From Ideonella sp. A 288 (GTDB lineage Bacteria > Pseudomonadota > Gammaproteobacteria > Burkholderiales > Burkholderiaceae_C): DNA of 43,176 nt. Below the pieces are notes generated by a model. The model made no database searches. It was given only the letters and a program-made list of their open reading frames with translations, and was not told where the DNA came from. Location of the stretch: positions 1-43,176 of the forward strand of contig NZ_MWLO01000091.1 in assembly GCF_002198735.1 (NCBI RefSeq). Reading direction: 5' to 3'. Shown piece after piece: positions 1 to 43,176 of this stretch (positions within the stretch are counted from its first letter, which is position 1; each line of letters starts with the position of its first letter). The position numbers and the translations under genes are program-made.

Positions 1-151
1 TGGGAAGTCGGCGCGCAGCGCCGACCGCCGGAGGTCGCGTGCTGCGGCCTGCCCGTCCGCGGCTTTGCCGCCTCAGCGCCGAAACGTCACAACACGGTCC
101 AGCCCCAACTTCACGCAGAACGTCCGCTACGAGCCACAACCCGACCGCTCT

Positions 152-739
152 TCAGCGCACCTCGAAGCCCTTCACCATCGCGGTGAACCCGGCGCGGTGC
201 TGGGCGATGGTGGCCTGGTCGCCGTGCAACTGCACGGTGAGGTTGCCGTCGGGGGTTTCGATCACCGCGGCCAGCATCGTCTGGTTCGGCTTGGCGGCGC
301 CGATCGGGCCCATGCCGACGCCGCGTGCGTAGCTGCCGTTCAGCTCGACCACCGTGACAGGAATGCCCTTCACGTTGAGCGACTCGGTCTTCGGCTGCAC
401 CGGCCGGCCGTCGACCGGCAGGAACTGCGACACCCAGCGGTCGATGTTCGCGGCCACCGGGCCGCCCTGGCCCTTGCCGAAATAGAAGACGACCGCCTCG
501 CCGTCGCTGCCGCCACCCTCGCCGGGCACCCGGTACTGGGCGGCGCGGAAGCTGCTGGACGGCTGCAGCGACTGCCAGCTGCGCGGCACCGGCGCCGCAT
601 AGCGCAGGAACGCGAAGCGCCCCGGCTCCTGCAGCCCGGGCACGGCGGCGCCGCTGCCCGCCACGGGCTGGGCGTGCGCCGGCGCGCCCAGTGTCAGGAC
701 CACGGCGCATGCGGCCGCTGCCAGGGAAAGTCTCGTCAT
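152..739 (-). CDS. Secreted hypothetical protein
   Basis: A 195-residue protein that I do not recognise. It begins with a clear signal peptide: Arg at residue 3, an Ala/Val/Leu core, and a probable cleavage at AHA-QP. The mature part contains aromatic and Gly-rich stretches (FYFGKGQGG) and reads as a small soluble periplasmic domain. A longer start at 820 is open, but the signal peptide fits the ATG at 739. No strong Shine-Dalgarno sequence is seen there. It lies 61 bp downstream of the TyrR-like regulator on the same strand and could be co-transcribed with it. Function unknown; confidence is in the gene being real and secreted. Confidence 0.7.
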   Translation of the reverse strand: MTRLSLAAAACAVVLTLGAPAHAQPVAGSGAAVPGLQEPGRFAFLRYAAPVPRSWQSLQPSSSFRAAQYRVPGEGGGSDGEAVVFYFGKGQGGPVAANIDRWVSQFLPVDGRPVQPKTESLNVKGIPVTVVELNGSYARGVGMGPIGAAKPNQTMLAAVIETPDGNLTVQLHGDQATIAQHRAGFTAMVKGFEVR

Positions 740-800
740 CGAAGGCTCTGCGAAAGGAGAAGGATTCCCGCACGGTACCGCAGCACGCCGCCACACCGTG

Positions 801-2336
<1,536 letters not shown>

Positions 2337-2388
2337 GCCATGCCCTGTCGCGAAATCGTTCCATCGTATCGATTTGCAGACGGCGCGC

Positions 2389-2409
2389 GCAAGTCCTTGT
2401 CGGGACTGG
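2389..2409. promoter_or_regulatory. Candidate operator, CAAG-N2-CTTG
   Basis: A short dyad, CAAG-TC-CTTG at 2390-2399, overlaps a second dyad, AGTCC(2392-2396)-N6-GGACT(2403-2407). It lies about 120 bp upstream of the dadA -24/-12 promoter, a usual distance for an enhancer-binding protein. The 11-bp word GCAAGYCCTTG recurs at 2486-2496. It does not match the E. coli TyrR box (TGTAAA-N6-TTTACA), so assigning it to the TyrR-like regulator is inference. Confidence 0.35.
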
Positions 2410-2486
2410 CGTTTCTCGATGCCCCTGGCGTGTGAGGGCGCCGCCTGTATCGAAGCGCAGACAGCGCGCCCGCCTCGCCGCGCGTG

Positions 2487-2509
2487 CAAGCCCTTGATTC
2501 ACAAGGGCT
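2487..2509. promoter_or_regulatory. Inverted repeat upstream of dadA promoter
   Basis: A perfect 8-bp inverted repeat, AGCCCTTG-ATTCA-CAAGGGCT (2489-2509), is overlapped at its left edge by the CAAG-CC-CTTG word also found at 2390. It ends 9 bp before the sigma-54 -24 element. That is too close for a classical remote enhancer but plausible for repression or fine tuning. Confidence 0.4.
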
Positions 2510-2517
2510 GGGCAGCC

Positions 2518-2533
2518 TGGCACGGCCATTGCG
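2518..2533 (+). promoter_or_regulatory. Sigma-54 (-24/-12) promoter of dadA
   Basis: TGGCACG-N4-TTGCG, with the invariant GG (2519-2520) and GC (2531-2532) separated by exactly 10 bp. This is close to the RpoN consensus. Transcription would start near 2544, leaving a leader of about 64 nt before the dadA ATG. The divergent gene encodes a GAFTGA-containing activator, which supports the call. Confidence 0.85.
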
Positions 2534-2607
2534 TTGCCTGTCGGTCCCGCCCGCTCCCGACGCCCCGCCGCCGGGCGTGGCGGGGCACCCCTTTCAGGAG
2601 AGTCAAC

Positions 2608-3861
2608 ATGCGCGTGCTCGTGCTCGGCAGTGGTGTGATCGGTACCTCGGTGGCGTACTACCTGGCGCGCGCGGGCCACGAGGTGGAGGTGGTGGACCGC
2701 CAGCCCGGCCCCGGCCTCGAGACCAGCTACGCCAATGCCGGCGAGGTGTCGCCGGGCTACTCGGCGCCCTGGGCCGGCCCCGGCGTGCCGATCAAGGCCA
2801 TCCAGTGGCTGCTGATGCACCACAGCCCGCTGGTCATCAAGCCCATGCTCGACCCCGCGATGTGGCGCTGGGGCCTGTCGATGCTGCGCAACTGCACCGA
2901 GGCGCGCTACCGCCTCAACAAGGGGCGCATGGTGCGCCTGGCCGAGTACAGCCGCGACTGCCTGAAGACGCTGCGCAGCGAGACCGGCATCGGCTACGAC
3001 GAGCGCAGCCAGGGCACGCTGCAGCTCTTCCGCACCCAGAAGCAGCTCGACGGCACCGCCAAGGACATCGCCATCCTGAAGGAGTACGGCGTGCCCTACC
3101 AGGTGCTCGACCGCGCCGGTTACCTGCAGTACGAGCCCGCGCTGGCCGAGGTGCAGCACAAGTTCGTCGGTGCGCTGCGCCTGCCCGGCGACGAGACCGG
3201 CGACTGCTACAAGTTCACCAACGAACTGGCCGACATGGCCCGCGCGCTGGGCGTGAAGTTCCACTTCGGCGTCGACATCCAGGCGGTCGAGCAAACCGGC
3301 GGTGCCATCACCGGCGTGCGCACCGCCACCGGCCTGCTGCAGGCCGACCGCTACGTGCTGGCGCTGGGCAGCTATTCCACCCGCATGCTGGCGCCGCTGG
3401 GCCTGCGCATCCCGGTGTACCCGGTGAAGGGTTTCTCGATCACGGTGCCCATCACCGACGCTCGCCATGCGCCCGAATCCACCATCATGGACGAGACGCA
3501 CAAGGTGGCCGTCACCCGGCTGGGCGACCGCATCCGCGTCGGCGGCACCGCGCAGCTGTCGGGTTTCGACCTCGAACTCAACGACAACCGCCGCCGCACG
3601 CTGGAGTTCGTCGTCGGCGACCTGTTCCCCAAGGGCGGCGACGTGGCCAAGGCCGAGTTCTGGACCGGCCTGCGCCCGATGACGCCCGACGGCACGCCCA
3701 TCGTCGGCGGCACGCCGATCGACAAGCTGTTCCTGGCCACCGGCCACGGCACGCTGGGCTGGACCATGGCCGCCGGCACCGGCCGCGTGATGGCCGACCT
3801 GATCAGCGGCCGCCAGCCCGAGATCAGCCTGGACGGGCTGACCGTCGCGCGCTACTCGTAG
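2608..3861 (+). CDS. dadA: D-amino acid dehydrogenase small subunit
   Basis: A 417-residue FAD enzyme that oxidises D-alanine and other D-amino acids to 2-oxo acids, passing electrons to the membrane quinone pool. The N-terminus carries the dinucleotide-binding motif [19 protein letters not shown] (residues 4-22), then the family-typical [19 protein letters not shown]. The C-terminus has the FAD-contact block [17 protein letters not shown] and a [15 protein letters not shown] stretch. Length is near that of E. coli DadA (432). The start is fixed by CAGGAG at 2595-2600. It is first in an operon with an alanine symporter and racemase, 116 bp before the symporter, and is expressed from the sigma-54 promoter. 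Confidence 0.95.
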
Positions 3862-3977
3862 CGTTCTACCACCCAAACAACGCGCCCCAACGGCGCACGG
3901 GCGGCCTGCCCGGGGCACTCGCTTTGCCCGAACGGTTTCCCTTCCCGCGTTCTTCCCACACTTCCAAGGAGACAACC

Positions 3978-5375
3978 ATGGACACACTCACCGCGATCGT
4001 CACGGCGATCAACGACTTCGTCTGGGGCCCGCCGATGCTGGTGCTCATCCTCGGCACCGGCCTGTTCCTGCAGGTGCGCCTGAAGTTCATGCCGCTGTGG
4101 CGCATCGGCACGGGCTTCCGCATGGTCTGGAAGGGCCGCACGCCCGAGGCCGGCGCCAAGGGCGAGATCAGCCCCTACGCGGCGCTGATGACGGCGCTGG
4201 CCGCCACCGTGGGCACCGGCAACATCGCCGGCGTGGCCACGGCCATCGCCATCGGCGGGCCGGGTGCCTTGTTCTGGATGTGGATGACCGCGCTGGTGGG
4301 CATGGCCACCAAGTACGCCGAGGTGCTGCTGGCGGTGCACTTCCGCGAGACCGACGACCACGGTGAACAGATGGGCGGGCCGATGTTCGCCATCAAGAAC
4401 GGCCTCGGCCGCCGCTGGGCCTGGCTGGGCGCGGCCTTCGCGCTGTTCGGCGGGCTGGCCGGCTTCGGCATCGGCAACATGGTGCAGTCCAACAGCATCG
4501 CCGAGGTGATGCAGGCCAGCTTCGGCATCTCGCCCTGGGTGTCGGGCGTGGTGATGATGGTGATGACCGGCTTCGTGCTGCTGGGCGGCGTCAAGCGCAT
4601 CGGCGCCGTCGCCGAGAAGCTGGTGCCGGCGATGTGCATCGGCTACGTGGGCGCGGCGCTGGTGGTGCTGGGCCTGTACGCCGACCAGATCCCGACCGCG
4701 TTCGGACTGATCTTCCACCACGCCTTCAGCCCGCTGGCGGCCACCGGCGGCTTTGCCGGCGCCACGATCATGCTGGCCATGCGCTACGGCGTGGCCCGCG
4801 GCATATTCAGCAACGAGGCGGGCCTGGGCACCGCCGGCATCGCGCAGGCCGCCGGCCAGACCAAGCACGCCGCCGAGTCGGGCCTGATCGGCATGATGGG
4901 CACCTTCATCGACACCATCGTCGTCTGCACGATGACCGGCCTGGTGCTCATCGTCACCGGCGTGTGGAGCAGCGGCCTGAAGGGCGCGGCGCTCAGCTCC
5001 AGCGCCTTCGCCACCGCCTTCCCGGGTGTGGGCCAGTACTTCCTGGCCGTCGCGCTGGCGGTGTTCGCCTTCACCACCATCCTGGGCTGGGCCTACTACG
5101 GCGAGAAGTGCTGGGAATACCTGATCGGCAGCTCGAAGATGGAAGTGCCCTACCGCGCGCTGTGGACGCTGTTCGTGCTGGTCGGCGCGGTCACGCACCT
5201 CGACTTCGTCTGGCTGGTGTCCGACACGCTGAACGCCTTCATGGCCTTCCCCAACCTGGTGTCGCTGCTGCTGCTGTCGCCGGTGGTGGTCCAGGTGACG
5301 AAGGACTACTTCGACCGCCGGGCGGCCGCCCCGGCCACGCCGGTCGACACGCACCGCCTGGCCGGCCGGCTGTGA
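3978..5375 (+). CDS. Sodium:alanine symporter (AGCS family)
   Basis: A 465-residue polytopic inner-membrane protein of the alanine/glycine:cation symporter family. The N-terminal FVWGPPMLVLILGTGLF, the GTGNIAGVATAIAIGGPGA motif and the NEAGLGTAGIAQAAGQTKH motif are family hallmarks. The start is supported by AAGGAG at 3966-3971. The 116-bp gap after dadA holds small GC hairpins (such as CGGGC-N5-GCCCG), possibly for mRNA processing. The stop codon overlaps the racemase start (TGATG), so the two are translationally coupled. Its place between dehydrogenase and racemase indicates uptake of D- or L-alanine for catabolism. Confidence 0.93.
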   Translation: MDTLTAIVTAINDFVWGPPMLVLILGTGLFLQVRLKFMPLWRIGTGFRMVWKGRTPEAGAKGEISPYAALMTALAATVGTGNIAGVATAIAIGGPGALFWMWMTALVGMATKYAEVLLAVHFRETDDHGEQMGGPMFAIKNGLGRRWAWLGAAFALFGGLAGFGIGNMVQSNSIAEVMQASFGISPWVSGVVMMVMTGFVLLGGVKRIGAVAEKLVPAMCIGYVGAALVVLGLYADQIPTAFGLIFHHAFSPLAATGGFAGATIMLAMRYGVARGIFSNEAGLGTAGIAQAAGQTKHAAESGLIGMMGTFIDTIVVCTMTGLVLIVTGVWSSGLKGAALSSSAFATAFPGVGQYFLAVALAVFAFTTILGWAYYGEKCWEYLIGSSKMEVPYRALWTLFVLVGAVTHLDFVWLVSDTLNAFMAFPNLVSLLLLSPVVVQVTKDYFDRRAAAPATPVDTHRLAGRL

Positions 5376-6544
5376 TGGGCGCGCGCTCTGCCCACGGCGC
5401 GGGCGCCGTGCTGACGATCGACCTGGCGGCCATCGCCGCCAACTGGCGGCTGCTGAAGGCGCGCGTCGGCCGCGCCGACTGCGCCGCGGTGCTCAAGGCC
5501 GACGCCTACGGGCTGGGCGCGTCGCGCGTCGGCCCGGCGCTGGCTGCGGCCGGCTGCCGACACTTCTTCGTGGCGCACATCGACGAGGCCCTCGCGCTGC
5601 GGCCGCACCTGCCGGCGCAGGCCACCGTGGCCGTGCTGCACGGCGTGCCGCCCGGCGCCGAGGCCGACGCCGCGGCGGCGGGCCTGGTGCCGGTGCTCAA
5701 CAGCCGGCCGCAAGTCGACGCCTGGCGCGCCCAGGCGGCGCGGCGGGGCCGGCGACTGCCGGCCATCCTGCAGGTGGACACCGGCATGTCGCGGCTGGGC
5801 CTGTCGCCGGTGGAGGTGGAGGCGCTGGCGGCCGACCCCCAGGCCCTCGACGGCATCGACCTGGTGCTGGTGATGAGCCACCTGGCCTGCGCCGACGAGC
5901 CGGCCCACCCGGCCAACGCGGCGCAGCGCGAGCGCTTCGCCGCGGCGCGGCGGCGGCTGCCGGCGGCACCCGCGAGCCTGGCCAACTCGTCGGGCATCTT
6001 CCTGGGCGCCGACTGGCACTTCGACCTGGCCCGCCCCGGCGCGGCGCTGTACGGCGTGGCGCCGGTGCCCGGGGCGGCCAACCCGATGCGGCCGGTGGTG
6101 CGCCTGCAGGCCAAGGTGATCCAGACCCGCGCCATCGACGCCGGCACGCCGGTGGGCTACGGCTTCGGCTGGTGCGCCCCGGCCGCCACGCGCATCGCCA
6201 CCGTGTCGGTGGGCTATGCCGACGGCTGGCTGCGCAGCCTCAGCGATCGCGGCACCGCCTGGTTCGACGGCGTCGAGCTGCCGCTGGTGGGCCGGGTGTC
6301 GATGGACACGGCCACCTTCGACGTGGGTGCCCTGCCGGACGGAGCACTGCCACCGGGCACATTGGTGGACCTGATCGACGCGCGGCACGGCGTGGACGCG
6401 GTGGCCGCGCAGGCCGGCACCATCGGCTACGAGGTGCTCACAAGCCTGGGCAGCCGCTACGCGCGGCACTACCTGGGTGGGGACGAACTGGGTGGCATCC
6501 AGACCGCCCCAGCGCGCGATGGCGTCCCCGCCGCCATGGCCTGA
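5375..6544 (+). CDS. alr: Alanine racemase, catabolic type
   Basis: A 389-residue fold-type III PLP enzyme that interconverts L- and D-alanine. The PLP lysine is K41 in AVLKADAYGLG, and the catalytic tyrosine lies in SVGYADGW. GRVSMD and the C-terminal SRYARHY are also family-typical. The role is catabolic (DadX-like): L-alanine taken up by the preceding symporter is converted to D-alanine for DadA. ATG at 5375 shares its A with the symporter stop. The C-terminus has a tail of about 20 residues rich in Gly/Ala. No clear terminator follows, although a GC palindrome (GCGCCGCGCGGCGC) lies just after the stop. Confidence 0.95.
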   Translation: MGARSAHGAGAVLTIDLAAIAANWRLLKARVGRADCAAVLKADAYGLGASRVGPALAAAGCRHFFVAHIDEALALRPHLPAQATVAVLHGVPPGAEADAAAAGLVPVLNSRPQVDAWRAQAARRGRRLPAILQVDTGMSRLGLSPVEVEALAADPQALDGIDLVLVMSHLACADEPAHPANAAQRERFAAARRRLPAAPASLANSSGIFLGADWHFDLARPGAALYGVAPVPGAANPMRPVVRLQAKVIQTRAIDAGTPVGYGFGWCAPAATRIATVSVGYADGWLRSLSDRGTAWFDGVELPLVGRVSMDTATFDVGALPDGALPPGTLVDLIDARHGVDAVAAQAGTIGYEVLTSLGSRYARHYLGGDELGGIQTAPARDGVPAAMA

Positions 6545-6608
6545 GGCCCCGCGCCGCGCCGCGCGGCGCTCGGCCCCGGCGCCCGCGAATCGGGTCGCAT
6601 GGGGCCCT

Positions 6609-6636
6609 CTTGAAAGCCGCGGAACCCGCCTCTAGA
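6609..6636 (+). promoter_or_regulatory. Sigma-32-like heat-shock promoter
   Basis: CTTGAAA at 6609-6615 is an exact sigma-32 -35 element. After 13 bp, CCTCTAGA (6629-6636) is a fair -10 in the place of CCCCATNT. It sits about 65 bp ahead of the first of three small heat-shock genes, which makes the assignment likely. Confidence 0.6.
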
Positions 6637-6701
6637 TTCGGTGGTGCCAGGGCGCTGCGCCGCTGTTGGCGCGGTGCCTGCCACCCCAGGAGGTCCAGAC
6701 C

Positions 6702-7139
6702 ATGTATCGCAGCCTGTTCCCCCGCGATCTGTTCGCGGAAGTGGATCGCCTGCAGCGTGAGCTGCAGCAATCCTTCGACACCGTCTCGCCCAGCATCCGC
6801 GGCTTTGCCCGTGGCTACCCGGCGCTCAACGTCGGCCACACGCCGACCTCGGTGGAGGTGTACGCCTTCGTGCCGGGCATCGACCCGGCGCGCGTGGAGG
6901 TGCACCTGGACCGCGGCGTGCTCACCCTCGAAGGGCAGCGCGAGCCGGCCACCGGCCCCGACGACGGCAAGACCACGGCGCACCTGGCCGAGCGCTTCGA
7001 CGGCCATTTCCGCCGCGTCGTCAGCCTGCCCGACGACATCGACCCCGAAGCCGTCCGGGCCGACTACCGCGACGGCGTGCTGCACGTCAGCGTGCAGCGC
7101 CGCCAATCGGCGCAGCCGCGCCGCATCGAAGTGCAATGA
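6702..7139 (+). CDS. Small heat shock protein (Hsp20) 1
   Basis: A 145-residue ATP-independent holdase chaperone. The N-terminal arm (MYRSLFPRDLFAEVDRLQRE) is followed by an alpha-crystallin domain from about residue 45 (VEVYAFVPGIDPARVEVHL) to the YRDGVLHV strand near the end. The tail is QPRRIEVQ, containing an I-x-V anchor. The start is set by CAGGAGG at 6687-6693. It is first of three tandem hsp20 genes, with an 18-bp gap to the next, behind a sigma-32-like promoter. Confidence 0.92.
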   Translation: MYRSLFPRDLFAEVDRLQRELQQSFDTVSPSIRGFARGYPALNVGHTPTSVEVYAFVPGIDPARVEVHLDRGVLTLEGQREPATGPDDGKTTAHLAERFDGHFRRVVSLPDDIDPEAVRADYRDGVLHVSVQRRQSAQPRRIEVQ

Positions 7140-7157
7140 ACCCGAGGAGATGACGCC

Positions 7158-7550
7158 ATGACCAGCCAAGCCGTCACCCAGACCGGTCGACCCGACGCGC
7201 GCGACGACGCTCGCCCCGAACCGGCCCTGCTGCCCCCGGTGGACGTGATCGAAGATGCCACCGGCATCACCCTGTACGCCGACCTGCCCGGCGTGCCGCG
7301 CGACCGACTGAACGTGCGCGTGGAGAGCGACACCCTGCTCATCGACGCCGACATGGTGCTGAGCGCGCCGCCCGACATGCAGCCCAGCCACGCCGAGGTG
7401 CAGCGCACGCACTACCGCCGCGCCTTCACGCTGAGCCGCGAGCTCGACCCCGACCAGGTGCGGGCCGAACTGGCCCAGGGCGTGTTGCGCGTGCGCATCC
7501 CCAAAGCCCGCCACGCCCAGCCGCGGCGCATCGAGGTGCAGGCCGGCTGA
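7158..7550 (+). CDS. Small heat shock protein (Hsp20) 2
   Basis: A 130-residue Hsp20. The crystallin domain runs from about residue 28 (DVIEDATGITLYADLPGVP) to AQGVLRVRIPKA. Its last residues, AQPRRIEVQ, repeat those of the preceding Hsp20, pointing to local duplication or to co-assembly through the same C-terminal anchor. The N-terminal arm is different and rich in Asp/Pro/Arg. GAGGAG lies upstream of the ATG. It probably forms mixed oligomers with its neighbours. Confidence 0.9.
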   Translation: MTSQAVTQTGRPDARDDARPEPALLPPVDVIEDATGITLYADLPGVPRDRLNVRVESDTLLIDADMVLSAPPDMQPSHAEVQRTHYRRAFTLSRELDPDQVRAELAQGVLRVRIPKARHAQPRRIEVQAG

Positions 7551-7589
7551 GGCCCGCGCCGCCGCACGACAACCGCGAGGAGAGCGACC

Positions 7590-8096
7590 ATGAAACTCGA
7601 CGACATCCGCCAGGGCGTCGGCGCGCTGTGGGATTCGGTGGCCGAGGGCTGGGACCGCCTGCGCCAGACCACCGCCGGGGCGCTGACGCGCTACCGGCCC
7701 GCCAACCAGGCCGGCCTGCCCCGGCCCGACGAGGTGGACGATGCCAGCTACGTGCCCAGCGCCAGCTGGGCCATGCTGGGCGGCGACGTGTTCGAGGACG
7801 ACAAGCGCATCGTCGTGCGCCTGGAGGCCCCGGGCATGGCCAAGGGCGACTTCGACATCCAGGTGCTGGGCGACGCGCTGGTGGTGCGCGGCGAGAAGCG
7901 CTTCGAGCGCGAGAGCACCGCCGGCCGCTGGCGCGTGCTGCAGTGCGCCTACGGCAGCTTCCTGCGCACCGTGCCGCTGCCCGCGCCGGTGAAGGAGGAC
8001 GAGTCGCGCGCCACCTACCGCCAGGGCGTGCTGAAGGTGGAGCTGGTGAAGCAGAAGCCGGGCAAGCCCAGCGTCACGCAGATCACCGTGCATTGA
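7590..8096 (+). CDS. Small heat shock protein (Hsp20) 3
   Basis: A 168-residue Hsp20-family protein, third in the operon, with GAGGAG upstream and a 39-bp gap. The N-terminal arm of about 60 residues is longer than in the other two and begins with an amphipathic segment (IRQGVGALWDSVAEGWDRL). The crystallin domain follows (DDKRIVVRLEAPGMAKGDFDI to YRQGVLKVEL). It lacks the shared QPRRIEVQ tail and has no clear I-x-I/V anchor, so its oligomer assembly probably differs. Confidence 0.88.
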   Translation: MKLDDIRQGVGALWDSVAEGWDRLRQTTAGALTRYRPANQAGLPRPDEVDDASYVPSASWAMLGGDVFEDDKRIVVRLEAPGMAKGDFDIQVLGDALVVRGEKRFERESTAGRWRVLQCAYGSFLRTVPLPAPVKEDESRATYRQGVLKVELVKQKPGKPSVTQITVH

Positions 8097-8100
8097 GCGG

Positions 8101-8131
8101 GGCGGGCGGGCCGGTGGCCGGCCCGCCCGCC
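8101..8131 (+). terminator. Strong GC hairpin after hsp20 operon
   Basis: A perfect 14-bp inverted repeat with a 3-nt loop (arms 8101-8114 and 8118-8131) starts 5 bp after the third hsp20 stop. There is no T-tract, as is common in such GC-rich genomes. It probably acts as a transcription stop or 3' mRNA stabiliser. Confidence 0.65.
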
Positions 8132-8444
8132 GCACGGCCCTCGCCGGCCTCGCGGCGATCGAGAGGGTGCGCGCGGGAGGTGCGCCGCCCATGTCGGACG
8201 CTTCCGCTGCCACGACGCCGACGCCGCCAGCGCTCTGGCCGCAGGCGGCCCGGTGGTCCCGGAGCGACCCATCCCCAGGCAGGTCGTTGCCACGGCTTCG
8301 CGCCGACCTTACATTCCCCACTCAAGCGCCGCCGCGGCATGTCAGTCCGCAGGGGTCCAACTGCCACGGGAAGCGTCGCGCGCACTGGGTCTGAGCGCCG
8401 GCGCGCCAGATGAACGTCATTGGTTCGGCCTCAGGAATCTCCAC
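8132..8444. other. Non-coding gap, nothing recognised
   Basis: About 310 bp between the hsp20 hairpin and the Tat-type cupin gene. Open frames cross it, but their composition looks non-coding and none has a convincing start. No tRNA, repeat or clear promoter was found. A CAGGAA at 8432-8437 serves the next gene. Confidence 0.5.
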
Positions 8445-9197
8445 ATGCCGGTCAGTCGTCGAAGTCTCCTTCGGAACTGCGCGTCCTTCCCGGTCTACGC
8501 ATTGGTCGCCGAGCTCGCGCGTGCCGCACCAAGGACGCAGGCCGTGCCCGCACGCCGTTGGTTGTCGTTGCAGAGCGAACTTGCACGCGCACTTGCCGGC
8601 GGAAAGATCAGCCCAGCCGACTGGCACCAGCAGGTCAACGAGCTGTCGAAGGACGTCGATCTCGAGTCTCTCGCCCACGAATTGAGGCGCGCCAGGATCA
8701 AGGACGCGGGAGCGCCGTTCGGGCACGACCCCCAGAAGCGGTTCGTGACGATCCTGGGAGAAGACGACGCACCGGTCAGGCTCGGCTATGGCCTCGCACT
8801 GTTCGACTTTGGGCCGGAGAGCGTGATCACGCCCCATGCGCACCGGTACATGGCCAGTGCGCACATGGTCATCGACGGCCGCGTGAGGGTTCGAACCTTC
8901 GACCGGGTCAAGGACGAAGAGAACTTTCTCATCCTTCGACCGACGCAAGATACCCTGGCCGAACCCGGCCATTCCGCCGCCATGACCTCATCGACTGACA
9001 ACGTCCACTGGTTTGCGCCCAGATCCAGCCGCGCAATGACCATTGACGTGATCATCGACGGGCTCGACCGGGGCAAAGATCGCTACCTGATCGAGCCCGT
9101 CGATCCGCTGCGCGGAAGCCAGCTCTCGGACGGCACCATCCGAGCCCCCCTCATCTCGTTCGAACGGTCGATGGAGCTCTACCGTGCCAGCAGCTGA
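8445..9197 (+). CDS. Tat-exported cupin-domain protein
   Basis: A 250-residue protein with a likely twin-arginine signal (SRRSLLRN, then a hydrophobic stretch ending near ELARAAP). A helical region (about 35-85) precedes a cupin-like beta-barrel whose metal-ligand block is PHAHRYMASAHMVIDGRVRV, giving several candidate His ligands. A Tat signal fits a cofactor loaded in the cytoplasm. The enzyme activity is not recognised. ATG 8445 was chosen because it places the RR motif at the N-terminus; the frame is open to 8253. The gene is visibly less GC-rich than its neighbours, hinting at separate acquisition. Confidence 0.7.
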   Translation: MPVSRRSLLRNCASFPVYALVAELARAAPRTQAVPARRWLSLQSELARALAGGKISPADWHQQVNELSKDVDLESLAHELRRARIKDAGAPFGHDPQKRFVTILGEDDAPVRLGYGLALFDFGPESVITPHAHRYMASAHMVIDGRVRVRTFDRVKDEENFLILRPTQDTLAEPGHSAAMTSSTDNVHWFAPRSSRAMTIDVIIDGLDRGKDRYLIEPVDPLRGSQLSDGTIRAPLISFERSMELYRASS

Positions 9198-9513
9198 GGC
9201 CTGACCGCAGGGGCATCCCCTATCGCCGGGTGAAACCTCTTCCCGCCGGATCGCCGCGCCTTTCGATGCGGAGTTCACCAACGCAGCGTGACGCCATGCG
9301 GTTCGCTGGGATGACGCACCCACACGCTGCAATCAGTGCTGCGCCGCCCTTGGCCCGGGCGACGGCGTCGCCGGCAAGGCACTTGGCCCGCACGGCACTC
9401 AGGCTTAGCATCGGCCTCGCGCGCCAGGCACGATCCCGGCGCACGCACCGACGGTGCCAACGTGGGTCAAGACACACCACGGCCCACGGCCGCCCGCCAC
9501 GCTGGGAGACCCC
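9198..9513. other. Intergenic region with promoter-like site
   Basis: 316 bp between the cupin gene and the RibD_C gene. The only feature seen is a sigma-70-like pair at 9383-9411, listed separately. No gene, repeat or attC-like site was recognised. Confidence 0.5.
9383..9411 (+). promoter_or_regulatory. Candidate sigma-70 promoter
   Basis: TTGGCC (9383-9388), 17-bp spacer, TAGCAT (9406-9411), about 100 bp ahead of the RibD_C gene. The same TTGGC-N17-TA layout precedes two other genes in this region. Confidence 0.4.
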
Positions 9514-10161
9514 ATGTCCAAGCTTCGCGTAGAGAGTTTCACCATCTCGCTGGATGGCTTCGGCGCCGGCCCGGGTCAAGACCTGGCCAATCCACTCGGC
9601 GTGGGCGGAACCGCGCTGCATGGCTGGGCGCTCTCGACGCGCACGTTTCAGAAGCACCTGTTCGGGGCCGATGGCGGACAAGACGGCATCGACGACGATT
9701 TCGCGGCACGGGGGTTCCGGAACATGGGGGCCTGGATCCTGGGAAGGAACATGTTCGGTCCCATCCGCGGGCCTTGGCCAGACGAAAGCTGGCGAGGTTG
9801 GTGGGGCGACAACCCGGTGTATCACGTCCCGGTCTACGTGCTGACGCACCATGCGCGCGCACCGCTGGTGACGGAGGGCGGAACGACGTTCCATTTCGTC
9901 ACGGAAGGCCCGGTCGTCGCGCTCGAGCGCGCGCGCGAAGCGGCCAAGGGCAGGGACGTGCGGCTGGGTGGCGGCGTGAACGTCATCCAGCAGTACCTTC
10001 GGCAGCGCCTGATCGACGAGATGCACATCGCCATCGCGCCGGTGCTGCTTGGCGCGGGTGAGCGACTGTTCGACGGGGTCGATCTCCGTGCCTTGGGGTA
10101 TGCCTGCACGACGCACGTGGCGACGGCGCAGGCGACCCACATCGTGCTGTCGCGGCAATGA
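9514..10161 (+). CDS. Dihydrofolate reductase / RibD_C family protein
   Basis: A 215-residue cytoplasmic protein of the DHFR/RibD C-terminal fold. The N-terminal strand has the typical SLDGFGAGPGQ, and the C-terminal half has LGGGVNVIQQYLRQRLIDEMHIAIAPVLLGAGERLF, the characteristic end of RibD_C proteins. Members are probably NADPH-dependent reductases; substrates of these stand-alone proteins are unknown. ATG 9514 follows GGGAGA at 9504-9509. The gene stands alone. Confidence 0.82.
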   Translation: MSKLRVESFTISLDGFGAGPGQDLANPLGVGGTALHGWALSTRTFQKHLFGADGGQDGIDDDFAARGFRNMGAWILGRNMFGPIRGPWPDESWRGWWGDNPVYHVPVYVLTHHARAPLVTEGGTTFHFVTEGPVVALERAREAAKGRDVRLGGGVNVIQQYLRQRLIDEMHIAIAPVLLGAGERLFDGVDLRALGYACTTHVATAQATHIVLSRQ

Positions 10162-10318
10162 CCGCAGAACCACCCGACGTTGCCATGGCAGGCGGCAAGG
10201 CTCGGACCGACCGGGCTCACACGGGTGCCCCTCAGCGGGGCGTTCCGGGCCAGCGGTGCCCTGCGCGCAGCGCCTCTAGCGGCCTGTGTCGATTCTCTCC
10301 ACCCCACCCAAGACGACC

Positions 10319-10858
10319 ATGACCACCGCCCTTCTCATCATCGATGTCCAGCGCGCCCTCTGCGAGGGGCCCCACGAAGCCTTCGGGGCGCAGGCCCTGG
10401 TCGAGCGCATCGATCGGCTCGCCCGCCAGGCCCGCCAGGCCGGGGCGCCGGTGGTCATCGTGCAGCACGAATCCAGCGGGCCCTTGCTGGCCTACGGGTC
10501 CGAAGGCTGGCAGCTGGCGCGGGGCCTGCACACCGAGCCCACCGACGTGCTGCTGCGCAAGACCACGCCCGACTCGTTCCACAAGACGGCGCTCGAGGCG
10601 CTGCTGCGCGAGCGGCAGGTCACCCGCCTCGTCGTCTGCGGCATGCAGTCGGACTTCTGTGTCGACACCACCACCCGCCGGGCGCTGGCCCTGGGGTTTG
10701 CGGTGGTGCTGGTGTCGGACGGCCACTCCACGCTCGACAACGAGCACCTCTCGGCGGCCCAGATCATTGCGCACCACAACACGACGCTGTCCAACATCGA
10801 GAGCTTCGGTCCGGTGGTGACGCTGGTCGCGTCCCAGGACGTGGAGTTCGCGCGCTAG
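10319..10858 (+). CDS. Isochorismatase-like cysteine hydrolase
   Basis: A 179-residue hydrolase of the isochorismatase/nicotinamidase superfamily. The catalytic triad is visible as D9 (LLIIDVQ), K81 (LLRKTTPDSF) and C114 (GMQSDFCVDTT). Members cleave amide or ether bonds in small molecules; the substrate here is unknown. The ATG at 10319 begins directly with the first strand, as in the family. No strong Shine-Dalgarno was seen. The genes either side are unrelated in function. Confidence 0.85.
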   Translation: MTTALLIIDVQRALCEGPHEAFGAQALVERIDRLARQARQAGAPVVIVQHESSGPLLAYGSEGWQLARGLHTEPTDVLLRKTTPDSFHKTALEALLRERQVTRLVVCGMQSDFCVDTTTRRALALGFAVVLVSDGHSTLDNEHLSAAQIIAHHNTTLSNIESFGPVVTLVASQDVEFAR

Positions 10859-11051
10859 CGCCGGTGGCTCGGTTCGGCCTCGGTGTTGCGGCCAGGGCCG
10901 TCTTCGCAACCCATCGCCCGATCCACGGCATGTGCATGGCTCGTCTGGTCACCACCGCCACGCGGCGAGCTGCCGTGCCCTGCGCGCGGCCTGCCGACGC
11001 GGGTGGCCTGGGCCTCGCGATCGCCGTCGCTGTCGAGGGTGGCCTCGAGCC

Positions 11052-11549
11052 GTGAACGTCACCCTGCGCCCGGCCACCGCCGCCGATGCGCCGCGCATCG
11101 CGGACCTGCTGATCGACGTGCGCGCCGCCTTCATGTCCTATGCGCCGTCGGCCCACGCCGACGACGACGTGCGCGCGTGGGTGGCGAGCCACCTGGTGCC
11201 GTCGGGCGGGGTCACCGTGGCCATGGTGGACGGTGCAACCGGCCGCACGGTGCAGGGCATCATGGCCACCGAATGGTCGGGCGGGCTCGGCTGGATCCAC
11301 CAGATGGCCGTCGATCCGGCGCGGGTGGGCCAGGGCCTCGGCACCGTGCTGCTGGCCCACGCCCTGCGCACGCTGGGCCGGCCCATCCGCCTGTACACCT
11401 TCCAGGCCAACGCCGGGGCGCGGCGGTTCTACGAGCGCCACGGCTTCGCGGCCATCGCGTTCACCGAGGGCCACGACAACGAGGAACACTGTCCCGACGT
11501 GCTGTACGAACTCGCGGGGCCGGTCGCTCCGGCAGGGCGCCCGGCCTGA
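11052..11549 (+). CDS. GNAT family N-acetyltransferase
   Basis: A 165-residue GNAT enzyme. NVTLRPATAADAPRIADLL is the usual first strand and helix. The acetyl-CoA site appears as MAVDPARVGQGLGTVLLAHA (motif A, Q/R-x-x-G-x-G/A), and NAGARRFYERHGF is motif B. The GTG start at 11052 directly precedes the family N-terminus; no ATG fits. The acceptor substrate is unknown. It lies in a stretch of independent small enzyme genes. Confidence 0.85.
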   Translation: MNVTLRPATAADAPRIADLLIDVRAAFMSYAPSAHADDDVRAWVASHLVPSGGVTVAMVDGATGRTVQGIMATEWSGGLGWIHQMAVDPARVGQGLGTVLLAHALRTLGRPIRLYTFQANAGARRFYERHGFAAIAFTEGHDNEEHCPDVLYELAGPVAPAGRPA

Positions 11550-11564
11550 CGCGCGCGCGCAGGC

Positions 11565-11593
11565 TTGGCCCGTGGCGCTTCGTTGGTTATCCT
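11565..11593 (+). promoter_or_regulatory. Candidate sigma-70 promoter
   Basis: TTGGCC (11565-11570), 17-bp spacer, TATCCT (11588-11593), 48 bp before the methyltransferase ATG. The -35 hexamer and spacing match the site at 9383. Confidence 0.45.
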
Positions 11594-11641
11594 GCGCACG
11601 GGGTGCCGCCGCTGGCGACGCACCCCCCACGAGGAGCCCCC

Positions 11642-12277
11642 ATGAGCAGCACAGACGACGACTGGGCCAGCTTCAACCGACGCCGGCAGCCCCGGCCACC
11701 GCGAGAGTTGCTGAGGCGCACCCTGGGGTGCATCGAGTACGCGGGCGCCGAGCCGGGCGTGGCCGTGGACCTGGGCTGCGGCTCGGGCGCCGACGCGCTG
11801 GAGATGCTGCAGGCCGGCTGGACGGTGCATGCCGTCGACGCCGATCCGGTCGGCCTGGCGCTGCTGGCCGAATCCGCCGGGCCCGAACTGGCCGCGCGAC
11901 TGCAGGTGCACCAGGCGCGCTTCGAGGACTTCGAGTTCCCCGCCTGCGACCTGGTGTGGGCCGGCTACAGCCTGCCGTTCTGCCCGGCCACGGCCCTGCC
12001 CGCGGTGTGGCAGTCGATCGTCGGCGCGCTGCGGCCCAACGGCCGGTTCGCGGGGGATTTCTTCGGTGACCGGCACGGCTTCTCGGGCAGCGACGACGTC
12101 CATGTGCTCACCGAGGCCGCGCTGCGATCGATGCTGGCCGGGCTGTCGATCGAGGCCTTCGACACCGAGGACGGCTGGCGCCCCAGCGGCGGCGTGATCA
12201 CGCGCTGGCACGCCTTCGGGGTGTCGGCCATCCGCAACCCCAAGCCCCCGCACCCGCTGGCCCACGACGGGGCCTGA
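11642..12277 (+). CDS. Class I SAM-dependent methyltransferase
   Basis: A 211-residue methyltransferase. Motif I is VDLGCGSGA at 42-50, followed by VHAVDADPVGL, whose acidic residues would bind the ribose of SAM. The later part has the Methyltransf_11-like LRPNGRFAGDFFGD. GAGGAG at 11631-11636 supports the start. The substrate is not evident. The alpha/beta hydrolase begins 33 bp downstream and may be co-transcribed. Confidence 0.82.
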   Translation: MSSTDDDWASFNRRRQPRPPRELLRRTLGCIEYAGAEPGVAVDLGCGSGADALEMLQAGWTVHAVDADPVGLALLAESAGPELAARLQVHQARFEDFEFPACDLVWAGYSLPFCPATALPAVWQSIVGALRPNGRFAGDFFGDRHGFSGSDDVHVLTEAALRSMLAGLSIEAFDTEDGWRPSGGVITRWHAFGVSAIRNPKPPHPLAHDGA

Positions 12278-12310
12278 CGGGGCCAGACGGGTCCACCTCC
12301 TGCCCCAGCC

Positions 12311-13261
12311 ATGACCGCGCTGCGCTGGATCGCGATCGCTCTGCTGGCGCTGTCGGCGCTGGCCGTCGGCCTCTACCTCCGCGACATGGGCCGCGCGTAC
12401 GACCGCATCGTCGGCGCGAGCCGGCTGGTGCCGTTGCCGCAAGGCCCCCTCGAGTTCGCCGAGGGTGGATCGGGCCCGCCCGTGCTGGTGGTGCACGGCA
12501 GCGGCGGTGGCTTCGACCAGGGCGCGCTGGTGGCGCAGGCCGTGCTCGGCGACGGCTTCCGCTGGGTGGCGCCATCGCGCTTCGGCTACCTGCGCTCGGC
12601 CGTGCCCGCCGGCGCCACCTTCGACGACCAGGCCCACGCCTACGCGCGCCTGCTGGACCACCTGGGCCTCCAGCAGGTGGCGGTGGTGGCGATGTCGCAC
12701 GGCGGACCGTCGGCGCTGCTGTTCGCGGCCCTGTACCCGCAGCGCGTGTCGTCGCTGACGCTGCTGTCGTGCGGCGTGGCCTCGTCGTCCGACCCGGCGC
12801 AGGCCCAGGCCAACGAGAAGGGCAATGCGCTGACCATGGTCTTCAAGCACGATGCGCTCTACTGGGCCGTCAGCACCCTGCTGCGGCGGCAGTTGATGTC
12901 GCTGATGGGCGCGGACGAGGCGGTGGTGGCCGGCCTGTCGCCCGGGCAGCGCCGCCTTGTGGACCGGATCATCGACGAGATGAACCCGGCGTCGCCGCGG
13001 TCGGCGGGGGTGGCCTTCGACAACCGGGCGGCGATGCCGAACGAGCGCATCGCGGCGATCCGCGCGCCCACGCTGATCGTGCACGCCCGGGACGACACCC
13101 TGCAGCTCTACCGCAACGCCGAGTTCGCCGCCGCCACCATCCCCGGGGCCCGGCTGCACGCCTTCGAACGCGGCGGGCACCTTCTGATCGCGCTGCAGCA
13201 GCAGGCCATCGGCGACGAGGTGCAGCGCTTCATCCTGGCCGGCCACCAGCGGTCACCGTGA
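12311..13261 (+). CDS. Membrane-anchored alpha/beta hydrolase
   Basis: A 316-residue alpha/beta hydrolase with one N-terminal membrane helix (about residues 4-22, WIAIALLALSALAVGLYL), so it is probably anchored with the catalytic domain in the periplasm. The oxyanion strand is VLVVHGSGGGFDQG. The nucleophile is S129 in AMSHGGPSA. The acid lies in IVHARDDTL and the catalytic His in ERGGHLL. It probably cleaves esters or related bonds; the substrate is unknown. It follows the methyltransferase by 33 bp. Confidence 0.85.
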   Translation: MTALRWIAIALLALSALAVGLYLRDMGRAYDRIVGASRLVPLPQGPLEFAEGGSGPPVLVVHGSGGGFDQGALVAQAVLGDGFRWVAPSRFGYLRSAVPAGATFDDQAHAYARLLDHLGLQQVAVVAMSHGGPSALLFAALYPQRVSSLTLLSCGVASSSDPAQAQANEKGNALTMVFKHDALYWAVSTLLRRQLMSLMGADEAVVAGLSPGQRRLVDRIIDEMNPASPRSAGVAFDNRAAMPNERIAAIRAPTLIVHARDDTLQLYRNAEFAAATIPGARLHAFERGGHLLIALQQQAIGDEVQRFILAGHQRSP

Positions 13262-13330
13262 GGCGGCTGCCCCGGATCCTCGCCCGGCCGACCCGTGGTG
13301 CGCGTCCCGACCGGTCCGGGTGCCGGGCAC

Positions 13331-13359
13331 TTGGCGCAGCGTCGCCCGCCTGCTAGGCT
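13331..13359 (+). promoter_or_regulatory. Promoter directly abutting the GFA start codon
   Basis: TTGGCG (13331-13336), 17-bp spacer, TAGGCT (13354-13359). The ATG of the GFA gene starts at 13366, six bases after the -10 element, which is where transcription should start. This predicts a leaderless mRNA. Confidence 0.5.
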
Positions 13360-13365
13360 GGCGCC

Positions 13366-13746
13366 ATGACGACCTACCAAGGCTCCTGCCACTGCGGTGG
13401 CGTGCGGTTCGAGATCGACACCGACGAGCCGCTGGGCCCGTACTTCCGGTGCAATTGCTCGCTCTGCGCCCGCAAAAGTGCGGTGATGGGGGCCGCGCCG
13501 CGCTCGGCCTTCAGGCTCACCGCGGGCGACGATCTCGTCGCCACCTACACCTGGAACACCCACGAGGCACAACACTGCTTCTGCAAGGTCTGCGGCATCT
13601 ACACCCACCACGTGATGCGCGGCGAAACCCAGACCCTGGGCCTGAACATGGCCTGCATCGAGGGCGTCGACGTGCACGCGCTGGGCGAGGTGCCGGTCGG
13701 CAATGGCCAGGCCTGGACGCTGGTGCAGGACGACGGCCGTCGCTGA
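13366..13746 (+). CDS. GFA family (glutathione-dependent formaldehyde-activating-like) protein
   Basis: A 126-residue zinc protein of the GFA/CENP-V fold. Zinc ligands are visible as C8/C10 (SCHCGGVRF), C29/C31/C34 (RCNCSLCARK) and C71/C73/C76 (CFCKVCGIYTHH). The founding member was described as binding glutathione and formaldehyde, but most homologues have unknown substrates. There is no Shine-Dalgarno upstream, and the promoter-like sequence ends six bases before the ATG, which suggests leaderless translation. Confidence 0.9.
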   Translation: MTTYQGSCHCGGVRFEIDTDEPLGPYFRCNCSLCARKSAVMGAAPRSAFRLTAGDDLVATYTWNTHEAQHCFCKVCGIYTHHVMRGETQTLGLNMACIEGVDVHALGEVPVGNGQAWTLVQDDGRR

Positions 13747-13764
13747 CGCAACGCGACGAACCGC

Positions 13765-13793
13765 TTCTGCTCCGGGCCGGAACGCGCTACGCT
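13765..13793 (+). promoter_or_regulatory. Candidate promoter of the VOC gene
   Basis: TTCTGC, 17-bp spacer, TACGCT. The -35 is weaker than its neighbours, but the -10 and position (30 bp before ATG 13823) fit. Confidence 0.3.
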
Positions 13794-13822
13794 CCGGCTT
13801 CGTGCACACATCGGAGGTTCAG

Positions 13823-14209
13823 ATGAAGCGAGTCACTGGCATCGGGGGCATCTTCTTCAATGCGCGCGATGCGGTCGCGCTGCGTGCGTGGTATCAAAAG
13901 CACCTCGGCATCGACGTGCAGGAATGGGGCGGCACCGCCTTCACCTGGGTCGACGCCGCGGGCCAGCCGATGAAGGGCACCACCATCTGGACCATCGGCG
14001 CGGCCGACAGCAATTACTTCGCGCCGAGCACCTCGCCCTTCATGGTGAACTACCGCGTCGACGACCTGGCCGCCTTGCTGCAGGCGCTGCGCGACGAGGG
14101 CTGCCAGGTGCTCGACAAGACCGACGACTCCGAGTACGGCAAGTTCGGCTGGGTGATGGACCCCGAGGGCAACAAGGTCGAGCTGTGGCAGCCCCCCGCG
14201 GGCCAATGA
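13823..14209 (+). CDS. VOC (glyoxalase/bleomycin-resistance fold) protein
   Basis: A 128-residue single VOC domain. It has the N-terminal strand GIGGIFFNARDAVALRAWYQKHLGI and the C-terminal WVMDPEGNKVELWQPP, whose Glu is the usual metal ligand. Members are metal-dependent lyases, dioxygenases or binding proteins; substrate unknown. CGGAGG at 13812-13817 fixes the ATG at 13823. Confidence 0.88.
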   Translation: MKRVTGIGGIFFNARDAVALRAWYQKHLGIDVQEWGGTAFTWVDAAGQPMKGTTIWTIGAADSNYFAPSTSPFMVNYRVDDLAALLQALRDEGCQVLDKTDDSEYGKFGWVMDPEGNKVELWQPPAGQ

Positions 14210-14289
14210 GCGGCCCCTGCGCGGCGCGGGTTCGGCCGCTTGCGCGCAGCGTGCCGCGGCGTCACCCCAGCGCTGACGGGTCTTCCGCC

Positions 14290-14805
14290 ATGTCCACCGG
14301 CTTGTCCGACACCGCAGCCGCGCTCGCGGCCGCGCTCATCCGCAACTTCAACGACGTGCCGCTGACCCGCATGCAGCGCGACCCCCATTACGACGCGCTG
14401 GGGGCGCGCCTGGCCCGGGGCACGGCGGCGCGCAAGCTGGGCGCGTCCATCGACACGCTGGCGCCGGGCAAGGTGGGCTGCCCCTACCACCTGCACCACG
14501 CGCAGGAAGAGATGTTCATCGTGCTCGAAGGCAGCGGCACCTTGCGCGTGGCCGGCGAGCGGTTGCCGCTGAAGGCCGGCGACGTGGTCTTCATTCCCGC
14601 GGGCCCGGAGTATCCGCACCAGATCATCAACACGTCGGACGCGCCGCTGAAGTACCTGTCCATCAGCACGATGGAGGCGCCCGAGATCTGCGAGTACCCC
14701 GATTCCGGCAAGTACCTGGCCGAAGGCAGCCTCGACCGGACGGCGCCGTTCGAGGTGATCGCGCGCCAGGCGCCGAGCCTCGACTATTGGGACGGTGAGC
14801 CCTGA
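14290..14805 (+). CDS. Cupin domain protein
   Basis: A 171-residue cytoplasmic cupin. Motif 1 is YHLHHAQEEMFIVLEGSGTL (His and Glu metal ligands), and motif 2 is AGDVVFIPAGPEYPHQIIN. Such proteins may be isomerases, dioxygenases or sugar-binding proteins; nothing in the neighbourhood tells which. The ATG at 14290 has only a weak ribosome site. Its 3' end lies 49 bp before the chosen start of the next gene. Confidence 0.82.
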   Translation: MSTGLSDTAAALAAALIRNFNDVPLTRMQRDPHYDALGARLARGTAARKLGASIDTLAPGKVGCPYHLHHAQEEMFIVLEGSGTLRVAGERLPLKAGDVVFIPAGPEYPHQIINTSDAPLKYLSISTMEAPEICEYPDSGKYLAEGSLDRTAPFEVIARQAPSLDYWDGEP

Positions 14806-14854
14806 CGCTGCGTTGCTCGCGCTGCCCTTGCCGCCGTCCCTTGCGCGCCGCACC

Positions 14855-15310
14855 ATGCCCATCCAACTCGAATCGCCCGACCAGCCCGAGGTCGTCGCGC
14901 TCATCGCCGAGCTCGACGCCTACCAGGACACGCTCTACCCGCCGGAGAGCCGCCACGCGCTCGATCTGCACTCGCTGACGCAGCCCAACGTGGTGTTTGC
15001 GGTGGTGCGTGACGCGCAGGGCCGGGCCGTGGGCTGCGGCGCCGTCGTGCTGGGCCCCGACCATGGCGAGCTCAAGCGCATGTATGTGCACCCCGCGGCG
15101 CGGGGCCAGGGTCTCGCCGCGCGGCTGTTGGGCCTGCTGGAAGCGCAGGCGCTGGCCCGAGGCTGCACGCAACTGCGGCTCGAGACCGGGCCCTACCAGC
15201 CCGAGGCGCTGGCGCTGTACGCCCGCAGCGGCTACCGGCGGCGCGGGCCCTTCGGCGGCTACCGCGACGATCCGCTGAGCGTGTTCATGGAGAAATCAAT
15301 CCCGGCCTAG
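14855..15310 (+). CDS. GNAT family N-acetyltransferase
   Basis: A 151-residue acetyltransferase with acetyl-CoA motif LKRMYVHPAARGQGLAARLL and C-terminal EALALYARSGYRRRGPFGGY. It resembles the small putative acetyltransferases (PhnO/YafP-like) of Burkholderiales. ATG 14855 (MPIQLESPDQPEVV) is chosen; the frame is open 60 bp further upstream and could overlap the cupin gene. It converges on eptA. Confidence 0.83.
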   Translation: MPIQLESPDQPEVVALIAELDAYQDTLYPPESRHALDLHSLTQPNVVFAVVRDAQGRAVGCGAVVLGPDHGELKRMYVHPAARGQGLAARLLGLLEAQALARGCTQLRLETGPYQPEALALYARSGYRRRGPFGGYRDDPLSVFMEKSIPA

Positions 15311-15389
15311 TGCGCGGCGCCGCGGCGTCGTGTGCCTGGCGCATCGAGACGCGCAGGAGGCGACACCCGCAGCGGGGCAGCCTTGCCGG

Positions 15390-17090
15390 TCAGTGGCACA
15401 AGTTGTGCGCGGGAGTCACACCGCCATCCCGGGACTCGACCGACAGGCAGCCCAGCATGCTGGCAAACAGGTTCTGGTGGCTGGCCAGTTGGCCGCTTTG
15501 CGCTCGTTGGCGCAGCCGCTCGAAGGCCTCGCGGTGGACCGGATCCGACAGCAACAGTGGCGATCCCCAGAACGGCAGCGGTACGCGGCGTTGTTCGGGC
15601 GGGGCGATCGCCCGTGGCGTGCCGTGAAAGTGCGTACCGTCGCCGATCGACTCACCATGGTCGGAGGTGAACACGACCAGCGCCTTTCGACCCTTCAAGC
15701 GATCGAACAGTTCGGCCAGCACGTGATCGCCGTAGAGCACGGAGTTGTCGTAGGCATTGACGAGTTCGGCACGCCCGCAGTGGTCGTCGGCATCCAGGCA
15801 CTCGGGCTGCCAGCGCGCGAACTCGCGCGGGTAGCGTTGGCTGTAGAGATAGTGCGAGCCCTTCTTGTGCAGGACGATCAGGTGCCGTCCATCGGGATGT
15901 CGGTCGAGCGATGAGTCGACCTCCGGCAGCAACAGGCCATCGAACACCTGGCGCTGGCTGGAGCTGGCGTCTGCGACGATCACCTCTCGCATCTTGTAGA
16001 AGTCCGGCTCCACCCTCTGGTAGAAGCCGACCTCGCTCTGCATCGCGAAGAGTTCGATCGAGAACCCCAGTTCGCGGAACACGCTGAAGACCTTGTGTTC
16101 ATCGATCCGATCGGGCTCGAACCCCGCGCCAGTCACGACGCCTTCGGGGCGCGCGAACATGCAGGCCAGGGACAGGCGCGTGGAGGTGTCGCAGGACTCC
16201 GCGCGGAACGCCACCAGGCCGGCCTCGCCTCGCAGTCGGGGCGTCGTGTCCCGGTTGTAGCCCAGCAGTCCGAGGTGGTCGTGCCGCGTGGTCTCGCCGA
16301 TGACCAGCACCACCGTCACATGGTCCAGCGGCGAACGTTCAAGGTAGGTGAAACGCTCTGCCGGGTCGCTCAGCTGGTTGGCGCGCATCGCCGCGGTGGC
16401 GCGGTTGGCGCCGGTCATGGCCATGCCCGACAGCCAGTTGGTCGGCACATACCGATGAGCGACCAGACCCGATGCACTCACGGGTGGCTTCCCGCCCGCG
16501 CTCTGTTCGGCGGTGTGGCGAACGACGGCATGGCTCGCAAGTGCCAGCGATAGGGCCGACACCGACATCGCCAGGCGGATGCTCCAGACGCGGCGTGTCG
16601 ACACGGACGTCGGCCGGACCACGCGCCTGAAGCACAGGCGCCACCAGGCGACTGCGGGCAGAACACCGAGCAGCAGCACCCAGAGCAACAGATCGCGGCC
16701 GACCATTTCGGCCGAAAGCGCCTGGTCGCTGGCCATCACGGCCTGCACGATGCCGTAGCCGATGACCACGTCATAGCGGACCATGTAGTAGCTGGCCGCC
16801 GCAGACAACAGGATCATGGCAACGCCACCGATGAGGAGCACGGCGCGGCCGAGGGCGGCCAGCAGGAGGGCCAGCAGGAGGCAGACACCCAGGACCAGCC
16901 CCGCTTCGGCGGCGACCATCAGGGCAGAGGAGCCCGGCGTGCCGCCGGCATCCCGCACCGCCCCCAGGCGCTCCCAGAACTCGGGCGCGTTCAGACACAA
17001 GGCCTGGTAGGCCGCCAGCAGCAGCGTCGCCACGAAGGGCGGCGCATCGCGACGGGCCAGCCCAGGTCGATCGAAAGGAGTCATCGGCAT
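15390..17090 (-). CDS. eptA: Lipid A phosphoethanolamine transferase (EptA/MCR family)
   Basis: A 566-residue inner-membrane enzyme that transfers phosphoethanolamine to lipid A phosphates at the outer face of the inner membrane, lowering polymyxin binding. Hydrophobic segments lie at about 18-35, 56-78, 82-100, 133-150 and 172-190, and the sulfatase-like periplasmic domain follows. Key blocks are VIGETTRHDHLGLLGY (metal Glu 266), SCDTSTRLSLACMF (nucleophile probably T305, where most members have TAVSxPCMF), HKKGSH and FTSDHGES. The start could also be the Met two codons later. It is intrinsic-looking, not on a plasmid-type context. No two-component regulator is adjacent. Confidence 0.9.
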   Translation of the reverse strand: MPMTPFDRPGLARRDAPPFVATLLLAAYQALCLNAPEFWERLGAVRDAGGTPGSSALMVAAEAGLVLGVCLLLALLLAALGRAVLLIGGVAMILLSAAASYYMVRYDVVIGYGIVQAVMASDQALSAEMVGRDLLLWVLLLGVLPAVAWWRLCFRRVVRPTSVSTRRVWSIRLAMSVSALSLALASHAVVRHTAEQSAGGKPPVSASGLVAHRYVPTNWLSGMAMTGANRATAAMRANQLSDPAERFTYLERSPLDHVTVVLVIGETTRHDHLGLLGYNRDTTPRLRGEAGLVAFRAESCDTSTRLSLACMFARPEGVVTGAGFEPDRIDEHKVFSVFRELGFSIELFAMQSEVGFYQRVEPDFYKMREVIVADASSSQRQVFDGLLLPEVDSSLDRHPDGRHLIVLHKKGSHYLYSQRYPREFARWQPECLDADDHCGRAELVNAYDNSVLYGDHVLAELFDRLKGRKALVVFTSDHGESIGDGTHFHGTPRAIAPPEQRRVPLPFWGSPLLLSDPVHREAFERLRQRAQSGQLASHQNLFASMLGCLSVESRDGGVTPAHNLCH

Positions 17091-17290
17091 TGCACGCCCA
17101 GCGTCAGTTCTTGGCGGGGCTGGATGTCAGGGGACGGAGCGAGGCTTCACTCCCGACATGGCCTGGTAGCCACCGGGTTGGGGGCGGGCCCATGGAAGCC
17201 GCGATTGCCCGTGCCGGGCGATGCAAGGACGTCCTGCCCACGGCACCCGCGCCGATCCGCCACCCGCCGCGGTCACCACGGCCCGCACGG

Positions 17291-17326
17291 CCGCGCAACC
17301 GTCCGCCCAACCGTCCGCCCACTCGC
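17291..17326. repeat. Left copy of a 24-bp direct repeat, with internal 12-bp duplication
   Basis: The 24-bp sequence found at 24433-24456 occurs here with its 12-bp unit CAACCGTCCGCC duplicated in tandem (17296-17319). Recognisable terC coding sequence on the minus strand begins exactly at its right edge. The two copies have the same orientation and lie about 7.1 kb apart. Confidence 0.6.
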
Positions 17327-17446
17327 TTGTGCAGGACGCCCAGGTCGAAGGCCAGCAGCGCGACGACGGTGCCGACGAAGGTGAGCCAGACCCAAGGCGG
17401 GCGTGCCCATGAAGTCGACTGTGAGGAAGGGAAGCAGGAAGCCCAT
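17326..17446 (-). pseudogene. terC-family N-terminal remnant, frameshifted
   Basis: On the minus strand, ATG 17446 encodes MGFLLPFLTVDFMGTPA. A shift of one frame (an extra T or G in TTGG, about 17394-17396) then gives WVWLTFVGTVVALLAFDLGV followed by LHK. Together these read as the start of a TerC/Alx-type membrane protein, including the hallmark FDLGV-LH. Homology ends at LHK, exactly where the 24-bp repeat begins, and the frame then runs into low-complexity GGRLGGRLRG. An intact TerC would be about 300 residues, so more than 85% is missing. It lies downstream of the two small membrane-protein genes on the same strand. Confidence 0.65.
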
Positions 17447-17461
17447 GTTCTGTTTTCGGAT

Positions 17462-17620
17462 TCAGAGGATCGCCGCGATGGCCGTACCCACGCCCATCAG
17501 GGCGCTGAACACACCGAGCAGCGCGACATCGCGCTTCTCATTGCCCAAGCGCCAGGCGTGGAAGGTGACCCCGACCAGACAGAGGGTCAGGATGGCGAAG
17601 AGAAGCGTGCTGGTGTCCAT
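17462..17620 (-). CDS. Small inner-membrane protein, two helices
   Basis: A 52-residue protein with two membrane segments (about 5-20, LLFAILTLCLVGVTF; about 34-52, LLGVFSALMGVGTAIAAIL) separated by a polar turn, AWRLGNEKRD. It is too short for most gene callers, but its composition is clearly coding. The Shine-Dalgarno is weak. It lies 62 bp downstream of the larger membrane protein and just upstream of the terC remnant. Function unknown. Confidence 0.55.
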   Translation of the reverse strand: MDTSTLLFAILTLCLVGVTFHAWRLGNEKRDVALLGVFSALMGVGTAIAAIL

Positions 17621-17682
17621 GGTGATTTCGTTGCCGAGGCGATCCGGAATTCGCTTTGGAGGTGACTGAGACGCTGGCGCAA

Positions 17683-18102
17683 TCAGACTGCCGCCAGCGA
17701 AGAGCCGGCGCGGGGACCGGATCCGTTGCCGCCGCGGCGGCGCCACAGCGCGATGAGCAGGTGCAGCCCGGCACCCAGCAGCACGAGCAGCACGCTGCCG
17801 ATGCCCCAGATCACCCATGTCGCTGCGGTCAGGCCACCCGCCAGTGCGGGTGCAGCCTGCAGCAGGCCATCGACGAACGGCCCCAAGCCCGCCAAGGCCT
17901 GGCTTGCCCACTGCGCGACTTCGGGCGGCACCCAGGGGGCCAGCCAACCCGGCACAGTGATGGTGCCAGCGCCTGATGCAGCCCCTGTGAGCGCGCCCGC
18001 GTTCGAGACCGTCCAGACGGTAACGGCATGCAACGCCCAGGCCGCCAGCGACCACAGCGCCAGCAGAGCAACGACAAAGAACCAGCTGAGGGCGTAGAAC
18101 AT
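17683..18102 (-). CDS. Membrane protein divergent from nhaR
   Basis: A 139-residue protein that I cannot assign to a named family. An N-terminal membrane helix (SWFFVVALLALWSLAAWALH) and a second long hydrophobic segment (about 95-125, ending in LIALWRRRGG) flank a central region rich in Ala/Gly/Pro with a possible third amphipathic helix. ATG 18102 (MFYALSWF) is preferred over the upstream 18156 Met, since it starts at the first helix. It diverges from the LysR-type gene, with 110 bp between them, so it is a plausible target of that regulator. Confidence 0.65.
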   Translation of the reverse strand: MFYALSWFFVVALLALWSLAAWALHAVTVWTVSNAGALTGAASGAGTITVPGWLAPWVPPEVAQWASQALAGLGPFVDGLLQAAPALAGGLTAATWVIWGIGSVLLVLLGAGLHLLIALWRRRGGNGSGPRAGSSLAAV

Positions 18103-18212
18103 GATCGGGCTTTCTCGGGCGTTCGGGTGAGTTGGAGTGTGGGGATGAATCCGCATCGAACAAACCAGATCGAAACGTACTTAGACTTCGGGTTTCCCGC
18201 ACCGGAGGACAC

Positions 18213-19094
18213 ATGCTGAATTACCGCCATCTGCACTACTTCTGGGTCGTCACCAAGGAAGGCGGCTTCGCCCGTGCCGCCGAACGGCTGGACATGGCGG
18301 TGCAGACCATCAGCGCGCAGGTGCGCGAGCTGGAGAAGGCGCTGGGCCACCAGCTCCTCAAGCCCTCGGGCCGTGGCGTGGCCCTCACCGAGGCCGGCCA
18401 TGCCGCCTTCGCGCGCGCCGAGGAGATCTTTCAGCTGGGCCAGGGCATCCCTGACGAGGTGCGCGAAGCGGCCAGCGGCAAGGTGGCCCGCCTGGCAGTC
18501 GGGTTTTCCGATGGCATCTCCAAGCTCGCCGCCCATGCGTTGCTGGAGCCCGTGTTGGGCACCCCCAACCTTCGGCTGGTCTGCCACGAAGGAGAGTTCG
18601 AGCAGCTGCTCAGCGAGCTGGCGCTGCATCACCTGGACCTGGTGCTGGCCGGTCAGGCCGCACCGCGCAACCCGAACCTGCGCCTCACCAGCGAGCGCCT
18701 CGTCGAGTCACCGGTCGAGTGGTATGGCCCGGCCCGGCTGGTCGGCAAGACCGAGCGCGACCGCTTCCCGCAAAGCCTGAACGACCTGCCGGTGCTGCTG
18801 CCCACGGGGCATTCCGCGCTGCGACCGACGCTGGACCACTGGTTCGAGACTCAAGGCCTGCGGCCCCGCATCGTCGGCGAGTTCGAGGACAGTGCGCTTC
18901 TGGCGGTGTTTGCGGCTCGCGGGCTTGGCGTGTTCCCGGTCAGCCGGCTCGGAGCAGACGACGTCGGCCTGATGCGCGGCCTTCGGCTGTTGGGCAGCAG
19001 CGATGGCGTGAAGGAAGAGATCCACGCCATCCGGTCGAGGCGCGGCCAGCACCACCCGCTGGTGACGCAGGTGGTGGCTGCGGCACGGCCTTGA
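18213..19094 (+). CDS. nhaR: LysR-family regulator, NhaR type
   Basis: A 293-residue LTTR. The N-terminus LNYRHLHYFWVVTKEGGFARAAE resembles E. coli NhaR, with the wHTH at about 5-65 and the effector domain at about 90-290. It contains the NhaR-like block ETQGLRPRIVGEFEDSALLAVF. E. coli NhaR activates nhaA in response to Na+, but no antiporter gene lies here, so the target is more likely the divergent membrane-protein genes. CGGAGG at 18203-18207 fixes the start. The spacer upstream has two ATCGA words and a CGGG-TTT-CCCG dyad as possible binding sites. Confidence 0.85.
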   Translation: MLNYRHLHYFWVVTKEGGFARAAERLDMAVQTISAQVRELEKALGHQLLKPSGRGVALTEAGHAAFARAEEIFQLGQGIPDEVREAASGKVARLAVGFSDGISKLAAHALLEPVLGTPNLRLVCHEGEFEQLLSELALHHLDLVLAGQAAPRNPNLRLTSERLVESPVEWYGPARLVGKTERDRFPQSLNDLPVLLPTGHSALRPTLDHWFETQGLRPRIVGEFEDSALLAVFAARGLGVFPVSRLGADDVGLMRGLRLLGSSDGVKEEIHAIRSRRGQHHPLVTQVVAAARP

Positions 19095-19115
19095 AGGCAT
19101 CTCGATCGAATCCGA

Positions 19116-19448
19116 TCAGTGTGCGTGGCGGCGGGCCATCGTCGTGGCGCTCGGCTCCTCGCCACCGGCCAGCTTCCAATGGCGCCGAGCGGTCGCCACC
19201 ACCACGGTTTCGCCGTCGGCCAGGTGGCCATCGGCCCGCGCCGCGGTCAGGGACAGACGCAGCACCTTCCATTGCAGCGCCGGATCGGAGATCCCGGCCG
19301 TCAACGACGCCAGGGCGCTGTCATCGACACTGCCCATGAGCGAACCGGTCTCGTATCCACCCGCCAGGAGCTCTTCGCACAAGGGGTGGACGATGTGCGG
19401 CAAGGGCTGGGTTTCGGACTCATTCGCCTCGGGCGGGATGCCGGCCAT
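19116..19448 (-). CDS. TerB-like (tellurite-resistance domain) protein, probably truncated
   Basis: A 110-residue reading from ATG 19448; a start 15 bp earlier is also open. The C-terminal part, KVLRLSLTAARADGHLADGE followed by TVVVATARRHWKL, has the signature of TerB-type domains, with the conserved acidic ADGxxADGE metal-binding-like block. The usual N-terminal half of the domain (an equivalent LADGxxxxxE block) is missing; instead it opens with a Pro/Glu-rich stretch. It is probably a 5'-truncated or rearranged copy. A frame encoding a basic segment runs just upstream in another phase, so a frameshift is possible. It converges on nhaR. Confidence 0.5.
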   Translation of the reverse strand: MAGIPPEANESETQPLPHIVHPLCEELLAGGYETGSLMGSVDDSALASLTAGISDPALQWKVLRLSLTAARADGHLADGETVVVATARRHWKLAGGEEPSATTMARRHAH

Positions 19449-19737
19449 CCGACCTGCGTGCACGGCGCTCGGCCGGGATCGGGATGGGCACGAGCACCGG
19501 CGCTGGCTGCGGCACCCACTGCCTGAGATCCTCCTTCAGCACGTGCAGGCTCTGCTTGATCCGGGCAATGACGAGGGATGCAAAGCGCAAAGAAGGCTTC
19601 ATGGCGGGTGAGCTCGGAAGTGATGACAGGCTGGAGTATGCACCCGGTCCTGCTTCGGAAGAAGCGACACTTCCGATAATCCAACTCAGGAAAATACGAA
19701 CTTGCCTGAAGATGGCGCGCCCGTTGCAGAACTGCGC

Positions 19738-20535
19738 TCACGTCCGATCCGGCCGGACCTCACTGACCTTGGCGAGCCGGAAAGCGCGGTCGTCGGCCTG
19801 GTAGTCCCACTGCTCGATCCGACAGCATCCCGGCGCCGCATCTGCACCCCAGCGCAAGAGGTTCACCGAGTTGGGCGCGCCATCACGCACTCTGGACGAC
19901 ACGGCCGTGCCCGCCTGCACGACCCACAGCAGGCGCGCCAGGCCGTGCAGCGGCATGACGTAGGGCAGGTGGATGTGACCGCCGATGACGAGGTCGGCGC
20001 CGGCTTCAGCCCAACGCTGCAGAGCGGCCGCATGCCCGCGCAGTCGGTTGGGCTCGTCCTCGGCACGCGTGACAGCCATGGGCTGGTGCACCACGACCAC
20101 CCGCAGTTGCGCAGGGTCGGCCTGCGCCACAAGCCGGGCCACGCGGTCGATCTGCAGTGCGGACACTTCACCATCCTTGTGTCGCCAGGGTCGCGTGGTG
20201 TTGACGCACACCACCAGGAATTCCGCAGAGCGGTGCACCGGCTCGAGATCCATGCCGAACGCGGCGCTGTACCGCCCATACGGCCGGCGCAGGCGCGCCC
20301 ACAGATCGAAGAGCGGGATGTCGTGGTTGCCCGGGACGGCCAGCACCGGCGCCCCCAGACGGTCCACGAACGAGCGTGCCGCGCGGAACTGGGCCGGACG
20401 CGCGCGCTGCGTGATGTCGCCCGACAGCACGACCACGTCAGGACGCTGCTGGTGGGCCAGCGCGCCCAGGGCTTCGACGACCGCGCCCTGCTCGGTGCCG
20501 AAGTGCGTGTCGGAAATCTGCAGCAGGGCGCTCAT
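19738..20535 (-). CDS. Metallophosphoesterase (Icc/CpdA-like)
   Basis: A 265-residue calcineurin-fold phosphoesterase. The five metal-binding blocks are all present: QISDTHFG, VVLSGDIT, VPGNHD, VVHQP and GGHIHLPY. The cAMP phosphodiesterase CpdA/Icc group has this layout, but a lipid or other nucleotide substrate is equally possible next to a lipid kinase. ATG 20535 (MSALLQISDTHFG) is chosen over upstream Met codons as it begins at the first strand. It is 55 bp downstream of the lipid kinase gene on the same strand and likely in its operon. Confidence 0.85.
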   Translation of the reverse strand: MSALLQISDTHFGTEQGAVVEALGALAHQQRPDVVVLSGDITQRARPAQFRAARSFVDRLGAPVLAVPGNHDIPLFDLWARLRRPYGRYSAAFGMDLEPVHRSAEFLVVCVNTTRPWRHKDGEVSALQIDRVARLVAQADPAQLRVVVVHQPMAVTRAEDEPNRLRGHAAALQRWAEAGADLVIGGHIHLPYVMPLHGLARLLWVVQAGTAVSSRVRDGAPNSVNLLRWGADAAPGCCRIEQWDYQADDRAFRLAKVSEVRPDRT

Positions 20536-20590
20536 CAGGCAAGCTCCGCGCTGCGCGCTGCGGTATGGCGCTTGGGGCGGCCCGGCGCGC

Positions 20591-21574
20591 TCATGGCGCT
20601 GCCCCTTCAACGCGGACGGCAGCGTCGCGCTGTGGCTTCAGCAAGTAAAGCGGTTTGGCGAGCACGTGGAAGTCGAGCGGCGCGCGCATCATCGTCACTT
20701 CGCCATCGAAGGCCACCTTCACCCCGCGGCGGCCCAGCGGCAGCGTCGGCCGCACCACCAGGTGCTCGAACTCGAAGCGCTCCACGCCTGCGGCTTCACC
20801 CAGCCTGCCCATGGCGCCATGCAGCATCAGGCCGATCATCGACAGCGTCCCGATAGGGCGCAGCACCAGCGCGGCCATGCTGCCGTCGCCTGGTGTGCCG
20901 GCCAGGGTGTCATCGGGCTCCGCGCCGAACTGCTGTAGTTGCAGGCGGTTGTTGCCCACGAAGAGCGTCAAGGTTTGTATGTCGCGCACCGTGCCACCCA
21001 TCTCGATGTGCAGTCGCAAACGGCGCTGCGCACGCAGCAGGGTTGCACAGGCGGCCACGAACGCCACCCAGCGGCTTCGGCCGAAGCGGGCCTTGTAGGC
21101 TTCCCGGTCTTCCAGCAGGTCGGGATAGAGCCCGAGGCTGGCGTTGACAAGGAACACCCGTTCGTTGACGCCGGCCACTTGGACCGGCGCCGGCGCCCAA
21201 CGCAGCAACTGGCGGACGGCATCGGCCGGGTCTGGGGGGATGCCGTGCGTGCGGGCAAAGTAGTTGAACGTGCCCTGCGGCACCACACCCATGGCGCAGC
21301 CTGCGGCGTGTGCGGCCTGTGCCACGGTGTTGAGCGTACCGTCGCCACCGACGGCGACCACGGCCGTGCGGGTGGCGATCGCCCTTGTCGCAGCCTGGTG
21401 CGACACGCTGGTCAAGTCGGCGGGGCTGCAGAACAGCAAGTCACCTGGTCGCCCACCAGCCCGCAGCGCGGCTTCGATGACTTCGCGCTTCGCCCGCGCG
21501 TCGTTGCTGCCCGCTGCCGCATTGATGACGAACTGCAGCGGTGACCCGAGGTCGACTTCTGGGAGAGCGGCCAT
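20591..21574 (-). CDS. Diacylglycerol/lipid kinase (YegS/BmrU-type)
   Basis: A 327-residue kinase of the DAGK catalytic-domain family. VINAAAGSNDAR at the start and AVGGDGTLNTVAQAA (nucleotide-binding GGDGT) are diagnostic, followed by VVPQGTFNYFARTHGIP and the C-terminal FDGEV. It phosphorylates a lipid or sphingoid substrate at the membrane using ATP. ATG 21574 lies 14 bp after the yqhA stop, so the two are co-transcribed; the metallophosphoesterase follows. Confidence 0.87.
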   Translation of the reverse strand: MAALPEVDLGSPLQFVINAAAGSNDARAKREVIEAALRAGGRPGDLLFCSPADLTSVSHQAATRAIATRTAVVAVGGDGTLNTVAQAAHAAGCAMGVVPQGTFNYFARTHGIPPDPADAVRQLLRWAPAPVQVAGVNERVFLVNASLGLYPDLLEDREAYKARFGRSRWVAFVAACATLLRAQRRLRLHIEMGGTVRDIQTLTLFVGNNRLQLQQFGAEPDDTLAGTPGDGSMAALVLRPIGTLSMIGLMLHGAMGRLGEAAGVERFEFEHLVVRPTLPLGRRGVKVAFDGEVTMMRAPLDFHVLAKPLYLLKPQRDAAVRVEGAAP

Positions 21575-21588
21575 GGCCCGAGGCGCGA

Positions 21589-22107
21589 TCAGGTCTTTTC
21601 CCGCGTCAGACGTTCTGCAAACGAAATGCCGATGGCAGAGAGCACGAAGGTGAAGTGGATGACAGCCACCATCGTCACGATCTGGATGTTCTCCAAGCTC
21701 AGATCGCCGCTCAGGTACGTCTTCAAGGCATGCACGCCTGAGATCGAGATGATGGCGAATGCAAGCTTCAACTTGAGGTTGTAGGTGTTGACGTGGTCCA
21801 GCCAGTCGGGCTTCTTCATGTCCTTTTTGTCGAAGTGCCCCGTGGTCACGAACAGCGACACGCCGGCGAGCGCCACCACCCAGACCAGCTGCGCCACCAT
21901 CGTCATGTCCACCAGCTCGAGCACCTTGATGATCAGGTCGATCTTTGCAAGGTCGCCGAACAGCAAGGTGCTCATCAGCTTGTAGGTCTCCAGCAGGAAC
22001 TTGCCCAGGATGCCGAAGATGATCGCCACCAGACCCACGTAGAAGAACAGCATGGTGAATCTCATGCCGTAGAGCAGCGACCCGACTTTTGAAAGTAGTT
22101 TTTCCAT
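21589..22107 (-). CDS. yqhA: YqhA/UPF0114 family membrane protein
   Basis: A 172-residue inner-membrane protein. It matches the YqhA family over its length: an N-terminal amphipathic start MEKLLSKVGSLLYGMRF, then helices at about 18-38, 66-88, 113-130 and 142-160. The conserved segments are LELVDMTMVAQLV, SISGVHALKTYL and VIHFTFVLSAIGISFAERLT. Biochemical function unknown; members are distantly related to channel-like proteins. It heads the yqhA / lipid kinase / metallophosphoesterase series. Confidence 0.88.
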   Translation of the reverse strand: MEKLLSKVGSLLYGMRFTMLFFYVGLVAIIFGILGKFLLETYKLMSTLLFGDLAKIDLIIKVLELVDMTMVAQLVWVVALAGVSLFVTTGHFDKKDMKKPDWLDHVNTYNLKLKLAFAIISISGVHALKTYLSGDLSLENIQIVTMVAVIHFTFVLSAIGISFAERLTREKT

Positions 22108-22223
22108 GCTTGATTACCGTGAAACAGAGCGGACAGTGACAACGAACAGCGATCCGGCCGCAGCCCCGTGCGCCGCGCGGGCCCGTTCGTCCAGGCGGCT
22201 GAGACAGACCGGGGCGGACGATC

Positions 22224-23312
22224 TCAATCGCGGCGCAGCAGATCACCGAAGACGGTGTGCTCGCCCTCCTTGCGATCGGCGCCAGGCGCGTCGTACAGCA
22301 CGAGCCAGCGCGCCTTGCCGCCCGACAGCGCCGGCGGCAGGTCGCAGATGGCCTCGGCGCGGTTGGTCCCGCGTCCGTGCGGCAGGTGCACCGACTCGGT
22401 CAGCGCCGACTCGAAGCGCACCGGCTCGCGGTTGGTGGCCAGCAGGGGCCGGGCAGCAGGCCACTTGAAGACGCGGATGTCGCCGTTCAGCACCATCGTC
22501 GGGCCGGCCAGGATGTAGAGGTCGTCGCCGGAGAAGTGCAGGTCGCGCACGCCCAGGCCGTCGAGTTGCAGGAAATGCTTGCGGATCAGCGTGCCGTTGT
22601 CGTCCAGGGGCGCCAGGCGCAGTTGGTCACCGCGGGTTTCGACCGCGATCTCGAGCAGCGCCGACCAACCGCGCAGCACCGGGCCGCGCAGGCCGAGCAG
22701 CAGCCGGCGCCCGTCCACGGCCAGGCCTTCGATGTCGAAGCCGTTGTCCTTGCCCGGGATGGCCATGTACGGCCCAAAGTGGGGGTCATCGGCCAGCGCA
22801 CGGGTGAGCAGGTTGGTTTGCGCATCGCCCTTCAGCCGCAGCGCCCGTCGGCCGTCCTGCGCCTGCCGTACCAGGCAGGGCTCGCCCTGGGCGTCGGGCT
22901 CGATGGGCAGGCAGGCCAGCAGACGCCTGTTGCCGTCCAGCGCCACCTTGGCCAGCCGCTTGGCGTTGTCGGCGTGGTCCCGGTCCGGCTTGGCGTTCTT
23001 GCGCTTCAGGCCATGCGAGCCCACCACCCAGAGGAAGCCGTCGGCCACGGCCATGCCTTCCAGGTCGGCCTCTTCCCCGGCTGTGCCGGGCAGGTCCAGC
23101 AGATCGGCGAGCGGGAAGTCGCGCACCTCGCCGAAGCGCAAGGCCTCGCGCCCCACGGGGTCGAGCAGTCGAAGGCGGTCCAGGCCGCAGGCTTCGTCGC
23201 CCGCCACCCAGAGCCAGTTGCCGGTGAAGGCTGCCCCCGACAGATTGGATTGAACCAGGGAGTCAGCAGCGAACTCCAGGCGGACGGCGTTCGCGGTTCG
23301 TGCGTTGGGCAT
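22224..23312 (-). CDS. DUF3616 protein
   Basis: A 362-residue soluble protein of the DUF3616 type, probably a beta-propeller. Recognisable blocks are the internal DLEGMAVADGFLWVVGSHGLKRK and FDIEGLAVDGRRLLLGLRGPVLRG, the two EG-A-V repeats typical of the family. No signal peptide is seen. Function unknown. It lies 116 bp upstream of yqhA on the same strand, and its 5' end is 204 bp from the divergent HPF-like gene, so the two may share a regulated promoter region. Confidence 0.83.
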   Translation of the reverse strand: MPNARTANAVRLEFAADSLVQSNLSGAAFTGNWLWVAGDEACGLDRLRLLDPVGREALRFGEVRDFPLADLLDLPGTAGEEADLEGMAVADGFLWVVGSHGLKRKNAKPDRDHADNAKRLAKVALDGNRRLLACLPIEPDAQGEPCLVRQAQDGRRALRLKGDAQTNLLTRALADDPHFGPYMAIPGKDNGFDIEGLAVDGRRLLLGLRGPVLRGWSALLEIAVETRGDQLRLAPLDDNGTLIRKHFLQLDGLGVRDLHFSGDDLYILAGPTMVLNGDIRVFKWPAARPLLATNREPVRFESALTESVHLPHGRGTNRAEAICDLPPALSGGKARWLVLYDAPGADRKEGEHTVFGDLLRRD

Positions 23313-23516
23313 CGGGTGGTTCTCCAGAGGGTGACGTGCCAGGAAGGCTTGCGCGCTGCAACGCGTGCCGGCCGGAGCCGCCAGACTGCGAATTCTGCGG
23401 CCGAACTCTCATCCCATGCTCAGGTTTATCCGATGTTCGCGTTCTTGAAAGGCTGCTTTTCCAGAACCACCCGGCGCCCCACATTGCATCTGTGCCTCAA
23501 TCGATGGAGATCCGTG

Positions 23517-23858
23517 ATGCAAGTGCTCTTCAAGTCCCGCCATCCGCAAGCCACCGACTTGCGCGACCTGACCGAGCGCCGATTGCGCTTCGTGCTGCGA
23601 CGCCTGGGCTGGCGGGTGCCACGCGCCGAGGTGCAGATGTCGGACGTGAACGGACCGCGCGGCGGCATCGACAAGCGCTGCCAGGTGGAACTCCGGACCG
23701 ATGGCGCCGGGTCGGTGGTCGTCGCCTCCGTGGCCAGCGACTGGCGCACTGCGCTGGACAACGCGTTGGCACGCGCCGCGCGCTTCCTCATGCGCCTGTG
23801 GCGCCGCGGCACTGACTCGCGCCGCATGCGCCAACGCTTCATCAGTCACGAACGCTGA
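23517..23858 (+). CDS. HPF/RaiA-like ribosome-associated protein
   Basis: A 113-residue basic protein with a single S30EA-like domain: VLFKSRHPQATDLRDLTERR followed by an FVLRRL helix, a middle strand, CQVELRTDG, and a final helix DWRTALDNALARAARFLMRL. It resembles the short hibernation factors, with a strongly Arg-rich tail. It would bind the ribosome decoding centre and stabilise ribosomes under stress, but it is diverged from housekeeping HPF and may do a related job. The start at 23517 follows GGAG at 23506-23509. Confidence 0.65.
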   Translation: MQVLFKSRHPQATDLRDLTERRLRFVLRRLGWRVPRAEVQMSDVNGPRGGIDKRCQVELRTDGAGSVVVASVASDWRTALDNALARAARFLMRLWRRGTDSRRMRQRFISHER

Positions 23859-23968
23859 ACTCGAACGACCCCAGGACTCCACACCCTGAACATCAGGACG
23901 TCCATCCCCTCGACCGCTCGCCCGGAAGCCGCGCATTCGGCGCCGATCGCCGCAGGCGGCGCGCGAAC

Positions 23969-23996
23969 AGCCCGCAGCCCGCAGCCCGCAGCCCGC
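23969..23996. repeat. Four tandem copies of AGCCCGC
   Basis: Four exact 7-bp units immediately upstream of the TerB-like remnant. A 7-bp unit would shift the reading frame on copy-number change. Confidence 0.9.
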
Positions 23997-24011
23997 ATCG
24001 TCGCATAGACG

Positions 24012-24170
24012 TTGGTCGCCGATGGCGACATCGGCGACGCTGAGATCAAGTGGCTCGACCGCCTGGTCGTGCATGAGCAGCTGGGGCTGACGCGACATGA
24101 GTTGCACGCACTGCTGGACGCCTTCTGCGAGGACCTGCTGTCGAGCATTGGGGCTTGCACCACGAGATGT
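24012..24170 (+). pseudogene. TerB-like N-terminal remnant
   Basis: Reads VADGDIGDAEIKWLDRLVV, then HEQLGLTRHELHALLDAF, then CEDLLSS. This is the first half of a TerB-type domain, including the ADGDIGDAE metal-site-like block and the HEQLGL segment I recall from Burkholderiales TerB proteins. A TAG stop lies at 24006-24008, two codons before the TTG at 24012, and homology is lost after CEDLLSS, so both ends are broken. Its overlap with the TerB-like reading at 19116-19448 is only the CED/ELL segment, and there the two differ. Confidence 0.55.
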
Positions 24171-24432
24171 TTCGGCCGTCGTCCCGGAACTGACCGGCTC
24201 GCGATGCAGCCGAGATCCCCCTGCGGCGACAGGCCCGACGACGTCGAGCGCACCACACCAGCACCGAACCACCCAAGGTCGGCAATGCCCCTGGCCAGCG
24301 GCGCTGGCGACGTGATGCCAAAGGGCGGACTCGAAGTCCTTCACACGGCTGGCAGCGACAACCGCCAGACGCCGTCCGGTGCGGCTGCACCTGGACACCG
24401 CGGTCGGCCACGTCCTGTCGGGCCCTGCCGGC

Positions 24433-24456
24433 CCGCGCAACCGTCCGCCCACTCGC
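24433..24456. repeat. Right copy of the 24-bp direct repeat
   Basis: CCGCGCAACCGT followed by CCGCCCACTCGC. Identical 19-bp and 16-bp halves occur at 17291-17326. Here the repeat contains the -35 region of the ECF sigma gene promoter. Confidence 0.65.
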
Positions 24457-24464
24457 CGGTATAA
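24437..24464 (+). promoter_or_regulatory. Candidate ECF-type promoter of the sigma gene
   Basis: GCAACC (24437-24442), 15-bp spacer, GGTATAA (24458-24464), giving a start near 24471 and a leader of about 31 nt with AAGGA before the TTG. The AAC-containing -35 and short spacer fit an autoregulated ECF promoter. Confidence 0.5.
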
Positions 24465-24501
24465 GCCTGGGACCCCCCTCCCCGTCGAAGGACGCCCGCG
24501 C

Positions 24502-25092
24502 TTGGACCCCCACGGCACCGCCACCGATCCCCTGGCCCCGCACATCGTGCGGGCCGCCGCCGGCGATCGCGAGGCCTTTGCGGTGCTGGTGCGGCACTTC
24601 CAGCGGCCGATCTTCTCGTTCCTGGGCCGCATGGGGCTGCGCCAGTCCGAGGCCGAAGAGCTGGCGCAGGAGGCCTTCGTGCGCGCCTGGCAGCACCTGG
24701 GCCGCTACCGCTTCGAGCAGGGCGCGTTCTCGACCTGGCTGTACACCATCGTGCGGCGGCTGGCGCTGAACGAGCTCGACCGGGCCGAGCGCCGCTGGCA
24801 GGCCCCGGCGGGCGATCCCGCGCCCGACCCGGCCTGCGACCAGCCCGGGCCCGCGCAGGCCCTGCACCTGCTGCAGCGGCAGGCGGCCCTGCAGGCCGCG
24901 CTGCGGCGCCTGCCTGCCGACGACCGCAGCGTGCTGGCGCTGGCCTATGTGCACGAGCTGAGCCTGGCCGACGTGGCCCGGCTCGAAGGCTGCAGCGAAT
25001 CCGCCGTCAAGGCACGCCTGCACCGGGCCCGGGCGCGCCTGCGCGACGCCCTGTCCGCCACCGACACCCCCGCCACCGGAGCCAGCCGATGA
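24502..25092 (+). CDS. ECF RNA polymerase sigma factor
   Basis: A 196-residue RpoE-like ECF sigma factor. Region 2 runs from about residue 24 (EAFAVLVRHFQRPIFSFLGR) through AEELAQEAFVRAWQHLGRYR to FSTWLYTIVRRLALNELDR. Region 4 is ALRRLPADDRSVLALAYVHE followed by LSLADVARLEGCSESAVKAR. The start is TTG at 24502, with AAGGA at 24488-24492; no ATG fits. It overlaps the following small membrane protein by ATGA, the usual arrangement for a sigma/anti-sigma pair. Confidence 0.88.
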   Translation: MDPHGTATDPLAPHIVRAAAGDREAFAVLVRHFQRPIFSFLGRMGLRQSEAEELAQEAFVRAWQHLGRYRFEQGAFSTWLYTIVRRLALNELDRAERRWQAPAGDPAPDPACDQPGPAQALHLLQRQAALQAALRRLPADDRSVLALAYVHELSLADVARLEGCSESAVKARLHRARARLRDALSATDTPATGASR

Positions 25093-25376
25093 CCCCGCAC
25101 CCCACGCCATCCGCCATCGACCTCGACGCCGACATCGACCGCGCGCTCGATGGCCCGCTGCTGCAGGTGCCCGACGACTTCAGCGCCCGCGTGCTCGCCG
25201 CCTTGCCCGCGCGCCCCGTGGGGGCCGAGCCTCCCGGCGCCACGGGCCGCCCGCCCGCCCGGCTCTGGCGCCTGGTGCAGGCGCTGGTGCTGGCCGCCTG
25301 CGGGGCGCTGGGCGCCGTCGAGGTGCTGCTCTTCGTCGGCGGGCTGTGGACGGCCACCGCGGTGGCCGTCGGCTGA
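25089..25376 (+). CDS. Small membrane protein, putative anti-sigma factor
   Basis: A 95-residue protein with an acidic N-terminal segment (about 9-40, LDADIDRALDGPLLQVPDDF) and one long C-terminal membrane span (about 64-92, VQALVLAACGALGAVEVLLF and beyond). Its start overlaps the sigma gene stop (ATGA). Position and topology suggest it holds the sigma factor at the membrane, but no zinc-type anti-sigma motif is seen, so this is inference. Confidence 0.65.
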   Translation: MTPHPTPSAIDLDADIDRALDGPLLQVPDDFSARVLAALPARPVGAEPPGATGRPPARLWRLVQALVLAACGALGAVEVLLFVGGLWTATAVAVG

Positions 25377-25420
25377 CCGCTCGGCCCCTTTTTCATCACA
25401 TCGACGATCGGACCCACGCC

Positions 25421-26374
25421 ATGACCGCCTCGACCACTTTCGCGCTGCCCCCGGGCCTGCCCGCGCAGCCGCTGCTCGCCACGTTGAAATCGCTGGCCCT
25501 GCCCGGCCTGGGCCAGTGGCACAACGGCCAGATCAACAAGGCGGTTTGGTGCTTCCTGGCCTTCGCCTTCGTCAGCGTGCCGGCGGTGGCGCTGGTGGCG
25601 CTGGTGCTGCCGCCGTCGTGGACGGCACCGGCGCTGGCGCTGGGCGTGCTGGCCGCGCTGGCGCTGTGGCTGGGCTCGGCGGTGGACGCCTGGCGCGTGG
25701 CGCGGCGGGTGCAGCGCCGGCAGGGCGATGCGCCGATGGCCGCGCGGCACGTGCCCGATGTGCTGCCGGTGTGGCGCATGGGCGGCGTCACCTTGCTGAT
25801 CCTGGTGCTGGGCGACTTCATCGCGCTGCCGCTGCTGATCGGCGTGGTGCGCGCCCACCAGGTGCAGGCCTTCCGCATCCCGTCGGGCAGCATGGCGCCC
25901 ACGCTGTGGCCTGGCGACTTCGTCTTTGCCGACATGCGCTATGCCTGCATCGGCTGCCGCCAGCCGGTGCGGCGCGGCGACGTGGTGATCTTCGCCTACC
26001 CCAACGACCGCACCACGCTGTACGTCAAGCGGGTGGTGGCCCTGCCCGGCGACCGTGTGCAGGCTGAGGGCGCGGCGCTGCGCGTGAATGGCGCGCCGGT
26101 GCCCCCGGTGGACGGGCCGGCGCCACCGGGCGCCTCCCCCACGGTCGTGCTGCCCGCGACCCTGCCGCCCGCGCCCGAACACGCCGCCGCGCGCGACTTC
26201 GTCGTGCCGCCCGGGCAGGTTTTCGCGCTGAGCGACGAGCGCACGCGCAGCGTCGACTCGCGCCACTTCGGCACCGTGCCGCTGCAGGACGTGGTGGGCC
26301 GCGTGCGGCAGGTGTGGTTCTCGTGGGGCGAGGGCGGCGTGCGCTGGTCGCGGCTGGGCAGGGTGGTGCAGTGA
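25421..26374 (+). CDS. Signal peptidase I with N-terminal membrane extension
   Basis: A 317-residue S26 family peptidase. The catalytic serine is S157 in RIPSGSMAPTLWPGDF, the general-base lysine is K203 in YVKRVVALPGD, and box E is SDERTRSVDSRHFG. Unlike standard LepB, it has a leading domain of about 130 residues containing SLALPGLGQWHNGQINKAVW (as in TM2/PGLGQ-type modules) and at least three membrane spans. It follows the sigma/anti-sigma pair by 44 bp, so export capacity, or one particular cleavage, may be induced with that regulon. Probably a second signal peptidase, not the housekeeping one. Confidence 0.85.
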   Translation: MTASTTFALPPGLPAQPLLATLKSLALPGLGQWHNGQINKAVWCFLAFAFVSVPAVALVALVLPPSWTAPALALGVLAALALWLGSAVDAWRVARRVQRRQGDAPMAARHVPDVLPVWRMGGVTLLILVLGDFIALPLLIGVVRAHQVQAFRIPSGSMAPTLWPGDFVFADMRYACIGCRQPVRRGDVVIFAYPNDRTTLYVKRVVALPGDRVQAEGAALRVNGAPVPPVDGPAPPGASPTVVLPATLPPAPEHAAARDFVVPPGQVFALSDERTRSVDSRHFGTVPLQDVVGRVRQVWFSWGEGGVRWSRLGRVVQ

Positions 26375-26561
26375 CGGGCCCTCGCCGACACCCGGCGTGG
26401 CCGGGATGGATCGCCGGCGTGGAGTTGCCGGCGCCCTGGCCTTGCCGCAGGCCCTGCGACGTCGGCGCACCCCGACGCCCGGTGGACGGCCGGCCGGTTC
26501 CGCACGACACTGCACGCCGCGCCGGTCGGTCACGATCTGCCGCCACTGAATGGCCAGGCCT

Positions 26562-26588
26562 TGTCGATCGGGCCGCATCGAACCCGTC
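26562..26588 (+). promoter_or_regulatory. ECF42-type promoter (TGTCGA-N17-CGTC)
   Basis: TGTCGA at 26562-26567 and CGTC at 26585-26588 with a 17-bp spacer, about 40 bp upstream of the DGPF gene. The -35 TGTCGA is what I recall as the ECF42 target motif, and an ECF42-type sigma is encoded in this operon, so autoregulation is likely. Confidence 0.6.
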
Positions 26589-26630
26589 ATGGGGGTGTGA
26601 GCAAGCCGCTCTCGTCCATGGAGATCCCCT

Positions 26631-26978
26631 GTGAAGTACACCCTGTTCCTGTACAACGACGAAGCCCAGAGGGCCAACGCGCCGGCACCCGCCCTGCAGC
26701 AGGTGAAGGCGGCCTTCGAGGCCTACACGCAATCGCTGAAGGAGGCGGGCGTCTTCGTCGCCACCGACTGGCTGCGCCCCAGCGACACGGCCACCGTGCT
26801 CAGCGTGCGCGACGGCACCCGGCGCATCCAGGACGGCCCCTACGCCGCCAGCAAGGAGCAACTGGGCGGCTACTACGTGATCGAGGTGCCCTCGCTCGAC
26901 GAGGCCCTGCAATGGGCCGAGCGCTGCCCGTCCGCCCAACGCGGCTTGATCGAGGTGCGGCCGTCGGCCATGGGCTGA
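26631..26978 (+). CDS. YCII/DGPF domain protein
   Basis: A 115-residue ferredoxin-like-fold protein with the family signature RIQDGPYAASKEQLGGYYVI. Starts at GTG 26631 behind GGAG at 26620-26623. Genes of this DGPF group are regularly found with ECF42 sigma factors; their enzymatic role is unsettled. Its TGA overlaps the ATG of the sigma gene (TGATG). Confidence 0.92.
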   Translation: MKYTLFLYNDEAQRANAPAPALQQVKAAFEAYTQSLKEAGVFVATDWLRPSDTATVLSVRDGTRRIQDGPYAASKEQLGGYYVIEVPSLDEALQWAERCPSAQRGLIEVRPSAMG

Positions 26979-28309
26979 TGCCCAGCCTGGGCGGCACCGA
27001 CGCGGCCAGCCACGCGGCACGGGCCGCCCGCGATTCGCGCGGGCGGCTCCTGGCGCTGTTGGCGTCGCGCTCGGGCGACGTGGCCGGGGCCGAGGATGCC
27101 CTGGCCGATGCCTTTGCCGCGGCGCTGGCGATGTGGCCCACCCGCGGCGTGCCCGACAACCCGCAGGCCTGGCTGCTGACGGTGGCCCGCCACCGCCAGC
27201 TGGACGTGCTGCGCAGCGCGGCCGCGCGCACCAGCGTGCCCCTGGACGAAGAGCAGATCGAAGCCATGTTCCTGGCCGACCCCGACCCCGACGAGATCCC
27301 GGACCAGCGGTTGAAGCTGCTGTTCGTCTGCGCTCACCCGGCCATCGATCCCGGCGTGCGGGCGCCGTTGATGATGCAGACGGTGCTGGGCCTCGACGCG
27401 CAGGTGATCGCCCGTGCCTTCCTGGTGCCGGCTGCCGCCATGGCCCAGCGCCTGGTGCGGGCCAAGCGCAAGATCAAGGAGGCCGCGATCGCGTTCGCGT
27501 TGCCCGGCCGCTCCGACATGCCTGCGCGGCTCGACGCGGTGCTGGAAGCCATCTACGGTGCCTACGCCATCGGCTGGGATCTGGCGGGCGAGGCCTGCCT
27601 CGCCGTGGGTAACGACACCGATGAGGCCGATGAGGGGGCCGCCGACGCCGACCTGGCGGACGAGGCCCGCTACCTCGCCGACCTGCTGGTGCAACTGCTG
27701 CCCGACGACCCGGAGGTGCTGGGCCTGGCCGCCGGCCTGGCGCTGTCGGCGGCGCGGCGGCCGGCCCGCGTGGGACCGGAGGGCGATTACGTGGCCTTGA
27801 GCGACCAGGACACCGCCCGCTGGGACCCGCGGCTGATCCGGTGGGGCGAGCGGCTGCTCGGGCGCGCCCACGCGCAGGGCGCCGTGGGCCGGTTCCAGCT
27901 CGAGGCGGCGATCCAGTCGGTGCACATCGCCCGGGCGCACAGCGGCCACACCGACTGGGCCGCGTTGGCATTGCTGTACGAAGGCCTGGTGCGGCTGGCA
28001 CCCGGCCTGGGCGCGCGGGTGGCCAGGGCGACGGCGCTGGGCCATGCGCACGGCCCGGCGGCGGGCCTGGCCGCGCTGGATGCGATCGACCCCGGCCTGT
28101 GCGAGGCCTTCCAGCCGGCCTGGGCCGCGCGAGCCCACCTGCTCACGCTGGCGGGACGCCGCGCCGAGGCATTGGAGGCGCTGGGGCGCGCCATCGCCTT
28201 GGCCGGCGGCCCGCGGGTGCGCGCCGAGCTCGAGCGGCGTCGGCAGGCACTGTGCTCGTCGATGGACGATCGAGCGGGGCCTGGGCCGCCGAACGACCGA
28301 GACGCCTGA
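26978..28309 (+). CDS. ECF42-type sigma factor with long C-terminal extension
   Basis: A 443-residue sigma factor. Sigma region 2 (about 18-85, LLALLASRSGDVAGAEDALA and NPQAWLLTVARHRQLDVLRS) and region 4 (about 125-170, RAPLMMQTVLGLDAQVIARA and RLVRAKRKIKEA) occupy the first 180 residues. The rest (DUF6596/TPR-like, AALALLYEGLVRLAPGLGAR, ALEALGRAIALAGGP) is the extension typical of ECF42, which takes the place of an anti-sigma factor. It is coupled to the DGPF gene by TGATG. The signal it senses is not known. Confidence 0.92.
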   Translation: MPSLGGTDAASHAARAARDSRGRLLALLASRSGDVAGAEDALADAFAAALAMWPTRGVPDNPQAWLLTVARHRQLDVLRSAAARTSVPLDEEQIEAMFLADPDPDEIPDQRLKLLFVCAHPAIDPGVRAPLMMQTVLGLDAQVIARAFLVPAAAMAQRLVRAKRKIKEAAIAFALPGRSDMPARLDAVLEAIYGAYAIGWDLAGEACLAVGNDTDEADEGAADADLADEARYLADLLVQLLPDDPEVLGLAAGLALSAARRPARVGPEGDYVALSDQDTARWDPRLIRWGERLLGRAHAQGAVGRFQLEAAIQSVHIARAHSGHTDWAALALLYEGLVRLAPGLGARVARATALGHAHGPAAGLAALDAIDPGLCEAFQPAWAARAHLLTLAGRRAEALEALGRAIALAGGPRVRAELERRRQALCSSMDDRAGPGPPNDRDA

Positions 28310-28654
28310 GGGCTTGCCGGTGACGCTCGCCGAACTCTGTGGGGCCCAGGGGGATCAATGGGCCAAGGGCCCAATGGACCCATGGCCCAAGGGCCCCAGG
28401 GGACGTCAGGCGCCGGCCAGGGCGCGCGGCTGCTGATGGGGCCACTGGACGCGTTCTTTGCGCACCAGCGGCGCAACGACGACGAGCCCGCTGGTGCGAC
28501 GCCGTCGTCGTGGACGTGCGAGCCTGGGCTGGTGGGATTGGTGCGGGCCGTCGCCGAACTGGACCGGTCGGCACGGTCCGTGAATGCCCTGCAGGCGGAG
28601 CGCATCCTCCTCGTCGCTGACCCACGTCCGTTCAGTGGGCCCGAGGCGCACGCC
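28310..28654. other. Convergent intergenic region with GGGCCC palindromes
   Basis: 345 bp between the ECF42 gene and the convergent unknown gene. Two 15-bp imperfect direct repeats, ATGGGCCAAGGGCCC (28358-28372) and ATGGCCCAAGGGCCC (28382-28396), are nested inside an 8-bp inverted repeat TGGGGCCC (28340-28347)/GGGCCCCA (28391-28398). A bidirectional terminator or a small repeat element is possible. The remainder shows no gene. Confidence 0.5.
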
Positions 28655-29383
28655 CTAGTCGGCCTCGGCGGCCGGGCCGCCTGGCCGGCCGCGCGAGGCA
28701 TCGCGGGCAGCGCCCACGGCCGCCAGGGTCTCCAGGTGCCGGGCCAGCAGGTAGGCCTCGGCGGCGCGCACGGTGGGCAGGCGCGGGCGCTGCACACCGC
28801 CGGACTGCGTGACGCCGCCGCCTAGGCAGCTGCCGTCGTCGAACAGGTCGAACCCGGTCTTGTCGAGGGTCATCGGCGGATGGGCGCCGTTGGGGCACGG
28901 TGTGTAGCACGGAAAGCACGCAGGCCTTGCAATGAAGCGCTGCGGCCCGAGGTGGACCGCGACCTCGGCCATCAGGGGGCGCGGCGGCGTAGGTGCCGAC
29001 CTGGCGGCCGCCCCGTTCCGCCGACGAAAGGCGGCCCATTGCGCGCGCACTTGCGTCGCGTGGGGGCACTCACCTTCGGTGCAGGTCAGGCGCAGCCACA
29101 CGGCGTGCTCCACACGGACGTCGTCGCACCAGAACTGCTCGCGCCGCCGGCCCTGGACGTCGATGCGGGCGGCCGCGGCGATGTGGTGCTCGCCCCCGGG
29201 CGTGGTGACCACCGACCGACCTTTCCATCGCGTGCCGAAGGGCGCGCCCTGCGGCACGCGGCGGCGGACTTCATCGAGCAACTGGGTGACGTTCATGGTG
29301 CGGTCTTCATGGGCAGGGCGGCTGACGATGCCGGCCGGTGGCGCGGCCGTCAATGGAGTGTCCGAGTCGACGTGACGGGTCAT
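28655..29383 (-). CDS. Hypothetical protein, cysteine-containing
   Basis: A 242-residue protein that I do not recognise. A likely domain begins at MNVTQLLDEVRRRVP (residue 30; alternative start at 29296), with GTRWKGRSVVTTPGGEHHIA, a FWCDDVRVEHAVWLRLTC strand and C-terminal regions. Cysteine groups CTEGEC and CFPCYTPC may bind metal. ATG 29383 is preferred because it overlaps the stop of the upstream gene by ATGA. The end, AAEAYLLARHLETLAAVGAA, is helical. No membrane span or signal was seen. Confidence 0.55.
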   Translation of the reverse strand: MTRHVDSDTPLTAAPPAGIVSRPAHEDRTMNVTQLLDEVRRRVPQGAPFGTRWKGRSVVTTPGGEHHIAAAARIDVQGRRREQFWCDDVRVEHAVWLRLTCTEGECPHATQVRAQWAAFRRRNGAAARSAPTPPRPLMAEVAVHLGPQRFIARPACFPCYTPCPNGAHPPMTLDKTGFDLFDDGSCLGGGVTQSGGVQRPRLPTVRAAEAYLLARHLETLAAVGAARDASRGRPGGPAAEAD

Positions 29384-29670
29384 CGCTTGCGCCCCCGGGC
29401 CGCGGGTGGTACGCGGTGTGCACGGCAGGCGACGCAGGCGGGCGAGCCGTTCCATTGCGTGGACGCCCGCCTGCCGTGCCAGCGGCGGCGCACCCAAGGC
29501 CACCGGGCGCTGCCGCAGTGCGTGCACACCGGCGTTGGAACCCTGCCGAGCAACGCCGAAGGTGAGCGCCAGGTGGCCGAGACGACTCCGGGGCGGACAA
29601 GACGGCCGTCCAGCTCACAGGCGCGCCTGGCGCGGTGGCGAAGCGCTGCGTCACCGACCGACAGGGGCAT
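29380..29670 (-). CDS. Small double-CXXC protein, coupled to the next gene
   Basis: A 96-residue Arg- and Trp-rich protein with VCTHCGSARWPWVRRRWHGR and CVACRAHR near the C-terminus, a possible zinc-ribbon pair. Support for coding is the ATGA overlap with the gene at 28655-29383. The start is uncertain: ATG 29670 is used, and the frame is open to 29835. Not assigned to any family; it may be spurious. Confidence 0.35.
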   Translation of the reverse strand: MPLSVGDAALRHRARRACELDGRLVRPGVVSATWRSPSALLGRVPTPVCTHCGSARWPWVRRRWHGRRASTQWNGSPACVACRAHRVPPAARGRKR

Positions 29671-30036
29671 GGGTCGGGTGGCCGTGGAAGACCTTGGTGC
29701 GACCCTCGCGCTCGCCGCCCAGGGCGGCGACGTCCGACCCACCGCGTCCGGGCAGGCCGAGCCGCCAGCGCTATCACGGCATCGCAACCGGCCGGCGCCG
29801 GTGGTACCGCCTCGGCACGGAACCGGTCGCCGCAAGGCGCGCGGAGGCCCCGCCGCGGGCAGCGCATCCGGGGCCTGGTGCCACCGCGCCCTGCGGCATC
29901 CCAGTGTCGGCGGCTTCTACATTCCAGCCTTGGTTGACGCGTTCTCGTGTTGATTCACAACGGATTTTTGGGGTGGTCTGATCTTTACTAACCGCCGATG
30001 CAGTCTGAATCCACCCACAGTCAATTGGAGCTACCC
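29671..30036. other. Intergenic region before the PEP-CTERM gene
   Basis: 366 bp with no convincing gene. The last 100 bp become AT-richer (29930-30030), as expected of a promoter, and contain TTGACG at 29934-29939 and a GTTG-ATTCA-CAAC dyad at 29949-29961. No -10 at the right distance is clear, so the promoter is not assigned. Confidence 0.45.
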
Positions 30037-30828
30037 ATGAGTCTTTCGTTCTTGAAGTGCAGCCTCGTATCGGGCGTCATCGGTGCGGCGCTGTTCGCCG
30101 GACAAGTCTCGGCGGCCCCCGTCTACCTGCGGTCCAATACCGGCCAACCCTGGGGCGTCAACACCAACGAGACCGCCATGAATGCGGCATTCGGGGCGGG
30201 CGTCTGGAGCGATCTGCGCTACGAGACCGCCAACGTCGCCACGCTGTTCAGTGCGGCCAACCGCTTCATCTTCATGGAAGGCGGTGACACGAATGCCGAT
30301 GAACTCGAGGCCTTTCTGGGCGCCAACGGCGCGTTGATCGCGGCCTGGGTGAACGGCGGCGGCAGCCTGTTCGTCAACGCCGCCCCGAACGAGGGCGACG
30401 GCATGAACTACGGGTTTGGCGTGACGCTGTCGTATCCGGACTTCGACGGCTGCGACACCGCGACGGCCGTCAATGCCGCGCACCCCATCTTCTCGGGCGT
30501 TGCCACGGCCTACACGGGATCGTCCTTCTGCCACGCCAACGTCTTCGGTGCCGGCTTGACCTCGCTGATCAACGATGGCAGCGGCGAATCCACGTTGGCC
30601 GAGATGGCCGTTGGCGCCGGCCACGTCATGTTCGGCGGGATGACCACCACCAACTTCCAGGATCCTGAGGCCGACGCCTTCAATCTGCGGGTGAACATCC
30701 TCGAGTACGGCGCCGCCCAGGCCGGGCAAGTGGTGCCCGAGCCGAACACGGCGCTGCTGGTTGCCGCGGCGGCACTGGCGTTTGCAGGCCGTCGGCGCCA
30801 GAAGACAGCGGCGCGCGCCTCGGCCTGA
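30037..30828 (+). CDS. PEP-CTERM sorted protein with a GATase-like fold
   Basis: A 263-residue exported protein. A signal peptide (residues 1-26, cleavage near VSA-AP) and a C-terminal PEP-CTERM tail frame it: VPEP at 233-236, a hydrophobic span (LLVAAAALAFAG) and a basic end (RRRQK). The tail directs exosortase-mediated sorting to the outside. The middle part (LEAFLGANGALIAAWVNGGG, AAHPIFSGVAT, GHVMFGGMTTT) resembles the class I glutamine-amidotransferase-like fold seen in ThuA/DUF4350 proteins, but no catalytic Cys is obvious. TTGGAG at 30025-30030 sets the start. Exosortase is not in this window. Confidence 0.85.
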   Translation: MSLSFLKCSLVSGVIGAALFAGQVSAAPVYLRSNTGQPWGVNTNETAMNAAFGAGVWSDLRYETANVATLFSAANRFIFMEGGDTNADELEAFLGANGALIAAWVNGGGSLFVNAAPNEGDGMNYGFGVTLSYPDFDGCDTATAVNAAHPIFSGVATAYTGSSFCHANVFGAGLTSLINDGSGESTLAEMAVGAGHVMFGGMTTTNFQDPEADAFNLRVNILEYGAAQAGQVVPEPNTALLVAAAALAFAGRRRQKTAARASA

Positions 30829-30860
30829 GGTCGTCCCTGGCCTAGGGTCTGCGTCGGCGG

Positions 30861-30882
30861 CCACGGGCCCGCAGGCCCGTGG
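30861..30882 (+). terminator. Hairpin after the PEP-CTERM gene
   Basis: CCACGGGCC-CGCA-GGCCCGTGG, a perfect 9-bp stem with a 4-nt loop, 32 bp after the stop codon. It lacks a T-tract. Confidence 0.6.
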
Positions 30883-31115
30883 ACATCGGGTCGCCCAGGT
30901 CCGCGCAGGCGGGCCGGGTGCCGCCGCCGGCCACCGGAGGGTGAGTCAACGCGCGAACGGCGCTTCGGTGGCGCTCGGCCATGCCGCCGGCAAGTTGGGC
31001 AGCCCGCCTGCGCAGACACCTGCACCGCATCGTCGGCACGCAGGGTCCGTGCGGGTCCGGCGGGTCCGGCGGCGCCGGCGGCGCGCGCCGAACGCCGTGG
31101 CTGCCAAGGGCGCCG

Positions 31116-31754
31116 TCAGGCGCTCGGCATCACTTCCTGCACGCTGCGGCGCTGGTTCATGCGCCCCATCCAGGCGCCGACGGCGGGCGTGGCCGCCATC
31201 AGGGCCTGGCCGTCCGCCGTGGCCTGCAGGTAGGTCAGCACAGGCAGCAGGTGCAGGTCGGCCAGACTCACCGTGGAGCCGCCGAAGAAGTCGGTGCCGC
31301 CCAGCAGGCGGTTCACTTCGGTCAGGAACAGCGCCGCCTGCGGCTTGGCCGCTGCGACCTGGGCCTCGTCGGTCTGTCCGCCCAGCATCGGCACCAGCAC
31401 GCGCGGGATGAAGATGTTGGTGATCGACGCCGCGTAGCCATAGCTGTCGACGACGCTCATCAACTGGTTCACCCGCACCCGCTCGGCCGGCGTCGACGGC
31501 ATCAGCGCCGGCCCGGGAAACGCCTCGTCGACGTAGCGCATGATCGCGCTGGCCTCGTAGAAGCATCGGCCCTCATGCTCGAAGGCGGGCATCTTTCCCC
31601 AGGGGTTGCGGGCCATGTGGGCCGCTTCCTTGTGCTGGCCCTTGACCAGGTCCACCGCCACCAGCGAGTGCTGGACGCCCTTCTCTGCCAGGGCCAGCCG
31701 GACGGACCGGACATAGGTGCTGATCGGATCTCCGTAGACGACGGGTTCGCTCAT
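31116..31754 (-). CDS. Glutathione S-transferase family protein
   Basis: A 212-residue GST. The thioredoxin-like N-terminal domain has VVYGDPISTYVRSVRLALAE (the catalytic Ser/Tyr region), NPWGKMPAFEHEG (cis-Pro) and FYEASAIMRYVDEAFPG (glutathione gamma-glutamyl contact ES/EA). The C-terminal helical domain has GGSTVSLADLHLLPVL. It probably conjugates or reduces small electrophiles with glutathione. It is transcribed away from the TapT gene side, 103 bp downstream of it on the same strand. Confidence 0.9.
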   Translation of the reverse strand: MSEPVVYGDPISTYVRSVRLALAEKGVQHSLVAVDLVKGQHKEAAHMARNPWGKMPAFEHEGRCFYEASAIMRYVDEAFPGPALMPSTPAERVRVNQLMSVVDSYGYAASITNIFIPRVLVPMLGGQTDEAQVAAAKPQAALFLTEVNRLLGGTDFFGGSTVSLADLHLLPVLTYLQATADGQALMAATPAVGAWMGRMNQRRSVQEVMPSA

Positions 31755-31857
31755 GTGTCGATTCCTCTTGCTCAGGTTGTGCCGGGTACCGGATGGACGG
31801 CGGCGCTCGACCGCCGAACCCGGGCGATTGTGCGCGCCGGCGGTGCTGCCTGAGCCA

Positions 31858-32622
31858 TCACCCCACCGCGGTCGCGTGCGCTGGCCCGGGCTCCGCCAAC
31901 TGGCGCAGCCGCCGATGCGCGGCGCCGTCCCAGTCGACCGGCAACTGGTTCCGCGCCTGCAGGTAATGGTGGGTGAACACGTCCAGGTAGGCCGTCAGCA
32001 CCTGCTCGGCGTGGGGCTCGCCGGCCAGGCCCAGGCACAGCGCGGCCACCTCGCTGGTGCAGAAGTGGTCGTCGCGCCGTGACCGCCTGAGCTTGTAGTT
32101 CGACAGCTGAGCGGCCTGCAGGCTGAGCACCGGCAGAGTGTCGAGGTACGGGCTCTTGCGGAACATCTTGCGCGCCTCGGCCCAGGTGGCGTCCAGCAGG
32201 ATGAACAGCGGGCGCGGGCCGTCGCCGCCAGGGCAGGGGTCGGCCGGCGCCAGGCCGTGCACCACGCGCTCGGGCGGCACGTACTCGCCCGGGAACACCA
32301 CCAGCGGCTGCCACTGCGGGTCGCGCAGCAGGGCCAGCAGCGCGGGGTCGGTCTCGGTGCGGGCCCAGCCGAACGCGAAGGTGTCGGCCACCACGTCGGC
32401 CACCAGCCAGCCGGTGTTGCTGGGCTTGAGCGGCTCGACGTCGCCCATCAGCAGGCACACGCCCGCGCGCGTGGGCACCGACGGCCGCAGCGCGCACAGG
32501 CAGTGGCTGACGGCCAGCCGGCAGCTGGCGCAGCGCTCGCGCCGGAAGCCGCCGCGGGCCAGGAAGGGCTTGGTGCTGCGCGCCACGCGGGCGGCGCGCA
32601 GCAGGGAGACGGCGTGGGGCAT
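31858..32622 (-). CDS. tapT: tRNA-uridine aminocarboxypropyltransferase (DTW domain)
   Basis: A 254-residue DTW-domain enzyme (YfiP/TapT family), which adds the 3-amino-3-carboxypropyl group of SAM to U47 of tRNA (acp3U). The family features are the Cys cluster C31/C34/C41/C43 (RCASCRLAVSHCLCALRP), the LLMGDVEPLKPSNTGWLVAD strand-loop, and the D-x-T-W motif in LLDATWAEARKMFRKSP. ATG 32622 was chosen at the natural N-terminus; the frame extends far upstream without support. Confidence 0.88.
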   Translation of the reverse strand: MPHAVSLLRAARVARSTKPFLARGGFRRERCASCRLAVSHCLCALRPSVPTRAGVCLLMGDVEPLKPSNTGWLVADVVADTFAFGWARTETDPALLALLRDPQWQPLVVFPGEYVPPERVVHGLAPADPCPGGDGPRPLFILLDATWAEARKMFRKSPYLDTLPVLSLQAAQLSNYKLRRSRRDDHFCTSEVAALCLGLAGEPHAEQVLTAYLDVFTHHYLQARNQLPVDWDGAAHRRLRQLAEPGPAHATAVG

Positions 32623-32904
32623 GCAATGGCTTCGATGGGGGCGGCGGGCCCGGCGTGCGGGCGGTGGCGGGCCACCGGGCCCTGCACGGGCGGTCGAGCG
32701 ACACCGAGGGGCCGATGATGGCAGACGCCCCCGGGCGGCGCGGCCCGACGGTGCCCGGGCCGGCGACGGCCCGTCGGCCTGCGCCCGACGCCCGCTCGCG
32801 CCGTGCGATGGCGTACAGACCCCGCCGGGTGCGGCGCCCACAGTCGTGCAGCCGGCGAGCCGCCGCCCAGGCCGGCCCCCGCCCCACCCACCGATCGGCA
32901 CGCG

Positions 32905-33927
32905 ATGACCCGAAGCCCCGCGACGGCCACCGCCGCCATCCCCCTGGCCGCTCCCGCGGCCGAATCCCGGGTGGCGATCTACGGCGCCATCGCGGCCAAC
33001 GTGGCCATCGCCGTCACCAAATTCGCCGTGGCCGGCGTCACCGGCAGTTCGGCCATGCTGTCCGAGGGCATCCACTCGGCGGTCGACACCTTCAACGGCG
33101 TGCTGCTGCTGGTGGGCATCCGCCTGAGCCAGCGGCCGGCCACGCCCGAGCACCCGTTCGGACACGGCAAGGAGCTGTACTTCTGGAGCCTGATCGTCGC
33201 GGTGCTGATCTTCGGCCTGGGTGGTGGCGTGTCGTTCTACGAGGGCGTGCAGCACATTCGCCACCCGCAGCCGATGACCGACCCGAGCTGGAACTACGCC
33301 GTGCTCGGCGCGGCCACGCTGTTCGAGAGCATCAGCTTCGCCATCGCGCTGCGCCAGTTCCGCCGGCAGGCGGCCGGTGCGCCGTTCTGGCAGGCGGTGC
33401 ACCGCAGCAAGGACCCCACCACCTACACCGTGCTCGCCGAAGACGCGGCGGCGCTGGCGGGCCTGGCCATCGCGGCCACGGGCATCGCGCTGGCCCATGC
33501 GCTGGACATGCCGGTGCTGGACGGCGTGGCCTCGCTGCTCATCGGCGTGCTGCTCGCCGGCGTGGCCTCGCTGCTGACCTGGGAATCGCGCGGCCTGCTC
33601 ATCGGCGAGGGCATCCGCCCCGAGACGGCGCAGGCCCTGCGCGCCATCGCACTGGCCCAGCCGGGCGTGCGCGACGTGGGGCGGGTGCTGTCGATGTACG
33701 TGGGGCCCGACGACGCGCTGGTGACGATGGACCTCGACTTCGACGCGGGCACCGGGACGGCCGAAGCGGCGCTGGCCTTTGCCCAGATCGTGCAGCGCGT
33801 GCGGGCACGCTACCCGATGATCCGGCGGCTCTTCGTCGAGGCCGGTGCCGGCTCGGCGCTGCAGCGCTGGACGCGGCCGGATGCGATCCGTCTGGACGGC
33901 GAGGGCGTGGCTGCGACGGGCCCTTGA
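32905..33927 (+). CDS. Cation diffusion facilitator (ZnT9-like)
   Basis: A 340-residue CDF transporter, exporting Zn2+ or a similar divalent cation. SSAMLSEGIHSAVDTFNGVL carries the HxxxD metal site of TM2, PEHPFGHGKELYFW follows in the first loop, and TVLAEDAAALAGLAIA carries the TM5 site. The cytosolic tail (residues 250-325) is a ferredoxin-like domain ending in PMIRRLFVEAG. The sequence layout (DPTTYTVLAEDAAA) resembles the eukaryotic ZNT9/bacterial YdfM branch. It diverges from tapT over 282 bp in which no site was recognised. Confidence 0.9.
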   Translation: MTRSPATATAAIPLAAPAAESRVAIYGAIAANVAIAVTKFAVAGVTGSSAMLSEGIHSAVDTFNGVLLLVGIRLSQRPATPEHPFGHGKELYFWSLIVAVLIFGLGGGVSFYEGVQHIRHPQPMTDPSWNYAVLGAATLFESISFAIALRQFRRQAAGAPFWQAVHRSKDPTTYTVLAEDAAALAGLAIAATGIALAHALDMPVLDGVASLLIGVLLAGVASLLTWESRGLLIGEGIRPETAQALRAIALAQPGVRDVGRVLSMYVGPDDALVTMDLDFDAGTGTAEAALAFAQIVQRVRARYPMIRRLFVEAGAGSALQRWTRPDAIRLDGEGVAATGP

Positions 33928-33940
33928 CGCAGCCGCGCGA

Positions 33941-35581
33941 TCACAGCGGCGCCAGCCCCTCGCCGCGCAGGCCCACCAGCAGCGCGCGGCCGCCAGGCTC
34001 GACGCGGAACTCGCCGTACTTCGCCGCGGCCCAGCGCGCGGCCTCGCCCTCGCGGAAGAACCACGCGTCGGTGACGACGATCCAGCGGCCGTCCTTCGGC
34101 GTCAGCTGCAGTCGCAGTTCGTCCGCGGCCAGCGGCCGGCCGTCGTCGACGCGCAGCAGCGTGGCCACGCCGCGGCCGTCGCGCCGGGCCACCACCACCG
34201 GCCGGGCGCCGGTGAGCAGCCCGTCGGCCGTGGCCTGCACGGCGTCGGGCACGCGGAAGTTCAGCCGCATGAAGTCGCCCTGCATCAGCGAGCGCGGGTC
34301 GGCGGGCGCCAGTTCGACGAACACCGGTTGCCCGTCCGCGATCAGGTTCTCTTTCTGCCACGCGCCGACGTTGGCCACGGCCAGCGCCAGCAGTGCACTG
34401 GCGGCGATGGCCAAGCGCGGTCCGAGACCGTCGCCGCGGGGTGCCGCTGCCGAGGCCGGCGGCGGTGGGCCGGCGCGGCGATCGGCGCGGCCGGCCCACC
34501 AGGCCAGCGCGCCCAGCACGGCTCCGGCGGCGACCAGCACCACGGCCTTGGTCGACAGCGGCCAGGCCAGGGTGTAGTAGAACGCGCCGACGGTCCACAC
34601 CGCGGCCAGCGCCGCCGCCGCGGCCCGCCGCCATCGTGCGCTGGTGGCACAGGCCGCCAGCACCAGCAGCACCGCCCCCAGCGCGGGCATGAACCACGCC
34701 AGCACCAGCAGTGCCGCGGCCACGCCGATCAGCCACGGGCGGCGCACCGCCGGCCACCGGTGGGCGGTCCAGGCCGCGGCGGCCAGGGCCAGCAGCAGCG
34801 ACACGCCCTGCGCCAGGCCCAGGCCGACCGTGGCCGACGTGCGCATCGCCGACGACCGCAGCACCTCGCCGGGCAGCCCGCCGCCCAGGCTGCCGCCGAC
34901 CAGGAAGGCCATGCCCGACCACCAGGCCAGGCCTGCCAGCGTGGCCAGCACCCAACCGGTGGACACCGATTCCAGCAGCGCCGCCAGGCGCGCACGGGCG
35001 CCATCGACGAGTGCCCGCTGCTGCACCGCGGTGGCCAGCAGCCACAGCGCCAGGGCCAGGTGCCAGGCCAGCCAGAGGCGCAGCGATTGCGGCGCGCCCC
35101 AGTGGCCGCGCAGGCAAGCCACCGCCAGCAGTGCGGCCGCCGCAGCGCCCAGCAGCGCGCGCAGCCAGGCCTGGGCCACCCCCGCCGCGACGGCCAGCGC
35201 CAGGGCCGCCAGCAGCGCCGCGGCGGCCGCGTCCGGCAGGTCGCGGAACAGGCCGAAGCCCAGTCCCCCTCCGCCCACCAGCAGCGCCGGCACGGCCAGT
35301 TGCTCGGCGAAGGCCGACACCCCGGACGAGCGCAGCACCACCAGCGCGCCGGCCAGCACCAGCCCGCCGGCGAGGTAAGGGCCGGCGCTGCGGCCGATCA
35401 GGTCGCCGAACAGCAGGCCCACCACCCCCAGCAGCGGCACCGCCGCCAGCCAGGCGCCCAGCGCGGTGAGCAGCACCACCGGCCACGGGCGGGCGTCCGG
35501 CGCGGGCGGCGTGGCCGTCGGCGGGAGCAGTCCGTTGTCGATGGCCGCGCGCAGCACGGCGTCGAGGCGTGGCGCGGTCAT
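33941..35581 (-). CDS. DUF4401 - GDYXXLXY fusion membrane protein
   Basis: A 546-residue membrane protein. The first 370 residues form about 9-12 hydrophobic segments of the DUF4401 type (opening MTAPRLDAVLRAAIDNGLLP). The last 160 form a periplasmic GDYXXLXY domain, in which the motif is GDFMRLNF (QGDFMRLNFRVP) in place of GDYxxLxY. In many bacteria these are two separate genes; here they are one. ATG overlaps the stop of the DUF2157 gene (ATGA). Function unknown; the co-occurrence of the three domains suggests a complex. Confidence 0.85.
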   Translation of the reverse strand: MTAPRLDAVLRAAIDNGLLPPTATPPAPDARPWPVVLLTALGAWLAAVPLLGVVGLLFGDLIGRSAGPYLAGGLVLAGALVVLRSSGVSAFAEQLAVPALLVGGGGLGFGLFRDLPDAAAAALLAALALAVAAGVAQAWLRALLGAAAAALLAVACLRGHWGAPQSLRLWLAWHLALALWLLATAVQQRALVDGARARLAALLESVSTGWVLATLAGLAWWSGMAFLVGGSLGGGLPGEVLRSSAMRTSATVGLGLAQGVSLLLALAAAAWTAHRWPAVRRPWLIGVAAALLVLAWFMPALGAVLLVLAACATSARWRRAAAAALAAVWTVGAFYYTLAWPLSTKAVVLVAAGAVLGALAWWAGRADRRAGPPPPASAAAPRGDGLGPRLAIAASALLALAVANVGAWQKENLIADGQPVFVELAPADPRSLMQGDFMRLNFRVPDAVQATADGLLTGARPVVVARRDGRGVATLLRVDDGRPLAADELRLQLTPKDGRWIVVTDAWFFREGEAARWAAAKYGEFRVEPGGRALLVGLRGEGLAPL

Positions 35582-36558
35582 GTCCTGCCCTCCATGGCAC
35601 GCTGGGCGCGCGCCCGCCGCAGCACGAAGGCCACGGTGGCCGCCAGCAGCGCTGCGGCGGCCAGGCCCAGCAGCAGCAGTGTGCCGATCGGGTCGCGGCC
35701 GTCGTGCCGGTCGAACAGTGCGCGCGTCAGGCCGGCCACCAGCAGGCCGTCGATCGCCAGGGCCGCCGCGCTGAGGCCGTACAGGTCGAAGCCGCGCGCA
35801 CTGGCCTGCCAGGCCGCGGCCGCGGCCAGCACCGCCAACCCCAGCGGGTAATGGGTGCCGACGTGCTCGTGGAACAACCCGCCCAGCGCGGTGAGCGTGA
35901 CCACCCCCACCGCCAGCGTCAGCGCGGTGCGCTGCGACCACACGCCGGCCCCGGTGACGGGCCGCCACCGGGCATCCAGTGCCCCCACCACGGCCCAGGC
36001 GCCGCCCCAGCCCGCCAGGTGCACCCAAAGGTCGTCGGGCTCCACCCGCCAGCGGTGGCCGGTGTGCGCCTGCACCCACAGCGACAGCGCCGTCAGCACC
36101 ACCAGCGCCCAGGGCGCCCACAGCACGTCGCTGCGCACGCCCAGGCACAGCGGCAGCGCCAGCGCGGCCCACAGCGCGAACAGCTGCCACGCGTCGGCGC
36201 CGGTCTGGTAGGTCTGGCCGAAGTGCGCGAACAGGCCGCCGATGGCCAGCAGCGCCAGCAGCCCCAGCGGCGCGCGCGCGGCCGGCCGCCACAGCGCGCC
36301 TGCGCACATCGCCAGCACCACGCCCTCGATCAGCGCGAAGCGGCCGAAGCGGCCCAGCGTGTCCCAGTGGGCCGCCACCCAGAACACCAGCCCCAGCCCG
36401 ACGAGCGCCGCCCCCAGCACCGCCACGCCGCGCTGCAGCCGCGGCGCCAACGCGGCCGGCGCGTCGTGCAGGCCGGCCAGGTGCTCCAGGCGGCGGGTGG
36501 CTTCGGCATCGAGGCGGTGCGCTGCCGCGAGCCGGTAAAGCGCCAGGCGCATGTCCAT
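35578..36558 (-). CDS. DUF2157 membrane protein
   Basis: A 326-residue protein with a short cytosolic N-terminal helix region (MRLALYRLAAAHRLDAEATR) and then about 8-10 membrane segments, including GLGLVFWVAAHWDTLGRFGR and GLFAHFGQTYQTGADAWQLF, which are DUF2157 signatures. It is translationally coupled to the DUF4401-GDYXXLXY gene. The ATG at 36558 (MDMRLAL) is used; 36552 and 36591 are alternatives. Confidence 0.85.
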   Translation of the reverse strand: MDMRLALYRLAAAHRLDAEATRRLEHLAGLHDAPAALAPRLQRGVAVLGAALVGLGLVFWVAAHWDTLGRFGRFALIEGVVLAMCAGALWRPAARAPLGLLALLAIGGLFAHFGQTYQTGADAWQLFALWAALALPLCLGVRSDVLWAPWALVVLTALSLWVQAHTGHRWRVEPDDLWVHLAGWGGAWAVVGALDARWRPVTGAGVWSQRTALTLAVGVVTLTALGGLFHEHVGTHYPLGLAVLAAAAAWQASARGFDLYGLSAAALAIDGLLVAGLTRALFDRHDGRDPIGTLLLLGLAAAALLAATVAFVLRRARAQRAMEGRT

Positions 36559-36887
36559 GGGGGGCCTGTGGGTGGTGGCGATGGTGGGCATCGTAGGCGC
36601 GCGGTCGACCAGGCGGCGGGCCATCGGGGGTGGATTGCCCCGCGAGACCGGTGGGCGCGTCCGGCGATACGCCCTGCCGCCGCGAACGCGCGGCCTGGCC
36701 GTCCCGAAGACGGCGTCGAGGTGGACGCTCCACCATCGCGCCATCAGCGCCCGGCGCAGGAGATTTCTCGACGCCCGGGACACCGCTTCGGCCATGGTCG
36801 CGCGAACGGCGCGGCAAGGGGCGAAGAGGCGACGGGCGGAGCCCGCACCGCCGTGCTGGGCCTGAGGAGCATTGCATACTCGCGGCC
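36559..36887. other. Divergent intergenic region
   Basis: 329 bp between the DUF2157 gene and the ketopantoate-reductase-like gene. TGAGGAG at 36863-36869 may be the ribosome site for the latter, although 18 nt before its ATG. No repeat, hairpin or confident promoter was recognised. Confidence 0.45.
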
Positions 36888-37892
36888 ATGCCGACGCTCC
36901 CACCCGTTCCGCCCGCCGCGCCCGCCAGCGCTGCGCTGCAGGCCAGCGCCGCGTTCCACAGCATCGCCGTGGTCGGCGCCGGCGCCGTCGGCAGCTTCTT
37001 CGGCGCGATGCTGGCGCGCGCCGGCCATGCGGTCACGCTGATCGCCCGCCCGGCGCATGTGCAGGCCATCGAGGCCCATGGCCTGGCGCTGCACCGCGGC
37101 GGCACGGTCGAGTTCGTGCGCGTGGCCGCCACCACCGAGCTGGCGGCCGTGCGCGGCGCCGACCTGGTGCTGTTCTGCGTGAAGTCCACCGACACCGACG
37201 CGGTGGCCCGCGAGATGGCGCCGCTGCTGTCCGACGGCGCCGTGGTGCTGAGCCTGCAGAACGGCGTCGACAACCCGCAGGCCATCGCGCGGCACGTGCG
37301 GCAGATGGTGGTGCCAGTGGTCGTCTACGTGGCCACCGCGATGCCCTCGCCGGGCGTGGTGCAGCACTTCGGCCGCGGTGATCTGGTGATCGGCCCGATC
37401 GACGCCCAGGCCGCGGACGACCCGGCGCAGCAGCAGTGCCTGCAGGCCGTGGCCGCCCTGTTCGCCGCGTCCGGCGTGCCGGTGCAGGTGTCGCCCGACG
37501 TGATGGGCGAGCTGTGGCGCAAGCTGATGGTGAACTGCGCCTACAACGCGATCTCGGGCCTGGCCCAGGCGCCCTACGGCCGCATGGCCGAGCTGCCCGC
37601 GATCCGCGAACTGCAGCAGGCGGTGGTGCGCGAGGTGGTGGCCGTGGCGCAGGCCGAGGGCCAGCGCCTGCCGCTCGACGCCGCGCTGGCGGCGATGTCG
37701 CACATCGCCGTGGCGATGCCGGCGCAGCTGTCGTCCACCGCGCAGGACATGGCGCGCCACAAGCCCAGCGAGATCGACCACCTCAACGGCTACGTGGCCC
37801 GGCGCGGCGCCGAGCTCGGCGTGCCGACCCCGGTGAACCAGGCGCTGTGGGCGCTGGTCAAGTTGGTGGAAGCCAGCCGCGCGGCCGGCTGA
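36888..37892 (+). CDS. panE: Ketopantoate reductase family protein
   Basis: A 334-residue NADPH-dependent reductase. The Rossmann motif is VVGAGAVGSFFGAMLARAG (about 28-46). The PanE active-site lysine is in WRKLMVNCAYNAISGLA, and the C-terminal helix block SEIDHLNGYVARRGAELGVP matches the substrate-binding Glu/Asn region. The family makes pantoate for CoA, but many paralogues reduce other 2-oxoacids. This one sits 32 bp before an APH-fold kinase and an enolase paralogue, so the substrate may differ. An N-terminal extension of about 20 Pro/Ala-rich residues precedes the first strand. The start is not certain. Confidence 0.82.
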   Translation: MPTLPPVPPAAPASAALQASAAFHSIAVVGAGAVGSFFGAMLARAGHAVTLIARPAHVQAIEAHGLALHRGGTVEFVRVAATTELAAVRGADLVLFCVKSTDTDAVAREMAPLLSDGAVVLSLQNGVDNPQAIARHVRQMVVPVVVYVATAMPSPGVVQHFGRGDLVIGPIDAQAADDPAQQQCLQAVAALFAASGVPVQVSPDVMGELWRKLMVNCAYNAISGLAQAPYGRMAELPAIRELQQAVVREVVAVAQAEGQRLPLDAALAAMSHIAVAMPAQLSSTAQDMARHKPSEIDHLNGYVARRGAELGVPTPVNQALWALVKLVEASRAAG

Positions 37893-37924
37893 GCCGCGGC
37901 GCCGCTGTTCCGCCCCGACGCACG

Positions 37925-38938
37925 ATGCCCGACGCCCGCCCCGCCGTGCCGCCCGAATTCGCGCAGGCGCTGCACGAGCTGGGCCTGGCCGGCCGCAGCG
38001 TGCTCACCGGCGAGCCCTTGACCGGTGGCGTGTCGTCCGACATCTGGCGCCTCGACACCTCGCAGGGGCCGGTGTGCGCCAAGCGGGCGCTGGCCCGGCT
38101 GCGCGTGGCCGCCGACTGGCGGGCGCCGATCGAGCGCAACCGCTACGAGGCACGCTGGATGCAGGTGGCCGACGCCGCGGTGCCGGGCTGCGCGCCGCGG
38201 GTGCTGGGCCAGCACCCGGCGCTGGGCGTGCTGGTGATGAGCTGGCTGCCGCCCGACGACCACCCGCTGTGGAAGGCGCAGCTGCGAGACGGCCAGGCCG
38301 ATCTGGCCACGGCGCAGGCGGTGGGCCGCACGCTGGTGCGCATCCACGCCCATTCGGCGGCGCGGCCGGCGCTGGCCGCGCAGTTCGACACCGACCGCAT
38401 CTTCTTCGACATCCGGCTCGAGCCCTACCTGCTGGCCACCGCGGCGCGGCACCCCGACCTGGCACCACAGCTGCGGGCGCTGGTGGCGCAGACGCAGTCG
38501 CATCCCCTGGCGCTGGTGCACGGCGACGTCAGCCCGAAGAACATCCTCGTCGGCCCGCAGGGGCCGGTGCTGCTGGACGCCGAATGCGCCTGGTGGGGCG
38601 ACCCGGCCTTCGACCTGGCGTTCTGCCTGAACCACCTGCTGCTGAAGTGCCTGTGGCAGCCGCCGGCCACCGCGGCCTTCCTGGCCTGCTTCGCCGCGCT
38701 GGCCGAGGCCTACCTGCAGGGCGTCGACTGGGAACCGTGCGTGGCCCTGGAACAGCGCGCCGCCGCCCTGTTGCCGGGGCTGCTGCTGGCGCGGGTGGAC
38801 GGCAAGTCGCCGGTCGAGTACCTGACGGCCGACGCGCCGCGCGAGGTGGTGCGCCGCACCGCGCGGGCCTTGCTGCAACAGCCGGTCGCGCAGCTCCATC
38901 GGGTGAGCGCGGCCTGGCAACGGGAGCATCCGACATGA
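37925..38938 (+). CDS. APH-fold small-molecule kinase
   Basis: A 337-residue kinase of the aminoglycoside phosphotransferase/choline kinase fold. LTGGVSSDIWRLDT (33-45) is the nucleotide loop, VCAKRALARLR gives the ATP-binding Lys, and LALVHGDVSPKNILV (196-209) is the catalytic loop (D201, N206). LLDAECAWWGDPAFDLAF replaces the DFG-like metal site. Substrate unknown; sugar-, polyol- or hydroxyacid-type substrates are possible, and an aminoglycoside is unlikely. Its stop overlaps the enolase-paralogue start by ATGA, indicating that its product is used by that enzyme. Confidence 0.8.
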   Translation: MPDARPAVPPEFAQALHELGLAGRSVLTGEPLTGGVSSDIWRLDTSQGPVCAKRALARLRVAADWRAPIERNRYEARWMQVADAAVPGCAPRVLGQHPALGVLVMSWLPPDDHPLWKAQLRDGQADLATAQAVGRTLVRIHAHSAARPALAAQFDTDRIFFDIRLEPYLLATAARHPDLAPQLRALVAQTQSHPLALVHGDVSPKNILVGPQGPVLLDAECAWWGDPAFDLAFCLNHLLLKCLWQPPATAAFLACFAALAEAYLQGVDWEPCVALEQRAAALLPGLLLARVDGKSPVEYLTADAPREVVRRTARALLQQPVAQLHRVSAAWQREHPT

Positions 38939-40221
38939 CCACCGCCTGCTCGATCCTCAGCGTCCACGGCCGGCGCGTCTGGGACAGCCGCGGCCGCCCC
39001 ACCGTGGAGGCCGAGGTGACGCTGAACGACGGCTCGGTGGGCCGCGCCATCGTGCCGGCCGGCGCCAGCAAGGGCACGCGCGAGGCGCTCGAGCTGCGCG
39101 ACCACGGCGAGGCCTTCGGCGGGCTCGACGTGCAGCGCGCGCTGGGCCATGTCAACCGCACGATCGGCCGCGCCGTGCGCGGCATGGCCGCCGACGACCA
39201 GGCCGCGATCGACGCCTGGCTCATCGCGCTGGACGGCACGCCGGGCAAGTCGCGGCTGGGGGCGAACGCCACGCTGGCGGTGTCGATGGCGGCGGCGCAC
39301 GCGGTGGCGGCGTCGCGCGGCGTGCCGCTCTACCAGTCGCTCGGCGGCGCCGAAGCCGTGCTGCTGCCGATGCCGCAGATCCAGATCTTCGGCGGCGGCG
39401 CGCACGCCGGCCGCCGCGTCGACATCCAGGACTTCATGGTGGTGTGCCCCGGCGCCGGCAGCTTTGCGCAGGCGCTGGAGTGGACGGCCGAGGTCTACCG
39501 CCACGCCGGCCTGCTGATGCAGTCGCGCGGCGCGCTGGCCGGCGTGGCCGACGAGGGCGGCTGGTGGCCCTCGTTCGACAGCAACGAGCAGGCGCTGGAG
39601 GCGCTGGTGGCATCGATCGAGCGCGCCGGCTTCGTGCCCGGCGAGCAGGTGGCCATCGCGCTGGACATCGCGGCCAGCGACTTCGGCAGCAATGGCCGCT
39701 ACACGCTGGGGCTGGAGCGCCGCGAGCTGGACAGCGACGGCCTGATCGAGCTGCTGCTGCGCTGGTGCGAGCGCTTCCCCATCGCCAGCATCGAAGACCC
39801 GCTGGCCGAGGACGACCCGGCCGCCTTCGCACGCTTCACCCGCGCGGTGGGCCACCGCCTGCAGGTGGTGGGCGACGACTTCCTGGTGTCGAGCGCCGAA
39901 CTGGTGCAGCAGGCCGCCGCCGCGGGCGCGGCCAACACCGTGCTGCTCAAGCCCAACCAGCGCGGCACGCTCACCGAGACCCTGCAGTGCTGGGACGCCG
40001 CGCGCGCGCTGGGCTATGCCGGCATCGTCTCGGCGCGCTCGGGCGAGACCGAGGACACCACCATCGTGCACCTGGCCATCGCCTGGCAGGCCGGCCAGCT
40101 GAAGGTGGGCTCGTTCGCCCGCGGCGAGCGCATGGCCAAGTGGAACGAGGCGCTGCGCATCGAAGAGCGCCTGGGCACGCGCGCCCGCTTCGCCGGCGCC
40201 GGCGTGTTCGGCCGCTGCTGA
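38935..40221 (+). CDS. Divergent enolase paralogue
   Basis: A 428-residue member of the enolase proper family (usual length about 430). It keeps RRVWDSRGRPTVEAEV, GASKG, H157, the VADEGG catalytic Glu (E207), the IEDPLAEDD and VGDDFLV metal sites, K339 (LLKPNQRGTLTET) and K390 (LKVGS). It departs at two active-site positions: VSARSGETED has Ala367 where enolases have the loop His (yeast H373), and VDIQDFM has Asp166 where they have Glu168. The GGAHAGRR loop also replaces the usual HADNN. Genuine 2-phosphoglycerate dehydration may be weak or absent; a related phospho-hydroxyacid is a possible substrate. The housekeeping eno would be elsewhere. It starts inside the kinase stop codon. Confidence 0.85.
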   Translation: MTTACSILSVHGRRVWDSRGRPTVEAEVTLNDGSVGRAIVPAGASKGTREALELRDHGEAFGGLDVQRALGHVNRTIGRAVRGMAADDQAAIDAWLIALDGTPGKSRLGANATLAVSMAAAHAVAASRGVPLYQSLGGAEAVLLPMPQIQIFGGGAHAGRRVDIQDFMVVCPGAGSFAQALEWTAEVYRHAGLLMQSRGALAGVADEGGWWPSFDSNEQALEALVASIERAGFVPGEQVAIALDIAASDFGSNGRYTLGLERRELDSDGLIELLLRWCERFPIASIEDPLAEDDPAAFARFTRAVGHRLQVVGDDFLVSSAELVQQAAAAGAANTVLLKPNQRGTLTETLQCWDAARALGYAGIVSARSGETEDTTIVHLAIAWQAGQLKVGSFARGERMAKWNEALRIEERLGTRARFAGAGVFGRC

Positions 40222-40284
40222 GCGCCCCCAAAGGCCAGGCTGCGTCCAGCCGGCCCGCCGTGCCGTCGCAAGGCATCGGCCCGA

Positions 40285-41579
<1,295 letters not shown>

Positions 41580-41580
41580 C

Positions 41581-42594
<1,014 letters not shown>

Positions 42595-42600
42595 AATGAA

Positions 42601-42740
42601 GCCCCCACGCTCTCTTCGTTCGCTGGCCCCCGAGGGGGCGGTCACAAGCCAATGTGGCTCTGCCACTTTGCTTGACCCCCGCGGGGGGCGGGCTGGGCGC
42701 AGCCCGGCCCTGGGGGCGGTCAGTTCCTTCGGAACGGCCG
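42601..42740. repeat. GC-rich interspersed repeat between bkdA2 and bkdB
   Basis: A compact string of hairpins: GCCCCC-GA-GGGGGC (42626-42639), the palindrome CCCCCGCGGGGG (42676-42687), GGGCT-N6-AGCCC, and GTTCC-TTC-GGAAC. The opening CCCCCACGCTC...TTCG.TCGCTG followed by the C/G stem is a pattern I recall as repeated in Burkholderiales chromosomes. It fills nearly the whole intergenic gap inside the operon and may attenuate bkdB expression. Confidence 0.6.
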
Positions 42741-42752
42741 GGCGGTACTGAG

Positions 42753-43176
42753 ATGGCCACCGACCGCGTGATCAAGGTGCCCGATGTCGGCGAGGGCGTG
42801 GCCGAGGTCGAACTCGTCGCCTGGCACGTGCAGCCCGGCGACAGCGTGGCCGAGGACCAGATCCTGGCCGATGTGATGACCGACAAGGCCAGCGTCGAGA
42901 TCCCGTCGCCGGTGGCCGGCCGGGTGCTGGCACTGGGCGGCGTGGTGGGGCAGACGCTGGCGGTGGGTGCCGAGCTGATCCGCCTCGAGGTGGCGGCGGC
43001 AGGGACGACCGCGGCGCCCGCCAGCACCCCGGCGCCGGCCGCGGCACCGGCGCCAGCGTTGGCCGCGGCCAGCCCAACGCCGACGCCGACGCCCGCCCCA
43101 CCGGCCGCAACGGCCACCGCACCGCCGGTTGCAGCGTCTCCGACCCCGCCGGCCCCGCGCGGTGCCGCGCCGCAGC
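42753..43176 (+). CDS. bkdB: Branched-chain 2-oxoacid dehydrogenase E2, partial
   Basis: The first 141 codons of the dihydrolipoyl acyltransferase, cut by the window end. One lipoyl domain (residues 4-80) has the lipoylated K45 in DVMTDKASVEIPSPVAG, and a long Ala/Pro/Thr-rich mobile linker begins near residue 84. The peripheral-subunit-binding and catalytic domains lie beyond the window. The ATG at 42753 follows the repeat with only a weak ribosome site. Confidence 0.93.
   Translation, partial: MATDRVIKVPDVGEGVAEVELVAWHVQPGDSVAEDQILADVMTDKASVEIPSPVAGRVLALGGVVGQTLAVGAELIRLEVAAAGTTAAPASTPAPAAAPAPALAAASPTPTPTPAPPAATATAPPVAASPTPPAPRGAAPQ

Follow-up and report, generated by a model that had tools for sequence, protein, structure and literature searches.

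Enolase-containing routes and the layout of the module

Among the closest described systems is the segment of the serine cycle formed by hydroxypyruvate reductase, glycerate 2-kinase and enolase, whose chemistry runs in the same order as the route proposed for the module reported here. The present locus differs from it in that the kinase belongs to another superfamily, the active site of the enolase is changed, and the genome additionally codes for two MOFRL glycerate kinases. Recruitment of the enolase fold to a non-glycolytic reaction is known from the enolase paralogs of phosphonate biosynthesis, for example carboxyphosphonoenolpyruvate synthase, to which our paralog is likened by description. 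The catabolism of four-carbon acid sugars (OtnK/DtnK, PdxA2 and an aldolase) uses no enolase to our knowledge; OtnK-like and PdxA genes do occur near the kinase in some relatives of the locus. In these known routes (see PMC10580937) C4 is the site of phosphorylation. The kinase itself shares its APH fold and motifs with 5-methylthioribose kinase and other small-molecule kinases of the APH superfamily. In the titles and opening lines of abstracts of the open-access literature we found no description of the kinase-enolase pair or its chemistry; the initial annotation knew of no described pathway with the three-gene set.

The locus lies near the end of a stretch of 43,176 nucleotides from Ideonella sp. 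A 288, here called the window, and comprises the following features:

36888..37892, + strand: 2-oxoacid reductase of the ketopantoate reductase (KPR) family, 334 aa; exchangeable part of the module (translation, Pfam and TIGRFAM matches)
37925..38938, + strand: APH-superfamily kinase, 337 aa; module core (translation, Pfam, AlphaFold fold match)
38935..40221, + strand: enolase paralog, 428 aa, with Asp166 and Ala367; module core (translation, Pfam, alignment, tree)
38935..38938, + strand: ATGA overlap of the kinase stop and the enolase start (sequence)
40311..41579, + strand: E1-alpha of a branched-chain-type 2-oxoacid dehydrogenase; neighbor, not a conserved part of the module (Pfam)
41581..42594, + strand: E1-beta of the same complex; neighbor, not a conserved part of the module (Pfam)
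42753..43176, + strand: first part of a lipoyl E2 gene that runs past the end of the window; neighbor (by eye)

The tight order of reductase, kinase and enolase paralog at 36888-40221, as given in the initial annotation, is borne out by the translations, the Pfam families and the spacing (32 bp between reductase and kinase), and the ATGA common to the kinase stop and enolase start is indeed present in the sequence. Genes for a 2-oxoacid dehydrogenase, which that annotation did not mention, run from 40311 to the end of the window in the same direction as the module. We rejected these E1-E2 genes as a module part since they lie downstream of it only in the window and in locus L023; an E1-beta-like match also stands beside the reductase in two other loci, L053 and L039, the latter with 5.5 kb between this reductase and the kinase.

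A conserved kinase-enolase pair with a consistently changed enolase site

The kinase matches the Pfam APH model (1.2e-17) and carries the HGDxxxxN motif, placing it in the APH superfamily; neither of the glycerate kinase classes, MOFRL and PF02595, is among its Pfam matches at E 0.001, and its homologs are mostly annotated as aminoglycoside phosphotransferases. The top solved fold matches of its AlphaFold model are methylthioribose kinases (E 5.7e-15, TM 0.75), from which it nevertheless differs in sharing just 17% identity and in scoring 48.3 bits with TIGR01767, whose cut-off is 275. A role in methionine salvage, an idea prompted by this likeness, was rejected on account of that score; no salvage genes were noticed in reading the loci.

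A neighborhood analysis, of the kind proposed in the initial annotation, of the best 80 of 169 kinase loci finds the paralog beside the kinase in 78, the remaining two stopping at a contig edge, and the adjacency is therefore no chance event. About 63 of the 78 related pairs overlap by 4 bp, as ATGA or GTGA (50 ATGA and one GTGA by script; 10 ATGA and two GTGA by hand, where the hit begins at the start codon). The plasmid loci come from 15 of 33 records in which the kinase was matched. In a phylum sample (presumably Pseudomonadota) both genes occur in the same 9 of 398 genomes. A class sample (presumably Alphaproteobacteria) has the paralog in 36 of 39 kinase-bearing genomes, and all 33 genomes with a high-scoring paralog (of 385) fall within those 39; the paralog cut-offs are our own choice, the class-sample groups being divided at a gap between 558 and 525 bits, below which the remote paralogs of G520 and G762 also score. 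G535 and G643 have two enolase matches below this gap and no kinase, and three genomes, G454, G738 and G756, have the kinase with a canonical enolase alone. Thus the conserved unit is the kinase together with the enolase paralog, found across many bacteria and some archaea, and these sequence comparisons support the view that the two behave as a functional pair.

The paralog matches Enolase_N (1.9e-47) and Enolase_C (3.1e-83) and passes TIGR01060 with 478 bits (cut-off 300). A canonical enolase is encoded separately in the genome of the window (G000:C16; 443 bits versus 281 for the paralog) and is also present in 14/14 module genomes tested. The case that the initial annotation had set against its own reading, namely the paralog having full 2-phosphoglycerate dehydratase activity and being the sole eno of the genome, hence does not apply. 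A tree of 36 of the paralogs with 14 canonical enolases from the genome of the window and the module genomes split the two groups on one branch (support 100/100). Ten annotated plasmid loci label the paralog eno or enolase, and its annotation as phosphopyruvate hydratase is perhaps wrong.

The roles assigned to enolase active-site residues are in part general knowledge, as for yeast H373; yeast E168 is the substrate-contacting Glu. In the alignment the paralog retains the Mg ligands, the Lys base, the Glu acid and the Arg-Ser phosphate site of enolase. Canonical enolases of the module genomes have Glu168 and His373 (yeast numbers) in 14/14 cases; in contrast, the E168 position is Asp in 84/84 aligned paralogs (Asp166 in the window), and the H373 position, preceding the conserved Arg-Ser, is Ala in 83/84 (Ala367 in the window). 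A further set shows both changes in 28/28. The sole paralog without this Ala is the remote L104 of an Enterobacter plasmid, which was included in the residue alignment and left out of the trees and of the 106-locus neighborhood count; it has Lys in place of the general acid, which is Glu in the other 83/84. In the structural model of the paralog the loops covering the active site have low confidence. PDB 4yws, which we take to be the Chloroflexus aurantiacus enolase, agrees with it in residue numbers, and the Asp of the paralog aligns with Glu165 of that enolase. This Glu165 contacts 2-PGA, as stated in PMC4450660, on which our assignment of residue roles also draws.

Such a site could also point to a different chemistry, in which a group other than water leaves from C3 (sulfite or a substituted hydroxyl, for example), the phosphate sits elsewhere, or an enol phosphate is hydrated in the reverse direction. 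Both changed positions presumably lie on the leaving-group side, some paralog sub-clades have additional Arg residues, and the gene settings of the pair are highly varied, including, by eye and from annotation, a sulfolactate-like gene set 18 kb from the pair in Paracoccus. We consider this improbable, as the general acid kept in nearly all paralogs fits loss of water and the loci read show no recurrent sulfonate genes next to the pair.

Exchangeable reductases, sugar-acid neighborhoods and the glycerate alternative

The reductase matches ApbA (1.2e-37) and ApbA_C (8.2e-35) and passes TIGR00745 (263 bits, cut-off 141), which makes it a member of the ketopantoate reductase family, and it falls short of the PanE equivalog model NF005091 (226.6 bits, cut-off 252). 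A KPR-family gene stands near the kinase in 27/106 loci, and either this or a D-2-hydroxyacid dehydrogenase in 77/106, a set that includes near-duplicates such as L100/L112 and L101/L110. Where flanks are available on both sides, one of these two unrelated reductase families adjoins the pair in 59/83 loci and neither lies within 7 kb of the kinase in 24/83. A conserved three-gene cassette is accordingly rejected: of the single module first described, the kinase-enolase pair stands and the KPR-family member does not. The idea of a route of reduction, phosphorylation and elimination keeps its footing in the pairing and in the frequent adjoining 2-oxoacid reductase, as expected for that order of steps, although not as a conserved set of three genes. 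The reductase might be a mere PanE-like bystander, passing the TIGR00745 cut-off as it does and having no counterpart in the 24 loci just mentioned, with the kinase and enolase cooperating alone and the Burkholderiales-type neighbor being accidental. This appears very unlikely, given that a KPR-family gene lies directly upstream of the kinase in many independent loci (within about 60 bp in 22/25 measured) and that a reductase of the other family takes the same role elsewhere.

Several neighborhoods suggest sugar-acid catabolism. In L064 and L088 genes for an HpcH/HpaI aldolase, the kinase, the enolase, a D-2-hydroxyacid dehydrogenase, an OtnK/DtnK-like kinase and PdxA run in one direction, and in L102, L103 and L156 FAH and SDR genes accompany sugar or tricarboxylate transporters near the pair. 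At most 7 kb separates the kinase from OtnK-like genes in 11/106 loci and from PdxA in 8/106. Some of these clusters have a dehydratase of their own (IlvD-type in L066 and, by eye, in L156; a galactonate-dehydratase-like gene in L157), and dehydration in that route may thus not fall to the pair.

The main rival of a dehydratase reading is a gluconeogenic entry, in which hydroxypyruvate is reduced to D-glycerate, a new class of D-glycerate 2-kinase yields 2-phosphoglycerate, and an enolase isoform forms PEP. Glycerate or hydroxypyruvate, which would feed such an entry, can be the end product of sugar-acid degradation through FAH hydrolases or aldolases. In four loci, L100, L112, L152 and L153, a PEP carboxylase gene adjoins the module, suggesting PEP as the product, and L161 has, by eye, a gene for formate-THF ligase close to the pair. 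Furthermore, a canonical enolase is the only one accompanying the kinase in G454, G738 and G756, where neither glycerate kinase family (MOFRL, PF02595) was found; these genomes are the three of 12 carriers that lack MOFRL, a coincidence favoring the glycerate route. On the other hand, the genome of the window already has its two MOFRL enzymes and a canonical enolase, and a kinase making 2-phosphoglycerate would not need a near-obligate tie to an enolase that carries this recurrent two-residue change. MOFRL is present in 10/14 carriers, in 9/12 of another carrier set, and in at least 19 of the 23 to 25 kinase-bearing genomes of a 289-genome class sample (background 140/289), and the kinase is therefore no stand-in for it there; PF02595 was found in 0/26 genomes tested. 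Replacement of a missing glycerate kinase was thus set aside, and we regard the gluconeogenic entry as a whole as rather unlikely.

A candidate ATP-dependent dehydratase

The conserved pairing suggests that some small hydroxy acid is dehydrated in two steps. Our preferred reading, to which we give a probability of about one half, is that the kinase and the paralog form an ATP-dependent dehydratase for (2R)-2,3-dihydroxy acids bigger than glycerate, with an enol phosphate as product. The 2-oxoacid reductase, of the KPR family here and a D-2-hydroxyacid dehydrogenase in other loci, would supply or interconvert the (R)-2-hydroxy acid. The kinase would then phosphorylate the 2-OH of a small (2R)-2,3-dihydroxy acid substituted at C3, and the paralog would remove the C2 proton and the C3-OH; the resulting enol phosphate could become a 2-oxo-3-deoxy acid and enter general catabolism. 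Observed directly are the pairing of the genes, their families, the enolase machinery still in place and the consistent change at two active-site positions; the substrates, the phosphorylation position, the direction of flux and the fate of the product are inferred. The leading guess for the substrate is the tetronates, for example D-erythronate or L-threonate. The dehydratase reading is supported by the pairing, the distinct branch, the changed site, the recurring reductases of two families, the sugar-acid settings and the MOFRL glycerate kinase already found in most carriers. Counted against it are the PEP carboxylase neighbors and the three kinase-bearing genomes without the paralog; in addition, the neighborhoods showed no recurrent gene for a dedicated enzyme that would release an enol phosphate other than PEP.

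If the paralog uses other phospho-acids, this would be a new reaction in one of the best-known enzyme families, with PEP homologs predicted as metabolites and a new specificity for the kinase. The labels eno and enolase may lead metabolic reconstructions to count a second glycolytic enolase. More speculatively, the pair may represent a general ATP-spending dehydration of 2,3-dihydroxy acids in bacteria and haloarchaea, with PEP homologs as true intermediates and sub-clades tuned to the C3 substituent. In that event ATP would take the place of an iron-sulfur or mandelate-racemase-type dehydratase in the dehydration of these acids, the enol phosphate of 4-hydroxy-2-oxobutyrate being one example of the intermediates.

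A conserved kinase-enolase pair and an exchangeable reductase

The module comprises three genes, identified by translation and family searches:

36888-37892, + strand: reductase of the ketopantoate-reductase (KPR) family
37925-38938, + strand: kinase of the APH family
38935-40221, + strand: enolase paralogue

Their positions in the initial annotation are correct, and the family assignments stand with family and equivalog profiles. A separate canonical enolase, 45% identical to the module paralogue, is encoded on a different contig of the same genome. Searching the genome collection for relatives of the kinase recovered 169 confirmed stretches. In the best 80 of these 169 loci, which derive mostly from Burkholderiales and Acetobacteraceae/Rhodospirillales, the paralogue follows the kinase on the same strand in 78 cases, most often with a 4-bp overlap (about 63 of the 78 pairs); in the other two (L044 and L073) a contig edge lies directly past the kinase. 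Across 398 genomes sampled from the window's phylum, kinase matches (E up to 1e-30) and paralogue matches (E up to 1e-165) coincide in one set of nine, including the window's own genome. Among 385 genomes sampled from a different class, to which the genome G405 belongs, 39 encode the kinase and 33 a high-scoring paralogue, all 33 falling within the 39. Three of the remaining six carriers (G520, G711, G762) have a paralogue adjoining the kinase, and the other three (G454, G738, G756) have a single enolase each, with canonical residues. The linkage is common rather than absolute, because the two genes lie on separate contigs in G519, G589 and G717 and are interrupted by one further gene in G707. 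The kinase occurs patchily among close relatives: 20 congeners in the window's genus yielded one strong full match and one partial match.

The modeled kinase (pLDDT 91.7) is closest among PDB folds to methylthioribose kinases (E 5.7e-15, TM 0.75, 17% identity), and 15 diverse members share HGDxSPKN, LDxE, GDPxFD-like and LARVDGKSPxEY-like stretches. Three kinases without a paralogue branch within the family, close to the G316 and G277 kinases, at a fork that is not fully supported (90/93); their placement within the family suggests that the paralogue was probably lost in those genomes. In two of the three (L232 7176-8174 and L235 7100-8068) Gln replaces the His of the HGD motif.

The proposal that all three genes constitute one module holds for the kinase and enolase, paired in 78 of the best 80 of 169 loci, but only in part for the KPR-family reductase, which is present in just 26 of these 80. 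Its stop codon lies -5 to 61 bp from the kinase match in 22 of 25 measured distances (the values computed for L037 and L091, two of the 25, are not meaningful); in L039 it is 5.5 kb away. In Acetobacteraceae-type loci it is replaced by a D-2-hydroxyacid dehydrogenase, whose protein cluster spans 27 loci and directly follows the enolase in 26 of them. One or other reductase occurs within 7 kb in 77 of 106 loci and, among the 83 both-flank loci, in 59, with neither in 24. Hence, two unrelated reductase families sharing one type of chemistry can take each other's place beside the pair, and some neighborhoods have neither.

The altered active site of the paralogue

In a maximum-likelihood tree, a branch supported at 100/100 sets the 36 paralogues used apart from the canonical enolases. 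All 84 aligned paralogues retain the Mg ligands, the Lys base, the Arg-Ser phosphate site and His159, and 83 retain the general acid. Glu168 (yeast enolase numbering) is replaced by Asp in all 84 (Asp166 in the window), His373 by Ala in 83 (Ala367 in the window) and by Gly in the remote locus L104; Asn152 is replaced by Gly in 81, and 81 have a Trp after the EGG motif. Glu168 and His373 are both active-site positions. The Asp-Ala combination recurs in 28 of 28 paralogues of a second set, including the two from G519 and G717, where kinase and enolase are not linked, and in the members inspected from Rhodococcus, Sphingobium, methylobacteria and haloarchaea, while canonical enolases from module genomes have Glu and His (14 of 14). 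In an alignment with PDB entry 4yws, which we take to be the Chloroflexus aurantiacus enolase and whose numbering agrees, Glu165, Glu206, Lys338, Arg367 and Ser368 correspond to Asp166, Glu207, Lys339, Arg368 and Ser369 of the window paralogue. These five residues hold 2-PGA according to the published account of that enzyme (PMC4450660), and on this basis four of the five contacts are retained across the paralogue group and one is shortened (Glu to Asp). The AlphaFold model has a mean pLDDT of 85.8, with three loops over the active site below 50. All ten plasmid loci with an annotated paralogue label it eno, phosphopyruvate hydratase or enolase.

In L104 (6193-8918), on an Enterobacter plasmid, a remote kinase of the family and an enolase-like gene are divergently arranged; the latter has Lys at the general-acid place and Gly at H373, and after it come genes for a U32-like protein, an aminotransferase and an MFS transporter. 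This is perhaps a biosynthetic cluster whose enolase fold no longer dehydrates.

Gene neighborhoods

The theme of the settings is hydroxy-acid catabolism, with no upstream route common to all. Two Acetobacteraceae-type loci (L064, L088) encode in one direction an HpcH/HpaI aldolase, the kinase, the enolase, a D-2-hydroxyacid dehydrogenase, an OtnK/DtnK-like kinase and PdxA. Loci of Paracoccus, Roseibium, G126 and G405 combine a LacI regulator, the kinase, the enolase, a FAH-family hydrolase and an SDR, a subset also having sugar or tricarboxylate transporters; Rhodococcus shows the order FAH, D-2-hydroxyacid dehydrogenase, enolase, kinase, FAH. Clusters from Rhizobium, Paraburkholderia, Cupriavidus and Sphingobium include an HpaD-like extradiol dioxygenase, a cupin and an alcohol dehydrogenase, with a PEP carboxylase gene in four loci, and haloarchaeal ones a cupin, a ketol-acid reductoisomerase-family gene and MR/MLE genes. 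Within 7 kb, 106 loci include PhyH dioxygenase in 4, HpcH in 5, OtnK in 11, PdxA in 8 and FAH or AraD1 in 12.

L100, L107, L109, L112, L113, L152 and L153 share the HpaD-like dioxygenase, a cupin of ~190-197 aa and the alcohol dehydrogenase around the module. On a Paracoccus plasmid (L163 1-5666) a tricarboxylate-type transporter, a hydroxyacid dehydrogenase, an Ldh-family oxidoreductase and a sulfate exporter family gene stand in a row, an arrangement resembling sulfolactate catabolism. Downstream of the module in the window, 40311-43176 encodes co-directional E1-alpha, E1-beta and the start of E2 (recognized by eye) of a 2-oxoacid dehydrogenase, an order otherwise seen only in L023; between E1-beta and E2 (42597-42752) lies a GC-rich segment with an inverted-repeat look, whose core CCCCGAGGGGGC is present once in the window. 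Upstream are a divergent DUF2157 membrane protein gene (35578-36903, - strand), a cation efflux family gene (32803-33927, + strand) and an ORF (29998-30828, + strand) with a PEP-CTERM motif match barely above the cut-off (21.5 versus 20.7 bits).

Candidate chemistry

The pair unites a kinase with an enolase-family enzyme of changed site, and no such pathway appears in the titles and abstract openings that open-access searches for the pair or its chemistry brought up. The main alternative is that it converts glycerate via 2-phosphoglycerate to PEP. This would fit the PEP carboxylase gene beside the module in four loci (two Rhizobium plasmids and two other genomes), the fact that no enzyme for release of another enol phosphate recurs beside the pair, and the three kinase carriers without paralogue, two of one genus, which also lack both glycerate-kinase families. 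Four further carriers with the paralogue lack both families too. Against the glycerate route, MOFRL glycerate kinases are present in 10 of 14 and 9 of 12 carriers in two sets tested, twice in the window's genome, and in 140 genomes of a 289-genome sample, including at least 19 of its 23 to 25 kinase-bearing ones.

We favor an ATP-dependent dehydratase for a larger 2,3-dihydroxy acid, in which the kinase would place the phosphate and the paralogue would dehydrate, enolase-fashion, a 2-phospho-3-hydroxy acid other than 2-phosphoglycerate. Three findings support this proposal: the genes are paired, the machinery for abstracting the proton is retained, and the alteration lies on one side of the site. 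The D-specific reductases are compatible with a hydroxy acid of (R) configuration at C2, the same as that of 2-phospho-D-glycerate. Tetronates are our leading guess, because of the operons with OtnK, PdxA and aldolase, and because their C3 would bear a CH2OH needing room. Paralogue sub-clades differ at position 46, which is T, K or R and in some cases M or I, and at position 343, which is R, A, I or N, and could act on several related substrates.
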